This document shows, in pieces, positions 1 through 64,000 of a stretch of 64,000 nucleotides of DNA (positions within the stretch are counted from its first letter, which is position 1; each line of letters starts with the position of its first letter). The notes under the pieces were generated by a model that saw only the letters and a list, made by a program, of their open reading frames with translations, was not told the DNA's origin and made no database searches. The translations under genes and the position numbers were made by a program. Source of the DNA: Linnemannia hyalina (Eukaryota; Mortierellomycota; Mortierellomycetes; Mortierellales; Mortierellaceae); NCBI GenBank assembly GCA_019671135.1, contig JAHRHY010000004.1:2976001-3040000 (forward strand). The letters are read 5' to 3'.

Positions 1-1485
1 GGGAAATTCAGTAATCCTCGAGAAATTGGTGGGTTTGGCGATGGCCGAGTACACATGATCGGCATCTTGCAATGAGAGTGCGGTGCCAAGAATCACCAGT
101 GTTGCCCGCATGTTGCTCAGCGTTGCGGATAAGGGTGTGAGGAAACCACGACGGAACTTGGATTGGATTTGGTTCTTTGCTGTCGAAGAGGGCATCTCTG
201 TTGATCAAAGCGGATGGTGAGATGAGCTTTTCGGACAAGATTCCAGTAACCGTAACTTGAGCCTCGTCCAGGGCAATCACCAGTCCAAGTCGTTTGGAAA
301 CAAGGATAGACTGAAGCTTGGCTTGGACTTTGCTGAGCATGGCTTGGATTGTGTTGTGGTCGTACTCCTTCAATTTGTAGACCAGGTCGCCAATAGTGAA
401 GGCACCTTTGGTGGTCTGTTCACGGAAGAACTGCAGGGGTTCTAGATCAGGGTTGTCGTCGAGGAGATGCTGAAGAAAGAGCAGCCTTGCAAGGAATTCG
501 AGCTTGACGCGTTCCCCTGCTAGGGCCTTGACTTCGGAATCGATGTCCTTTGCGCACTGCGAACGGCCTTGATTCCTGTGAATAACGGACCGGTACATGC
601 TCTCAATGTCTTCTGCAAGCGTGATAAAATTCGGGTCCTTGAAGCCGGGAGAGATGGTGGTGCTCGGGATGCAACAAACACAATAGATCACAAAATGCTT
701 GCTCGCGAGGTCAACTACAGTCGCAGTCTTTCCAGATCCAGATGGAGCAACCATAGCTACTACGCGACGGTCACAGTATTTGCCGATGTCATCCTCCACA
801 ATAGAATGCAAGGTTTCGCCGTCGCTCGTCCTTGTCAGCTTGTCCAGCTCAAGTCCCAGCATCACCAGCTTGATGTCTCTTGCTGTTTCACCATGCGGAA
901 GAGTCCTCTTGAAAAAGGGTCCTAGTGCTTCATTCTGGAAAGCCTCAACTTCCATTGGATCAACAGAGGGGGTGGTAGGGCGAAGCTGGATGTCATTGAG
1001 AATGACTTCCAGTTCCTGCTCGAGGAGATCCTTCGGAATAGACTTGAGCTGTGGAGGGGAGGGACGGGCAGGGACAGGTGCATGGACTATGTTGGTGCAA
1101 TTGGATGAGTGTATCAAGTTAGTACATGTGTAATAGGCAAGCTCACGAGTAAGGTGACGATATAGCACGCGTGTGCATTACCTTGAGGAGGTCGCTGGAC
1201 GATAATGTAGGTGTTGTCGTCGGGACTTGCGGCAAACAGCGTGGAGAGGAGTGCTCTAGGGTTGTTCAGCTCCGTCTTGTCGTGAATGGCTCCATCGTCA
1301 TGAATGGAGACACGGCTGAGGGAGAGCTTGTTCGCATCAACATCGCGGAAATCGTTGGGTTTCTTGCGTAAGATTGCGCCTTTGAGATCGCCGATGGTCT
1401 TGGTTGACTCGATCTCGACAGGGAACGCGTTGGTGGTGGCCTCTCCGTCGACAAGACAGAACAGGTTCAGAAGGTTGTTGGACAT
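1..1485 (-). pseudogene. Crinkler (CRN) effector with P-loop NTPase, frameshifted, 3' end outside window
   Basis: Start is the ATG at 1485. Exon 1 (1485-1182) encodes the ubiquitin-like CRN header (LFCLVDGE near the start, IIVQRPP at the end). A GTAATG donor follows at 1181, and exon 2 resumes at 1086 after an AACATAG acceptor. Exon 2 has a Walker A motif (APSGSGKT, about 760-720) and a Walker B-like VIALDEAQ (about 280-255). CRN proteins are secreted or intracellular effectors that pair a header with NTPase and nuclease modules; this copy's C-terminus lies beyond base 1. Between about 200 and 150 the natural reading moves by one base (RGFLTPL appears in another frame), so the copy is probably inactive. 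The leader (1486-1858) is strongly CT-rich on the coding strand and is cut off by a transposon at 1863. Family assignment is strong; loss of function is inferred. Confidence 0.85.
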
Positions 1486-1862
1486 GGTGTTGTGAAGAGT
1501 GAAAGGATGGCAAGTGGAAGGGGAAAGGTGATGGTTGTAAACGGAGTAAGGGTTGTGGAGAATGTGCGGGGTGTATGAGGGCAAGGAGTGAATGAAAGAA
1601 AAAAAAAAGAGAAAAGGATAACAGAAGGTGTGGGGTTAAAAGGAAAAGGGCTGGGGTCAAAAGGAAAAGTAAGAAAGGATGGAAAACTATGGCGATAGGT
1701 GTGGAAATAGCAATAAGGGCGGTGAGAAACACACTGACAGTAAAGTCGAACAGAGGAAAAAGGGGAAGAGACAAGATGAGGGAAGAGTGAGGAAAGGAAT
1801 CGAGTGATGGTAAAGACGGTGAAGAAAGCGCGTGGTGGAAAGGAAAGGGCGTTGGAGAAGCT
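1486..1862 (-). promoter_or_regulatory. CT-rich leader of the first Crinkler gene, truncated by a transposon
   Basis: On the coding (minus) strand this stretch is rich in C and T, like the leaders before the other two CRN start codons (about 10030-10189 and 38570-38721). The TTCGGTGACGTAA element found upstream of the intact CRN genes is not present here. The RecQ/DUF6589 transposon begins at 1863, so the distal promoter may have been displaced. Confidence 0.4.
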
Positions 1863-2834
1863 CTGAACCCAACCACCTCGTCAGTTTTTGCTGACGAGGG
1901 GCTGGGAGGGACAAAATCTCCCCCTTTACTATGGGGTCTCCCTTCCCGTCCTACTTCCTTTTTTGGACGAGATTCCTTTTTTGGAACGACGTGGCCTCAG
2001 ACCTAGTTTTGAATCCTTTCATTTTACGTGGGATGGAATCTAACCCATTCCTTCCCACGTAAAGTGAAGGGCAGGGTTCGAGAGTACTACTCAGACCAAC
2101 CTGCTCCTTGCTTCCTCTCCGCTCCTTCGCTCCTTCACGTCTTCCATAAAGTCATCTCTTACATTGAATCCACCCTGCTTCATTCTCAAGTTACGCGTCA
2201 ACATGTCAAGTAAAAGACAGCTCAGGTACAAAATGCACATCTCAAGCACGTTTCCATTTCCTGGCACGCGTTCATCAGAAGCATCTGAGCATCCGAGCAT
2301 CCGCTGTTCAGTTTGTCTCAACTCTTTCTCGCTCTCTTCTTCATCCTCCTGTACAAAAATAATAAAAAACGCTCGGGGTGGATTCTGCTATAGCAACATT
2401 CCGCCCTACAATGGGACTCCGGCCACGCCAAGTAAACGCACTTCCGGGGCTTCCAGGGTAAGACACAGTTTGATATAGTGCTCGGCGAGTCTTTGTTGTT
2501 GTGCTTGTCACGTTTTCTAACTTACTGGTTTCCGACACGGTATAGCTTCAAGGCATAGGCGAGTTTGGCGTCCTCAACTTTAACAAACCTGATACACAAT
2601 CCCCAGGAGGTGCCAGCCAAGTGAGTGAATATCAGTTACTGGTATGAACGCGATGTTTTGTTTCCAAGCATATTTCTAATCGTTGGCGCTTGGCGCTTTG
2701 CATTTGCTCCGCATAGAATACTCCGAGAAAAACCGCTAATACTCTTCTTTCGTTGGGTGGAGCCCGTTCTCCTCTGGAAGGATCGACTTCCTCCTGGGTC
2801 TCCACGACATTCAACGCCGCAGAAGACGCCGCGA
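1863..2834 (+). repeat. Left TIR of the RecQ/DUF6589 element
   Basis: Matches the reverse complement of 8161-9129 with only a few indels, for example extra T residues near 1965. It ends abruptly inside the third exon, just after the codons for AAEDAA. It contains the promoter region and the first coding exons of the helicase gene. Confidence 0.9.
1876..1899. other. Perfect subterminal hairpin, left end of element
   Basis: CCTCGTCAG and CTGACGAGG form a 9-bp stem with a 6-base loop, 13 bases inside the element end. The same hairpin is at 9093-9116 in the other TIR. Subterminal palindromes are common recombinase-binding sites, but a role here is inference. Confidence 0.7.
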
Positions 2835-5183
2835 ATCCTTTCTGGGCGCCCGCGCAACCTTCTCAGCCAAGTCAAGAGACACCATTCCGAATTCGCTCCG
2901 CATTTATTCCAAATCTGTCTACCAACTCGCCTGGACAGTCTCCTGGTTCCCCAACATCATTATCGTCGACAGCACAAGCTCTCTCATTTCATGCATGGGA
3001 TGTTTTATCGCCGGCACGAATTGACTCTTCATCTGAAGATTCTGACTTCTCGCCAGACACGTCACCAACCAAGCCTACCATCTCGCCAAAAAATTCTGAA
3101 GCAACGCCAATACGCTCCGTTGCAACGCCGACTCAGCCTATCCCCTCGCCTATGCAGTTCCTTTCGTCGCCATCACAAGCTGTGCTAGAGAGACTTATAC
3201 CATTGCCAGACAAAGAAAACGAGGATAGTGACGATGTGGTAAGTGTTTTTGAAGATTGATTCAGTCACTTTTGCCTTGCTATTCAGTCTTTTTGTTAACA
3301 TTTTGCATGCGTAATCCTGTGCATCTTTTAGGGCCCCCAACTTTTTTCCAGATCAAAAGCCATTAGCCTTTGCCGAGAAGTTTTCAACTGTACTCCAAAA
3401 GAGCAGCAACTAGAGGTGTTGAAACACATAGCGCAAAAGTCCGATTGTGTGTTAATTGCTCCCTGCGGCTGGGGTAAAACACTCGCATTCTTTCTTCCTA
3501 TGGCATACTGGCCTCGCAGTATCACTGCTGTCATCTCGCCACTGATAGCTTTGATGAATGATCAGCAGCAGGTAGTTCATAAGTGGACCCTTCCATGTAT
3601 CATACAGCCAGAAACAACAGTGTCATTTTTAACCGCCTTTTATCTTTGTACTTTGCCACTCAATCGTACAGAAGCTGGACAAGGCCCAAATACCTTACGT
3701 CGTTCTCTCCGGCGACAACTCTGATGCCATTAATGGCAATACGATTAGACGCATATGTGAAGGCGAGTTCAGAGCAGTCTTTATGTCGCCCGAGATCATT
3801 TTTGGTGACAGCCCTACTTCGAGGTTGGTACGAGGGCTTTGGCAAGACACGCGCTGGCGGAACCTGTTGCTTGCCATAGTGGTGGACGAGGTCCATTGTG
3901 TTGAAAAATGGGGCAACAAATTTCGCCCGGAATATGCTCGTCTCGGTGAGCTTCGCATTTGGTCGCCTGGAGTTCCGTTTGTGGGTGTCACCGCGACACT
4001 CACTGCCGATGCGCTCACTCAAACTATGGACAAACTCTTCCTGTCCAAAGCCAATGTTCTTCGTGTGCGAGAGATTCCCACAAATGTTCGTCTCGAGGTT
4101 CACACGCAGCCCAAGGATGCCAAGAAGGGTCTCAATCGTCTGTTAGGCAAAGACAAGACGATTATTTACTTCGAAAAAATCTCTCTTCTCATGGATGTCT
4201 TCAAATATCTAACGAGCGAGAGACCCGATCTACGGGATAAGCTGGGTGTTTACTTCTCCACCTTAACATCCCAATACAAGGAGGCAACCATGAGCAAGTT
4301 TTTGGAGGGTGGCATCCATGTCCTGCTGGCTACCGAAGCTGCAAGCATGGGTTGTGACATACCCGATGTGATTCAAGTTATTCAGTACGGGTGAGTGATA
4401 TACGCAAAAAAATATGAAAATAGAGCAATCAGTAGGGAACGAATGCCCTGATCTAATATGTCTTGACATTTTTTTGGACCATGTAGCTTTCCAAGGGATA
4501 TACCGAGTTTGGTTCAGCGATTTGCACGAGCAGCACGAGATCCCAAGATCCAAGGCTTTGGAATCCTCTATGCACCACCGATCGGCAAAACTTCCCCCTC
4601 AGACGAAAACGTGCGCGAGTACCTTAGGAACCAAGTAGGAGGGTGTCTTTGGAAAACAATAGACAAATTGTTTGAGAATGACGCTCGTACTTGCAACAAC
4701 AGCTGTTCTGGATGCTTCAAGGTTGATCGTCCCGTTCCCACCACTATTTGCCATGACACCAGACCGAGCAACAGAAGGAGATGGCCGAGCCGTTCGGAGG
4801 AAGAGAGACATACGGCCTTGAAGAGACTCCAGGAGTGGAGAAAGGAGGCGTACGAAAGATGGGTGAGCAGTCAACCTTACAGGGTGGGTAGAGAAACGTG
4901 GATCCTGCCGGATAATGTGGCCAAACAGCTGTCGCAAAAATTCTCTGGGGCCAGAACTGCTACGGCGGTCGAGGCCATCGCTTCCTCCTGCAATTGGGCT
5001 CCCCTTGCAGAGAATTCGTGCGGCGAGGTCGCGCAGGTCCTTGACAAGCTCAACAACGAGATCGATGCACGCCGCGGATCAGGTAGCCAGACGACGGCGG
5101 CATCTGCGCTAGACCAGCTGGAGGACGGCTCTGACGGCGATAGGGAGGGAAGCGATGGTGAGGAGGACTTACTGGAATCATAG
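2203..5183 (+). CDS. RecQ-like DNA helicase of the transposon
   Basis: Proposed exons: 2203-2457, 2546-2620, 2717-3238, 3332-3571, 3672-4390, 4487-5183, all with GT-AG borders and kept in frame. The first three exons start in the TIR and give a Ser/Thr/Pro-rich N-terminus; ATG 2203 is the best upstream start but is not proven. The helicase core has motif I APCGWGKT (about 3457-3480), a DEVH box (about 3882-3893), motif III-like VTATLTADA, and motif VI QRFARAARD (about 4512), as in RecQ-family 3'-5' helicases. A Cys cluster CNNSCSGC resembles the RecQ zinc subdomain. The C-terminus is acidic, and no HRDC domain is visible. Within the element it probably assists strand processing during transposition or repair. 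It converges with the DUF6589 gene, leaving about 230 bp between stop codons. Confidence 0.85.
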
Positions 5184-5414
5184 TCAGATCCATTGGAGGC
5201 CGCACGTGTGATTGATCAGCCTCTCCGCGAGCGACCGCCTCCCGCAGATTGAAATTGTTTTTCTGTAAGTATCAGTCGTCCACTTTATTTCGTCCGCATG
5301 GCGCAACCCGAGGAATCACTCGCTTCTTTCTACCATTCTTTCTCTAAATCCATCCTCGTCTATTTCCTCCTTCCTCATTCAATTATCATAGAGAGTAACA
5401 AAACCAAAATATAT

Positions 5415-8400
5415 TTAATTAATAACGTTTTCGAGTGCCTCCGTCTCTTCTAAATCCACCGCATCCTCCTGCCTGTGCCTATCCAAAAATCGTACAATAG
5501 ATCCCCAGGCCATCTTGTCTCCACCATGACCCTGAAGATCGACCACCAGGTCCCCTTGATCGCATTGGCCGGACTTGCATAAAATGCCACTGTGTCGGAA
5601 GTACCTCTGAATCTTGGAGATGTCCGATGCAGTGGATGGTTTCTGGTGTTTGGTGCTGTTGGAGCCAACTCCGACCTCTCGCTCGAACATCCACGAAATG
5701 TCCTGAAAAGTTCTGATGTTGGTGGATATTGCATCCCTCAGATATTCCCAGGTCATGTTGGATCCTTTCGATGAAAAGATGGACTTGATGAGATAGTTAT
5801 GATTCTCTTGAAGCATGTCGGTCGCCATCCATCCGCCTTCGAGGCCTTTGGGGTTGACAAGCATGCTAGAGAGGACCCTTGTCGTCCACTCATCCGTCCA
5901 CAGATGGCGAATACCATAGAGGAGACGCAGCAGTTCAAGCGCATAGTTTGTGTTGCCTCCTCCATGCATCATCAACGTAATGATCGGCAGCAGGTGACTG
6001 ATGCGACCAATGTCGCCGGCTTTGACGGCCTCGGTTAACTCGATGTGCACCGCTACATCGCGCAAGAAAAGAAGGGCGTTGATGTTGACGGTAGTACAGG
6101 GCAGACCAAAGAGCGACGGCGAAGGCAAACCACAGAAGGAGTTGGTGATGGTTTCTGTGAATCTCGGAAGATCAAGCTCGTCTGATGCACCAACTTCCCG
6201 CAGGGACTCGCAGAGTGACTGCACCATCGCATCGAAGACAATTCTCAGCAACTCGTCCGCGGCTTTAAACTCCTGCTTCTCCTTGGTCAAGCGCTTGCGG
6301 CCCAGCAAAATAATAATTGAGGCAAGAGAACCTGGGAGTAGTGGGGAGCCAAAATGTGTCCTGAAGATGGTGCCGCACAGGTTCATACCAAGGTGGAAGA
6401 GTTGGAGGGTCGGGTGTACCCATGCAAGGCTGTGGTATGGATCAGTATCGACAATGCGGTGAATCTTGAGAGTTAGCAACCTGGACACAGTCATATGGTC
6501 GCCGGCAACGATGGTGTTTTTGGGATGTGCAAACCAGCTTTCCGGCAATTGAAGGCCGACCTGCGTGATTCTTTCCAACACCGCCAAATTGCCAGCAATG
6601 GTCGATTCGTCGAGCCTCATGGTCTGCAGCGGGAACAGAGCAGTCTTGTTGACATTGAGCTTTTTGATAGGCATAGCTGGAATAGCAGCGGCAGTGGATC
6701 CCTCCGGCGATGATCGCACAATGGCATTGGAGACGTGCGATCGGCTGACCTGTCGAAACACCTCCCAGTCGAATTTATTGGGAAGGAACAAGGCAGCAAC
6801 GGGGTTCGGCCTCTCATCCTCCGGGCGAAAGAGAGCAGGTGGTGCAGTGGGAGGCTGGTCCTTGTCGGGGGGGAAGAGAATGACGGTGGCAGCGGTACCA
6901 TTGTCGAAAATATCGCGTTTGTCGGACCTTTGGTTGTGGTGCTTGTTAGCGATGTTGAGGTTGTCGTACACGATGTACCAATCAAACTTCTCCACCGCTT
7001 CCTTGACTTGCTCCCGAGCGTCCTTGGTCAACGATCGCAGCCCATTCTGGACTTGGCTGTAGGAGATCGAAAGCCCGAGCCCAGAGAGGACCTCGAGTAC
7101 TCTCTTTGGACATCCTGTGCAATGAAGAAAGAGCCCCATGATGGTCTGGAAGGCGTTGACCTTTTGCGACGACATGAATATCAGCATCGCCGCGATGCAT
7201 CCCCGAACAGACGTAGGCTTTTGAGCCCTGCGACGCTTGCGTGACTTGCGCGAGAGCTTCTGATCAGAAATATCTTCCTCGAGGAGACCTTTCAAGAACC
7301 GTGTCAAATACTTGGCGCCTTCGGCGTACCGATGAAGAAAGCGAAAATCGTCGACTAAAAAACCTGCGACCTTCTGCCCAGTCACCTTCGTGTGTGGTAG
7401 CCGCCAGTCTTTTCTGATCTCGTCGTTTCTAAGATGCTTTAAAGTTCGGTTGACGACGACATCGACGGCACTATTGACAAAATCCTCTTCCCATTTGGTG
7501 CCTTGCAGCGTGCTGTCCCAGATCTTGAGAACTCGCTCGGCACCCTTGCTTTCGTGGAATACCCCAGTCCACTGTTTGACAACTTCATCTTTGGACTTGA
7601 ACAACTCTTCCAAAAAGGTGGGAAGAGTCATATTTTCATCCGTGATGCAGTTCAAAACTCTAAGTAGTTTCTGCGGAATAGTGGACTGGAATATATTCAG
7701 ATTTTAATAAATTTAGATAGGAAATCGATGCGGACATAATGCGTGTACTTGTAAAACTGATCTACTTACAGGCTTCTTGCGAGTCGAGGTTGGCGTCTGC
7801 CCATTTAGTCCAGTTGTGTAGCTTCCTATTGAAGGTGAATCTGGCACCCGAGATGACATGGACTTTAGCACATATTTCTTGGCGGTAATATATACCTTGG
7901 CAGTTAACAATATCATGCGCATGGCTCGCCTACCTCGATCGCCGAGGTACTTTTGCTCACTTTCAGCTGCCCAAGCACTGCGCGTCTATTCTGAGTATAC
8001 ACAGCAGGTTATATGTCTGTCCAAAGCCCATACACTTTGACCTGGTCTAAATGCGAGGGGATGGGATCGACTTCTTACGCTCTTAGGTGTTGGCGAACCG
8101 AACGTCTCATGCGATGTATGGACAAACTCGCGTATCTCTAAACTTGGGCCTGTTGGCGTCTTCGCGGCGTCTTCTGCGGCGTTGAATGTCGTGGAGACCC
8201 AGGAGGAAGTCGATCCTTCCAGAGGAGAACGGGCTCCACCCAACGAAAGAAGAGTATTAGCGGTTTTTCTCGGAGTATTCTATGCGGAGCAAATGCAAAG
8301 CGCCAAGCGCCAACGATTAGAAATATGCTTGGAAACAAAACATCGCGTTCATACCAGTAACTGATATTCACTCACTTGGCTGGCACCTCCTGGGGATTGT

Positions 8401-8793
8401 GTATCAGGTTTGTTAAAGTTGAGGACGCCGAACTCGCCTATGCCTTGAAGCTATACCGTGTCGGAAACCAGTAAGTTAGAAAACGTGACAAGCACAACAA
8501 CAAAGACTCGCCGAGCACTATATCAAACTGTGTCTTACCCTGGAAGCCCCGGAAGTGCGTTTACTTGGCGTGGCCGGAGTCCCATTGTAGGGCGGAATGT
8601 TGCTATAGCAGAATCCACCCCGAGCGTTTTTTATTATTTTTGTACAGGAGGATGAAGAAGAGAGCGAGAAAGAGTTGAGACAAACTGAACAGCGGATGCT
8701 CGGATGCTCAGATGCTTCTGATGAACGCGTGCCAGGAAATGGAAACGTGCTTGAGATGTGCATTTTGTACCTGAGCTGTCTTTTACTTGACAT
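5415..8793 (-). CDS. DUF6589 protein, candidate transposase of the element
   Basis: The long 3' exon (7685-5415) is one open frame of about 757 codons, with an acceptor at 7687/7686 and a donor at 7769/7768 joining it to an upstream exon ending RKKP. Mirrored TIR exons (8793-8539, 8450-8376, 8279 to about 8040) supply the same N-terminus as the helicase; one intron border between 8040 and 7865 is unresolved. The core matches fungal DUF6589 proteins: VYDNLN (about residue 230 of the large exon), VAGDHMTVSR (about 385) and LLQENHN (about 617). These three conserved acidic sites could be a DDE-like triad, which is inference. A basic patch RKSRKRRR lies near residue 140. The frame is intact with no stops. 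It is the only candidate for the DNA-cleaving enzyme in this element. Confidence 0.8.
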
Positions 8794-9129
8794 GTTGACG
8801 CGTAACTTGAGAATGAAGCAGGGTGGATTCAATGTAAGAGATGACTTTATGGAAGACGTGAAGGAGCGAAGGAGCGGAGAGGAAGCAAGGAGCAGGTTGG
8901 TCTGAGTAGTACTCTCGAACCCTGCCCTTCACTTTACGTGGGAAGGAATGGGTTAGATTCCATCCCACGTAAAATGAAAGGATTCAAAACTAGGTCTGAG
9001 GCCACGTCGTTCCAAAAAAGGAATCTCGTCCAAGGAAGTAGGACGGGAAGGGAGACCCCATAGTAAAGGGGGAGATTTTGTCCCTCCCAGCCCCTCGTCA
9101 GCAAAAACTGACGAGGTGGTTGGGTTCAG
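8161..9129 (-). repeat. Right TIR of the RecQ/DUF6589 element
   Basis: Inverted copy of 1863-2834. Positions mirror as about 10996 minus x through the coding part, so splice sites and reading frames are preserved and serve the DUF6589 gene on the minus strand. Confidence 0.9.
9093..9116. other. Perfect subterminal hairpin, right end of element
   Basis: Mirror copy of the 1876-1899 hairpin: 9-bp stem, 6-base loop, 13 bases from the right end. Confidence 0.7.
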
Positions 9130-9133
9130 AGCT

Positions 9134-9473
9134 TCAAAAAGAAGATCCCCATCTACATCACCACACCAATGGTTGGTCCGAAAGATATCAGAGAGGTCGT
9201 CCGGTCGGGTCAAGCTCGGTCGAGGAATCAATCTCGTTCAAGACGACCGGCTTGTGCTTGTTGGCCGAGACTTGGATGGAGAAGCGCCTTCGAATCGGAT
9301 TCGATTCGAATGCGCACAAACCTCTTGTAAACATAAGGATTCGAACAGAATGCGATTAGATGCCCTAGCCAAAAGACGAGCTTGTCTGCAGCAAAGTCGC
9401 CATTGATAGAGAAGGCTTGAGATAATTCCTCTCCATCAACAAGACGGAAAAGGATCAGACAATTGTTGGTTAT
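9134..9473 (-). pseudogene. Crinkler header fragment, start codon lost
   Basis: The minus strand reads a CRN header (FRLVDGE, then KPVVLNEIDS and DDLSDIF in shifted frames). The position equivalent to the initiator is ATA instead of ATG (9473-9471). A TTCGAA-rich insertion (about 9290-9345) and at least two frame changes disrupt it. It ends at the transposon border at 9130. It lies head-to-head with the intact CRN gene starting at 10190. Confidence 0.7.
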
Positions 9474-9800
9474 GGCATTGCGAAGCATGAAAAGAATAGA
9501 GGAAATAAAGAAAAGAGATAAAAAAAGGCGAAGGTGAAAAGAGGAGGGAAGATGTGGGGGAAAGCGGAACATCTGGGGTCAGCCAGATCTTTGAAGTGCG
9601 TGCTGCAGTCCATAAAGGTCGAGAATGTTGTTTATTAAAGAGGCGAACATGGCGCTTCTGCGTAAGCTAATCCACATCATTGGTCCGTAGAGCCTGTTGG
9701 CATTGTCTAGCCGCTGGAGTCGTTGAGCTCATCAATGCCTCCGCCAAAGTATAATGATCCCATGGTGCTACATGACCTCGAGTATTCCAAAGGCGGTGCG
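9474..9800. other. Intergenic stretch between head-to-head Crinkler copies
   Basis: No supported gene. It is purine-rich on the plus strand up to about 9560, consistent with a CT-rich leader of the minus-strand CRN relic, then unremarkable unique sequence. Confidence 0.3.
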
Positions 9801-9807
9801 ATTTATT

Positions 9808-9836
9808 CATTCGGTGACGTAATTCTCGTGCCCATT
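9808..9836 (+). promoter_or_regulatory. Shared TTCGGTGACGTAA promoter element of the second Crinkler gene
   Basis: Core TTCGGTGACGTAA followed by TCTCGTGCCCAT; the preceding GCGATTTA is also shared with the copy at 17741. TGACGTAA is a typical ATF/CREB bZIP half-site context. It lies about 380 bp upstream of the ATG at 10190 and recurs upstream of three other genes in this window (17750, 38530, 51920). Confidence 0.65.
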
Positions 9837-10189
9837 ATCCTGTTTCATGCCCACGCCCTTTAGCACTTTCCACGCTTTCGTCATCGCCTTTACAATCACT
9901 CGCTTCCTTTCACTGTCACTCCCACACTCAGCCTAATTACTGGACCACCTTCCCTGCATCGTTTTTATCGTCTCTTCCCCACCTTTTTCTACTGTTCGAA
10001 TTTACTCTCCGTTTGTTTCTCAACGCCCATTTCCACACCTTCACTGCATTTGCCACCGTTCCCACTCCCTTTTAATCCCTTGTCTTTCTTTCTTTTCCAT
10101 CAACCATACACTTTCTTTCATCCTTTCGCCTCTTTTTTTCTTTCACCCCTTGGCTTCACTCTTCTTTTCATTTGGTTCTTCGCAATACC

Positions 10190-13142
10190 ATGGCCGACAA
10201 TAGCCAGAGTCTGTGGTGTATTGTTGACGGTGACCCCATGTTGAGAGCCTTCGAACTGGTCATACCATCGAGAGAGACTACTTTTGGTCAACTCAGAAGC
10301 TACATTCATCTCAGCAAGCCTATCTGGTTTAAGGATCTGGAAGCAGAGGATCTCATCCTTTGGAGCGTCTCGATCCCAATCACAAAAGACAACGAGGACA
10401 CTCCCATCCTACTCAAAGATGTCCCCCCCAGCGACAAGTACAAGCTTGGCCCGGCCACGCGTCTCTCAAAGGTGTTCCCTGAGGAGCTGCCTGAAGAGAC
10501 AGTCCACATCATCGTCCAGCGACCCCCGCCAGGTAATCAAACGCGCTTCGCTCTTATTCATACCTTGCGCATGAGCTTGTTCCTCTTGCTAACCTTAATT
10601 CTCGTGTCCTGTTGCACTAACATAGTCCCTGTGCCTGTACCTGTTCGTGTCTCCACTGCTCCGTCGGATATTATTCGTTCTGGCTCGCCCGCCAATGGTA
10701 ACCGATTTTTACATTTGCCATTCGTCAGTATTCTACTAAAAGTAAATTCAAGTCTCTAACACTCTGCTCTTTTTGTCACCGTTATCCACTCAAAGGCATT
10801 ATGGACGTCATCAAGCAAATACAGAGTACCCTCATTCTTCGCGGCCGAAGATCAGATCCACGACCTCTGTTATCCAGAACTATGCCCTTGCAGGAACGTT
10901 CAATGGATAAGGCTCTCGATACAGTTCTGAAAAATGTCCAAACATGCATGTCTTGGCGAGAAGACAATCAAGTCCCAAAGGCAAATAGCTCATTCCTTGT
11001 GTGCAGCGGAACAGCCGGCATTGGTAAGGATGCTCATTTCTTTAGAGTCGCCTGACAGTCTTTTTGGTATCAAACGTGTTAATGACTCCAGATCAAATCC
11101 ATAATCCATTAGGGAAAACGCGTTACGGACGAGAGCTGTACAGAGCCTTGCGACTTCGACTCTCAGAAAAAGCCAAAGCCAACGACGTCGATTACGCTCC
11201 TCACTTCTACTACATGCTGCTCGACTTCAGCAAGGACGTTAAATTGAATCGGACCGATGCCAGCCTTGATACCGGAACCATCCTTGCCTTGCGTTTGGCC
11301 TATTATCATTTCTTCCAAGGCAAATACTTCACATCATTTGAAGATTTCCGCCATCAAGCTGTCGAACACATTAATTTCTTTACGGTCAGCAACGTCATTC
11401 TCACCATTTGCAAGGATTTGGAGCTAAATGAACAACGACCATTGTTCCTTTTCCTTCACATTGACGAATTTCAGCTGATTTTCGATCATCGCTGGAAGGG
11501 AACGCCTAACGGCCACCGTGCATCCCTACCTCAAGCTGGGATTCGCCTGCCTGGGGACAAAACCGAGTGTCACACACCGCAGGGCCTCTGTCTGTTCCAG
11601 GATATGATGCGCACCCTAGGAGACTTCATGAGCGGTACGTTCAGGCCTCATATGATCCAGACCTTTCTCTCGGGAACCGCTCGGCGGGAAGTGACTATGG
11701 CAGCGCAACCGACGTCTTACACCTTCAAGTTCCTCAGCTGTCCAACACTATCCCTGGGAGCATGCTACGACACCATGAGCCATTTCACCACGCTCGCCAA
11801 TGTCCACCACTGCGAGTGGATGCCAAAGATGGCGTTTCTTTACTTACTATCGGCCACCGACGGTCTTCCGCGAGCACTAGAGCTCTTACTGGAAGAGCTT
11901 TTCGGATATCGAGTGGAGAAATGTAAGACTTTTCCAGATGCGCTGCTTCACATCGACATGAACACGGATCAAATTTTCAGGAACGTCGCAAACAATCTCA
12001 ACAACTATTACTCTATCACCGCCTTTGCCCAGACACATGAGGAACTTGTTCGTGCGCTTGTTCATCTCAACATTTTACAGCAACCATCACTGCGCACGCT
12101 CGCCCCATCCAAGCTCTTTCCGGAACTCACCTTGGATGTCCTAGAACGCGACACACATACCATTCTGGAAGAGATAAATGAAGGCAAAGAACTGGTGTTG
12201 GTCCGAATCCCCTTCTTCTTCCTCCACCTCTACAACATAGCCATCGGTGTAGTCCGGAATCGCCTAGGATCCGCATTCTTGTACAACTGGGTTGCGGACC
12301 GCGAATGGAGATTCTTCAAAGGCATGATCGCCGAGTACGAGGCGCTACGCACGAACCTTCTTATCGGTGATGGCCGCGAATCAGCGACTCTCGGGGACAT
12401 CTACCCAGGAGCCATTGGACAAGCAGAGACATTGGGCCGTATTGTCAAGCTCAAGGAGCTATCGATTGTTGAGGCAGCGCACCGATTCCCAGAGTGGGGA
12501 AGACTGACGGTTGGTGAACAAGAACAGGACTGGAGGTCTGGCATTGTGATCAAGAATGCAGATGGTGCGCAGTTCGGAGATGTATGCGTTTATCGTGAGA
12601 AGGCAGACGACAACGATGACAACATCCTTTGTGCGCTACAGGCAAAGAAGCTAGAGAGTCTACTCTCAGCCGCGACCATCCAGAGCGAGCATAACAAAAA
12701 CACAAGGACGATCGAGAGCATACCACATGGATCGATCTTGGAGCAGGAAGGAATCAAACAAGCGCGTGCCATCACTGTCCTTATCACCACCGCGGATATG
12801 TCGGATGACGCTCTTCGAAAGCTCGAGAGTTCGTTTCCCGACGACTGTCTCTTGATCTACCGACGAACTTTCAACAAATTCTTCGGCAACGCATTTAGTG
12901 TACCTATGGCCCTTGCAGTTTCAAAGGAACTCAACTGGAATTTCGCGACTCAGGAGACTCTGAAAAAGAAGCATAGGCTTGGAGACAAGGAGGTGGACCA
13001 AGTCCTCAAGAACATGCCCTACCGCTCGTATGCCGATCTTGTTGAAAAGGTACCTGCAATGGGCTCCAAGAAATTTGGTGAGGAGATGGGATTCTTGCCG
13101 TACCAAGATTTCCAGCCTGCAAAAAGGCAGCGAGTAGAATAA
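10190..13142 (+). CDS. Crinkler effector: header, P-loop NTPase and PD-(D/E)XK-type nuclease
   Basis: Exons 10190-10532, 10626-10697, 10796-11023 and 11113-13142, all GT-AG and in frame. The ATG at 10190 was chosen over 10172 because all CRN copies here start with M(A/S/T)(D/N)N. Exon 1 is the CRN header (LWCIVDGD to IIVQRPPPG). The Walker A GTAGIGKT is split by the 89-bp intron 11024-11112 and forms only after splicing. A Walker B-like FLHIDEF follows at about 11455. Near 12574-12650 FGD...LQAKK fits the D-x(n)-QxK signature of restriction-endonuclease-fold domains seen in CRN proteins. The C-terminus is basic (KRQR), a possible nuclear signal. The proteins are thought to act on DNA in a target nucleus, in a host or in a competitor. 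Intact throughout. Confidence 0.88.
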
Positions 13143-13519
13143 CCTTTGCCATGCTCTCAAACTATGCCTCTTTCACCTACAATGCTTTTTCCGCCACGTA
13201 CGCTAATTCCACTTCTTTTATCGCATTCGTTCGCATAAAGTTTCCAAAGTGCTCCACAAAAGTGATCCATATCTTTCTGATATTATCCAATTTTTTTGAA
13301 ATGCTCATCATCCATTTTGCTGTAATATGAACAGCTTGGGATAGGAGAAGAAGCAGGGGGTCTTCAGGAATACCTCTAGTTTGTCTGTGTATCTTTCCGC
13401 CGAGGACTTGTCCAGTCAAAATGTAGGGGGAAATGGAAAGACGAGGAAGAAGGTGGTTGTTGACTCGTTATTGAGCACATTAATTGCAAGAGGAAGGTAA
13501 AGAGTTACTTTATTAAAAA
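13143..13519. other. 3' flank of the Crinkler gene with a dispersed repeat scrap
   Basis: No gene seen. A 75-bp stretch (13249-13323) recurs, diverged, at 25651-25730. Confidence 0.3.
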
Positions 13520-13633
13520 CTAGAATAGTACCCGCGGTTTCGCTCGCGGAGGTGTGGAGCAAGTGTGAATTGATAAAAAGGTGGTGGTGATTGAATATTG
13601 CAAAGTTTATTTGTGTTTGTCAGTTCCTCATTT
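13520..13633 (-). mobile_element. Helitron 3' terminal region
   Basis: On the minus strand a hairpin (CCGCG stem, 13549-13532) is followed about 8 bases later by CTAG (13523-13520) and then T, the classic Helitron 3' end. About 110 bp inward matches the inverted copy at 37311-37429. The 5' TC end was not located. Confidence 0.55.
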
Positions 13634-14940
13634 CTTTCTCTCATTTTTTTTTCTGCCTTCACTTTTTTTTTTTGCTGTGCCCTCCCTTCCTTTTTTTTTT
13701 AACGTCAGATTTCCCAAATCGTGCCGGCGTGCCAGGCCTGACTAATCCAAGCCACAGCCACGGGAAGGAGGTGTCAGACGGGACCCCTGTGAACCCTAAT
13801 GCCTATAGATACACAACTTGGGTCGTATGAATGCCATGAAGTGGCGAACACCGAGCCAGCCCCCCGCATCCCCAACGCGACCTGTCAGGTGTGATGAGTC
13901 GAGATCTCGGGTCAAAGATATTATACAGCAGTCTCCTTTCTTTCCTTTAAATGCAATACCATCTTACCATGTAAATGTTGTACAACCTTCTCGTCCGCCT
14001 CACTCAGACTTTGTTTGACAAATCGACTCGTTGCCTTGGCGGGCCAAATCCTGTCCCTGTCGGTTTCCCTCCCTTGCTCAAACCCGCCTTCTTCTCGAGC
14101 TGTTATTTCTTGGGTCTTCCCCTATTCGACCGTCGCCCTTGCAACGTACGTGCCATATCTCCATCCTTTCAAAGTCTTCTATCGCACTTGCAATACCTTT
14201 TTTCTTTTTGCTTCCCTCTGTCAATGCATGTCGCGGTTCTTTGAGCTGGTACCAAAGGACGTAAAGGCAATGGCATTGTTGAAGGTCCGGATGGTTGCAA
14301 GAAATAGCCCGGAGAAAAAGGTACCACCTCTGAAAGGCTTTGTAATTCATCAAGGGAAGCTTAATGACCGGCGTTTTGACTCTTAGACAGCAGAGAAGCG
14401 TAGATTGGCGATTGTACGTCCAACACACTCCTGCGGTTTCAAAAGAAGTGATTAAATCGGGTATCAATAAAAATAAAGGAGGATGTAGAATAGTTGTAGG
14501 TAATATCGTAGACGGTTACCTCTATCCAATGTAAAGCACACAATGAGAGCATACCACGCTCATCGATCCTATGATCATGTACACTGTGTTGTCCTGATTC
14601 TTAACAGCTATTCTATTTCCAAAAACACTTAGATCAGCAGGAGCAACAGGAGCAACGGAAGCAGCAAGGATCGTGGAAGGAGTAGGAGCAAGAGATTCTG
14701 CAACGATCATGCGCTGTCTGCTCATAAGGCAATCCGGATGAGTTGTAAACAATGGTGATGGAGTTCTCTGCAAGTATTACATATCATAGCAGAGGACTGA
14801 GGAGCACCATGCAATGCGATGGCAATAGCTCGCTCATGTTACCTAATGGGTCGGAATGGTTGGCGCCGGGCTGGAACCATGCGTGGCTGCTACAATCATG
14901 CGTGACTGGGACAACCTGTGTCAGCCGGCTGTTCTCCTTC
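13634..14940. other. Non-coding stretch without supported genes
   Basis: T-rich runs near 13650-13700, then mixed unique sequence. Short open frames occur on both strands, but none shows a recognisable domain or consistent splice structure. Confidence 0.3.
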
Positions 14941-14949
14941 AGCAGGCGA

Positions 14950-15270
14950 GGGCTTGGGATCCCGTTTGGCGTAGTAGTAAAGCGTCCTCCACGCAATTTT
15001 GAGGTCCTGGGTTCGAGTCCTAGGAGAGCGTTTGGCTTGGCGCATGATCTCCTCATCTTACACTCAAAGAGTTGAGGGCTCCCCCCTCTTCTACAGCACA
15101 AAGTCTTCCCTCAAATTCAGAGTCTTGCCGCTGCCCCCTACACATTTCTTTCTCAAGTACCGTCTTTAGAAATAAAAAAACCCTGGTGGCTTGTTGCACC
15201 ACTGGGGCTGTTCTCTCCTTACTGAGCCTTCCTATGGGAAGGTTCAATTTAAACAAAAAAATCCATCAGC
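14950..15270 (+). mobile_element. Candidate tRNA-derived SINE
   Basis: An A-box-like TGGCGTAGTAGT (14967) and a perfect B box GGTTCGAGTCC (15010-15020) have pol III spacing, but the arms do not close into an acceptor stem, so this is not a tRNA gene. An unrelated body and an A-rich tail (about 15255) follow. A related 45-bp sequence flanks it on both sides (14836-14880 and 15288-15335). Confidence 0.5.
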
Positions 15271-16330
15271 AGGTCGTCGTTGTCGCTTATGTTACCTAAA
15301 TGGGCCGGAATGGTAGGCCTTAGGCTGGAAGCATTCTCCCGGTACCAATGCCTCCGCCGCCTGATCGATGGCCCATCTTCACCCCCTTCACCCTCCTACT
15401 GAACCGTTGTCTAACTTGTAGTCTCAAACTATTGAACCACGTCAGCAATTGCGGCGTAAGCATCCTCGTCTGAAATAGTATCAAAGCTTGTTTCGCAGTT
15501 GTCGCCATTATAAATTAGGAGTTGTGCTGCAAAGAGGCGGCAATCCGAGCAATTGTGGTCTGTTTGCCCTAAAATTACTGTTTGTTTTCATTTATAGTAG
15601 GGGCAGTAACAGCTTGTCGACCTTTGGAGACCGGTTCCACGTCCACGATACTTGGCACACCTACTGATGAAGGAGGAAGAGGAGGGAAAAGAGAGAAAAG
15701 AGGGGAAAAAATAAGAGGAGGAAGAAGAAGAGGAGGAGGAATGAGGAGGAAGAGTAAGGGGTGATGGCATTGAATTTGGCGGTGATAGTGGTGGTACATT
15801 TGGTGGAAAGGGAGTGCAGAGTGGAGGAAGTAGAGGGCGCGGTAGCAGTAGATCGACCTTGTTGAGTTGGTCGCCTTGGTCCGTCTGTATCCTGTAAAGG
15901 TCGCAGAAGGAGAGACTTCGGAGGTGGAGGTGGAAGTAAGAGTACCACGGCGAGAGCGAGAGGGAGGCATGCTGGCTAATGACAGGTGTGATGAAAAGCA
16001 GATGGATGGTGAGAAATAAAGAAAGAAAAGGAAAAGCAAACATGGGTTGAGGTTGATGGGTTGTTTGCAAAAGAGGAATTAAAAGAGAAAGAATAAGCAT
16101 TGGCTCTACTTTTCTACCTGATCCATGAGCATTTTAATTTTCCATTCTTCATTTTCTCATTCTTGACGTGCTTAACTGATATGGCTCTCATTCTCAATTA
16201 ACTCTAAACTAATAAAAAAAAAAAAAAACGCACATTATCAGAATCACGACACATACACATACACACGCCATACACACACCCCCCACTCACACACACCTCA
16301 CTCACTCACATTCACCTCGCTCACACACAA
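15271..16330. other. Non-coding, low-complexity stretch
   Basis: Purine-rich on the plus strand at 15660-15770. A minus-strand ORF starting MPPSRSRRGT (15970) has no recognisable domain and runs into low complexity. An A-run lies near 16212 and a degenerate CA-rich microsatellite at 16240-16330. Confidence 0.35.
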
Positions 16331-16426
16331 AAGGCAAGGAAAAGAACATCACATGATGGTGGACGACTGTGACTGTGAACTACTAAATCAGGTGACACGC
16401 AACGATTTTGTAATATTAGACTAGAA

Positions 16427-16457
16427 CTAGAAAGGTTGCCCGTGGGCGATGCCACGG
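16427..16457 (-). mobile_element. Helitron-like 3' terminus
   Basis: On the minus strand CCCGTGG...CCACGGG (16457-16439) forms a hairpin followed by CAACCTTT and CTAG (16430-16427), then T. The element would extend to higher coordinates; its 5' end is unknown. Confidence 0.5.
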
Positions 16458-16899
16458 GTGCCGGAAGTTGCTGTAAGGGGATCTGGGGTGAGAGGTGTGG
16501 GTCTTTGAAGGGTGTTTGAAGGGTCTTTGAAGAAGACTCGTTTAAAGATACGGGTGCCACTTGCCTATTACCTTTTTCCTTTTTCAAGTGTAGTGTGACT
16601 GTAAATTTTTCACAACTACCTGTGGCCAATGGCACGCTTGGGGAATGTAGAGCTCTTACCTGTCGAGTTTCCTGTTGAGCCATAAAGAATAATATCCCTG
16701 GTCCCAGCTGGGCCCAGCTGACCTCCCTTATTAGATAGTCATCTTAGTAGCTGGGGAGCCATCCCCCTGGCCTTGTTTGTATTCATTATTCTCTCGGATC
16801 ACCCTCACTCGCAGTATATTCAAGATATCCTTGACTACCCTTTGCTCTACATCACGCCAGAGGATTTCTTGCTTTTTAGTAGGCTTGCAAAAAGGCTCG

Positions 16900-17645
16900 T
16901 TCACAGCACACTGGTGCTTCGCGCTAGATGGCCCAGACGGCCACGCTCCAGCGGTCGCTTCCTTTTGCCGCAGGCGGCAACAGGTATCTGACAGCTACAG
17001 CTTTGCCCTTACTAAATATTGGGGCTTTGCGCAAGAAAGTTTCTCTGGTTCGGGCTACGCCCTCACATCCTCTTCAAAACCCCTTGATTTGGGCTACGCC
17101 CTCATATCCTCATATCCTCTTAGCCCGTGCCTGTACGCTCGCTGCGCTCACAGGATACTGGCGCGCTTTGCGCAAGATACTCTTGATGGCCTTGCCCGTG
17201 ACCATTGCTCGCTTCGCTCACAAAGTACGGGCGCTTGGCGCAAAAAAGGTCCTCTGGTTCGGGCTACGCCCTCACATGATCTTCTCCCTTTCGTACCCGT
17301 GCGGTCACAACATACTGGCGCTTCGCGCAAGATACTTTCGATTGTCGCGCCAGGGCGCGCGCCCGTGACCATTGCTCGCTGCGCTCACATCCTCTTCAAA
17401 GCCCCTTGATTCGGGCTACGCCCTCATATCCTCTTAGCCCGTGCCCGTACGCTCGCTGCGCTCACAGGATACTGGCGCGCTTCGCGCAAGATACTCTTGA
17501 TGGCCTTGCCCGTGACCATCGCTCGCTTCGCTCACAAAATACTGGCGCTTCGCGCAAGACACAGGCGCTTCGCGCTGGCGCTACGCGCAAGATACTGGTG
17601 AGGGCCACGGCCCTCACATTTTTTTAGTTCGGGCTGCGCCCTCAC
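16900..17645. repeat. Block of interspersed short GC-rich palindromes
   Basis: Dense alternation of units such as GGGCTACGCCC, GCGCTTCGCGC, CGCTCGCTGCGCTCAC and GAGGGCCACGGCCCTC, joined by recurrent linkers (AAGATACT, CCCGTGACCAT, CATCCTCTTCAAA). Several units occur three or more times. No reading frame carries a domain. The hairpins resemble Helitron 3' hairpins elsewhere in the window (37241, 37402). Confidence 0.7.
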
Positions 17646-17740
17646 GTGATTTATAGAATCGTTATTTTTTTAGAGAGATAGCAAAGAAAAAAGACTATTC
17701 TGCAATATCTGGCCTTCGGATCGGCCCTTTGGAGGGCGTG

Positions 17741-17781
17741 CGATTTACTCACTTCGGTGACGTAACTCTCGCGCCCATAGT
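17741..17781 (+). promoter_or_regulatory. Shared TTCGGTGACGTAA element upstream of the tandem array and nuclease-like gene
   Basis: GCGATTTACTCAC, then TTCGGTGACGTAA, then CTCTCGCGCCCAT: the fullest copy of the motif. The next gene starts at 18996; the tandem array between them explains the large distance. Confidence 0.65.
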
Positions 17782-17943
17782 CCTGAACCTTTTCCACTAC
17801 TCTTGTGGCCATGTCTCTTGCCCTTTTCTCTCATAAGTCAACCCTGTGTGTCCTCTCATCTCTTTCCCGTTCCATCTTGCTACATTGCGAAACAGTAAGT
17901 GAAAAGAAATCTCCCGTTGATCATCCACATTTTCGTTGTTCGC

Positions 17944-18890
17944 TCAGCGACCTGTGTTTCTCTGTTTGCCTTGGCGGACAGAGATGACCTCAGCTAAGAC
18001 GCTTTATACAATAACCTCAAGGCTGGGAAGGTTTGCTGGGCTGTGCATTGCTTTTCTTTGCTCCCATGGTTGATGCCCAACCAGGAACATGAAAGTAATC
18101 ACGGGCTTTTGGCGCTGTTCTGAAAAAGACCCGTCCACTTGCTGCAGTGATTATGGAGCTTTACACGTTTTTTTTTCTTGCCCGGCGACCTGCGTTCCCT
18201 CTGTGTGCCTTGGCGGACAGAGATGACCTCAGCCAAGACGCTTTATACAATAACCTCAAGGCTGGGAAGGTTTGCTGGGCTGTGCATTGCTTTTCTTTGC
18301 TCCCATGGTTGATGCCCAACCAGGAACATGAAAGTAATCACGGGCTTTTGGCGCTGTTCTGAAAAAGACCCGTCCACTTGCTGCAGTGATTATGGAGCTT
18401 TACACGTTTTTTTTTCTTGCCCGGCGACCTGCGTTCCCTCTGTGTGCCTTGGCGGACAGAGATGACCTCAGCCAAGACGCTTTATACAATAACCTCAAGG
18501 CTGGGAAGGTTTGCTGGGCTGTGCATTGCTTTTCTTTGCTCCCATGGTTGATGCCCAACCAGGAACATGAAAGTAATCACGGGCTTTTGGCGCTGTTCTG
18601 AAAAAGACCCGTCCACTTGCTGCAGTGATTATGGAGCTTTACACGTTTTTTTTTCTTGCCCGGCGACCTGCGTTCCCTCTGTGTGCCTTGGCGGACAGAG
18701 ATGACCTCAGCCAAGACGCTTTATACAATAACCTCAAGGCTGGGAAGGTTTGCTGGGCTGTGCATTGCTTTTCTTTGCTCCCATGGTTGATGCCCAACCA
18801 GGAACATGAAAGTAATCACGGGCTTTTGGCGCTGTTCTGAAAAAGACCCGTCCACTTGCTGCAGTGATTATGGAGCTTTACACTTTTTTT
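17944..18890 (+). repeat. 239-bp tandem array in the promoter region
   Basis: Three essentially identical 239-bp units (phase points 18147, 18386, 18625) plus a diverged first partial unit and the start of a fourth at 18864. Each unit contains TTGGCGGACAGAGATGACCT and a T-run after TTACACG. There is no spacer structure. The small repeated ORFs are a by-product of the repetition. Confidence 0.9.
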
Positions 18891-18995
18891 TGTTTCGCGA
18901 AGTTTTCGTTGGGTTACCCTAGAACCGTGGTAAAGAATATTTCTAACATTTATTGCTTGTACCAAAATCCCTACAACACTTGTCTTGATGGAGAT

Positions 18996-21575
18996 ATGTC
19001 TTCCGGAAAGAAAGCTCGTGAATCGTCACAGCCTGCACCCAAAAGGTCGCGGCCTGCGCACAGATCGACTCGATTGACCCCAACCCAGCGAACAACCCGG
19101 TCCACTATTGAATCCCAGCCAGCGACTACAACTCCGAGAACTGTTGATGTAAACCACGTCCGTGTTCATCGTTTTTTTCATTTGGTGGACTACCGCAATT
19201 GGCATCACTTGAAAGCATTCCACATGTATCGTGATCCCAACATCTCCACGGAAGACCACGCAAATATCTACAAGACTGACTTGGAGCGCATCAGCACTAC
19301 TGTTGACGTCCCTGCAGCTCTCCGCAAGGTTGCAGCAGGTCTGGTGACGCATTTCATACATGATGTTTTTGTGAACACGTTTGCAGAGTTGACCGATGGA
19401 TTCGCAGAAAAAAATGCAAATCAAGGCATGCGAAACATGTTTTTGAAGGTTGCCAGCAACCTTGGTACTGGAAATGGTAAGTGGTTGATGTTGTCCTTTC
19501 GATTTTGTGTTGTCACAGCCAGCTCCACTTTGTTGGTGCAGTATAACACTGAAGAATAAAACTGTTACATTTTCTTGTACGTATAATAGCGCCAAGCTTT
19601 TTGTCTTCCACGTCGGCGTCAACAGCAGGTATCCACGCGGCAGATATCTATCCAGTCTCGTCAACCAACAGTTATGGCACAACACTTTATAAGGCATGCG
19701 ATCGCTCACCGATGATTTGCTTTGTTTGATAGCTGGCGAACTCGATAGTACACAGCCGATGTCCCTGCATCCCGCAGGTAAACCCGATTTACAGTTGCCA
19801 ACGAAGGAATGGGAAGCAGTAAAATGCATAGTCTTGAGCATAAATGCTGACATTTCCATGCTCAATCTCTACAAGATGCGAAGCGCAAGAACGCCGATAC
19901 GGACAATGAATACCAAGCAAGAGACAAGACACGGAAAAAAACTGCTGGTAGATATATTACTTGAGGTATTCCATGCACTGACGGGGTCCACGTGGAGCTG
20001 ACATGTGCTTACCCCTCCACCTCTCTTATTATGTTTCGACCGTTTGCAATAGAAGCGCCATCCACCCTCGATTCTGACTCTGAGCTGTCGTATCAGTCGC
20101 TCACACCCTCACCCACGTCCTCGTATTCGTCCACTCTACCACCTCCAAAATATGACAGAGGCCGTAGGTCAAGCCTGTCGTTGGGTGATGGCCTGGAGGT
20201 GAAGCTGCACGTGAATCCTGCCTCCTTTCTTGTCCACCAATACATTCTCAACGAGCACAATGTGGGCCAGATCTTCCATCGATATCAGGTTGCTGCCTCC
20301 AAAACTGTCAACAACTTAGATATCTCGGTCAGCCTTAAAAACATCTCCCACTTCATGTAAGTATATGACTGATCTTGACCTATCGACTCCAGAAGATATT
20401 GTCAGGCAGGGTGCTAATGCCCACTCTACTTGCATTTGAATTTTTAGGTCCATGAACTATATTCTGACCACGACTGAGGAACTCGAGGGCTTTCCCACAC
20501 AGATGCTAGAGGATATCCGTGAAAGATTTGTTTGGAACAGTTCTCGCCTCGACAAACCAACTGTAGAGCTCTGTGGAAGGTTGGATCAACAACTTGCACT
20601 TGGTGACAATATTCATGACGACACAGAGGAGCCCGACTTGCGACGCATCGTTGTGCTTTATCAAATGGTGTAAGTCGCATAGGTATTCTTGGAACGAGGA
20701 ATGATGATGATATAGCTGCAAGAGATTAACATATGCGCACATTTGTAGGGCCCTGAAACTTCCTCTGGGCTTTGACCTATTTGACAATGGCCTAGAGGAC
20801 ACATATTGCCACCAAACAATCGATGCCCTATTTGCCTACCAGTTTCCCGCGCGCTCCAGAAAGTTCTGTATTGACTGGGCCAATGGTGAGGCTCATGGAT
20901 CAAAAAAACGGCGTGGTCATGGATACAGACCTGATGCTGCGCTCATTCGCAATGGCAAACAGATCGGCTTTCTGGAGGTAAAACCCCCAGGCAGTAGTCA
21001 TACTGCAAGGGAGTACCTGCAGGATTACTGGAACCTGGCGAACTTCTCTAAAGATGCCATCGACGACTTTCTTCAACGAGGCACTCGAATTGCCAAAGTG
21101 GCAGCAGTCCAATTGTTCAGTAAGTGATTGTCACAAACATGATCTGCACGCCTTGGCCATGTTTTCACTACCTAACTGGGATCTGTTATTTCCTTGGTCA
21201 CTTTCTCTGTTACCGAAGAACACCGCCTTAGTCTGTACACCATGGAATATGTCAATGGACTGTACCACTGGTCGCTCTCCTGCGTGGCATACCTCCCTCG
21301 CGATCAACAGGATTCTGGCCTGGCATCGTGTATTCGACTGCTCAACGCATTTGAGGTATGGTGATGTAAACATGCACGTGGCGTTGGTTGGTGAGCTGTC
21401 TAGGAGCGATGAGCGTTTTCTAATTGAATATTATCTGTAGATGTTTTTGGATACAATCGATACCAATCCGCTGCCGGGAACGCCTCCCAGGGTCCAGTAT
21501 GATGAAGAAGGCGTCCAGCCAGATTGGGGCCGACCATCCAAGATTACACCTAGCAAGCGAAGGAACATGTTCTAA
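18996..21575 (+). CDS. Multi-exon unknown protein with PD-(D/E)XK-like motif
   Basis: Start ATG 18996 (MSSGKKAR), exon 1 to 19476, then exon 2 from 19590; the exons between 19630 and 20000 are uncertain. Clear later exons run from about 20052 to 20356, 20448 to 20670, 20749 to 21119, about 21240 to 21354, and 21441 to 21575. The N-terminus is basic and Ser/Thr-rich. The most conserved-looking part (about 20935-20985) reads YRPDAAL...GFLEVKPPG, a D...ExK arrangement typical of the PD-(D/E)XK nuclease fold. The C-terminus is Pro/Lys/Arg-rich (KITPSKRRN), a plausible nuclear signal. I do not recognise a named family. Motif and upstream repeats parallel the gene at 48921-51333. A role as a DNA-targeting effector is inference. 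Confidence 0.65.
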
Positions 21576-22597
21576 TGTCTACATGGAGAGATTGTTCTCC
21601 ATTTTCCATTTAAGGGTTCTTATTACACAACGTCTTTGCTTGATCCTCCCCTCTCGTCTTTGCCCTCAAATCCTGTTCCTGCTCTTGTGTCGCATCCAAC
21701 AACCCTTTGTTGCCACCATTGTCACATTGTGCACGCCGCTTTATCTCAGAGGCAACAAGTCAAGCAAAATGGGCGAGACACTTTCCTGATCGAGGTGCAC
21801 TGCCGCACTTCTCCACACTTCTCCACACAAACAACCTTCATTGACGAGCACAGCACAGTCCCTCAGCAATAGCATAAATAGACCTCGACCCCCATTCCAG
21901 TTTAGCTCTTTCCCTAGTAACTTGAATATACACCTTTTCCCACCTTGAACCCTTTGTCCCATTTGCCTTCGCATAGCCTCTCTTCCTCCCCTCACCTCCC
22001 GTCCATCTCCACCCCGGTCTAGTCTTGGGAAAGGTTTTTTTTTTTTTTTTTTTTTTGGATGAAGTTATTCTCACAGCCCTGTGAAGTCTTATTCTCACAG
22101 GGTCCTAAAATTTTACATGGGTTTAGCATGAAGAAGGTGACATGGTCTTTGTGCAAAAACAGTTTCTCTACTTTTTTTTCTCAAACTGCTCGCAATCACT
22201 TCAAGACTCTCTGAAGCCATCCTAACTATTGTTGCCATGGCCTACCACCTTCATACTCCTGCTTTCTTCGACCAAATTTAACTTTTTTGACCATCTAATG
22301 GTCCTATCCTTTCGATTGTCAGGGTTTCTGGTCGAGAAATCGACCACATTTTTCTGGGCATAAATCACGTGTAACGTCATATGATAACTATGCAAAAACT
22401 CAACCACTTTGGGAAAGTCCCAGGCACCAAGGGACCAGGTCTAGGGTCTTTTGTATCTATTTATTTATTCTTCTTATATATGGGTATCTTGCATTGTGGT
22501 TGGAAAGGGGGACGGGATAAGAGGATAATTATGGATGGTGAACAGGAATCGCATGATATTCTCTGTAGCAATTACATGAGAGGAGGCAGAGGCGCAC
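21576..22597. other. Non-coding region with T-run
   Basis: No supported gene. Pyrimidine-rich from 21600 to 22030, a T-run of about 24 near 22036-22058, then a short repeated TTCTCACAG motif (22068 and 22091). Confidence 0.3.
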
Positions 22598-22601
22598 ATT
22601 A

Positions 22602-22787
22602 CAGAACCCACACTTGAACGACGTCGACATACGTATCCTGTATTCTGGGTCCTTTAGAAACCTCCATCATATTGTTGGTGTCCTCTTCGTTCTCTTCTAC
22701 AGGTTCTGGAGCCTCCTCAACAGGGTTTGGAGCCTCTTCAACAGGTTCTTGCACCTCCTCCACAATAAGACTACGGGTACGGGGCAT
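22602..22787 (-). CDS. Small acidic ORF, unrecognised
   Basis: 62 codons from ATG 22787 (MPRTRSLIV), with an internal EEAPxPVEE repeat. A GTGTGGGT donor-like site near its end suggests it may be the first exon of a longer gene whose remainder I cannot trace. No domain. Possibly a decayed transposon N-terminus. Confidence 0.25.
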
Positions 22788-22999
22788 GGAGGGTTGGGAG
22801 GTTGGGCGAAGTAGAAAGTGGGGGACAGAGATTGAGTGAGTGATGGTTGAATGGATGAGAGGGAATCAATGCAATCGTTTTTGACCAAGAAAACAAACAG
22901 CGGTCGAACGGTAAACCACCTTCCCTAACGTAATTTTGAGTGGTAAATCCTTTTTTTGCGTCACTGAAGGGGGTCTCCAAGCCCGTTTAAGAGTACTCT

Positions 23000-23235
23000 A
23001 GTCAAAAAATTCGAAAAATCTGGTCGAGATCTCGACCAGAAACAATCGATGGGATAATTGACAAAGACTTTGATGCCAATATTTCATTGAACCAGAACCC
23101 CAATCATGTCCATTCTTATACCAATCGATGCAACCTACAACCCCTTCCCCCGTACCAATTGAGGACATTACAGCGGTCCTACAACTCTGGCCTTCGACCC
23201 CCTCCCCTGAGTAACAACGATGATAGTCCAAAACT
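23000..23235 (-). repeat. Dispersed repeat, inverted copy of 59500-59600
   Basis: The stretch around 23125-23215 reads, on the minus strand, the same as 59505-59600 (TCAGGGGAGAGGGTCGA-like start, GTCCTCAATTGGTACGGGGG). A 20-bp perfect palindrome CTGGTCGAGATCTCGACCAG lies just outside at 23019-23038. Confidence 0.5.
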
Positions 23236-23284
23236 TGTTCTTACTCTATTGCATATTTGCCGTGAAACGCAGATAAGATACCAA

Positions 23285-23440
23285 TTTTTAAAAAATCGCA
23301 TCTTGCTTGGTGCCTATTTATATTGTATCTCTCTTGCAAATTCGAATCGTTTACGTCAACTCGAATGGTACACAGTTCGTTGACAGAGAGTTGGATGTTT
23401 TAAAACCCATTTCCGTGTGCCGTGTACGCCTACGGCCATT
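23285..23440 (+). repeat. Dispersed repeat family A, copy 1
   Basis: Begins TTTTTAAAAAATCGCATC; related copies at 52330-52497 (inverted) and 62622-62790. Non-coding; no clear TIR. Confidence 0.6.
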
Positions 23441-23611
23441 CTTGACTAAACCTACCGCATCCTCCGATCTGCGCAGTCGATGGCTATGGTGGGGGACCAC
23501 ATGGGAGGTTTTTTTCCACTTTTTCTGCCACTTGGGTGGCTTTTTATTCGTGAAATTGTTTTGCAAAATAATGCGACTGATTTCTCTTTAGTATTTGGGA
23601 GGGTAAGGGAG

Positions 23612-24139
23612 CTAGTCTTCCCTATCGGAGGCCTCATCGAGTGGTGGGTGGGCACTACCCGTTAGGGACGTGAAGTTCATAAGGTTCGGGTGGGGAGACG
23701 GGCGGTTGGTAGGGGATTTAGAAGTGGCGTCCGCGAAGTTCAGCGTTAGTATTGCGCTGATGACTTCATCGAGGCTGCGGGCGACGTTGGTGAGCGTTGG
23801 GTCACGATCTTGGAGGCGAGTCTGAGCTGAGATCAGGGATATGAGCGCAGGGTAGCTAGGCGAAGGGGTAGGGGCGGGGTGATGGTGGAAGTCATCGGCT
23901 AGAGATGTAAGGGATTGTGAGATGCGGGTGACGGCCTTGAGGCAAGCTTCAATCTCCGGGAGAGCGGTCATGATCGCGGGCCCACCGGAAGTCCAGTATT
24001 GGTGGTTGATGCCGCCGCCGGCTTGGACAGAGGCGTAACCAGTTTTCATCTTCTCAGAAGCGGCGGTAAGACGCGTAAGGACGTCACCGAGGGAGAAGTT
24101 GAGTTGCTCAAGGCGAGCGTTCGAGGCGCGGGGCGACAT
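23612..24139 (-). CDS. Small unknown protein, GC-richer than its surroundings
   Basis: A single open frame of 175 codons from ATG 24139 (MSPRASNARLEQL), helical in the first half with Leu-rich heptad-like spacing and Pro/Ser-rich after about residue 85, ending DEASDRED. Base composition is more even and GC-richer than the flanking AT-rich repeats, which suggests a real, possibly host, gene. I do not recognise the family. Further exons cannot be excluded. Confidence 0.45.
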   Translation of the reverse strand: MSPRASNARLEQLNFSLGDVLTRLTAASEKMKTGYASVQAGGGINHQYWTSGGPAIMTALPEIEACLKAVTRISQSLTSLADDFHHHPAPTPSPSYPALISLISAQTRLQDRDPTLTNVARSLDEVISAILTLNFADATSKSPTNRPSPHPNLMNFTSLTGSAHPPLDEASDRED

Positions 24140-24564
24140 GGAGAGCACGCTGCGTTAATCGGTGGGAGTGGAGCTAGGGGGAAGAGCCGGGAAGGTATGC
24201 TTAGGAAGGGTGTGGGTGATCGATCCCTAAGTGCGATGAACGCGCACGTGTATCTTTTCAAAAGCCGTCCAGTTCCTACTGTTTTACATGAACATTATCG
24301 TGAGGTTACCTTCGAGGGTTCTTGCAAGGTTTCTGTGAGATGTTGTTGTGACGGTCCGTGTGGAGTTCTTGTGGAAGGTTCGTGAGCGGTTCTTGAGAAA
24401 GGGCTATGGTGAGTGTCGTTATATTGTATGATATCTTGAAAAATGTTGTTTAAGTGATTGTGCAGGTTGCTAGAACCTATACTCTTTTTATACCGCTTCA
24501 TCCTCACTGTTTGACTCTGGATTTGATTTTCCACTTCTACTTTCTCGTACGATCCCATGACCCT

Positions 24565-24985
24565 TTTCCTTATTTATGCACCGTGCATATTTATTTTTTT
24601 CGCTAGTCTACCTACGTTCTCATACTCCTCTTCCCTGTTCATGCGCTGTGCATACATACTTTTTTCTTTCGCCACTGCACCTATACCCCTTTTCTTTGTT
24701 CATGCTCTATGCGTACGTTCCTATTTCCTCACCCGCTCCTTTGGGCATTTATTTCATTCACTACTGATGCCCTGGCACGTTCCCATGCCCCCTTTTTGTT
24801 TGTTGATGCTCTGTGAATGCCTCTTTTTCATTTTTTTCCTTTCGTGACCGGCGCCTGGCACGTTTCCGAGTATTTCCTTTAGGCAAGCGCAATAATATGT
24901 GCATTCCTTCCCCCCCCTTACCTTCGCTTGCGCGCTCCCATACCCCTTTTCTTTTCCTTATGCGCTATGCATGCTGTGTGATTAA
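24565..24985 (+). repeat. Diverged tandem repeat with TTCATGCGCTGTGCAT-type core
   Basis: About five to six imperfect units of roughly 60-80 bp, each with a TATGC(A/T)CxxTGCAT-like core followed by a pyrimidine-rich stretch. Non-coding. Confidence 0.5.
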
Positions 24986-25107
24986 CAACACCAAAGGCTG
25001 GAAACTTGGATGGTCCTTTTTTTTTTTTTTTTTTGGGGGGTTGGACATTGAAACATACGGTGGATTGTCAGAGTCAAGGAGACAAAGAATTGCTGTTGTT
25101 GTTTATT

Positions 25108-25606
25108 AGGGAGGCCTTTCACGTCCAAGTTATCATATGGTGTTTGTTACATCTCTGTAGATCTCGACAATATCCATAGCGACTATGGGATGAGAATGTA
25201 TATATGATACCAAGCATATAAGACAACCATTGTAACATTTTTTGTTTAACTATCCTACTAAACACCAACCTATTCTCCAAACAACAAAGTCTTCTTATTT
25301 TTCGCACACCACACTCTTGAATATGTCCATCTACTATTAACCTGTAACCCTCACTGCAAGATTCGCCAGAGTAGTTCTTGTATGTCATCATCTAAAGCAC
25401 TTGTACTCTCAACTGTATCTTTGGGGCGAAATACAGGGGAGAGATTACATTTTAAAAATTCTTGTGCTGTCTATTGCTATTTTATTCTGTGTTCTGTTGC
25501 CCACTATGAAGAGATATGTCAGTTATGGAAGTAAACACTCCGTTCCTTGGGCTTTGGATATTTTTTATATGCCTTTTTATATCCTCTGCACATGAAGGGG
25601 CCGCTA
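25108..25606 (+). mobile_element. MITE-like family B, copy 1
   Basis: About 495 bp starting AGGCCTTTCACG and ending CATGAAGGGGCC, so the ends are imperfect inverted repeats. Related copies: 60676-61175 (full length) and 47958-48190 (5' part). No coding capacity. Confidence 0.6.
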
Positions 25607-25744
25607 GGTACTGAGGCAGGACTCTTCCATAGGTGTCCTGCCATGAACTAAAGTGCTCCACAAAAGTGCTCCATCTTTATTTGAATTCATCCTTTTTTTT
25701 TTAAATGCTTATCATCCATCTTTGCAATTAGCCCCGGGATTAGG

Positions 25745-26097
25745 GCTTCTAATCGAATCATTCGAATCGAATTTTGCCAGATTCGAATTCGGTTCGAATA
25801 AAGTAAGTTCGAATTCTATTCGAATCCGAATAGAAGTATTAATTCGAATTCGATTCGATTGGATTCGAATAAAATCAATCGAATTATTCGAACCATTCGA
25901 ACCATTCGAACCTATTCAAATTCGAATTATTCGAACCAATCGAACCTATTCGAACCATTCGAACCTAATCGAATTCGAATTATTCGAACCATTCGAACCA
26001 TTCGAACCTATTCGAATTTGAATTATTTGAACCATTCGAACCATTTGAACCTATTCGAATTTGAATTATTCGAACCATTCGAATCATTCGACTTATA
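25745..26097 (+). repeat. TTCGAA-based minisatellite
   Basis: About 350 bp made almost entirely of variants of ATTCGAACC and ATTCGAATT, in higher-order blocks of roughly 36-60 bp. Open in one frame by chance of the repeat. A smaller patch of the same motif interrupts the CRN fragment near 9300. Confidence 0.9.
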
Positions 26098-26226
26098 AAT
26101 ACATCATACCAAGTGAACCATTCAAATTATAATAACATCTAGGGCGCCCTAATTACATCATTCTATTCAAAGACATCATTCAAATTGCCACATTTGGCCC
26201 CAGATTACCAGGTTTATACAAGAGTA

Positions 26227-28824
26227 CAGTCGAAAGTGGTTTTTATGATCATTTTGATAGTGAAATTGATCAGAAAAAGTAATTGGAACATTTGAATTGA
26301 CCTCCACAAAAACACTACTGTAAAGCGACGAAAGTATATAGCGCACGTGACGGTCACGCAGTCACACCCCATCTTTGGAGAAAAACGAATAGAGAACAAT
26401 TCCAGCATGCATACGTTCATTAACCCACTCCTCAACGTCATGTCAACAAACAACTCCAACAAAAGACCCCAGTACTTTGCGGAGAAGGCGAAGGTGCGAG
26501 TTAAGAAACATAAACCTGTTCCTACTATGCTGGTATCCAAGAAGGAAAAAACATACACAAAAAAACAGCTTGATGAAATACAGACTATTCGCCATCTCCG
26601 GTACCTTGACCTTTTGACAAGTGCCAGGAGTAATGATATGAGCGCTCTCCATACGTTTCCTACCGCCAGCGAGTATGAGGTCCCGATGACAAGAGTCTCC
26701 CACACCCTGGAAACCCAAGTCGAACTGTTGGACATTTATCACTATCTCGACAATCGGAAGTGAAAATTTTTACGCTAGTCACGCACAATCGAATTGATAA
26801 GACAAGAGAGGGATCTTTGTTAACAGCCCAGACACCTCCATTTATGTCGGTGTCTGGTCATATGACTAAATTACTGTCTCTAGCCTAATTACATTAGCTG
26901 ACACCCCCGAGACAGGCAAATATGCGACAGGAAGGAGAACCTCCCGTTCAAGTTTTCACAGCATTCCTTTGGACCGGCGATAGGAGTCGACCTTAAACAG
27001 CCTACCCTTCATGCGATGCTCAAGCGGGAACTAAAGATACGCACTGCAGCGAAGTCGTCCCATCCTGGCGCTCATTACATCGTCAGCCGCAAGCACCTGC
27101 TGGTCGAGCAGGTCCTCCTTCACTGGTTACAAGATCGACGACAGTCGAACGTTCCTGTGCATGGAAAAATGCTGAAGGAGGCTGGACGTACCGCATGTAT
27201 GGTTCTTTGCGACCTGGAGGATGAATCGGGAGGTACGGTTTCCGAGGCACCTCTATCATTTTCGGCCTACTGGTTTGACTCGCTCAAGAAACGGAATGCT
27301 TTGTCGTATTGTCAGCTTCATGGGAGGCTGGATCAGTGGATTTGGATGCGATCGAACCCCAGCTCGTCAAGATCCGCCAGCTTTGCGCTCAGTACACTCC
27401 CGACAACATTTTCAACTGCGACGAGACCGGAATGTACCTGAAGGAGTTGGACACCAAGTCTTACACCACACCGCTTTCTAGGTCTGGTGCCAAAGCTTTC
27501 AGGGAGTGCAGAGTGTCCATTTTGTTTTGTATTAACGCCTCAGGCACATCCCTCACTAAGGCCAAGACAATGCGTGCATTGAAACCTTTGATTCTCGGTA
27601 ATACTTAACAAAGTCGATCTGTTTTGTTTTCTATTTTCTGCTCGATATGCTAACCTTACGGCTGCTTGACTTTCCTTAGCTGAACACTTCACAAGTGGTA
27701 TTAGCAACGAGGCAACCGCGGAGATGGTCGTAGAAAGAACGAGCTCAGGATGGATGACCCGCGAAGTCTTTGTACGGTGGCTACAACTGTTGGATGACGA
27801 GCTTTCACAACCGACTCTTCTTCTTCTGGATTCTGCCGGATCACACAACAACGTCGATATGCGCGATGCTAAACAAGGGGTTCAGTGGAAACATCTTCGC
27901 ATACAGCGGCTTCCTGCACACTCAACATCTGTTACTCAACCTCTAGACGCCGGGGTCATCAGTGCATTCAAAAGGGCCTTCTTGGATATGCTTGGCTTCG
28001 AGACATATTACGCTCGAACCTTCGATAGAACGAGAAGTATCTCTAATGGGCGCGCATGGACATTGATTCCGCACGCGTGGAGTCAAACCAAGCCCTCCAC
28101 GCTACGTAACTGCTTCGCCAAAACCCCCGTCCTTCCAACAGCAATGCGCGAAGAACTACAACGACGACAGGCAACCAGAGGCGAACAGCCGGAAAGGCTC
28201 CAGAGCACTCATTACGAACAATATGCAGAGAGGGAGCGGGCATATTTCGAACATCTCATCGCTGAGGTTCGGCAGGGCAACGTCTTATCTTTCAGGACGG
28301 TGGAGGACAAGGGCGAGTTGTTTGAGGAGGAGCCACACCAGGGCGACGCAAATGGAAAGGGACAAGGCAACACTCACAGAGGTGGAAGTGGTTCCACAAA
28401 TCACGACGGATCTGAAAGCTCGCCGCTTGCAGACACTGATCTCGATACGGCCGCTCATACGCTGAAGCACCCAGCGGGGAATAGCGATTTTCTCACCGTC
28501 GATGGTCTCAAGCATGTCCGACAGAGTGCACAAGGAGGGTCGGGAAAAGCGCAGAGCGTAGGAAAGATGGTGAAGCAGTTGGTGCATGCTTGCGTAGCCC
28601 TGAGAGACGAGGAGTTGCAGACGGATGCCGCCAAGCAACAGTGATTCTTTTTTTCTCTCTATTCGTTTTTCTCCAAAGATGGGGTGTGACTGCGTGACCG
28701 TCACGTGCGCTATATACTTTCGTCGCTTTACAGTAGTGTTTTTGTGGAGGTCAATTCAAATGTTCCAATTACTTTTTCTGATCAATTTCACTATCAAAAT
28801 GATCATAAAAACCACTTTCGACTG
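26227..28824 (+). mobile_element. Complete pogo-like (Tc1/mariner superfamily) transposon
   Basis: 2598 bp with about 170-bp essentially identical TIRs (26227-26396 and 28655-28824), ends CAGTCGAAAG...CTTTCGACTG, flanked by TA at 26225-26226 and 28825-28826. The TIR identity indicates recent insertion. Confidence 0.92.
26440..28644 (+). pseudogene. Pogo-like DDE transposase, one frameshift
   Basis: ATG 26440 (MSTNNSNKR). Exon 1 ends at about 26758 (YHYLDNR), intron to about 26928, then a CENP-B/Tc5-type DNA-binding region and the DDE_1 catalytic core: IFNCDETGMY (about 27412), LLLDSAGSHNN (about 27825) and TQPLDAG (about 27930). Another intron separates 27605 and about 27680. Near 27324 one base appears missing compared with the second copy at 43180, so the catalytic exon is split between frames. 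The C-terminus is Gly/Ser-rich with an acidic EEEPHQG segment, and its end is intact. Paralogue at 42397-43970. It would be active in trans-deficient form only; whether the frameshift is genuine is uncertain. Confidence 0.8.
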
Positions 28825-28826
28825 TA

Positions 28827-29392
28827 CTCTTCGTCCTAATGATACACGTGATTATAGCACATAACCCTCCACGGGGGGAGAGGCTGTAAGCCGGGCTTAA
28901 GATTAGGGCTAGAAGTAGTGTATCTATGCTAGTAATTGTGTGTGCTTCTTACTAACTGACAAAACGACGTGGAGTAGAGTACTATGACTAAACGAAAGAG
29001 TTGTCGTTTGGATGTTTGAGGGAAAAAAAGGAAACCTCATATGAAAGAACGGGTATAAGGGAAAAATAGAAAAACCTTGGAAGGGCAAAGCCCTGGAGAG
29101 CAGGTGTAGAAAAGACAATAATGACTACAGTAGAATATGTATATGTGTGTGTGAGGATAAAAAATAAAAACCTCGGTAGATATGTTGATAAGCTGTGAGG
29201 AAAAAATAAAAACCTCAATATAGTGAATTTGATTGCAAGAGGAAAGCGGGGAAACCTCTGCGGATGTTTGTTATTATTGTGAGGAAAAAGGTTGTGGCAC
29301 CATTAAAAAACCTCGAACAAATCGTCAGTGCGATTTTTGTTCAAACAAAACGTCGATGCGTTTTATGTGTCAATCGGAGGATATGATTGTCT
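28827..29392 (-). repeat. Repeat target and 3' flank of a gypsy element
   Basis: 28825-28862 carries TACTCTTCGTC...CACGTGATTATAGC, shared with 37275 and 54260. From 29020 to 29330 GAGG...AAAAA...ACCTC blocks recur about every 50-60 bp. Similar blocks follow the gypsy remnant at 47000-47330. Probably the 3' non-coding region or LTR of the chromovirus. Confidence 0.45.
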
Positions 29393-31803
29393 TCAATCCT
29401 TCCCGATCCGAGAACGAGTTCTAGGTCTCAACTCATTGATTTTTGATTGACTGGACTGAGTGAGCTTATTGCGAGTAAGGTTGTTTTCACCTTTTTTAGG
29501 TGTGAACTTGTTCTTCTTTTTGTTCGAGCGATTGCTACTGTGAGGTTCGCTCATTTGCTCGTCGGTGGTAAGCGTTGGCTGATCCGTTTGCGAATCATGA
29601 CGAGAGTGCGGACGAGGATCCTCATTACGGGGTGGGTGATCGGCCCAATAGTCCGTGATGCATTTCCTCTCAACAAAATTGTCCTCTGGTTCCCAGGTGT
29701 TGTCGTTATCAGAATAATTTCTCCACTTGACAAAGTACTCCCATGTCCCTTCCTTTGTACAACGAGCGTCAAGAACTTTCTCGACTTCGTACGTAAGGAA
29801 AGAGTCTGGGTCTTCATATACAAGTTTGAGCTGCGAGGGCGCATAGTTACGACCAAGCATAGAGCCAGTGCCATCTTTGAGGATGTATGCACCGCCCTTG
29901 TTTTTACGAACAACAGTAAACGGTCCTTCATATCTCGGAGAGAGGGAGTCTCCTTTGATAGGATCAACCGCCATAACTGTGGAACCATCAGGAAATTCGC
30001 TGTGCAGTATCGTTTTATTGAATCTCTCAATCATTTTCCGCTGATTAGATTTCGCCTTCGCTTCAATAGCGGGGAACACGATCGTAGTCATAAATTCGAG
30101 TCTCTTCAGCAAGTCTTCATGGGACATGACCTGGTTCGAGAGGTCAGTGTAATTGTAGTGTCCGTTTTCCTTGCGTGCGAAGAAAAGAGAGTAAGGCGTG
30201 GAACCATGCAGACTCGCAATGTTTGCATTGAGGGCAAATTGGGCCATGGGAACATGACGATCCCATTCGTGGTTTTTGCCTTTGGTCTCTTTTCGAAGAA
30301 TTTCTTTGACCGCTTTAACCCGGTTCTCGGCTAGTCCATTGCCTCTCGGATGATAGGGTGTGACAAGACGGTGATGGATACCCAATTGTTCTGTCATTAT
30401 TTTTGTGACCTGATTGGAAAATTCTTTTCCGTTATCTGATTGAAGGACTCGGGGGAATCCGATCAGGGTAAAAATGTCAAACAGCGTGGTCGCAACAGTA
30501 GCGGCTGTTTTATCAGGTATAGCTCTCAAAATAACGAAGCGGGTGCATACGTCTGTCAGGACGAGAAGATATTTGTTGTTTTTCGAGGACAAATGGAATT
30601 CACCAGCGAGATCTACAGTCATATGCTCGCCTGGTAAATGTGCATGAATAGCCTTGAGGGGATGGTACCCTTTGCGAGTGATATTAATGCGTTGACACTC
30701 AGGGCATTGTTTGACGTGCTCAAGACAATCCTTGACCATGAATGGCCACGTCTTATCTTGGGCGTGAATTTTGTCAACCATTTTGTTCGCACCAATGTGA
30801 CCGAGGGAGTGAACCTCAGTCATGAGTGAAGGACGGTCTTTCGCTGCGACAGTGATTCTAGGAACCGATTTGTCTTTGAGCATATGAATGTAGCCGTACA
30901 CTTTCATTGGTGTTTTCAACTTAGGCCTGTCAGTCCACAACTTCTGAGGGAACTGACGAGATAACGCATCAGGTAACACATTGAGTACTCCAGGACGGTA
31001 AACAATGTTGAACGAGTAAGCCATGATGGTGTCAAACCAAGTTGTCATCATTGGGTTCAAATCTTGCTGTGAGTGAAGAAAAGTAAGAGCCCGATGATCG
31101 GTGAACAAGGTAAAATGGTAACCCCAAAGATATTGATGGAATTTTTTCAATGCGAAAACGATCGCTAATAACTCCTTCTTAGTAGCGGAATATTTTCTCT
31201 CTCGGTCCTGCAAAGTGCGAGCCATGAAAGATATGTAGTTGACGTTCGAGGGAACGGACTGCATATCCTTCGGTTCGGGTACACCTTCCGGCAACTGATA
31301 CAGTACCGCACCAATTCCAACGTTGGACGCGTCCGTGGCAACGTAGAACGGTCGACTGAAGTCTGGAAAGGATAACACAGGAGCTCGTACAAGTAGTTCC
31401 TTGAGTCCATTGAAAGAATCCATTTCATCTTTTGATAATTTAAAAGTTCCTTCTCTGTGACGAAGTGCATCAAGTGGTGCAGCAATAGTACTGTAGAGAG
31501 GGATATATTCATGAAAGAAATTGAGGGTGCGCAAATATGATTGCACTTGTTTGGCAGTGGTAGGTGGTGCCCATTCGTGAATGTTAGCCAACTTGGTAGG
31601 GTCGACTTTCTTTCCAAAGAGATCAACAATGAATCCCAGCAGAGAGATCTGTGTGCTGAAAAAATTGCACTTGTTCTTGTTGATGATCAATTTCGCCTCG
31701 TTGAGTCTTTCGATCACACATTTGACATGAGCTGCATGCTCTTCTCTGCTTTTTGAAAAGATAACAATGTCATCAATAAAGTTCAGAACAAAAGGCAAAT
31801 CGC
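29393..31803 (-). pseudogene. Ty3/gypsy chromovirus polyprotein, 5'-truncated
   Basis: An open frame of 801 codons starting inside reverse transcriptase at FIDDIVIFS (residues 8-16), so gag, protease and most of RT are missing. In order: RNase H (VATDASNVGIGAVL, TDHRALTF), an integrase zinc finger (H..H..CPEC), the integrase core with DLAGEF, QSDNGKEF and GLAENRVK as the DD-E residues, and a chromodomain (EVEKVLDAR, YFVKWRNYSDNDNTWEPEDNF). The tail is basic. The upstream edge at about 31803 joins directly to a LINE ORF on the same strand. The remaining frame has no stops, so the truncation is fairly recent. Confidence 0.9.
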
Positions 31804-34237
31804 CAAGAAACTACCAGACGGGAGCTTATTGATCAGCAGGCGCCACCAGACATTGCGCGCGTTGTGAGGGAGCTTGTTCTTCCAGAACTCGTTCCAAAAG
31901 GCAGGCGTCAGCGGTGGGTGAGGTGCGATCATTGGTGGGTGATGGGGTGGTGGTGTCGGGGGCTGGTAGACTTTGGAGAACATTGCTCGTCGAAAAGTCC
32001 TTGTACTGGCCAGTCCAAGGGTACCGTTCTCCGATTGGGTGATGGTGATCTCATTAAGGCGCTCAGCAAGATCATCCTGTAGTGATAGCGGACCCGGTGT
32101 GTCCAGTGCGCGTTGCAGAGTGGGGTGAGCCTTGAAACGGTCCTGGGCATGGTTGTCCTCCAGACCTGGATGTGATCGGTGGCCTGTGGTGCGTTCAGCA
32201 CGGGGGATGAAGGCCAGGGTACCTTCTGTCCTTGCTTCGTTGGTCCAGACAGGTCTGAACACACGATCCATGCGCCAGTTGGGTGGATGTGGCCGAGGGA
32301 CATTGTCTGCCTTGAGCCAGAGGGGGAGTAGGGTAGCCATCATAGTGCCGACCGGTAGGGTCTCGGCCGACTCTTGATCCCATGCGAGCCTTGGAACCAG
32401 CTGGATCGCCTGTATTAGACCCTTGAGGACTGTATGCGGTCGAAAGTGCTTGAACCTTGGCGTGAGAAAGAAATCTGGGCTGGCAAAGCAAGCCAGAGGG
32501 TGCTCTGACTCTGAGGCTGAGCAAAGGAGATCCTTGAGGACGGGGACCATGAACGACCGTGTGTCGGAGCAAATTTTTTGCACCAACCGGAGTTGAAACG
32601 CAACACTCTGAGAGGCAATGTCAACGAGACCAAGACCACCTTGAGACCGACGGAGGCAGAGGTGGTTCCAGGAAGGGGCGGGAAAAAAAGAGACTGTGAA
32701 CTTGCGGATCGTGCTCTGGACTTTCTTTATCCACTGGCGTGTCGGAGGCTGGACAGCGATGACATGCCAGAGGCGAGAAAGTAGAAGTGAGTTGGCGATG
32801 GTGCTTCGACCTAGAACCGAGAGCTGACGACCTTGGTGTAGGTTGATATGGTGTTCGATTTTTTTGTGGATGTTGTTGAAAAATGTGTCCCGTTGTGCTG
32901 TGTTGAGGGCGAGGGGGTAGCCCAAGTAGGTCAGAGCGTTGTCCACACGAGTGGAATGGATGACGACGTGATCCCGCTGAAGAGCCTGTGAAAGTTCGCC
33001 AACCGTCCTGTACAAAGGAAATGCGACCGTCTTCTTCAAGTTGAGCTTAGCATTCGAGGCACGCCCAAAAATGTCCATGATGTCCTTCAGACAGCGCCAC
33101 TCCTCCGCCGACTTGATGAAGGTGGTAAGGTCGTCAGCGTAAGCCATCAGCTTCAAGAGGGTCGCTGTTGGGCTGTTGTTGAGTCGATGACCAGATATTC
33201 CAGGGCACTGTAGGATGGTGTGAAGAAGGGGCTCGAACGCGATGTTGTAGAGTAGTGGTGATAGTGGGTCGCCCTGTCGTAATCCGCGGCATTGCTGAAA
33301 CGGTGCTGCAAGGTACCCATTAATGTTGAGGTGGATCTCTGTATCGAAAAAGAGGGTGGAGATGGAAGTGATCAGCTGCTCTGGGAATTTCATGTGCCTC
33401 ATGACCGCGCGCAGATAGTCCGGGTGAACGCGGTCATAGGCCTTCTCCTGGTCAAAGAGTATCCCTACACCGCCGATCTTGTGTCTCTCACAGTGCTCCC
33501 GAAAGGCAGCCATAACAAGGCCATTGTCGGCGATGTGACGACCAGGAACAAATCCTGTTTGGAGAGGGGTGATGAGATAGTCCATGGGCTGACGAAAGCG
33601 GATGGTGAGAATCTTGGTAAAGAGTTTGGCGTCGGTATTGATTAGAGACAGAGGTCGCCAGTTCCCGAGGTCTGTAGCATCACCCTTTTTGAATAGGAGA
33701 ATCATGCAGGTCTGCTGCCAGGATGCGGACATCGTGGCGGTCAGTAGAGCCTGCATCATAACTCGGGAGAGGAGCGAAGCGACTTCCTCAATTGACAGCA
33801 GAAAGGTGTAGAGCTCGAACGGAAATCCGTCAAGACCAGGGGCCTTTACGCGGGCGCTGTCTGATAGGGCATCCAGTATCTCAGGGGGGTCGATGGGGCG
33901 CATAAGTCTGACCTGGTCCTCTACCGATAGAACTGCCTGATCTGGTAGCTTGGAGAGGAGGAGGTCGACGGCGTTGGCGTCAATGGGGTCGGGTGTGTAG
34001 AGTCGTTGGTAGAAGGCGCGGCCTACATCGCATAGGTCTCTCGGGGCCGAGACGGTCTCCTCCAATCCTGATGGTCGTAGAGCTGTGATGGTGCGTTTGG
34101 CCGCTCTGGAGTTAAGCACTTGAAAGAAGTACTTGGTGCAACGCTCGCCAAACTCCCGCCATTTCAGCTGAGTCCTCACCGCCCAAGCGTTCATTGAGGC
34201 CTCTTGCAGCTTGTCGAGTCTCTTTATTTTGGAATCT
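31800..34237 (-). pseudogene. LINE (non-LTR) reverse transcriptase, truncated at both ends
   Basis: The open frame contains the non-LTR RT motifs GNWRPLSLINTDAK, KAYDRVHPDYL, GLRQGDPLSPLLYN and AYADDLT, a thumb region, and a zf-RVT-like LPHNARNVWWRLL at the extreme C-terminus. The apurinic endonuclease that normally precedes RT is absent upstream of 34237. The 3' end stops in the zf-RVT domain where gypsy RT starts, with no poly-A, so the join is a rearrangement and not a normal LINE 3' end. Confidence 0.9.
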
Positions 34238-34429
34238 GTCTATCTTAAATAACCCTCTTAGCACGTGAGTAAACATGCACCTACGCGACTAGCAGATGCT
34301 AAACATCTCACACATGTTGTGCACGTATACAACACGCTGCTAGCTCGTACGTGAGGTCCAGGAACAGGAAGGAGGGCTCAATACGATGCCGCCATGTGGT
34401 ACCAACGCTGTCCCTCCCAACCATAACAA
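34238..34429. other. Short non-coding gap
   Basis: No gene seen. Contains several GCACGTG/CACGTA-like words. Confidence 0.25.
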
Positions 34430-35085
34430 CTACCATGGGAACTCACAGCTGAATTGTTCGACAGAATGTTCACTGGTGTCTGCAAGAGTCTGCAATATAT
34501 GAGTCTGGAGAAGTGTTGTATCCACCTCGATGGCGCGTCGTATCACTTTCGCGAGGACAAGTTCCAAGTCTGCCGACAACAGTAGGCCAGACCTCGTTAA
34601 GTGGATCAAGAGGGAGGATGTCATTGACTTGCTGGCCAAGAGTTCGACAGAGATGGTTGGAACGGAAGAATTTAGACCCCTCACCGACCTCTACCTCAGT
34701 CGTTTTCAAGATTGTCGCCAAGAGGTATGCCGATCGATCGAAGTGGACGATATACGGCATTGCCAAGAAGAATGGACACCCCTACCACTGCGAGCTTCAA
34801 CCAATGGAGAAGATCTGGGCCGTGGTCAAGAACATGGCCGCGGTGAGTTCAACTGGACGACACAAGGCCCTATCACGCAAGCGCACGCTGGTAGAGCATT
34901 TTTTCAACATTCCCGAAAGTGTGTTTCTCTCTCTGTTTGGCGCATACGTATCCTGATTGGCATCGAATGCACAAACAACTAGCCGAAGGTCGATGGAGCA
35001 GATGGTCAAGATCATGAAGATGGAGATATCATCGATAATGACAGTGAAGAAGAAAGGGAGGAGGAGGAGAGAAGCAGAGGTGGTG
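34430..35085 (+). pseudogene. IS630/Tc1-like DDE_3 transposase remnant
   Basis: Frames alternate: IHLDGASYHFRED (second catalytic Asp region, about 34527), then SADNSRPDLVKWIKRED, then PYHCELQPMEKIWAVVKN (about 34785), the typical final-Glu block of DDE_3 transposases. A following acidic segment (about 34985-35070, EDGDIIDNDSEEE in a third frame) resembles the family's tail. At least two frameshifts. The N-terminal half is absent. Confidence 0.7.
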
Positions 35086-36019
35086 GGTGCTCACATCCTT
35101 GCACAAAGAATGATACGTGATGCCACCATTTTTTTTTCTAGTACTGTGTCCGATCAATTTGCTTCAGTGCAAGAGAAAAAGGACAGGCCAAGTGCAGCAT
35201 GACCGTTCAATTGCGTCCGATCTACGAGTACACCCAATTTTTTTTTTGCGTACAGTCTGCTAAGAAAAGTGAGGTGGCACCGGCAAATTCTTTCTCTACA
35301 ACACACTGATTGAACAAATCAGTGGTGTTCTGAAAAAGAATGTTGTTGTCCTCGCGTCATTCGGTATAGCAGCTCTGGTCCTTCATGGTGGACGCATTGC
35401 ACACTCTGTCTTCAAGTTCCCCAATCCAGTTTTCAAAGACTCGACCTGAAATATCACCCGCGAGCAACAAGTCGTATCCATTATTCATGCGGCCGACCTC
35501 ATCATTTGGGACGAGGTACCCATGATGCATCGAAATGTCTTTGAGTCTGTGGACCGGATTATGGATCAACCCTTGGTTCCTTTCGGCGGAAAAATTGTCG
35601 TGTTCGGTGGTGACTTTCGACAGGTCTTGCCGGTGGTTGTTAATGGATCTCAGTCTCAAATCGAAGGCGCATGTCTAAAGATGTCTGGCACCATTTGGCC
35701 CAAGGTCAAGGCACTCAAGCAAACTCGCAATATGCGAGTCATGGAGGACAAGAGCAGCTCTTTTTCTTCCGTCGATTTTTTGCTATATGTGGGTGAAGGC
35801 AAGGAGCAGACATTTTCCTTGGCGGCTCTGATGATTATATCAGGATTCCAGACGACATCCTTTTTACGCCACATGGACCCAATCTCAACAACGAGCACGA
35901 GATCCAACTTATCCGCACCATCTACCCCAATATCTCCATCGGCAACTTTGCACCTCACGACATCAAGCGCACCGCTATTTTGACAACACTGAACAAGGAT
36001 GTCAATTACATGAACAACC

Positions 36020-36216
36020 TGTCACGAGACAAGAGCTTGCTCTTGTGACTTCGCCCTAACAAATATAAAAGGGCCTAAGATAGCAAATCTATAGCTCTTT
36101 ACTTGGTATCGCCAATACAACCTACGCTTTAACCTATTCCTTATACTCATTTCTTAGTCCTTGATCAAGGTTCTCTTTATCTACTTCATTCTATTGCTTG
36201 GTCTGCTTTCTTGACA
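36020..36216 (+). mobile_element. 197-bp solo LTR in Helitron helicase
   Basis: Starts TGTCACGAG and ends TTCTTGACA (TG...CA) with a perfect 5-bp target duplication CAACC (36015-36019 and 36217-36221). Contains a TATAAAAGG box. Removing it restores the helicase frame (MNNL to LPGK). Confidence 0.85.
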
Positions 36217-36473
36217 CAACCTCCCGACCACACTACTTCCTGGCAAGGCAACAGAGTACCTTGGCCAAGACTCCGTTCCGGATTCAGATACCAACGGCGT
36301 CGCCAACTGTCCTACAGAGTATCTCAACTCTTTGGACCCCACCGGATTACCTCCCTACTATCTGGTGCTGAAAGTTGGCATGCCCATCATTCTCCTCCGA
36401 AATGTGGACCAAAAAAAGGACTGCAACGGAGCTCGCTTGATCGTCCGCCGGCTCAGGCCACGCTGCATCATGG

Positions 36474-36670
36474 TGTCAAGAAAGCAGACCAAGCAATAGA
36501 ATGAAGTAGATAAAGAGAACCTTGATCAAGGACTAAGAAATGAGTATAAGGAATAGGTTAAAGCGTAGGTTGTATTGGCGATACCAAGTAAAGAGCTATA
36601 TATTTGCTATCTAAGGCCCTTTTATACTTGTTAGGGCGAAGTCACAAGAGCAAGCTCTTGTCTCGTGACA
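36474..36670 (-). mobile_element. Second copy of the 197-bp solo LTR, inverted
   Basis: Same length as the copy at 36020-36216 and nearly identical, opposite orientation, with perfect 5-bp target duplication CATGG (36469-36473 and 36671-36675). Confidence 0.85.
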
Positions 36671-37230
36671 CATGGCAACAATCCTGACGGGACCTTTTGC
36701 CACCGACTTGGTCTTCATCCCACGAGTGCCTATTTAACAACAGACGACAAGTCCACCCCGATCATATTCAAGAGACGACAGTTCCCGGGCAGGCCCGCTT
36801 TTGCCATGACGATCAACAAGGCGCAGGGTCAAACCCTTGAAAATGTCGGACTCTATCTCCCTACTGCTGTGTTCACACACAGTAAGCTTTATATTTCTCT
36901 TTCTTGATGCGCAGACATCAAAAATGTCAATGTTCTTATGATGCATGGCAGCATCCCCGGTCTTGAGGGCACATACACTAGAAGTGATGTCTATAAGAGA
37001 GTTCCGTAATCATACCCTACACCATAGAATCGATCAAAATGTTAAAAGAGTGAACAATGCTCGCCCGTTCTTTAGATCAGTCCTCTCATCCTTTTTGCTG
37101 GCTCACTTTTTTATTCCTAATATTATTTTCCCCCCTTTGAAGTCAAGACACATCCAAAATGAATGAGAAAAGACCCCAGGTCGGCAACACCTCTAGCCCT
37201 TACACACCAAACCTGGGAATCGAGAAACCG

Positions 37231-37267
37231 GCGCAGCGTCCGCGGCGTAGCCGCGGCCACTTGCTAG
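37231..37267 (+). mobile_element. Helitron 3' terminus
   Basis: Hairpin CCGCGG-CGTAG-CCGCGG (37241-37257, approximately) followed by CCACTTG and CTAG (37264-37267), then T. It matches the orientation of the PIF1 remnant upstream. The flanking TGCTTATGTACTCTTCGTC is found uninterrupted at 54251, supporting the insertion boundary. Confidence 0.65.
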
Positions 37268-37310
37268 TGCTTATGTACTCTTCGTCTCTTATGTAACACG
37301 TGATTATAGC

Positions 37311-37429
37311 TCAAGAAATGAGGAACTGACAAACACAAATAAAAATTTTAATACTCAACCACCACCACTTTTTGATCAATTCACACTTGATCCACACCTC
37401 TGCGAGCGAAGCCGCAGGTATCATTCTAG
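37311..37429 (+). mobile_element. Short non-autonomous Helitron or Helitron 3' end
   Basis: Begins TCAAGAAATGAGG, ends with hairpin CTGCG...CGCAG (about 37400-37417) and CTAG (37426-37429), then T. Inverted copy at 13520-13633. It cuts the 3' end of the adjacent CRN pseudogene. Confidence 0.6.
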
Positions 37430-38366
37430 TTGGCAATAGATGTACAAGCCATGAAATGCAACGATACGTACCGATACGCCAAATACAGGAAGGTCCTGTG
37501 ATTGCATGCCCTCCAGTCTTTCCAGTAGCACGTTCAGTCCAAATTTTTCGGGGACAGCGTTGCCGGTGTTGGACGGAGGGGCTGGTAAATCCAAGAAAAG
37601 GAGACTCAGTCTCGATTCCACCTTTTCGATGACGCCTCGCCGTAGGACTTTGGGCCGCCCTTAATGCCAGTCGTAGTCACGGGCAGAACCTTTTCGCTTC
37701 GCACATAAGCGTCCAGAAAGAGAGAGGCGGACGAGCTCAGCGTGAAAAACTTGTTCTCGATTTTGTTGATGTCGACTTTGAGATCACCTGTTGAGATGAA
37801 CTAGTTAGACAACGAAGTAATCAAAACAAACAGGGAAGAGGATAAGAAGCGAGGTCTACTGAGCTTACCAGAAAGAGGTGTGCCTGGGCGTGATTCATCT
37901 GAGAGCGGAGACGTGGGCAGGGATAGGTGTATAGACTATGTTTAGTGCAATTGGATGAGTGAGTTATGGTTAATACAATGGACAAGCTCATGCACAAGGT
38001 ATGAATGAGAGCAAAGCACGTTTGCATTACGTGGAGGAGGTCACTGGACGATGATGTGGATCGTTATTTGGGCGGTTTGTCCGGAAACACCCCAAAGAGA
38101 TCGTCTGTTTCATCGAGCTCTTCCTTCGAGGGGACGTCGCCTAGCGAAATGTCTTTGCGGTCCTTCTTGTGAACAAGAGAGATGGAGACGCGCCACAGCA
38201 TGAGGCTCTTGGCATCAACTCCCTTGAACGCGTCAGGAATCTTGGTCTTAATTGCGTCTGTGAGGTGATCGACAATTTTTGAAGCGTCGATGTCGACAGA
38301 AAATGGCAGAGTCTCCATCAACAAGACAGAACAGGGTCAGGAGATTGTCGGTCAGTGGTGTTGCGA
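37430..38366 (-). pseudogene. Crinkler pseudogene, head-to-head with intact Crinkler
   Basis: The header is recognisable (LFCLVDGD, then SVDIDASKIVDHL in a shifted frame, IHIIVQ). The start codon is disrupted by an inserted base (ACTG near 38358). A frameshift lies near 38310, and the conserved Arg codon after IIVQ is a stop (near 38045). The header/effector intron donor CGTAATG is at about 38033. Downstream exons read KVDINKIENKFFTL and SSSASLFLDAY, then frameshift near 37615. The body stops at the Helitron end at 37429, so NTPase and nuclease parts are gone. Confidence 0.8.
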
Positions 38367-38525
38367 AAGCATTAAAAGACGAGAAGAAAAGAGAGTTGCA
38401 GAGAAAGTGTGAGGTGTACAGAGAGAGCTAAGAATAAAATATAGAGGAAGAGAACGTAAAAAGAGGAGAAAGGGTGGGAATGGTGAGACTGTAACGAGGC
38501 TAAAATTAGGGAAAGGGTCACGATC

Positions 38526-38560
38526 ACCCACTTCGGTGACGTAATTTATGCGCCCATTGT
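38526..38560 (+). promoter_or_regulatory. Shared TTCGGTGACGTAA element of the third Crinkler gene
   Basis: CCCACTTCGGTGACGTAA followed by TTTATGCGCCCATT, about 165-195 bp upstream of ATG 38722 and about 165 bp upstream of the opposing CRN pseudogene start, so it could serve both directions. Confidence 0.65.
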
Positions 38561-38721
38561 TCGTATCGCCCCCTCGCGACCCACGCCCTTTTCATCTCTT
38601 TCTTTTTCTTTCTTTAACCCTTCGCCTTCTCTACATCTCTCACCAACTTTACATCGCTCACTCTCTTGACAATCCTCACTTTCTTCCCTCCAGTACTTTT
38701 CCTTTGATACTTCATAACACC

Positions 38722-41248
38722 ATGACCGACAATCGCCTGAACCTGTACTGTCTTGTTGACGGCGACTCAATCTCGAAAGCCTTCGCACTGGACGTACCAT
38801 CGACGGAGACTGTTGGGCAGCTCAGAAACACCATCCATCTCAGTAAGCCGGTCTGGTTTAAGGATCTGGAAGCAGAGGATCTCACCCTCTGGCACGTCTC
38901 GATTCCTGTAAACGACGACGATGACGACGACCTTCCTGTTCTGCTCGAGTCTGTGCCTGAAAAGGAGAAACTGAGGGTGACCAGCCACCTCTGCATGGTC
39001 TTTAAAGCTAATTGGCCAGAGAACACGATTCGCGTTATTGTCCAGCGGCCCCCGCCAGGTAATGGAAACGCGCTTTGCTTTCCATTTCACCTTGCTCATG
39101 AACTTCTCAGCATAACGCTATTGTGATTTCCATTCGCGTTATTTACCTACATTTTCTATTTACTTCCTTTCCTATAGCTGCGAAAAGACACCGCGAGGAA
39201 GATGGAGGTGAATAATTTGTCTTCAGCTGTGTTTAAAGGAGCACTTTGCTTTCATTCAATCATTCATGGACATTGTACAAGTTGCCAATATTTTTGGATG
39301 CTCCTTTCTCTTGCACGTCGCTTCTCTTACTAGGGTCCTCTTCCATGAGAAAGCGTCATCGTCCGCACTCGCTGATGGATGCGATTGAGGATGCTGGTCT
39401 CGCGGAGATTGCTATGGTGGATGACGAATTTGACCTCTCTCTTCTAAACAACAAACAGAGAGTCGTGCTGCTTGATTCCATTGGTCAAAAGGTCAACAGG
39501 TCGGAAACCTTTTACTCGTTGTCTACCACTGCCCAGAAATGGCGACGTGCCATCATCGAGGGCAAGTTATTGGCTCCTCCTGACACCAAACCTCCTGTCA
39601 TCGGCACAAACGAGAAGGACAGTTACGACCTATTGTCTACCGGAGCCAGCAAGTCGAAAGCCGAAATCGAGACTGAGGGCCTGCTATCAGCTCCTTCCGG
39701 CACCCAACTTCCCATCGTCGGTACAAAGGATCTCTATGTCAGAAAGGCTTACAAAGTTCTTTACGACACAATCCTCAAGACGTTTGAGAACAATCCAGCG
39801 CTCACTCCAGACACTAAGAAGCATATCGTTGTTACAGGTACATCTGGGATCGGCAAGTCCGCCTTCCTGGTGTACCTCGCCATCCGACTTCTTGCCGAGA
39901 GCGACGACGACAACCCTCCGATTATCATTTTCCACACCAAACAGAGCGCTGAATGCTACGTATTTGGAGGGCGTTCTACTGTCCGAACCGGCGATATCCA
40001 AGTCTTTAAACCCTTTCTTAGTCTACCCGACACATGGTATTTTGTCGACAGCGCACCTAATCCAGTACTCGATCGAGCCAAGACCGTCATATCATATTCA
40101 CCAAAGACTCTGTTTTCCGATGACCCCCGATATAATGACGTCGACAAAGAGGTAACATGGCGTTACTACATGGCCCCATGGAGTCTGGAGGAGTTGAAGA
40201 CGTGCAGGACCCATGTTGCAGGCTACCAGGTGGTCCCCTTGCATGTGATGGAAGAGCTCTACTCAAAGATTGGCGGTGTGCCGAGATATGTCCTAGAAAA
40301 GCCGATGACAGTAAGTTATGAGCCCAATCCACAACTCTTTTCCTAGAGATCGACTTTTATTTTGCGAGATAAACAATACGCTCATAGTCTCCCTTTCATT
40401 TGTTTTAATACACCCTTGACCTAATTCATCGCTAGGAATTAAACCTCCGTCCCGACGACGAGGAAGGTGCTAAGGCCGCGGCACTGGAGCGTCTCGAACT
40501 AGCCCTCAAGGCAGTCGAAAATTCGGTGAGTTTGCTGCTTTCCTTCTCGCAAGGCAAAGAATCACTCGACTTCAGCAGCCGTCTGATTCACCGTTGGCCC
40601 ATACAAGGTCATCGCAAGGGTCGATTGGAATGGGCTTCAGCATACGTCGTCGAGAAGATTACCAGTTCACTGAAGCGGGACGCCTGGGGCCAAGTGCTGG
40701 AGAAGCTCGTGGCGGGTACTGGCGGAGGCGATAGCGGTATTTTGTTCGAAGCATATGTCCTCCGTGCCTTCCGAGAGGGCGGCCACACCTTTGAACTCAA
40801 GGATCTCGAAACCGGGCAGTTTTCTCGTTTGGAAATCCCGCCGAATCCAAACGTGAAACTTTTCGATACGATTACCCAGGCCCCGCCGGGTACATTATTC
40901 ATCCCAAAGGTTTGCAACTTTGCCTGTGTCGACCTCCTTCTCACTCCAAGAGACCTGTTCCAAATCACGGTATCCAAGACCCACCCCATCAAAGGAGCGC
41001 CGCTCAAAGGCCTTATCAAAAGCATCAAGGACGCAAAATGGAATCCTCTTCCTGACGATTTTCGGCTTATCTTCGTCGTCCCAAGCCGTGTCTATGCCGA
41101 TTTCAAGAAGCAAACCTACTTGACAGATGGGAGAGTTTATATCAACACCCCTCAGGAGTTTCAGCACGTGAAGCAGTATGTGCTGAAGATCGATCTGGAG
41201 TCAGCACTTGCTGGAAAATCACCTGGATTGCAAACTCCGTTGCAATAA
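38722..41248 (+). CDS. Crinkler effector with RHS-like NTPase and restriction-endonuclease-fold C-terminus
   Basis: Exons 38722-39058, 39178-39207, 39334-40310 and 40436-41248, all GT-AG and in frame. The header runs from LYCLVDGD to VIVQRPPPG. The tiny second exon adds AKRHREEDG, a nuclear-signal-like patch. An internal duplication (PPVIGT and LPIVGT, 39590-39725) precedes the NTPase. Walker A is GTSGIGKS (about 39838-39861). The C-terminal FACVDLLL...LFQITVSKTHPIK (about 40918-40990) matches the D...Q-x-T-x-SK pattern of CRN/RHS nuclease domains. Intact. Such proteins are proposed to cleave or damage target nuclear DNA. The gene opposes a decayed CRN copy across about 350 bp. Confidence 0.9.
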
Positions 41249-41786
41249 AGCGCTGGCGTAATAGGTCCTCGCTCCACGCCTTTGCGCAGCGGCTCCACTT
41301 CGTCTTAGCCTGTTAGACGAAGTCGCCCTCCATATTTCATTGCCACTGAGAATAAAAATCATTGACTAGTCATCGCTCCCACGCCTTTCGTCAGAGCTTT
41401 TGTCGCGATCTCTAATCAGTTTCTCTTTCTTTTCCATCATAACTCCACTTTGCCGGCTATTAGTGAAATGATGCGGTTTGCAAATTGTATTTAGCTCTTT
41501 ACTTTCCGTCACCAGTATTTCGCCACAACACCCCAGAAGGTCCTACTGTCTGATTTATTTATTTTTAGTGATTCTATCCGGTTAATTTTTTTTGGCTGAC
41601 CAAAGATCAGTTAAGTTAGCACTTAGCAAGTTAGCAGACTAATCTTACAGATCAATAAATCGGTTAACTGGGTTAACTGGTCTGCATCATGTCTCCCAAA
41701 ATAAATCAAATGGACTGAATTGCTTCCCTAAATGTACTATTCTAAAAGGGCATGAAACGGTCACGGATATTTAGCGCACGTGATGA
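41249..41786. other. Intergenic region, possible left end of a pogo copy
   Basis: No gene. 41770-41786 (TTTAGCGCACGTGATGA) aligns with the inner TIR of the pogo element at about 26335, so the decayed second pogo copy probably starts here; its terminal bases were not found. Confidence 0.35.
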
Positions 41787-41791
41787 ATGAT

Positions 41792-42261
41792 TGTTAGGAT
41801 TCCCTGCTTCCCCTTAAGCAGGTTCACCTATAGTCTATCGGTTCACCACGTCCTCTACCGGCCCCTAGGATCCTGAGTCGCGGCACACTGCGGTCGGCCG
41901 GGCCGACACTGATGTCCTGACGGCACCAGCGGGCCCCGTCCCGAAATCTCTCTTGAGGGCTCGGACGATCGTTCGGCTCCTCGACGCCGCCCCCCCAGAA
42001 CTCATAGCCGAACCGCACCTCTATATAAATAACTAGCATTTCCTTAGAACTACCTTTAGTTCCTTTCCGTTCTCCTTCATAAATATATCTTTCTTTCCCT
42101 ATATTTTCCTTGTCTTCATGTCCATCTTCCAGTGGACCTTCGTTTATCTATCCCTTCTCTTTTCACTCTTCCTTCTAGAACTCATTACTTTTGGGCTGAC
42201 ACCCAAATCCCCTTTCTCTTCATCTGGTTGTACCTTGATCGCTCGTGCTGCACTTTCCCCA
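41792..42261 (+). mobile_element. 470-bp solo LTR inside the pogo copy's leader
   Basis: Starts TGTTAGGATTCCC and ends CTTTCCCCA. Flanks are ATGAT (41787-41791) and ATGAC (42262-42266), a 5-bp target duplication with one mismatch. Contains CTATATAAATAA (about 42020), a promoter-like TATA. Without it the flanks align with the intact pogo leader. Confidence 0.7.
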
Positions 42262-42396
42262 ATGACAGTCACCCGATTCACCTCTCAACCGAACATGATG
42301 CATGCATGTCCAAGAACGACATGTAGAAAGAGTAGCATCGTCTTCTTTCCGACGCGCTTATTTCACGTCTACATTTCATTCAAACCTACCAGCCAC

Positions 42397-43975
42397 CATG
42401 CCAAAGACCAATGTCAAGCAAGGAGGTCGCTTGGGGATGAGGCGAAGAAGCGAGCACAAAAACAGAAACCTGCCCCTCCTCTGCTCAACACAAAGGAAAA
42501 AACATACACCAAAAAACAGCTTGACGACATATATCTCCTTCGCCGACTGCGATACCACGACCTTTTGAACTCTGCCAGGAATGACGACATGGCTGCTGAC
42601 GTTATGTTTCCTACTGCCGACAACTTCGAGATCCCGTTATCAAGAGTCTCCCATTCCCTAGAAACCCAAGTCGAGCTGTTGGACATATACCATTACCTCG
42701 AAAAACGGAAGGAGAACCTTTCGTTCAAGTTCACCCGCCACACCTTTGGATCTAGAATGGGAATTAAACTTCCCAGAAACACTTTTTATAAAATGCTCAA
42801 GCGAGAGGATAAGGTATTTTCACATAACTAGCTGTCAAGAACTGTATATATCCAATGTAATTAATTGACACTTCTTCTACTTGCTCTTTAACGTTCAATA
42901 GATACGCTCGGCTGCTAATGCACTCCCGAAAGGCGCTCATTACATTGTCAAGCGGAAGGATATGGTGCTTGAGCAGGTCGTGCTTCATTGGCTGCATGAC
43001 CAACGTAGGAAGAGTGTTCCTGTATCCGGCAAGTTGATGCAGGATGCAGGTCATTTCGCTTGCACAGTTCTTTGTGACTTGAGGGATGAATCGGATGGTA
43101 CCCAGTCCAAGGAGCCACTATCATTTTCGGCTTGGTGGCTTGACGGATTCAAGAAACGGTATCACATCTCGCATTGCCAACTTCATGGAGAGGCAGGGGA
43201 GGTCGACCTGGGGGCTATCGAACCCGAGCTAATCGAAATTCGCCAGCTTTGCGCCCAGTACACCCCTGACAACATTTTCAACTGTGATGAGACTGGGATG
43301 TATGTGAAGGAACTGGACACCAAATCGTATACGAACCCAACTTCCACGTCAGGCGCCAAGGCAATCCGGGACTGCAGAGTATCCGTTATGTTTTGCATCA
43401 ATGCTTCTGGAACATCTCTCGCTATGGCCAAGAAAAAAGGTTCATTAATGCCGCTAGTTATCGGTAATATATGATGTTCTGTATGAGTGACTTATATGTG
43501 AATGACCTTGGCGACATATCTTTCTTCAGATCTTAATCCTTATGGCTGTTTTGGTTCATGTTAGGTGAACACATCCCCAGAGACGTTGAAAAGGAGGCTG
43601 CCGCAAAGATGACCATGACGAGAACAAAGAAAGGGTGGATGGACGGCGAGGTATTTGTACGCTGGCTACAAAAGTTGGACGATGACCTTGACCAACCCAC
43701 TCTTCTTCTGATGGACTCTGCAGGAGCGCACAATAACGTCGATATGCGCGACCCTTATGGAGGAGTGCCTTGGAGGCATCTTCACATCCGGCGACTACCC
43801 GTCAACTCAACTTCGGTTACCCAACCTCTCGACGCGGGCGTCATCAATGCTTTCGTACGTGTGTTTCTGGAGATGCTTGGCTTTGAAACATATTATGTTC
43901 GAAACTTCAACCAAGGAGGCCATCCATATCCGGCTCCACCAACCATAGACTACTTCCGCGCACCCTTTCCACCGC
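42397..43975 (+). pseudogene. Second pogo-like transposase, frameshifted and 3'-truncated
   Basis: ATG 42397 (MPKTNVKQGG), then a one-base frameshift in a G-run near 42437; from there it parallels the copy at 26440: EKTYTKKQL, LETQVELLDIYHYL, intron about 42815-42900, IFNCDETGMY (about 43276), intron about 43465-43563, LLMDSAGAHNN (about 43708), TQPLDAG (about 43822). Homology stops at about 43925-43970, where the frame runs into the 3' flank of the Fanzor gene. The C-terminal about 200 residues and the right TIR are missing. Confidence 0.8.
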
Positions 43976-44028
43976 GCGCCGGGCATGAGCTAGAGGCAAT
44001 GGCTGTTTTTGATGTCCTGGAGATCGAC

Positions 44029-46790
44029 TCATTGTGCCAGTGCTCCCGCTGCTGCCGCTTCCAGGGGTTGTGTTCGAGAGTGTTCTGATCCTGCGCCGGC
44101 ACTAGCCATCCAAGGAAGAGATCCGTCCGGAGCCACAGGCTGGAGGTGCTCTGGACGCTGCTGCTTCTCAAGATATCCTCGCACAAGGTTGGCCTTGTTC
44201 TCAGCCGCCATAACGTCACGGTGGTGACAAACGTGGCAGGTTGGGCAAAAGAAACGGCGGAGGGTGACCTGGGCGACGAATAGCCCACAGTGAGGACATT
44301 TCTTGCTCGTATAATACCCATTGAGTCCAACGACCAGGTAACCCAACGACCGTGCCTAATTTGAAGGAAACGGGCAATCATATTTACTATTTTTTGTTTG
44401 TTTTACGGATGACAAGTATTTGCAGGTGTCAATCCTTAATGATATTCTTGAATCAATGGTTACCTTCTGCACAAAAAAAGATAGGAAAGTGGAGTCAAGA
44501 GAGGAGAGTCCACTCCTAATCGAGAACTTGCCCAGTCCTACTCCAATCAAGACAGGGTTTACTGGATCATATCGACGCCCAATACTTCCTCCAACGATAC
44601 CAAGGAGGCGGTCGGCAAGTAATTGGTACTCATACTGACGGGCACGCTCCTTGTCCCACTTGTGGCGTTTGTACAGCTGGTCTAGGCCCGCATAGAACTT
44701 CAATAGTCTCTCCTCGACTCGCCTCAGCTCTGCAGTGTAGTTGATCACACTCGCCCCCTCGCCTTTCAAAGGCGGAAGTTCAGTCTCGATTCTTGCAATC
44801 GTTCGGTGTTCCTCACCCACATCCAGCAATGCCTGCTTCTCGCCCTCCAGCCACCGACGGAAGCGGAATGTTGGTTGATACACCGCCTTTTGTTTCACCG
44901 TCAGATTGTGAAACACCGCCCTTGTTGACACCAGAGGCGAGGTTGTTGTCTGTTGATCTTGAGTTGAAACCGAGATGGGGATGGGAAGAGAGATTGAGAA
45001 TGTTGACGTTGCTGTCGGTTCCACAGAGGTAGCAAAAATCCCTTCCATGCTTGAAGTTACCTGTCGACCTCCTTGCCGTTTCCAGTCCTGAGCGAGTCGT
45101 CCAGAATATCCACAGAGGCGCCAATGACACACGCCTTCCACCGTCCAAAGTCAACGCCTTGATCTCTTCGGGTTGAACTCCTGGCCAATATTTGGTGACG
45201 TCGTCCTTGCTGGTAATGACATTCCTGATCTCGGGCAGGAAGTAATCGATTCCGCCAACAGTCGAAGTCAATCTTGAGGGCAGCCTGTCCTCTGCGATAC
45301 GGCGAAATCGAACATCCTGAAGCTCTCGAAGCTTGAATGCCAACAACTGTATCCTGAACCCGTCGGTCTTTAGAGAGCCTCGGAGGACATATCCCTTCGT
45401 GGCATAGGTAATGGGGTCGAGCCATTCATTCTGGACATCCACCAAGTGACTCCGGATCTGATCCAAGGACCACAGCTTGACCGCAGATCGATGATCTGCT
45501 TGCTTCCGCTGTCGACTTGTGAGACCTTGAGGGGCGACGTCGGCGACAAAGTTCTTGATGATATAACCGGGCTCTTTTCCTGCTATCCATGTGTCAAGGT
45601 CGTTCACTGAGGTGATGGTCGAGTTATCCAACTCGCCCACCCGCACCAATCTTTCTTTCAGCGATGTACGCTTCCAGAAAAGGCTGCAATCTCCCTCTCC
45701 GAGAATGTAAGGAAGGTTGCTGTGAGGAGGTAAGGGGCACAATCCGACGGCTGTTTCCCGTGAGTTTGTTCAAGTAGGGAAAGTTCTCGACGGCGGAAAC
45801 ATCTGGTCGAATTTGAATGTCGACATCTCCTCTTACTATGCCCTTGTCCTTCATGACCTTGAGCTATGCAAGAAATGAAAATAATAAAATAAAATAAATT
45901 AAATAATATTCGCGATGTTTTTTTTTTGTGCGATGAAAGCATAACAGCACACCTGAATTAGTCAAAGACACTTCAGCCCATACCTTATCGTGGAGATCAC
46001 GGCTCCTATGCCCATACACTCGCCTCAGCTCGACAGCCAGCTGACCAGACACAGATCGGACCAAATACGTCGGTGTGAATGGTGCGGTTTCCTGAAGTTC
46101 CCTGCGCGCCCGAAATGGATCATGTATCCCGTCCTTCACCAACCAGACAACAAGCTGATTAGCAACGCCGCCTGCCTTGGAGTTCTCCTTCGGGTAATTT
46201 CCTGAATAGAGATACGTCAGGAAAGAGATTAAGAAGTGGAACTCCTTGTCCTGCCTGTTCGCGACATCGGAGTCGTCGTTCTCCTTGATGCCGCCGGCAT
46301 CCTCCTCATCCTTATCGATATTCGCAGGATTGTCCACTCGCAAATCGACAACAGTATCCCCGCTCCGCCTCCGTGATAGAGTCCTTCTTGCACTGAAGTC
46401 GATATAATTCGGTCATCGTTTGGGGTGGCGTCATTAATTCCAATATAATCCGTCGCTCCTCCTCCACTTTGTCCATGCGATCCCTCAGCATTTCCACGAA
46501 ATGGTCAATAAGACGCTGAGCCTCACGCTTCACGCCCGCAGCCAGCCGTGGGGCCTCCTGGAAACAATCGACTACCTCCTGACGCTCCTTGGTAAGAGCG
46601 TCAGTACCGGCAACTCCGTCCATCACCGCGCGTCTGACGTTCGCACGCACTGTGCCAATCTCCAAAGAAGACGTTGGGTGGCGCCAGTTCATAGACCGCA
46701 CGAGACCATTCTTGTCGAGATCTGCAAGTGATTTCTTCTGAATTCCAGATGAGACTCTGTCGCCCTTCGGTTTGGACTTTTTGATCGAAA
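44029..46790 (-). pseudogene. Fanzor (eukaryotic TnpB-like RNA-guided nuclease), several frameshifts
   Basis: Recognisable from the N-terminal helical region (about 46700-46380) through YATKGYVLRGSLKTDGF (about 45400), the RuvC-I block EEIKALTLDGG (about 45160) continuing one frame over as ACVIGAS, FHNLTVKQKAVYQPTFRFRRWLE (about 44910), LIGVGLGKFS (about 44550), then after an intron (about 44466-44355) GYYTSKKC-PHC...CPTC zinc ribbon and RuvC-III HRDVMAAEN (about 44225), ending EHLQP and a short tail at 44029. TnpB relatives cleave DNA guided by an omega-RNA; Fanzors are the eukaryotic version, carried by diverse transposons. Frame changes near 46350, 45690, 45140 and 45065, and no clear start ATG. 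In the C-terminal motif usually read NE-Y-TSK, the Glu is Gly here. Tail-to-tail with a pogo-like transposase. Confidence 0.85.
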
Positions 46791-46849
46791 CACTGTTGTG
46801 AGAAGTATGGGGTCTGTTGTCAACGAGAAGAAAAGAGTTGTTTTATTAT

Positions 46850-46975
46850 TTTACACCACTGGAGTGATATTTAACCACGGTGGTGATAGCTAATCACGGA
46901 GGTGGTAAGTAATCACGGAGATGATAATTGTTATAAATAATCACGGATGTGATTTCTTGAGCAGCGACCATCTGT
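46850..46975 (+). repeat. Short tandem repeat near the Fanzor 5' end
   Basis: About five units of roughly 22-30 bp with core TAATCACGGAGGTGRTA. Non-coding. It may mark the outer part of the Fanzor-carrying element. Confidence 0.6.
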
Positions 46976-47339
46976 CATGTAGTGATGTGGTCGCTTGCAG
47001 CACTTCTTCGTTAAATAAAAAGACGGGGTAAAATAGAAATAAAAACCCCGTACCGTAACACAGCTCCCCGCTAAGTTTTTTGGACCATGAGAGTGAGCGT
47101 AGTGGGCAATTGATAATGTAAGGTAAAAAAATGAAAAAACCTTAGTATTTTGTAGTGGAAGGAAAAATAACCTTCTTCAGTTGTAGCGATGAGGAAAAAA
47201 CAAAACCTCTTTCAGACCTCGGTTCTATGTGGGTCTATTAGCGCAAGGTGAAAAACGTCATGCTCTAGTTGTGGCACGCGTGCAAAAAACCTTGTCATTG
47301 CTCCTATCTCTTTGTAGGGTGGTTATTAAATAAAATTTG
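46976..47339. other. Gypsy 3'-flank-like non-coding stretch
   Basis: AAGGAAAAA/ACCTT and GAGGAAAAAACAAAACCTC blocks similar to 29020-29330, adjacent to a gypsy chromodomain. Confidence 0.35.
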
Positions 47340-47579
47340 TTAGAGCTTCTCAGACCTCTTTCTTTTGCGAGTGACGGGACTGGAGCTTTCTATTTGTTCC
47401 ATTTTGGCAGCTCTTTCTTTTCTGTTTTCAAACCTCTTTACATGTGTGGCTATTACATGTGGGTTCTTTTTGTTGATTCTCTGGTAATACAGCGAGATGG
47501 CTTTTTTCGAGTCGAAGTTCTCGTAGGGAATTTCCGAATTCTCTGACTCAGGATAACCCTTCCATTGTACCTTGTACAA
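47340..47579 (-). pseudogene. Gypsy chromodomain fragment
   Basis: An ORF beginning YKVQWKGYPESENSEIPYENF, a chromodomain second half, followed by a basic tail. Only the polyprotein's 3' end remains. Confidence 0.65.
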
Positions 47580-47905
47580 TACAATGCTCCAACTCTATCG
47601 TTTCCTGATTTTTCACAACCATTCTATGTTGCCACTGACGCATCGAATGTTGGGATTTGGCGCAGTTCTATATCAATTACCTAAGGGTCCAAAGTACTCA
47701 AACCATATCAACTATATTTCATTCGTGTCTCGCTCACTCCAAGAAAGAGAAAGACGATACTCCACAACAAAGAGAGAACTCTTGGTGACAGTCTTTGCTC
47801 TCAATCGATTCCATTATAATAATAACTTTGGGGTAGACACTTTGAACTATACACTGATCATAAAGCACTCATGTATATTCATTCTCAACTTGAACTTAAC
47901 GCCAT
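47572..47905 (+). pseudogene. Gypsy RNase H fragment, opposite strand
   Basis: Frames give FYVATDASNVGI then NHINYISFVSRSLQERERRYSTTKREL, the RNase H region seen at 31180-31360 on the other strand. Two or more frame changes. It abuts the chromodomain fragment in inverted orientation, so this is a rearranged relic. Confidence 0.65.
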
Positions 47906-47957
47906 GTTAACGAACCGGCAAGAAGCAATCTTGAACTATACCTCTACTATCAACTAC

Positions 47958-48190
47958 AGAGGAGGCCTTTCAACTCCATATTATCATATGGTGTTTGTTA
48001 CATCTCTGTAGATCTTGCTGCTATCTACCACATTAGAGGTGAGTGTATGTATAATATTAACCATGTAAAACAACCGCTGTAACATTCATTGCGTATTCTC
48101 CTACTAAACACCATCATATTCTCTAAACAACAAAGTCTTATTTTTCGCACACCAATCTCTTGAATGTGTCCATCTACTATGGCAAGAGTA
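47958..48190 (+). mobile_element. MITE-like family B, copy 2 (5' part only)
   Basis: Starts GGAGGCCTTTCAACTCC and follows copies 25108 and 60676 for about 230 bp, ending near GAATGTGTCCATCTACTAT. Confidence 0.55.
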
Positions 48191-48920
48191 GAATAGATTC
48201 ATTTGGTTGCCTGTTTGTTTATTTTGTGAAACTACACCAACGCTACATTTTTTTCTTCTTCATTGACTTGCCTGAGCCATTGAAGGAACCCTCCGCGCGC
48301 TTATCGATAGCCAAATGAACCATTTACCCCTGAGTATTTTCATTTGGTGGGAAAAAGAGGACCATTGAACATGCAAAATGCATGTCCTTTCCCTGAAGTG
48401 TTTATTGAACAATGACAAGCCGCGTGTTTTCAACGCTCTTTACTCTTCCTTGAGTTTTGTATCGCGCAATTGAAATAAAGACGATGGATTCCTTGAAGGG
48501 CAGTCGAGAGATGAGCGCGAGAATTAGTTAAAGAATGCGATGAAAGGAAGCACAGGAAAGAAAAATCGTTTTTACACATTGTACATTTTTTTATTTTTTT
48601 TCTTTTTCCTTTAAGTGGAAGTACCTGAAGTTGAATGTATTAGTCGCTGTCTATTCTTTTGGAACCCTGGGAGGTGTTTGTATGCGTTACGGATGTACCA
48701 TGATGCTGCGACAAACAAATAAAGGGTTGTTCCTTACCCAGTACCGTGAGACACTAAACGAACCAGGGAAGAAAAAAAACCGCAGCGACTAACGTTAAAG
48801 ACCGGATCCGATATAGTAAACGCATCCTTAATCTAATTGACCTGCCGACCATGATGGCAACACCCAGTTTATTTTTGAACAATAATCCGCTGGACAACTG
48901 GTCAGGTACTGACTAATTTC
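48191..48920. other. Intergenic, no gene seen
   Basis: AT-rich unique sequence with T-runs near 48590. The terminal portion is presumably the 3' flank of the minus-strand gene ending at 48921. Confidence 0.3.
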
Positions 48921-51333
48921 TCAAACATATTCCGTGTCCTCATCTTCCCGAAAGCCTTCTCCCAATCTTGCTCGCTTGTTCGATTTTGATGGTGTAAACA
49001 AGATGTACGGCTCCGATTTCCTGGGTCGCAGAGGTGGGGTGGTAGGAAGAGGCGTTGCAGGATTGCAAGCGAAAGTTTCAACTACATCGAGAGCGAATTT
49101 TCTCGTATGCTCCTGTTGTTGACGATAGGTTGAGCGGTTAGTGAGTGCAAAGTGAGAATCACCTCGAAAATAAAAAAGAAATGAAAAAAGTCACTTACAG
49201 CAAATTCCAACAACACGTGGAGCGAATTAGACTTCAGGAAAGGCTTGAGCTGAGATACATGAGATGGGAGCCAAACACTAGACATCGTAGAACGGCCTGC
49301 TCCAAGAATGTCCTCGTAGCGACGCAAAGTGTAGAAGTCCACGACTAGGCCCCGTCCCTCTGCGATGACGGGATAGCTCTTCGTGATGTCCAGTCCCCTT
49401 TTCTCTAGGTCCAAAAGGATAGCACCATTGAGGCGAACGGACTTTCGCTGCTGCTGTCGACAAAGAGCTTCCGAGGCGTTGCTTGACTTGAACTCGAAGA
49501 CGCAAATCTCGTTGTCCCAAGTATGATCAGCATACACTCGAATGCTCATGTCCACCTTCCTTCCGCAAATGTACTTGTTCGTCTGGCCAAACTCATCCTC
49601 GATTAGCAAGCGGCAATTTTTGGCTGCTGTCGACATCAGTTCTCCTCTATTTTATTATAAAAAGAAAACGAAAAAGAAATTAGTGATTTAGTTCAGCAAT
49701 GAATGAACCTGCCAAGACTTTGTTTTTCAACTTACGGGATGGCTCTGACTTTGGAACCGTGAAAGAGTGTGTTAAAAATTTGTGTCCAAGCAGAGACATA
49801 GACATGCTCTGACGTCGGAGGTTCGAGCTGTCCTATCGCCAGCAATGAACAAATGTGGCTCATGGTCATGAGAGCTGCGTGAACAGCCTTTTGTTCCTTG
49901 TCTCTCACTGTCAGTTTCGCGAACTGCGAAAGCAGCTCCCAGACCTTCAGCTGCAAATCCAGGAGACTTGGCTCTGCATAGGGGTCTTCTTTTATGCCAG
50001 GGCACAACGCCGACAACAGGTCCGATAGCAATGCCTCCACCGTTGACATCCTCGGCGAGAGCCAAGGAAGAAGCGACTCGAATTTGATCGTTGATGAAGT
50101 GTAAATCCCATTGCTGTTGGAGAAAGAGTGTTGATAATACCCGATAAGAGGACCCTGGATAAAACACAATGTTAACGACGACCGACAAAACATAACGTTA
50201 AAGATGACCGACAAAACATAATGTTAAAGACGGCCGACAAAAAAAAATCGAACAAATAAATAAATAGATAAATAAACTTGGACCTACATTATGTCCTTGC
50301 TAACATTGCTAGACTTGTCCAGGTCTTTGTACGCGTACTTGGCCATCTCCTTGTGATTCAAAGATGAAATAGACGTCGGGAAATCAGGGAGTGTCGTCAC
50401 CTCTCCGCGTGTCTATGACGGTGAAAGGACAAGTACAGTAAGAACAGTCATCCCCTTGCAGATAGATAGTAACACCCAGAAACAGCAAGCGTAATCGCCT
50501 TCGTTATAAAGCGCATTTACTAACCTTCTTGAAGATATGTAGGATGAGGTCGTAGAAGGGGGTGGCCTTGGCGCGTGTGATCTCTTCCTCGGTCAAGTCA
50601 ACTTCAGGTTGGTTCTCCTCGTGGAATCTGTCAGTCGAACCATCGCTTTGGTTAGGCTCGTCTAAACGTAGTAGGTCCCAACATAGATAGCACATAAGGA
50701 TCAAAGGTCTACAGCATATTTGGCACACAAAGAAACCTCAGAACCATGCCAATGACTCTGGCTCTGATTCAGTTGTGCGGGTACTTTGTAGGAGTTTAAT
50801 AAGTATTGCGTTTTCCTAAAATAAAATAAAATAAAATAAATGCCATTAATAACCGCGTTACCTGACTGCTGCGCGTGATCGTACTGCGTGGTCTCTGAAC
50901 TAGAACTCAGGGGAGGAAGGGCATTTGCGGATGATTCATGTAGCGGCCGTGTCGTAGCGGATCTGCTGTGACCAAGCTCCTCCTTAGCAGCTAGTAGTGG
51001 CAAACAAAAAGTTATTGTTACTCAAAGCATTCGGGGGTCGACCAAACATAATTCAGACTTTTCATGCAACTAACCTTCTACTTGGTGGTCGATCTCGCCG
51101 GTAAGCAAGTCCGCTGCTCCTGCTCGCACTGCTTCCGGAACTTTGTTTGTAATTATAACATTGTACTCATTCTTGCAGGCGGCTCTGAACTCCTCCGTGT
51201 AATCCAGTCTCAAAGCCTGCTCATCATCCTGTTCCCGACAGGTACAAACGTAGTTCGTATAACAGAGATAGGTCGAGCGATAATCCTTGTGCCCGTGGAG
51301 GTCCTGTAAAGTGTATTCAGTGAAGCTCAGCAT
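48921..51333 (-). CDS. Seven-exon unknown protein with PD-(D/E)XK-like motif
   Basis: Exons: 51333-51075, about 50992-50872, about 50671-50526, about 50412-50288, about 50157-49737, about 49647-49201 and about 49121-48921, all with GT-AG borders and a continuous frame from ATG 51333 (MLSFTEYTL). Middle exons are helical. The penultimate exon has GRKVDMSIRV...ICVFEFKSSNA (about 49560-49460), a D...ExK arrangement of the PD-(D/E)XK fold, followed by RKSVRLNGAIL and YPVIAEGRGLVVDFY, which resemble a family I associate with Mortierella-type genomes but cannot name. The C-terminus is Pro-rich with TPSKSNKRAR, a nuclear-signal-like patch. Upstream lie a 170-bp duplication and the shared promoter element. 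Confidence 0.7.
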
Positions 51334-51469
51334 TATTGTCGAACGGCGCTCCTATTTAGATGACAAAAATCGGAAGCCGGGTTGGAAGCCTCCGTGCCGA
51401 ATGTGTTAGCTGGCTAGATTGTCATAGGAATCTGTGAAGCCTGTATTATCACGCAAAAAGGGTCTGCAA

Positions 51470-51790
51470 AGACCAATTGAGGCATAGGGCGGCAATGTTC
51501 CCCCGGACCTCCAAGAGGGTCGACCATTCAACTCGGAGGTTCATGTGGGCCCGACCGCTTTAGAACTGCCACATCTGTGGTTAACGTTCACCATCAAATA
51601 GCCCAACGCAAAAAAATAAAAAAATAAGTAGATCGACAAAGACCAGTTGAGGCATAAGGCGGCAATGTTCCCCCGGACCTCCAGGAAGGCAGACCATTCA
51701 ACCTGGAGGCTCATGTGGGCCCGACCGCTTTTAGAACAACAGCTGCATCTGTAGCACGCGTTCACCATCAACAAGTCCAAGGTATGAATG
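51470..51790 (-). repeat. Two 170-bp tandem units upstream of the nuclease-like gene
   Basis: GGCAATGTTCCCCCGGACCT occurs at 51491 and 51661, with about 145 bp of each unit matching with moderate divergence. The array lies between the gene start (51333) and the promoter element (51913-51948), as the 239-bp array does at 17944-18890. Confidence 0.85.
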
Positions 51791-51912
51791 TAAAAGAAGA
51801 ATACAAAAAGGACGCGCCAATTACACAACCAAGCGGGCAATCGCTTACCATTCAACGTGTGCGGAAGAGGAAGAGGATGGTATGACAAGTATGACTTTTG
51901 GTCGACTCAAAA

Positions 51913-51948
51913 AGCACAATGGGCGCGAGAATTACGTCACCGAAGTTA
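51913..51948 (-). promoter_or_regulatory. Shared TTCGGTGACGTAA element, minus strand
   Basis: Read on the minus strand: ACTTCGGTGACGTAATTCTC then GCGCCCATTGTG. It is oriented toward the gene starting at 51333, about 600 bp away because of the tandem duplication. Confidence 0.65.
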
Positions 51949-52329
51949 GTAATCTCGCGCCATCGCTCACGTGACCCGACACTATGGAGTGCTGACAAGC
52001 ATGCATATCTAACAGCCATCTCATCACCCCTCTCCAAACAGGATTTGTTCCTTCAGCCAATAAGACGTATTACAAAACATCATTAACGTATTTCTTACGT
52101 CTATAACCACCTTTTCCGATTTTAAGTTGAATACGAAAAGACCATTCGAGTCCTGAATCATACTATGTGGTCTGTTTCCAACCAGCACAATTCACTGGTT
52201 CCGAGCAGTATGAGGACCATGACAGGCGAGAAGGGTCAGCTACGCGCGAGTGCATTGTCAATATTGTCCAGCGATTCAGACCATATTGATTGCCAATTAA
52301 TGCAAATAAACAAAATATATTGATCAAGG
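51949..52329. other. Intergenic, no gene seen
   Basis: Unique AT-rich sequence; CTCACGTGACC near 51967. Confidence 0.3.
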
Positions 52330-52497
52330 GCGATTTTTCACGTATACGGTACACGTAAATAGTTTTGTAAAACATCCAACTTTCTGTCAACAAACTATGT
52401 ACCATGCGGGTTGGTGTATACGATCCGAATTTGTAAGAGGGATACAATACAAATAGGCACCAAGCAAGATGCGATTTTTTAAAAACTAGTCTCTTAT
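52330..52497 (-). repeat. Dispersed repeat family A, copy 2 (inverted)
   Basis: Minus-strand copy of 23285-23440 and 62622-62790. It shares the preceding AAGAGACTAG with the 62622 copy. A further stretch (about 52550-52640) matches 59205-59300 directly. Confidence 0.6.
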
Positions 52498-52732
52498 TTG
52501 CATTTCGCGGCAAAGATTCAATAGAGCAAGAACAAGTTTTGGAGTATCATCGTCAAGAATTACTCTCCTCAATTTCAATGCGAAGGATGCGATCTGGTGA
52601 TGGAGATGTACATTCAGGAGAGATCTATGCGAAAAACTATGGTACTATTCCGTTTGGAGAATGTGGTGATAAATTTATATGTGTTTGAGAGCAATGCTAA
52701 TTAATTGTCTTGGGCTCAATCCACTGCGCCCA

Positions 52733-52848
52733 AGGATCAACTGATCGTGCCAAAGGTCGACTGATCGTGCCAAAGGTCGACTGATCGTGCCAAAGGTCGA
52801 CTGATCGTGCCAAGGGTCGACCGATCATGGCAAGAGTCGACTTGTCAT
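52733..52848 (+). repeat. 21-bp tandem repeat
   Basis: Five units of CTGATCGTGCCAAAGGTCGA-type, the last two diverged, just beyond the gypsy fragment's 3' end. Confidence 0.85.
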
Positions 52849-52884
52849 AGGGAACGACGCGGCAACCTCCCCTTCTAGGGCTAA

Positions 52885-53405
52885 GCTCCGCGAAGCAAAG
52901 AACCGGGCTTGTTGGGATGACGTTGGTGGAGCTGTGATACAAGCTTGGGGGAGTTGGCGACCGATGTGGCGGGAACCCAAAACCGCTCGGAAATAGGGTA
53001 TCCTTTCCAGTGGATGTGATATTGAAGAGTGCTTCGCTGTATTCTGGAGTTGAGGATTGATTCGACTTCATACTCGTCTTCACCAGCAACAATCAATGGT
53101 GGTAAGCGCTTTGGGGTTCGGTCCGGAATAGTGTTAGGACGGAAACGCTCAAGTAGACTGACGTGGAACACAAGATGGATCTTCATCATCTTGGGGAGGT
53201 CCAAACTGTATGATCGGGTGCCCACCTTCTCAAGGATGGAAAAAGGGCCTTGTCGCTTATAATCCAGTTTTAGAGCCAGGCGGGTGGTGCGAAGGTTGCG
53301 AGAGTCAAGCCAAACCTTGTCACCGATCTCAAGCTCTGGTTGGACCATGGCCTTGTGATGAAATAAAGGGTTAGTTTTTGGGCCATCCATATCTCCTATA
53401 ATATA
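52885..53405 (-). pseudogene. Gypsy integrase C-terminus and chromodomain fragment
   Basis: The minus-strand frame reads VWLDSRNLRT (GPY/F-type integrase tail; GPFSILEKVG), VFHVSLLERF, then a chromodomain (YEVESILNSRIQRSTLQYHIHWKGY). This Tf2-like lineage differs from the chromovirus at 29393. The integrase core and RT are missing. Confidence 0.85.
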
Positions 53406-53424
53406 ACATAAACTACAATTTAGA

Positions 53425-54612
53425 CATAGTCTTTTGGGTCTTGCCATAGTACTAGCATACATAGCATTACTACTAGGATACATAGCAATACTACTAGCAT
53501 ACATAGCAATACTAGTATACACATCAATGCCCATATATGCCACGTTTTGCCCCAAGACAGCCAGGCCCCAGGTTGCCCGGGTAACGGGAGAATAGGTTTT
53601 CTCCTAGTTCCATTGAACGCGTCTTGCATTTTATCCCATCACGTGACTCCGCCACCAGGTCACTCCAGTTCTAGGGGTATCTTTTGGAATATGTATATAT
53701 CCTCTACGATGTAGCTACATTGGATCTCATATACCTTTTCTACGAGCTATATTGAATCCTAGGTTGCTATCCGTAAAGAGTATATTCGCCTAGGATTATT
53801 CTGTCACCAACCTTTGTCCTTCCTCCGTCTTGTCTCTTTGCCCATTTGCCTCCAGCTCCCAGCCCAGTCCCCAGTTCCCGTCTCAACCCTTTTCCGTTCC
53901 TCCGGCTTCTAGCATAAATAAACCCCCGTTCCCCCTGTTTTGTTCCTCAGTCTGCAACAACTCACTTCCATCTGTCCCCTGCCTCTATTCTTCCCACTTT
54001 CTTATTCCTTTCCTTTCCTTCATAATAAAATATAACAAAAAGCAATACACATTCCTCCGAGTCCTGTCTGATCATTGCAATATACTCTTGTTGATAAATG
54101 GAAGTTGTATAAACTATTACCACAATCTCCCCCAAATTAAGGACTATTGGTGGTTATAGATTGGAAAATATTAACCGGGGTTGTGATAAGCAATGAGGTT
54201 ATGAGGAAAATGGAATAACGAAACAAAGAGAAGGATCTGTTTATTCAGGGACGAAGAGTGCTTATGTACTCTTCGTCCCTTATGTAATACGTGATTATAG
54301 CTCATAGATAAAGGATCTCTATTAGTCACAAATAGGTCTTGGATGGAGAACTACCCGGAGATCCACGCTGAATTTGTACAATTCTTGCGCGTTCGAAGGG
54401 CTAGTTCTCCATCCAGGATCCTTTTGGCGCTAATAGAGATACTTCATCTATAACCACCAATAGTCCTTAATTTGGGAGAGATTGTGGTAATAGTGTATAC
54501 AACTTCCATTTATCAACAAGAGTATATGGGCATTGCTATGTATTCTGGTATTGCTATGTATGCTAGTAGTATTGCTATGTGTGCTGGTATTATGGCAAGA
54601 CCCAATAGACTA
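53425..54612. mobile_element. Foldback element with interrupted long inverted repeats
   Basis: The right arm (54395-54612) is the inverse of sequence split over 53425-53537, 54085-54165 and 54300-54350. It includes a TAGCAATACTA-type subrepeat at the outer end and TTCTCCATCC near the centre (about 54370). The left arm carries a solo LTR (53538-54079) and a second insertion of about 135 bp (about 54165-54300). No coding capacity. Confidence 0.65.
53538..54079. mobile_element. 542-bp solo LTR in the foldback left arm
   Basis: Starts TGCCACGTTTTG and ends TCATTGCA (TG...CA), flanked by a perfect ATATA duplication (53533-53537 and 54080-54084). Removal rejoins the arm. Confidence 0.8.
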
Positions 54613-55085
54613 CGAAGCGTAGAATTGAAATTTTTTGAAACCTGTGGATGTCCAAACTTATTTTCATATGTATGTCCAAGTTTTGCGGACTCATGTCCAG
54701 ACATGACATTTCACTTCGTAGTCCGTTGGATTGCACAAAACTTCAGGTCAATTGGCTTCACAGTCCTTCCAACTAGAACCTCCGCACTAAAACCATGCGT
54801 TTGACAGGCCAAATTTCGTCATTTTGATGATTCGAGTGGAAATGTAATGCTCGTTCATGGATGCTAATGAGCCCTTGTTAATGACTCATTCATTGCTACA
54901 TTCTGCCCACACTTGACCTGTCGGCGAACTGTATGTTGTCTTGGCACTTGGAAAGCATGTCATTGGCGTTGGCTTTCTTTTTTATTGTCTCATTTTCGCC
55001 TACGACTCCACTCTTTCTAGGAAAAGAGTAAATATAAAACAAATATGGTATTTATTGTCCTCACTACCCTTTGTCCTCCCTATCC
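54613..55085. other. Intergenic, no gene seen
   Basis: Unique AT-rich sequence without a domain-bearing frame. Confidence 0.25.
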
Positions 55086-55088
55086 TTC

Positions 55089-55345
55089 CTTAACCCTCGG
55101 TCGTTGCTGCTGCCTTATCGCTCTCAGCCTTGAGGAGTTCTCTCGCAGCATTGGTGCTCATGCCTGTGTAATCCTTGCAAGCAAGGATTGAGTCAATAGT
55201 GTTTTCTTCGCTTGCCGCCTTTTCTCTAATTAGCTCTATGAGCTCTGCCCTGCGCCTGTACTGTCTCTTCTGATTCTCCCCCCAAGCTTTGTACGAATCA
55301 GCATATGCACGAGCAAGAGGCCCATGTACTCATCCCAAGCGTTCC
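55089..55345 (-). pseudogene. Helical, charged ORF remnant
   Basis: The minus strand encodes AYADSYKAWGENQKRQYRR and RELLKAESDKAAATTEG up to a stop at about 55089, with a one-base shift near 55320 linking to WTLRNAWDEYMGLL. Coding-like composition but no start. Similar to coiled, charged DNA-binding adaptors in transposons, though not identified. Confidence 0.35.
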
Positions 55346-55569
55346 TGAGCGTCCATGCACCTTTGTCTGTGTGCATTATATACTCAATTCACCGATCAAC
55401 TACGCACTTTTTTGGACCAAAACTGCATTCGAGATCCACTACTCTTTTTTAGGCACTTCTATTTCGCACAAGTATCAACTGCTAGCACATTACACTTAGA
55501 ACAAAATCGCTCTATTTTCGATCAATAGGTTAAATCATTTAATATGTAGAGAGCGACGTGGGCGTGATC

Positions 55570-55750
55570 GAACCAGTGGCTTCTCCTCCTCCTTCTCCTC
55601 CTCCTCCTCCTCCTTCTCCTCCTCCTTCTCCTCCTCCTCCTCCTGCTCCACTTCCTCCACTTCTTCCTATCCTTCATCTCCTTCCTCTTGCTCCTCCATC
55701 TGATTGTCCTCCTCCTCCTCCTCCTCCTCCTCCTCCTCCTCTTCGACCAT
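55570..55750 (+). repeat. CTC/CTT trinucleotide microsatellite
   Basis: Two long runs of CTC with CTT interruptions (about 55580-55660 and 55705-55745). Either strand gives homopolymeric peptides. Confidence 0.9.
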
Positions 55751-56185
55751 CACTCTCAGCAGGCCATTGTCGTCGCCATCCACCTCGTAGGTGTCGCTCT
55801 CTGACGTATCTGACGAGTCATCGTCATCTCCAGAGCTACCATTCGACTCAAACACATCTGGGTTCATCTGCAGCTGGTCATCTTTCTCCTCTTCTTCCTC
55901 ACCATCTTTGTTATCTGTCTCTGGATACGGGTCTTGGCCATAGTCTTAGCTGTAGCCCAGGCGCGTCACTGCATGCTTGGTATTCATGAGGCGGCCAAAG
56001 GGATGTCCTTTAAGCGCCATCAAAAAGTGTCTGTTGACTTCCTTCATCCAACCCGCGACCTTGGCAGCCGTGATAGTAAGGCGAAGAGATCGGGGTATAT
56101 GTCCTGTAAGCGTGTGCTTGTCGACCTTTGTCTTCTTGACTTGACGCTTGATGGCACCGAAGAGTAGAGTACTTATACAAAACAC
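55667..56185 (-). pseudogene. Acidic-tailed ORF remnant
   Basis: The minus strand reads RSLRLTITAAKVAGWMKEVNRHFL (about 56090-56020), a stop, then an acidic segment with VFESNGSSGDDDDSS and a Glu run from the microsatellite. Unrecognised; it may be the tail of a decayed transposon protein. Confidence 0.3.
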
Positions 56186-56325
56186 GGTCGCAGGTGTTCA
56201 TTATGATAATATATGATATTGATAAGAGTAGTGTAATATTGCTTTTGTTCGTTCTTGAAAAAGCGGGAGTGGAACATGCTATCATTGTGCGACAATTACG
56301 ATCTAAAATGCGATTTACATTTTGT

Positions 56326-58815
56326 TCAAAAATAGTGCGAAGTTGATTGGTAAATTGAGTAACTGAATGGCGCTTGTTGCTGTTGTTGCTGTTGTTGCTG
56401 TTGTTGCTGTTGTTGCTGTTGTTGATATGGAGCATGATGGTGAAGAGGTTGAGGATGGAAATGGGGACGTTGAGGATGTTGAAGATAATGAGGATATTGA
56501 GGATGTTGAGAAGGTTGAGGATGGAAGCCAGGGTGCTGAGAAGGTTGAGGACAAAAGTCAGGGTGCTGAGAAGACGGGTGATGGAAGCGAGGTTGCTGAG
56601 GATGCTGGATAAGCATCGGTTGTCCCATCTCCTTGAATTCCTTGACCAATTGGGCGTACTGTGCCATTTGTACCCCCGTTGCTTGTGTATGTCGCTCATG
56701 TTGCTGTTGAAGTTGTTCCTGGTACTTGGCTTCCATGGCAGTCAGAGTCCTGTTGAGAACGGTCTGTTGTGAGGCAGATCGGTTGATGGCCTCAATAATA
56801 TCTGCGCCATCAACGTGGATACCAGCAGCAATGGCGCCAGAGGTTTCCCGATGCTGCTCAATAACTTGAAGAAGCTCCTTTGAATAATCCAGGAACAGTT
56901 GGTTCTGGAAGATCTCAGGCGGCTTTTCAATCAAACTGTTCGAAAGGGTCCTGCCAATTCCAGGTACAGGCTGCAGGCAAAGAACGGCGTCTTGGATGAT
57001 GACCCGCCGCATGCGCACCATAAGCTTCAGGAATGCAACCTTGTCTGTGCGCGCACTTTGCTCGAGTCCTGACTGTGCTGCTGGGATATTGGGTTTGGCC
57101 CCAAAGAAAACATCATCTTCACGGACTTCGTCTGGGTCGTACCCTGTCATCTCCTCCATGCAGTTCTCGTGCCAGGCCTCAACAACACTGTCATCATGTC
57201 CATCAAAAACTTGTTCGATCCAGCCAAACAACATGGCTTGCAGCTCTGGAGGTGGTGGGACGAGGTCACGCTCAAGGATATAGGGCTCATCAGTGCCATT
57301 AAAGTGCGCCATAAAATATGAACCTTTGATAGGGTTCTTGGGAGCATAGAAACTCATCATCTGGTTCATCACCCATCGCCTGAGATGTTGGATATCCTGG
57401 ATACCAAGTCCTAGCTTGAACGCCTCCTTGGTGCCTGCATGGCGACCGGCGTGGGTGAGCCTTACTGAAAAGACCTCACAGGCACGCATTACAGCGGCAG
57501 TTGCCTGTTGTTGTGCTCTGCTTGTGAGAGCGTCAATGCGTGCCTTGTCCTGCTTGTCCTGAGCAAGCTCATGCTCTAGCTCTGCCTCGATTTGCACGGC
57601 ACTGTTGGTGACGGAGCTGAGGTCAGGATCAGGCACAGATGGGACATCACTGGCAACAAGGACCTTGATGTCCTTACACTTGTCTACATCTGAGAAGTCG
57701 GGAGGGCTTTCCTTGTTAATCTAGTATGGAAAAAAAGAGGTGAAATAAAGTCAGTTAAACTTGGGTGCATTTCATAGCAAGTAGACAGTAAGCAAATATT
57801 TATCATACCATGAACCGCTCGAGCATGTAAAATGAGAATGCTCCCACAGTACAGCGACGAAAGTCCTTGTGGCTGAAGGTAGTGGCGTAGAGCATGGCGC
57901 CCTTCTTGTTTGTTTTTTCCACGTCGTAGACAGAACGTGAGTCCACAGGCCCACGTCGATCCATGGGCGTTCTTGCGGTTGAGCGTTGCAAAGACATCAG
58001 ACAGATTGAGGTTCCGGATGTCCTCATCTCTGAGGAGCATATGGTGCCGAGCTAGAATGCAGAGACGCTCACGGATGTGGGGGAACCGGGTGATGCACTT
58101 GTATTTGCGGACTCCTTTGGTTCGGTGTATAGGCTGTTGTTGCCAGGTGTATGTTGCCATACGTATCAGCTTGTGGCCTTATAATAAGAAGGGAGATATG
58201 TCAGATTGCTGTGAAAAGGTAGGGCATGCTTTCATGGTGTTTATTTGTCATTACCGTCATATGTGTCGCGTGTGTCACAAGCTGTGTTCCTTGTTGTTCC
58301 AGTTGTAGCCTTGTCATAGACGAGACGAACACCATAGGCGTTGATGGCATCATCCAAAGGTCCATCGGTACGTGGGTTAGGCGCAGGATTTGGGCACAAG
58401 GTGGTCCTTTGTTTTTGAAGCTTCCAGAGATAAATACAAGCTTTGCGGTAGTTATCAACAGTTCCCAGAGACAAAGGTACCATGATGGCAATACGACCAT
58501 GTTTATCAGGTACAAGACCAGAAAAGATTAGTAATAATTGAAAGGTCAAACAAATATCAGTGTCATTATCTCCCTAATAACATCGATTGAGACCGAAAAT
58601 TATACATACCTTTCATCTTGTCTGCCTCAGTCTCGATTATGAGGGGTTTTGCAGGAGCTTCTGTTCCAGTGGCATGTTCCAGCACCTGTTGGTCTCCAGA
58701 CTCAAAGTCCTCACCTTCCAGAACAAGGCCAGTCTCATCCTCACCTTCCACCATTGCATGCAGTGCTTGTAGTTCTTCTTGGGCAGTGATTTCGACTGAG
58801 TTGTTGTCATCCTCT
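56326..58815 (-). pseudogene. Crypton-like tyrosine recombinase with polyQ tail, one frameshift
   Basis: The N-terminal exon has ITAQEELQALHAMVEGEDE (about 58790-58625). The next has VDNYRKACIYLWKLQ (about 58470). The catalytic part: ILARHHMLLRDEDIRNLNLSDVF (first Arg, about 58065), HKDFRRCTVGAFSFYMLERF (about 57860), an intron (about 57806-57722), PPDFSD..KCKDIKVL, THAGRHAG (H-x-x-R, about 57455), and RRWVMNQMMSFYAP with the nucleophile Tyr (about 57350), as in Crypton DUF3504-type recombinases. The C-terminus carries QHPQ repeats and about 17 consecutive Gln. A one-base frameshift lies near 57962. Cryptons move as circular DNA by Tyr-mediated recombination. Element borders were not resolved. 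Confidence 0.8.
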
Positions 58816-58978
58816 CGGTTTCACCACAAAGATGCAACATAGTAAGAACACGTTTTGGACTATCATCGTTGTTACAAAATTCTAGACCCCTTACACAATT
58901 TCAACTTCACAGTAGTTAGCCAAACGTAAATGCTGCATTAGTAGAAATAGGGTAGCACGGTGGTTCTTTTGCTCTTTG

Positions 58979-59117
58979 CCTTTTTCCAAGACACTCGAGC
59001 ATCCGACCAACGTTAGCTGACTGCATTATTTTCAGGTACACACACAATTAATATAAAGGCCTTTTTCCAAGAAACTCGAGCATTCGACCAACGTTAGCTG
59101 ACTGCATTATTTTCAGT
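58979..59117 (+). repeat. Direct duplication of about 57 bp
   Basis: CCTTTTTCCAAGA and the following ACTCGAGCAT...ATTATTTTCAG occur at 58979 and 59061, about 79 bp apart. Confidence 0.75.
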
Positions 59118-59770
59118 GTTTTATTCGAAGAAACAGAGACAACAACTGAGAGTGCCACAATCACTCTATCTTCCGTATCGAGCCCCTGATTTCGCAACAT
59201 CGGCAAGAATTACTCCCCTTAATTTCGATGCGAAGGATGCGATCTGGTGATGGAGATGTACATTCAGGAGAGATCTATTCAAAGAACTATGGTACATTTC
59301 TGTTTGGAAAAGTTGGCGGTGATTGGTAGGATTATTATGCCCGGAACATTACAATGGTTAGTCAACATAATTATTATACAGATATTATTTGTCTGATGGT
59401 CATGGTTGATCTTACCGCGACGGACAGAGATGAGAGAAATGTTACGCTATATTTTGGACCTGAATGGTCTCCTATGGTGGTCTGGAGTGGCTTAGCTTCT
59501 GGTAGCCATTGTTACTCAGGGGAGAGGGTCGACGGCCAGAGTTGTAGGACCGCTGTTAAGTCCTCAATTGGTACGGGGGGGAAAGGGGTGTTGTAGGTTG
59601 GAGAGGGGGAAAGTGATAATAACGTCCTAAAAAGAATCACACAAAACGATACACTGCAGCGCGCCAGCGAAACTCTTGTCAATACTGCTCTCGTCCAAGA
59701 AGTGATGTGTAAAAGGACAAAGAGCAGACAAGAGGGCTCGGCGCACTACTAATACTATGTCTACTAAAGA
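59118..59770 (+). repeat. Mosaic of dispersed repeats
   Basis: 59205-59300 matches 52550-52640; 59505-59600 matches 23125-23215 inverted. No gene. Confidence 0.5.
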
Positions 59771-59883
59771 ATATGACTGCTAACCTAAGGCATCGCTGCC
59801 ACTGCCTAGCCACCACATCTTTTTGTAACACCATTTTGCTATTTTACGCGCTTGCCTGCGACTCAGGCTGCGAATGTCTGGAA

Positions 59884-60095
59884 ACGCACCTTTCTTCCAC
59901 GATACGAGCAGGTAGGCACTATGCCCTTTCGACCATTGGTAGCAATAGTAGTTTCTAGTCTTTGGAGAATAGTTATTGACATAAAGCACCTTTCTTCCAC
60001 GATACGAGCAGGTCTTGAGTGTTACCGTGTTTATTCGCAATATTGAGAGGGAGCACATACATACACACACACACACACACACATACACATACACC
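59884..60095 (+). repeat. 26-bp direct repeat and CA microsatellite
   Basis: GCACCTTTCTTCCACGATAC and following GAGCAGGT occur at about 59884 and 59987. ACACAC-rich run at 60058-60092. Confidence 0.75.
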
Positions 60096-60675
60096 CACAC
60101 ATACATATTCACACATCCTTTTCCTCGTCTGCCTGCTATCTGAGTCATGCCCGCTGACCCCGAAGATACTCCTTTGTACACAGGGAAGAAACTCCACTTT
60201 CCCTTCTCCCTCTCCCTCGACGAGTGACCCTGTTCAACCTGGCACTGACGCCAACGACTCGGCCAACCAAGGGCAACTCCCTCCAAGACCCCCACACCCA
60301 TTGATAGCGCCTGCGATATATTAAGGTTTTCACATACGTACACTAGTAACTGATGAGACAAAGAGAGGGATTGTACTATTAGGCACACCAGGTACAGTCT
60401 ATAACAGACTATGAAGCAAAATTTCTTGCTTGAACATGAGACCACGACACAGCCATGGCCAATTGCGTGGCTTAGAGCCGGACTTGAGGAATTGGGCACA
60501 TAATCGCCAAAATACTCTTTTTTGTCTCATTACTGTGCCTGAAGAAACACATTTCACCACCAGCATGCCTGCCATCCCTCAATCGCTTTCGTTTACAGCT
60601 TGTCCATCCTCACTCAAACCCCACCTATAATCTACACTCAGCAGAAACACATCAACACCCAACTCCTCTCCTCTC
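60096..60675. other. No supported gene
   Basis: A plus-strand Pro/Ser-rich frame ends at 60324 without a usable start or domain. Otherwise unique sequence. Confidence 0.25.
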
Positions 60676-61175
60676 CAAGGAGGCCTTTCAAGTCCAAATT
60701 ATCGTATGGTGTTTGCTACATCACTGCAGGTCTTGACAATATCGACAGCGACCATTAGAAGAGAGTATATATATAATATTAAGCATGTAAAACAACCACT
60801 GTAACATTCCTTGCGTGACTATCCCACTAAACACCAACCTATTCTCCAAACAACGAACTCTTCTTATTTTTCGCACACCAATTTCGTGAATGTCTCCATC
60901 TACTATTAAACTGTACCCCTCACTGCAAGATTCAGCAGAGTAGCTCTTGTATGTGATCATCTAAAGCACCTGTACTCTCAACTGTATCTTGGTCGTGAAA
61001 TACAAGGGAGAGAATACATTTTAAAAAAACATGTGCTGTCTGTCGCTATTTTATTTCATGTTCTATTGCCGACTGTGAAGAGATACTTCAGCTATGGAAG
61101 TCAATACTGCATTCCTTGGGCTTTAGATATTTGCATGTGCCTTTTTATATCCTTTGCACATGAAGGGGCCGCCAA
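60676..61175 (+). mobile_element. MITE-like family B, copy 3
   Basis: Full-length relative of 25108-25606, from GGAGGCCTTTCAAGTCC to CATGAAGGGGCCGCC, with scattered substitutions. Confidence 0.6.
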
Positions 61176-61336
61176 GGTCTCCATCTGCTTGGCCATCACT
61201 CCATTCCTCAAAGTATGAATCACATAAATATGCACCTGTCCACTGCTGTTCTTTTTCAATATTGTTTATTGACGCTAAGCGCTATCTATCCGCGCTCTCT
61301 TCTTAAAACTCCCTCAACTACCACCTACCTTCCACC

Positions 61337-62621
61337 ATGCTGCCCAATAGAGGACCCCGAACCCGCCGCTCGTACGCTACTGCTGTCGCCGAAGGTCCAC
61401 TCCGTACCGAAACGAAAGTCTGACCGGAAGAGATGGTCGCTATTGATGAACCAAAAAGACGAGGACGGCGCCGAGGTCCAGCTGCTGCTGAAGCCACCAC
61501 TCTTGGGACCAAACCCTCCACAGCAACAATCCAACCTACTACCAACACTCTTTCTGTCAAAGCTACAGCTCAGAAAGCCTCTGTCCCTGCGATCGCCACC
61601 AGAACGCGAACAAAGACGGACAATACCACCCCCTCCACCAAGGCGCCCACTACGACCAAGACCCCCAATGCCCCAAAGGCCAGTTCCACGATAACCAAGG
61701 GTCAAGAGAAGGTCCTTCGTAACAACCCTGGTGCCACTGGCTCTGCTTCCCCTCTTCCTCGAACCTCAAAGGCGGCGAATAAGAAAAGGCCAAAAGCGAT
61801 GAGCAGGAAGTCAGTGGACTCTGCAGACACAGACGACTCGGACCCTGACACTGTCAAGAAGTCGGCCAAGAAGAAGGTATAGCGGTACCACGGGCCGAAT
61901 GGATCTACAGTCCGTCGACTTCCAATGCACCAGAAAGACCAGAGCCGGGCCTATCCAACGATCCCTCCTGGAATGACAGAAGAAGAGTATTCATAGGCCA
62001 TCAGATCCTCATCCAACAAGGTCCTCTATGACCTTCTGGCGCGGAAGGATAGTGATATCCAGGAGTTGACCGTCAGGCAACATAAAGTTAAGCTCTTAAC
62101 CTGGCAGGTTAGTACTTCATTGCGTTTGTATTTCACAATTTGTAGTGAGATATGCCTTATTTTTATGCATCAATTTCTAATATTCTTGTTCCTTTTTTCC
62201 TTGAGTCAAGTTCTACTGCGATATACATTATGACGGCGACTACACAATGAATGCTGAGCGCATGCTGCCGTACTTTGAGAACCTGGTCTTCCTCCGAACA
62301 TCCAAGAAGTTTATCGTCCCTGATATTGGCTACGACGGCGCCATTGGCCTCAGGCCTGCGGGATGGAAGCCGCCAAATCCTAAACAACGACGAACAGCTA
62401 AAAAAACCAAGGATATTGAAGAGTGGATACCAGAGTCGTCTTCCAAGGAGCAGGACTTACAGGTGTGGACCCCTGATGATGCTGACGCAGCGATAGCCCG
62501 ATCAGAGGAGCTGGAGTATGAGGAGCACGAGGATGAGGATGAGACAGTTGCTGCTGCAGTGGGTGAGGTCGTAGATGTCGACATGGAAATCGTCGTAGGC
62601 AATATGCAGATAAGAGACTAG
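61337..62621 (+). pseudogene. Basic N-terminal/Crypton-like protein, three in-frame stops
   Basis: From ATG 61337 (MLPNRGPRTRRSY) one frame continues through a TGA (about 61421) into a Lys/Arg/Thr/Ala-rich segment (RRGRRRGP AT-hook-like), then TAG codons near 61880 and 61996, reaching LTVRQHKVKLLTWQ. An intron (about 62107-62210) leads to FYCDIHYDGDYTMNAERMLPYFENLVF and an acidic end (stop 62619-62621). The last part resembles the N-terminal SAM-like region of Crypton-type recombinases (Trp-x-Phe/Tyr-Cys, then a leucine-rich helix), but the catalytic half is absent. All three stops could be C-to-T changes. Function is uncertain. Confidence 0.45.
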
Positions 62622-62790
62622 TTTTTAAAAAATCGCATCTTGCTTGGTGCCTATTTATATTGATCTCTCTTGCAAATTCGGATCGTATATATTAACTCGA
62701 ATGGTACACAGTTCGTTGACGGAGAGTTGGATGTCTTACAAAACCTTTTCCGTGTGCCGTGTACGTGAAAAATCGCCATATCAGAGTGAA
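62622..62790 (+). repeat. Dispersed repeat family A, copy 3
   Basis: TTTTTAAAAAATCGCATC onward, directly after AAGAGACTAG; see 23285 and 52497. Confidence 0.6.
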
Positions 62791-63270
62791 ACTCTGACAA
62801 TCAGAAAGTTTCTTCCCTCGCGTCACTCTTTCTTTTGCTCCATCAGATCTGCTGCAGCATCTAATGAGCATCTGATGCGGAGCCAAGGGCAAAGGACATG
62901 CAGATAGACAAGAATAATAGTATAAACATTTACTGCTTCTTGAATTCGTAAAGTGTCCTGTCCTTTCCTTTCCTTGCGCTTGCTACTAGTCTCTGATACG
63001 CATGGCTGATGGAGTTACTCTTTCTGAGGATCATCAAAGCTACGTTGCAACACGTCACTGAGGCGATGGAGGAGAATAGGAATAGTCGATACCCGTCTTT
63101 CAGTACAAACAATGTGAACAATACCATCATATTAACAATCGTTGGTATGATACGCTAAAGGAGGAAAACAGGAGTACAGTCTTTCTTTTTGAGTGCAAAT
63201 AGAATAGCAAAGGAAGAGACTAGATGTAGGCTATTGGTTGTGGGAGCCGGCTTTTTTCAAGCTCGTCATT
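62791..63270. other. No supported gene
   Basis: Unique sequence; no frame with a domain. Confidence 0.25.
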
Positions 63271-64000
63271 TTACGCAGCCATATGTTGCAGTAATCTCTC
63301 CAGGGCAATTGTATCCTGTTGGAAGTCGGTATGGTCCGTGGCAATCCATGATCATCCAGAGTCCACGAAGCAGAACCGAGTGTTGGAACCATTGCGTTGC
63401 ACCACAATGTTCTGTGGCAAGATGTCGCCATGAACAACTCCCAGATCATGGATAGCAGACAGTGCTGCCCGTATCTTCACCTGGTCAGATTCCTCTAAAC
63501 GTTCCTGGCAGATGTTGGTCCCCGCAAAGTCAGTCACCAACAGCATCTCCATGCCATCCGCTATTCCAGCAATCCTCAGCCTGGGAATGCATAGCCCTTG
63601 AAGACTCCGTAAAACCTGGTAAATCATTGCCTCATGCCTCAGTTCCTCCATCACTGGCCGTTCATTCCATATGCCACATTTCTTCACAACAACCTCACAG
63701 CCTTGCCATGATGATTTGTAGGTTTGTGCGTACTCGTTGTGCGAGGTCAGTTCCAAGCAATCGAATGTGGGCACAACCACTCGAGTGGTATTCCTGGATT
63801 GTAATCGCGTCCTTCGACGAGTAAGTCTAGGTCGAGTTCAAGAAAGGCGCTATTAAGAGTTGACTTGAAACACCATCCAATTGTCCCTTAGCATGTATCA
63901 ACTTACAATGATATGTTGTCCTTGAGTCGCCTCATCTTTGATCTGTACGGACTGTCCTTTTGTCCTCGCTCGCGGTGCTGACGTTCATCCTCGAGAATGT
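63271..64000 (-). pseudogene. Protein-kinase-like fragment, 5' end outside window
   Basis: Exon from the window edge to 63907 (donor GTAAGT), next exon from 63863. After a frame change near 63795 it reads TYKSSWQGCEVVVKKC (ATP-binding Lys region), LLVTDFAG, then the catalytic loop HDLGVVHGDILPQNIVV (HGD variant of HRD, about 63430) and FCFVDSG (DFG-like). A TGA stop (63354-63352) comes right after DSG; the frame continues SWIATDHTDFQQDTIALERL to 63271, so the last about 26 codons are cut off. It resembles small fungal kinase-like domains that accompany Crinkler-type effectors. Probably inactive. Confidence 0.65.

Follow-up and report, generated by a model that had tools for sequence, protein, structure and literature searches.

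The 7,279-bp element at positions 1857-9135 of the window, the 64,000-nucleotide stretch of Linnemannia hyalina contig JAHRHY010000004.1 analysed here, is with high probability a cut-and-paste transposon of the AcademH type, to which we liken it through published descriptions. A DUF6589 protein would serve as its DDE transposase, a RecQ helicase as its second protein, and insertion would proceed with a 9-bp stagger. We assign the element to AcademH because a DDE transposase, a RecQ helicase and a 9-bp duplication are features published for Academ/AcademH; our confidence is tempered slightly, since the mostly helical model of the DUF6589 protein calls for caution. A sequence-only reading of this DNA had proposed a new class of fungal DNA transposon. 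That it is a DNA transposon is borne out by its multiple copies and by 9-bp duplications at related copies; its novelty is not supported, the combination of features being already published.

The limits of the element are set by paralogues of its flanking DNA at both edges. On the left, homology ends precisely at 1856 in all nine left-flank paralogues inspected, and on the right a flank paralogue (G000:C48:42224) begins at 9136, with the raw BLAST alignment extending to 9134; the terminus GAAGCTCTGAACCC recurs in other copies. These breaks move the ends from 1863 and 9129, where they had been placed, to 1857 and 9135. The near-identical terminal inverted repeats of about 970 bp described earlier are confirmed, at 979 bp on the left (1857-2835, plus strand) and 975 bp on the right (8161-9135, minus strand), and they differ by one silent substitution at 2566 (TTT/TTC) and a 4-nt difference in a T run at 1959-1962. 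The tetranucleotide AGCT, formerly a candidate for the target-site duplication, forms part of the terminus at both ends (1859-1862 and 9130-9133), and occupies the same place at the left end of 13/13 copies.

A 9-bp duplication accompanies related copies. Among 13 elements with GAAGCTC ends it is exact in six and matches at 8 of 9 bases in one further, so that 7/13 end pairs agree at 8-9 of 9 bases, against 0/156 cross pairs. Scored for shorter duplications, the same end pairs gave no exact match at 3 bp (0/13) or, outside the terminus, at 4 bp (0/13), and an AGCT duplication is rejected on this count as well as on its position. Exact 9-bp duplications also flank two diverged DUF6589/helicase insertions, namely CCTAAAAGT at C13/C21, which represent one insertion event duplicated together with its flanks, and GGAAGAAGG at C6. 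Neither the window copy nor other GAAGCTC copies holding DUF6589 showed the duplication. A TAGGCTC-ended mini-element at C5 added none, its flanks agreeing at 6 of 9 bases by eye; those of a 689-bp pair at C12, also compared by eye, showed no match.

In the window copy, 0 of 9 bases match between the flanking 9-mers. The left one, GGCGTTGGA (1848-1856), belongs to DNA upstream of a Crinkler-type gene and has paralogues, and the right one, AAAAAGAAG (9136-9144), comes from a different site with a 96% identical paralogue at C48:42224-42791. Because the two flanks derive from two different sites, we regard this copy as rearranged, most simply by recombination between two copies or by a deletion at insertion. 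The original sites may have been ...GGCGTTGGA/AGTGTGGGAATGG on the left and ...TTCACTC/AAAAAGAAG on the right.

The element carries two convergent genes, both with open predicted splice models, in agreement with the earlier description of an intact pair. The RecQ-type helicase gene on the plus strand (2203-5183; exons 2203-2225, 2394-2457, 2546-2620, 2717-3238, 3332-3571, 3672-4390 and 4487-5183) is predicted to encode 779 amino acids. Its product contains the Pfam domains DEAD (E 1.6e-18) and Helicase_C (E 2.1e-14), its closest solved relatives are WRN, BLM, RecQ and RECQ1, and it matches the RecQ model TIGR00614 with an E-value of 2.9e-52 and 178 bits, which lies under that model's curated cut-off of 219.8.

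The DUF6589 gene on the minus strand (5415-8793; exons 8793-8771, 8602-8539, 8450-8376, 8279-8079, 7990-7934, 7877-7770 and 7670-5415) has a predicted product of about 927 amino acids, and its main exon, 7670-5415, matches PF20231 (DUF6589) with an E-value of 8e-90. A protein search with profile A1 recovered 58 proteins, all of which have PF20231 except three without a Pfam domain; the family is well represented in mushrooms and Mortierellaceae. The AlphaFold2 model of the main exon has a mean pLDDT of 85.8, and 46 of the 50 PDB entries listed by VIA-align, the one source of our fold evidence and subject to the caution that applies to mostly helical models, are DDE transposases or recombinases, headed by Hermes, the P element and Tn5 and including RAG1. 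Numbered along the main exon product, the proposed catalytic residues are D236 (6963-6965, minus strand; within strand E231-242), D391 (6498-6500, minus strand; directly after strand E386-390) and E622 (5805-5807, minus strand; in helix H617-638), with the same residue in 55, 58 and 57 of the 59 aligned proteins, respectively. From this model, the protein is likely a DDE transposase in which a mostly helical insertion separates the second D from the E; it is probably also the element's cleavage enzyme, as the sequence-only reading had supposed, because the predicted fold is DDE-like, the acidic triad is conserved and gene-bearing copies are flanked by 9-bp duplications. Despite the fold match to Hermes, identity to hAT (Hermes) and P element proteins is about 10%, no Pfam family is common to them and the window's DUF6589 protein, and no hAT family appears among the 25 Pfam families listed out of 49. 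Duplications of hAT and P elements are 8 bp long, against 9 bp here.

The inverted repeats themselves seem to encode a 93-residue N-terminus common to both proteins, which would be unusual. In the predicted gene models, these exons lie in the left repeat at 2203-2835 (plus strand), heading the helicase, and in mirrored form at 8161-8793 (minus strand), heading the DUF6589 protein. In C1 and C2, two diverged copies, they stay open and contain 0 indels (279 nt, 61 differences each), which constrains the model only weakly. We prefer the model that begins with a short exon because it keeps the frame in the window copy, C1 and C2; a model with a single long first exon was rejected on account of frame shifts in C1 and C2.

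In the same genome, a helicase match lies within 5 kb of DUF6589 in at least 8 of 12 places, and the two are convergent in 8/8, a count in which C13 and C21 figure separately though they are one insertion. The pairing is thus not a one-off. Short elements with the same ends range down to 56-66 bp. At C13, C6 and C18, other lineages have their own inverted repeats, and the flanks at C18 are likewise inverted copies; no long inverted repeat was found within the 8.5 kb examined at C4. For a candidate Fanzor-like cargo, Pfam gave no matches in the decayed pieces or in the read-through of window positions 44100-46000.

As Kojima reportedly set out in 2020, AcademH is a lineage of the Academ superfamily. 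Terminal inverted repeats are a feature of that superfamily, and the nuclease of AcademX is XPG. The element family described here combines a duplication within the 9-10 bp range, a helicase, a DDD/E transposase and terminal inverted repeats, all of which are AcademH features. In the available excerpts of the literature, a RecQ helicase is mentioned for Academ in a 2013 paper (PMC3627910), Academ is classed with the DDD/E superfamilies (PMC9587614), a helicase gene and duplications of 9-10 bp are attributed to AcademH (PMC10045372), and this lineage is reported at low copy number from Basidiomycota, Ascomycota and Mucoromycota (PMC10799480). The likeness to AcademH, as far as these excerpts describe it, therefore covers the DDE-type transposase, the helicase, the 9-bp duplication, a fungal host range that includes Mucoromycota and the low copy number. 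On the element's side stand inverted repeats, each about 1 kb long, in which the N-terminus of both proteins seems to be encoded, AcademH being known here by descriptions. AcademX resembles the element in its DDE transposase; it differs in its duplications, given as 3-4 bp in the excerpt of PMC10045372 against 9 bp here, and a domain search of the helicase and DUF6589 ORFs found no XPG domain.

It is rather unlikely that the DUF6589/RecQ elements form a separate DDE superfamily resembling AcademH only in the RecQ helicase and the 9-bp duplications. In its favour, DUF6589 showed no sequence link to named transposases: a profile search of solved structures up to an E-value of 1 returned none, and among the 25 Pfam families listed out of 49 nothing besides DUF6589 was convincing. 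No Academ-named model occurs among the Pfam families listed for DUF6589, the name DUF6589 was found in none of 5.39 million papers searched, and Academ is known here by description rather than by sequence. Against it, Academ/AcademH is already described, as far as the excerpts go, as uniting a DDE transposase with a RecQ helicase, 9-10 bp duplications and hosts among fungi, Mucoromycota included. A variant that we hold to be improbable would also make these elements a DDE superfamily of their own, with repeats that supply promoter and first exons and encode a common N-terminal module, such as an end-recognition module, whose two copies are kept identical through the repeats.

Maize MuDR likewise has long inverted repeats, 9-bp duplications and a convergent gene pair, driven from the inverted repeats, so that a MuDR/MULE element would account for the same architecture. 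Its transposase family and partner protein are probably different. Pfam assigned the window's DUF6589 protein to neither a MULE nor a Mutator family, and none appeared among the first 25 of 49 families for all 59 members; the best fold matches are those to Hermes, the P element and Tn5, and to our knowledge MuDR has no RecQ helicase. We consider this origin very unlikely.

Kolobok elements duplicate TTAA, whereas the duplications here are 9 bp of varied sequence and no TTAA duplications were seen at related copies. Membership in KolobokH, the RecQ-bearing Kolobok lineage of fungi, is extremely unlikely. According to excerpts of PMC9587614, KolobokH carries a RecQ helicase and is known only from fungi, and a red-algal Kolobok, like the element here, has its RecQ helicase on the opposite strand; the same source places the KolobokH helicase downstream of the transposase domain, whereas here it is a separate convergent gene. 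An origin of the inverted repeat in a single duplication event or a faulty assembly has next to no probability and is refuted for the family as a whole: no 9-bp duplication flanks the window copy, and the C18 flanks are also inverted copies, but several copies share ends and have 9-bp duplications, and other lineages have repeats of their own.

Under the AcademH-type explanation, the DUF6589 transposase would recognise the outer 30 bp or so of each end, excise the element and join it to the target with a 9-bp stagger, as suggested by the 9-bp duplications observed. The RecQ-type helicase, as the second element protein, would most likely act on the ends or the donor gap during transposition, opening or processing them. 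The promoter and first exons of each gene are probably supplied by the long inverted repeat next to it, and both proteins would begin with 93 identical residues. The short elements would have been moved in trans, judging from their common ends and duplications, and the window copy, with open genes and nearly identical repeats, would have passed through a rearrangement that joined the flanks of two sites.

The element thus most likely belongs, by published descriptions, to AcademH, a named group and an already known kind. DUF6589, a widespread Pfam family of unassigned function, gains a likely role as a DDE transposase. With a window copy that retains open genes and near-identical repeats, and with short derivatives that have the same ends, the question of why some transposons carry a RecQ helicase becomes directly testable. 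If both proteins do begin with a module encoded by the repeats, this would represent an unusual route by which two partners come to bind the same ends.

Comparison of the DNA flanking the window copy with its paralogues in the 51.5-Mb genome places the element at 1857-9135. Its left inverted repeat (1857 to 2835) pairs with the right one (8161 to 9135), and the two differ by a single substitution (TTT/TTC at 2566, silent in the gene model) and a 4-nt T-run difference at 1959-1962. Two convergent genes lie between them, the helicase on the plus strand and the gene for the DUF6589 protein (PF20231) on the minus strand. The sequence-only reading had recognized both the near-identical repeats and this gene pair, and both are borne out; its ends, 1863 and 9129, have to be moved outward. 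For the left end, 12 loci were excised, including the window, and the nine with a match reaching the end of the query were inspected (L065 and L068 were left out). With the query extended to 1900, similarity ends exactly at 1856 in 9/9 of these paralogues, which continue beyond that point with AGTG(T/C)G(G/A)GAATG. At the right end, a 96% paralogue at C48:42224 starts at 9136, the raw BLAST match running two bases further, to 9134. These two breakpoints therefore define the element.

Exact copies of GAAGCTCTGAACCCA number 29 in the genome, rising to 50 at up to one mismatch, compared with 3 for the reversed control. Of the 50 matches, 13 pairs, counting that of the window, are convergent and separated by less than 8 kb, and the flanks of every pair were compared. 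An exact 9-bp duplication was found in 6/13 end pairs (TGCAAGTTT, CTTCTTTTT, CCTTTTCGC, TTACTAATG, CACAATTCA and CATGCTGCC), and one further pair has 8/9 flank bases alike; in the remaining six there is no duplication, the matching bases numbering 2, 3, 5, 2 and 2 of 9 and, at the window copy, 0. None of the 156 cross pairs of flanks reached 8/9, and exact duplications of 3, 4, 5, 8, 10 or 11 bp were present in 0/13 pairs. The earlier proposal of AGCT as the target duplication is thus refuted, since AGCT lies inside the left terminus in 13/13 pairs and an exact 4-bp duplication accompanies none.

Among the copies with GAAGCTC ends and DUF6589, the window copy has no duplication, the right ends are damaged in those on C1 and C2, and the opposite end of the C17 copy was not found, so every duplication in the GAAGCTC subfamily belongs to an element that lacks a DUF6589 match. 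Exact 9-bp duplications also occur in two DUF6589/helicase lineages, at C13:874102-879541 (ends TAGGCTCGACTCC, duplication CCTAAAAGT), a single insertion that was copied together with its flanks and is also found at C21, and at C6:1441010-1447439 (ends TAGTCTCGCTGCC, duplication GGAAGAAGG). Together with the GAAGCTC pairs, these lineages indicate that the family makes 9-bp duplications.

The left half-site of the window copy falls in repeated DNA on the upstream side of a Crinkler-type gene, and the region upstream of the left flanking gene has at least 40 matches in the genome. The right half-site is a different sequence, which at C48 runs unbroken into ...TTCACTC and resembles sites on C3 and C18. 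Either recombination involving two copies or an insertion accompanied by a deletion could account for a copy without a duplication. Both genes flanking the element, at 1114-1635 (-) and 10076-10759 (+), start with a Crinkler N-terminal domain (PF20147), and the DNA around the two genes contains short segments that match each other in inverted orientation.

Searches of the genome, with matches grouped into places by the analyst and counts taken as lower bounds, gave at least 24 matches to the DUF6589 Pfam model in at least 12 places and at least 17 matches to the helicase exon. A helicase match lies within 5 kb of DUF6589 in 8/12 listed places (C33, which holds the window, C13, C21, C18, C4, C6, C1 and C2), and the two are convergent in 8/8; no helicase match was found within 5 kb at C9, C44, C17 and C8. 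The 4-kb DUF6589 loci C9:1332429-1336504 and C44:2781337-2785649 are nearly identical (99.4-99.95%). Inverted repeats occur at C33, C13/C21, C6 and C18 and partially at C2 and C1, and none of useful length was found within the 8.5 kb examined at C4. The C18 element (C18:425599-432952, in locus G000:C18:424900-433651) has flanks that are perfect inverted copies over the 690 bp tested on each side; the locus is either a palindrome or an assembly artefact. In a tree built by a quick method, with long branches for C13 and C18, the proteins of C33, C18 and C13 are widely separated, so the pairing of DUF6589 with the helicase looks old. The closest DUF6589 proteins to the window's come from Gamsiella, Mortierella, Podila and Linnemannia, which makes a Mortierellaceae host most likely. 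The copies on C1 (L010, left end C1:338723) and C2 (L009, left end C2:163950) have the same internal deletion, in which the first part of DUF6589 is lost and the repeat is joined to the last part of the gene. Both retain the helicase region, interrupted by one stop in the C1 copy. This suggests a DUF6589-defective subfamily that may have moved with help.

The repeats themselves may be coding. Four predicted exons in the repeat (279 nt) are in frame with 0 indels in C33, C1 and C2, and C33 differs from either of the other two at 61 positions. GT-AG splice sites allow the exons of the left repeat to be joined to the helicase and those of the right repeat to DUF6589. Under this splice model, the first 93 residues of both proteins would be common. 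Some results call for caution with this model. The dN/dS values of these exons are 0.59 and 0.71, and 1.36 for C1 vs C2; one helicase exon gives 0.50 and 0.48 for comparison. Of the other two frames, one has just one stop in C33 and C2. The repeat-exon sequence was not found in elements with the related TAGGCTC or TAGTCTC ends.

Other elements share the GAAGCTC ends. L011 (C2:1430272-1437617) and L108 (C33:634597-641999), 7.3-7.4 kb long with exact 9-bp duplications, show no DUF6589 or RecQ helicase match and are 88% identical to each other over 2 kb; two GAAGCTC pairs of similar size on C49 have neither a gene match nor a duplication. The parts of L011 and L108 that were read contain a decayed gene related to the protein at window 45134-45809 (-), whose gene adjoins a Cas12f1-like_TNB (PF07282) match at 44197-44355. 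This domain is the zinc-ribbon family of TnpB/Fanzor, so L011 and L108 appear to be non-autonomous elements that carry a Fanzor-like gene. The window itself has a Fanzor/TnpB-like gene related to this cargo at 44197-45809 (-), and the genome has 91 PF07282 matches. In a 2013 paper, Fanzor1 elements that have 9-bp duplications and come from other members of the Mucoromycota are described and assigned to MuDr (PMC3627910). TAGGCTC ends are nested inside GAAGCTC ends, some 50-150 bp from them, at C2:1430k, C33:634k, both C49 elements (C49:1829k and C49:1893k) and C17:123903-123954, and at C1:342593, where the outer block is only partial. The arrangement looks like an old terminus that has gained a newer one on its outer side, giving stacked ends within one family.

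The analysis shows a mobile family, its ends, its 9-bp duplication, its gene pair and a transposase-like predicted fold. The DUF6589 protein would use standard DDE chemistry for cutting and joining, at a spacing of 9 bp. An end probably needs no more than its outer ~30 bp, since there are 56-66-bp elements that consist of almost nothing but two GAAGCTC ends (L090, L091, L092, L095, L096 and L097), with a 9-bp duplication in 4/6 (3 exact, 1 at 8/9). The helicase may help to open the ends or to process the gap. Its 779-residue model contains DEAD and Helicase_C domains. Against the RecQ family model TIGR00614 it scores 178 bits (E 2.9e-52), short of the model cut-off of 219.8, and the closest proteins of solved structure are WRN, BLM, RecQ and RECQ1.

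The 2013 paper credits Kapitonov et al. with the report of a RecQ helicase in Academ (PMC3627910). A 2022 paper lists Academ among the DDD/E-transposase superfamilies; it also describes the fungal lineage KolobokH, in which a RecQ helicase follows the transposase domain, and a red-algal Kolobok that has its RecQ helicase on the complementary strand (PMC9587614). As excerpted from a 2023 paper, AcademH encodes a helicase and makes 9 or 10 bp duplications, those of AcademX being 3 or 4 bp (PMC10045372), and, according to a 2024 paper, AcademH is present in Basidiomycota, Ascomycota and Mucoromycota at low copy number (PMC10799480). The tested features of the element fit AcademH, as compared with published descriptions rather than AcademH sequences, and the element is therefore very probably AcademH. 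The name DUF6589 was not found in a search of 5.39 million papers, conducted outside subscription papers and databases. If the assignment is right, the useful result is that DUF6589 can be named as the AcademH transposase.
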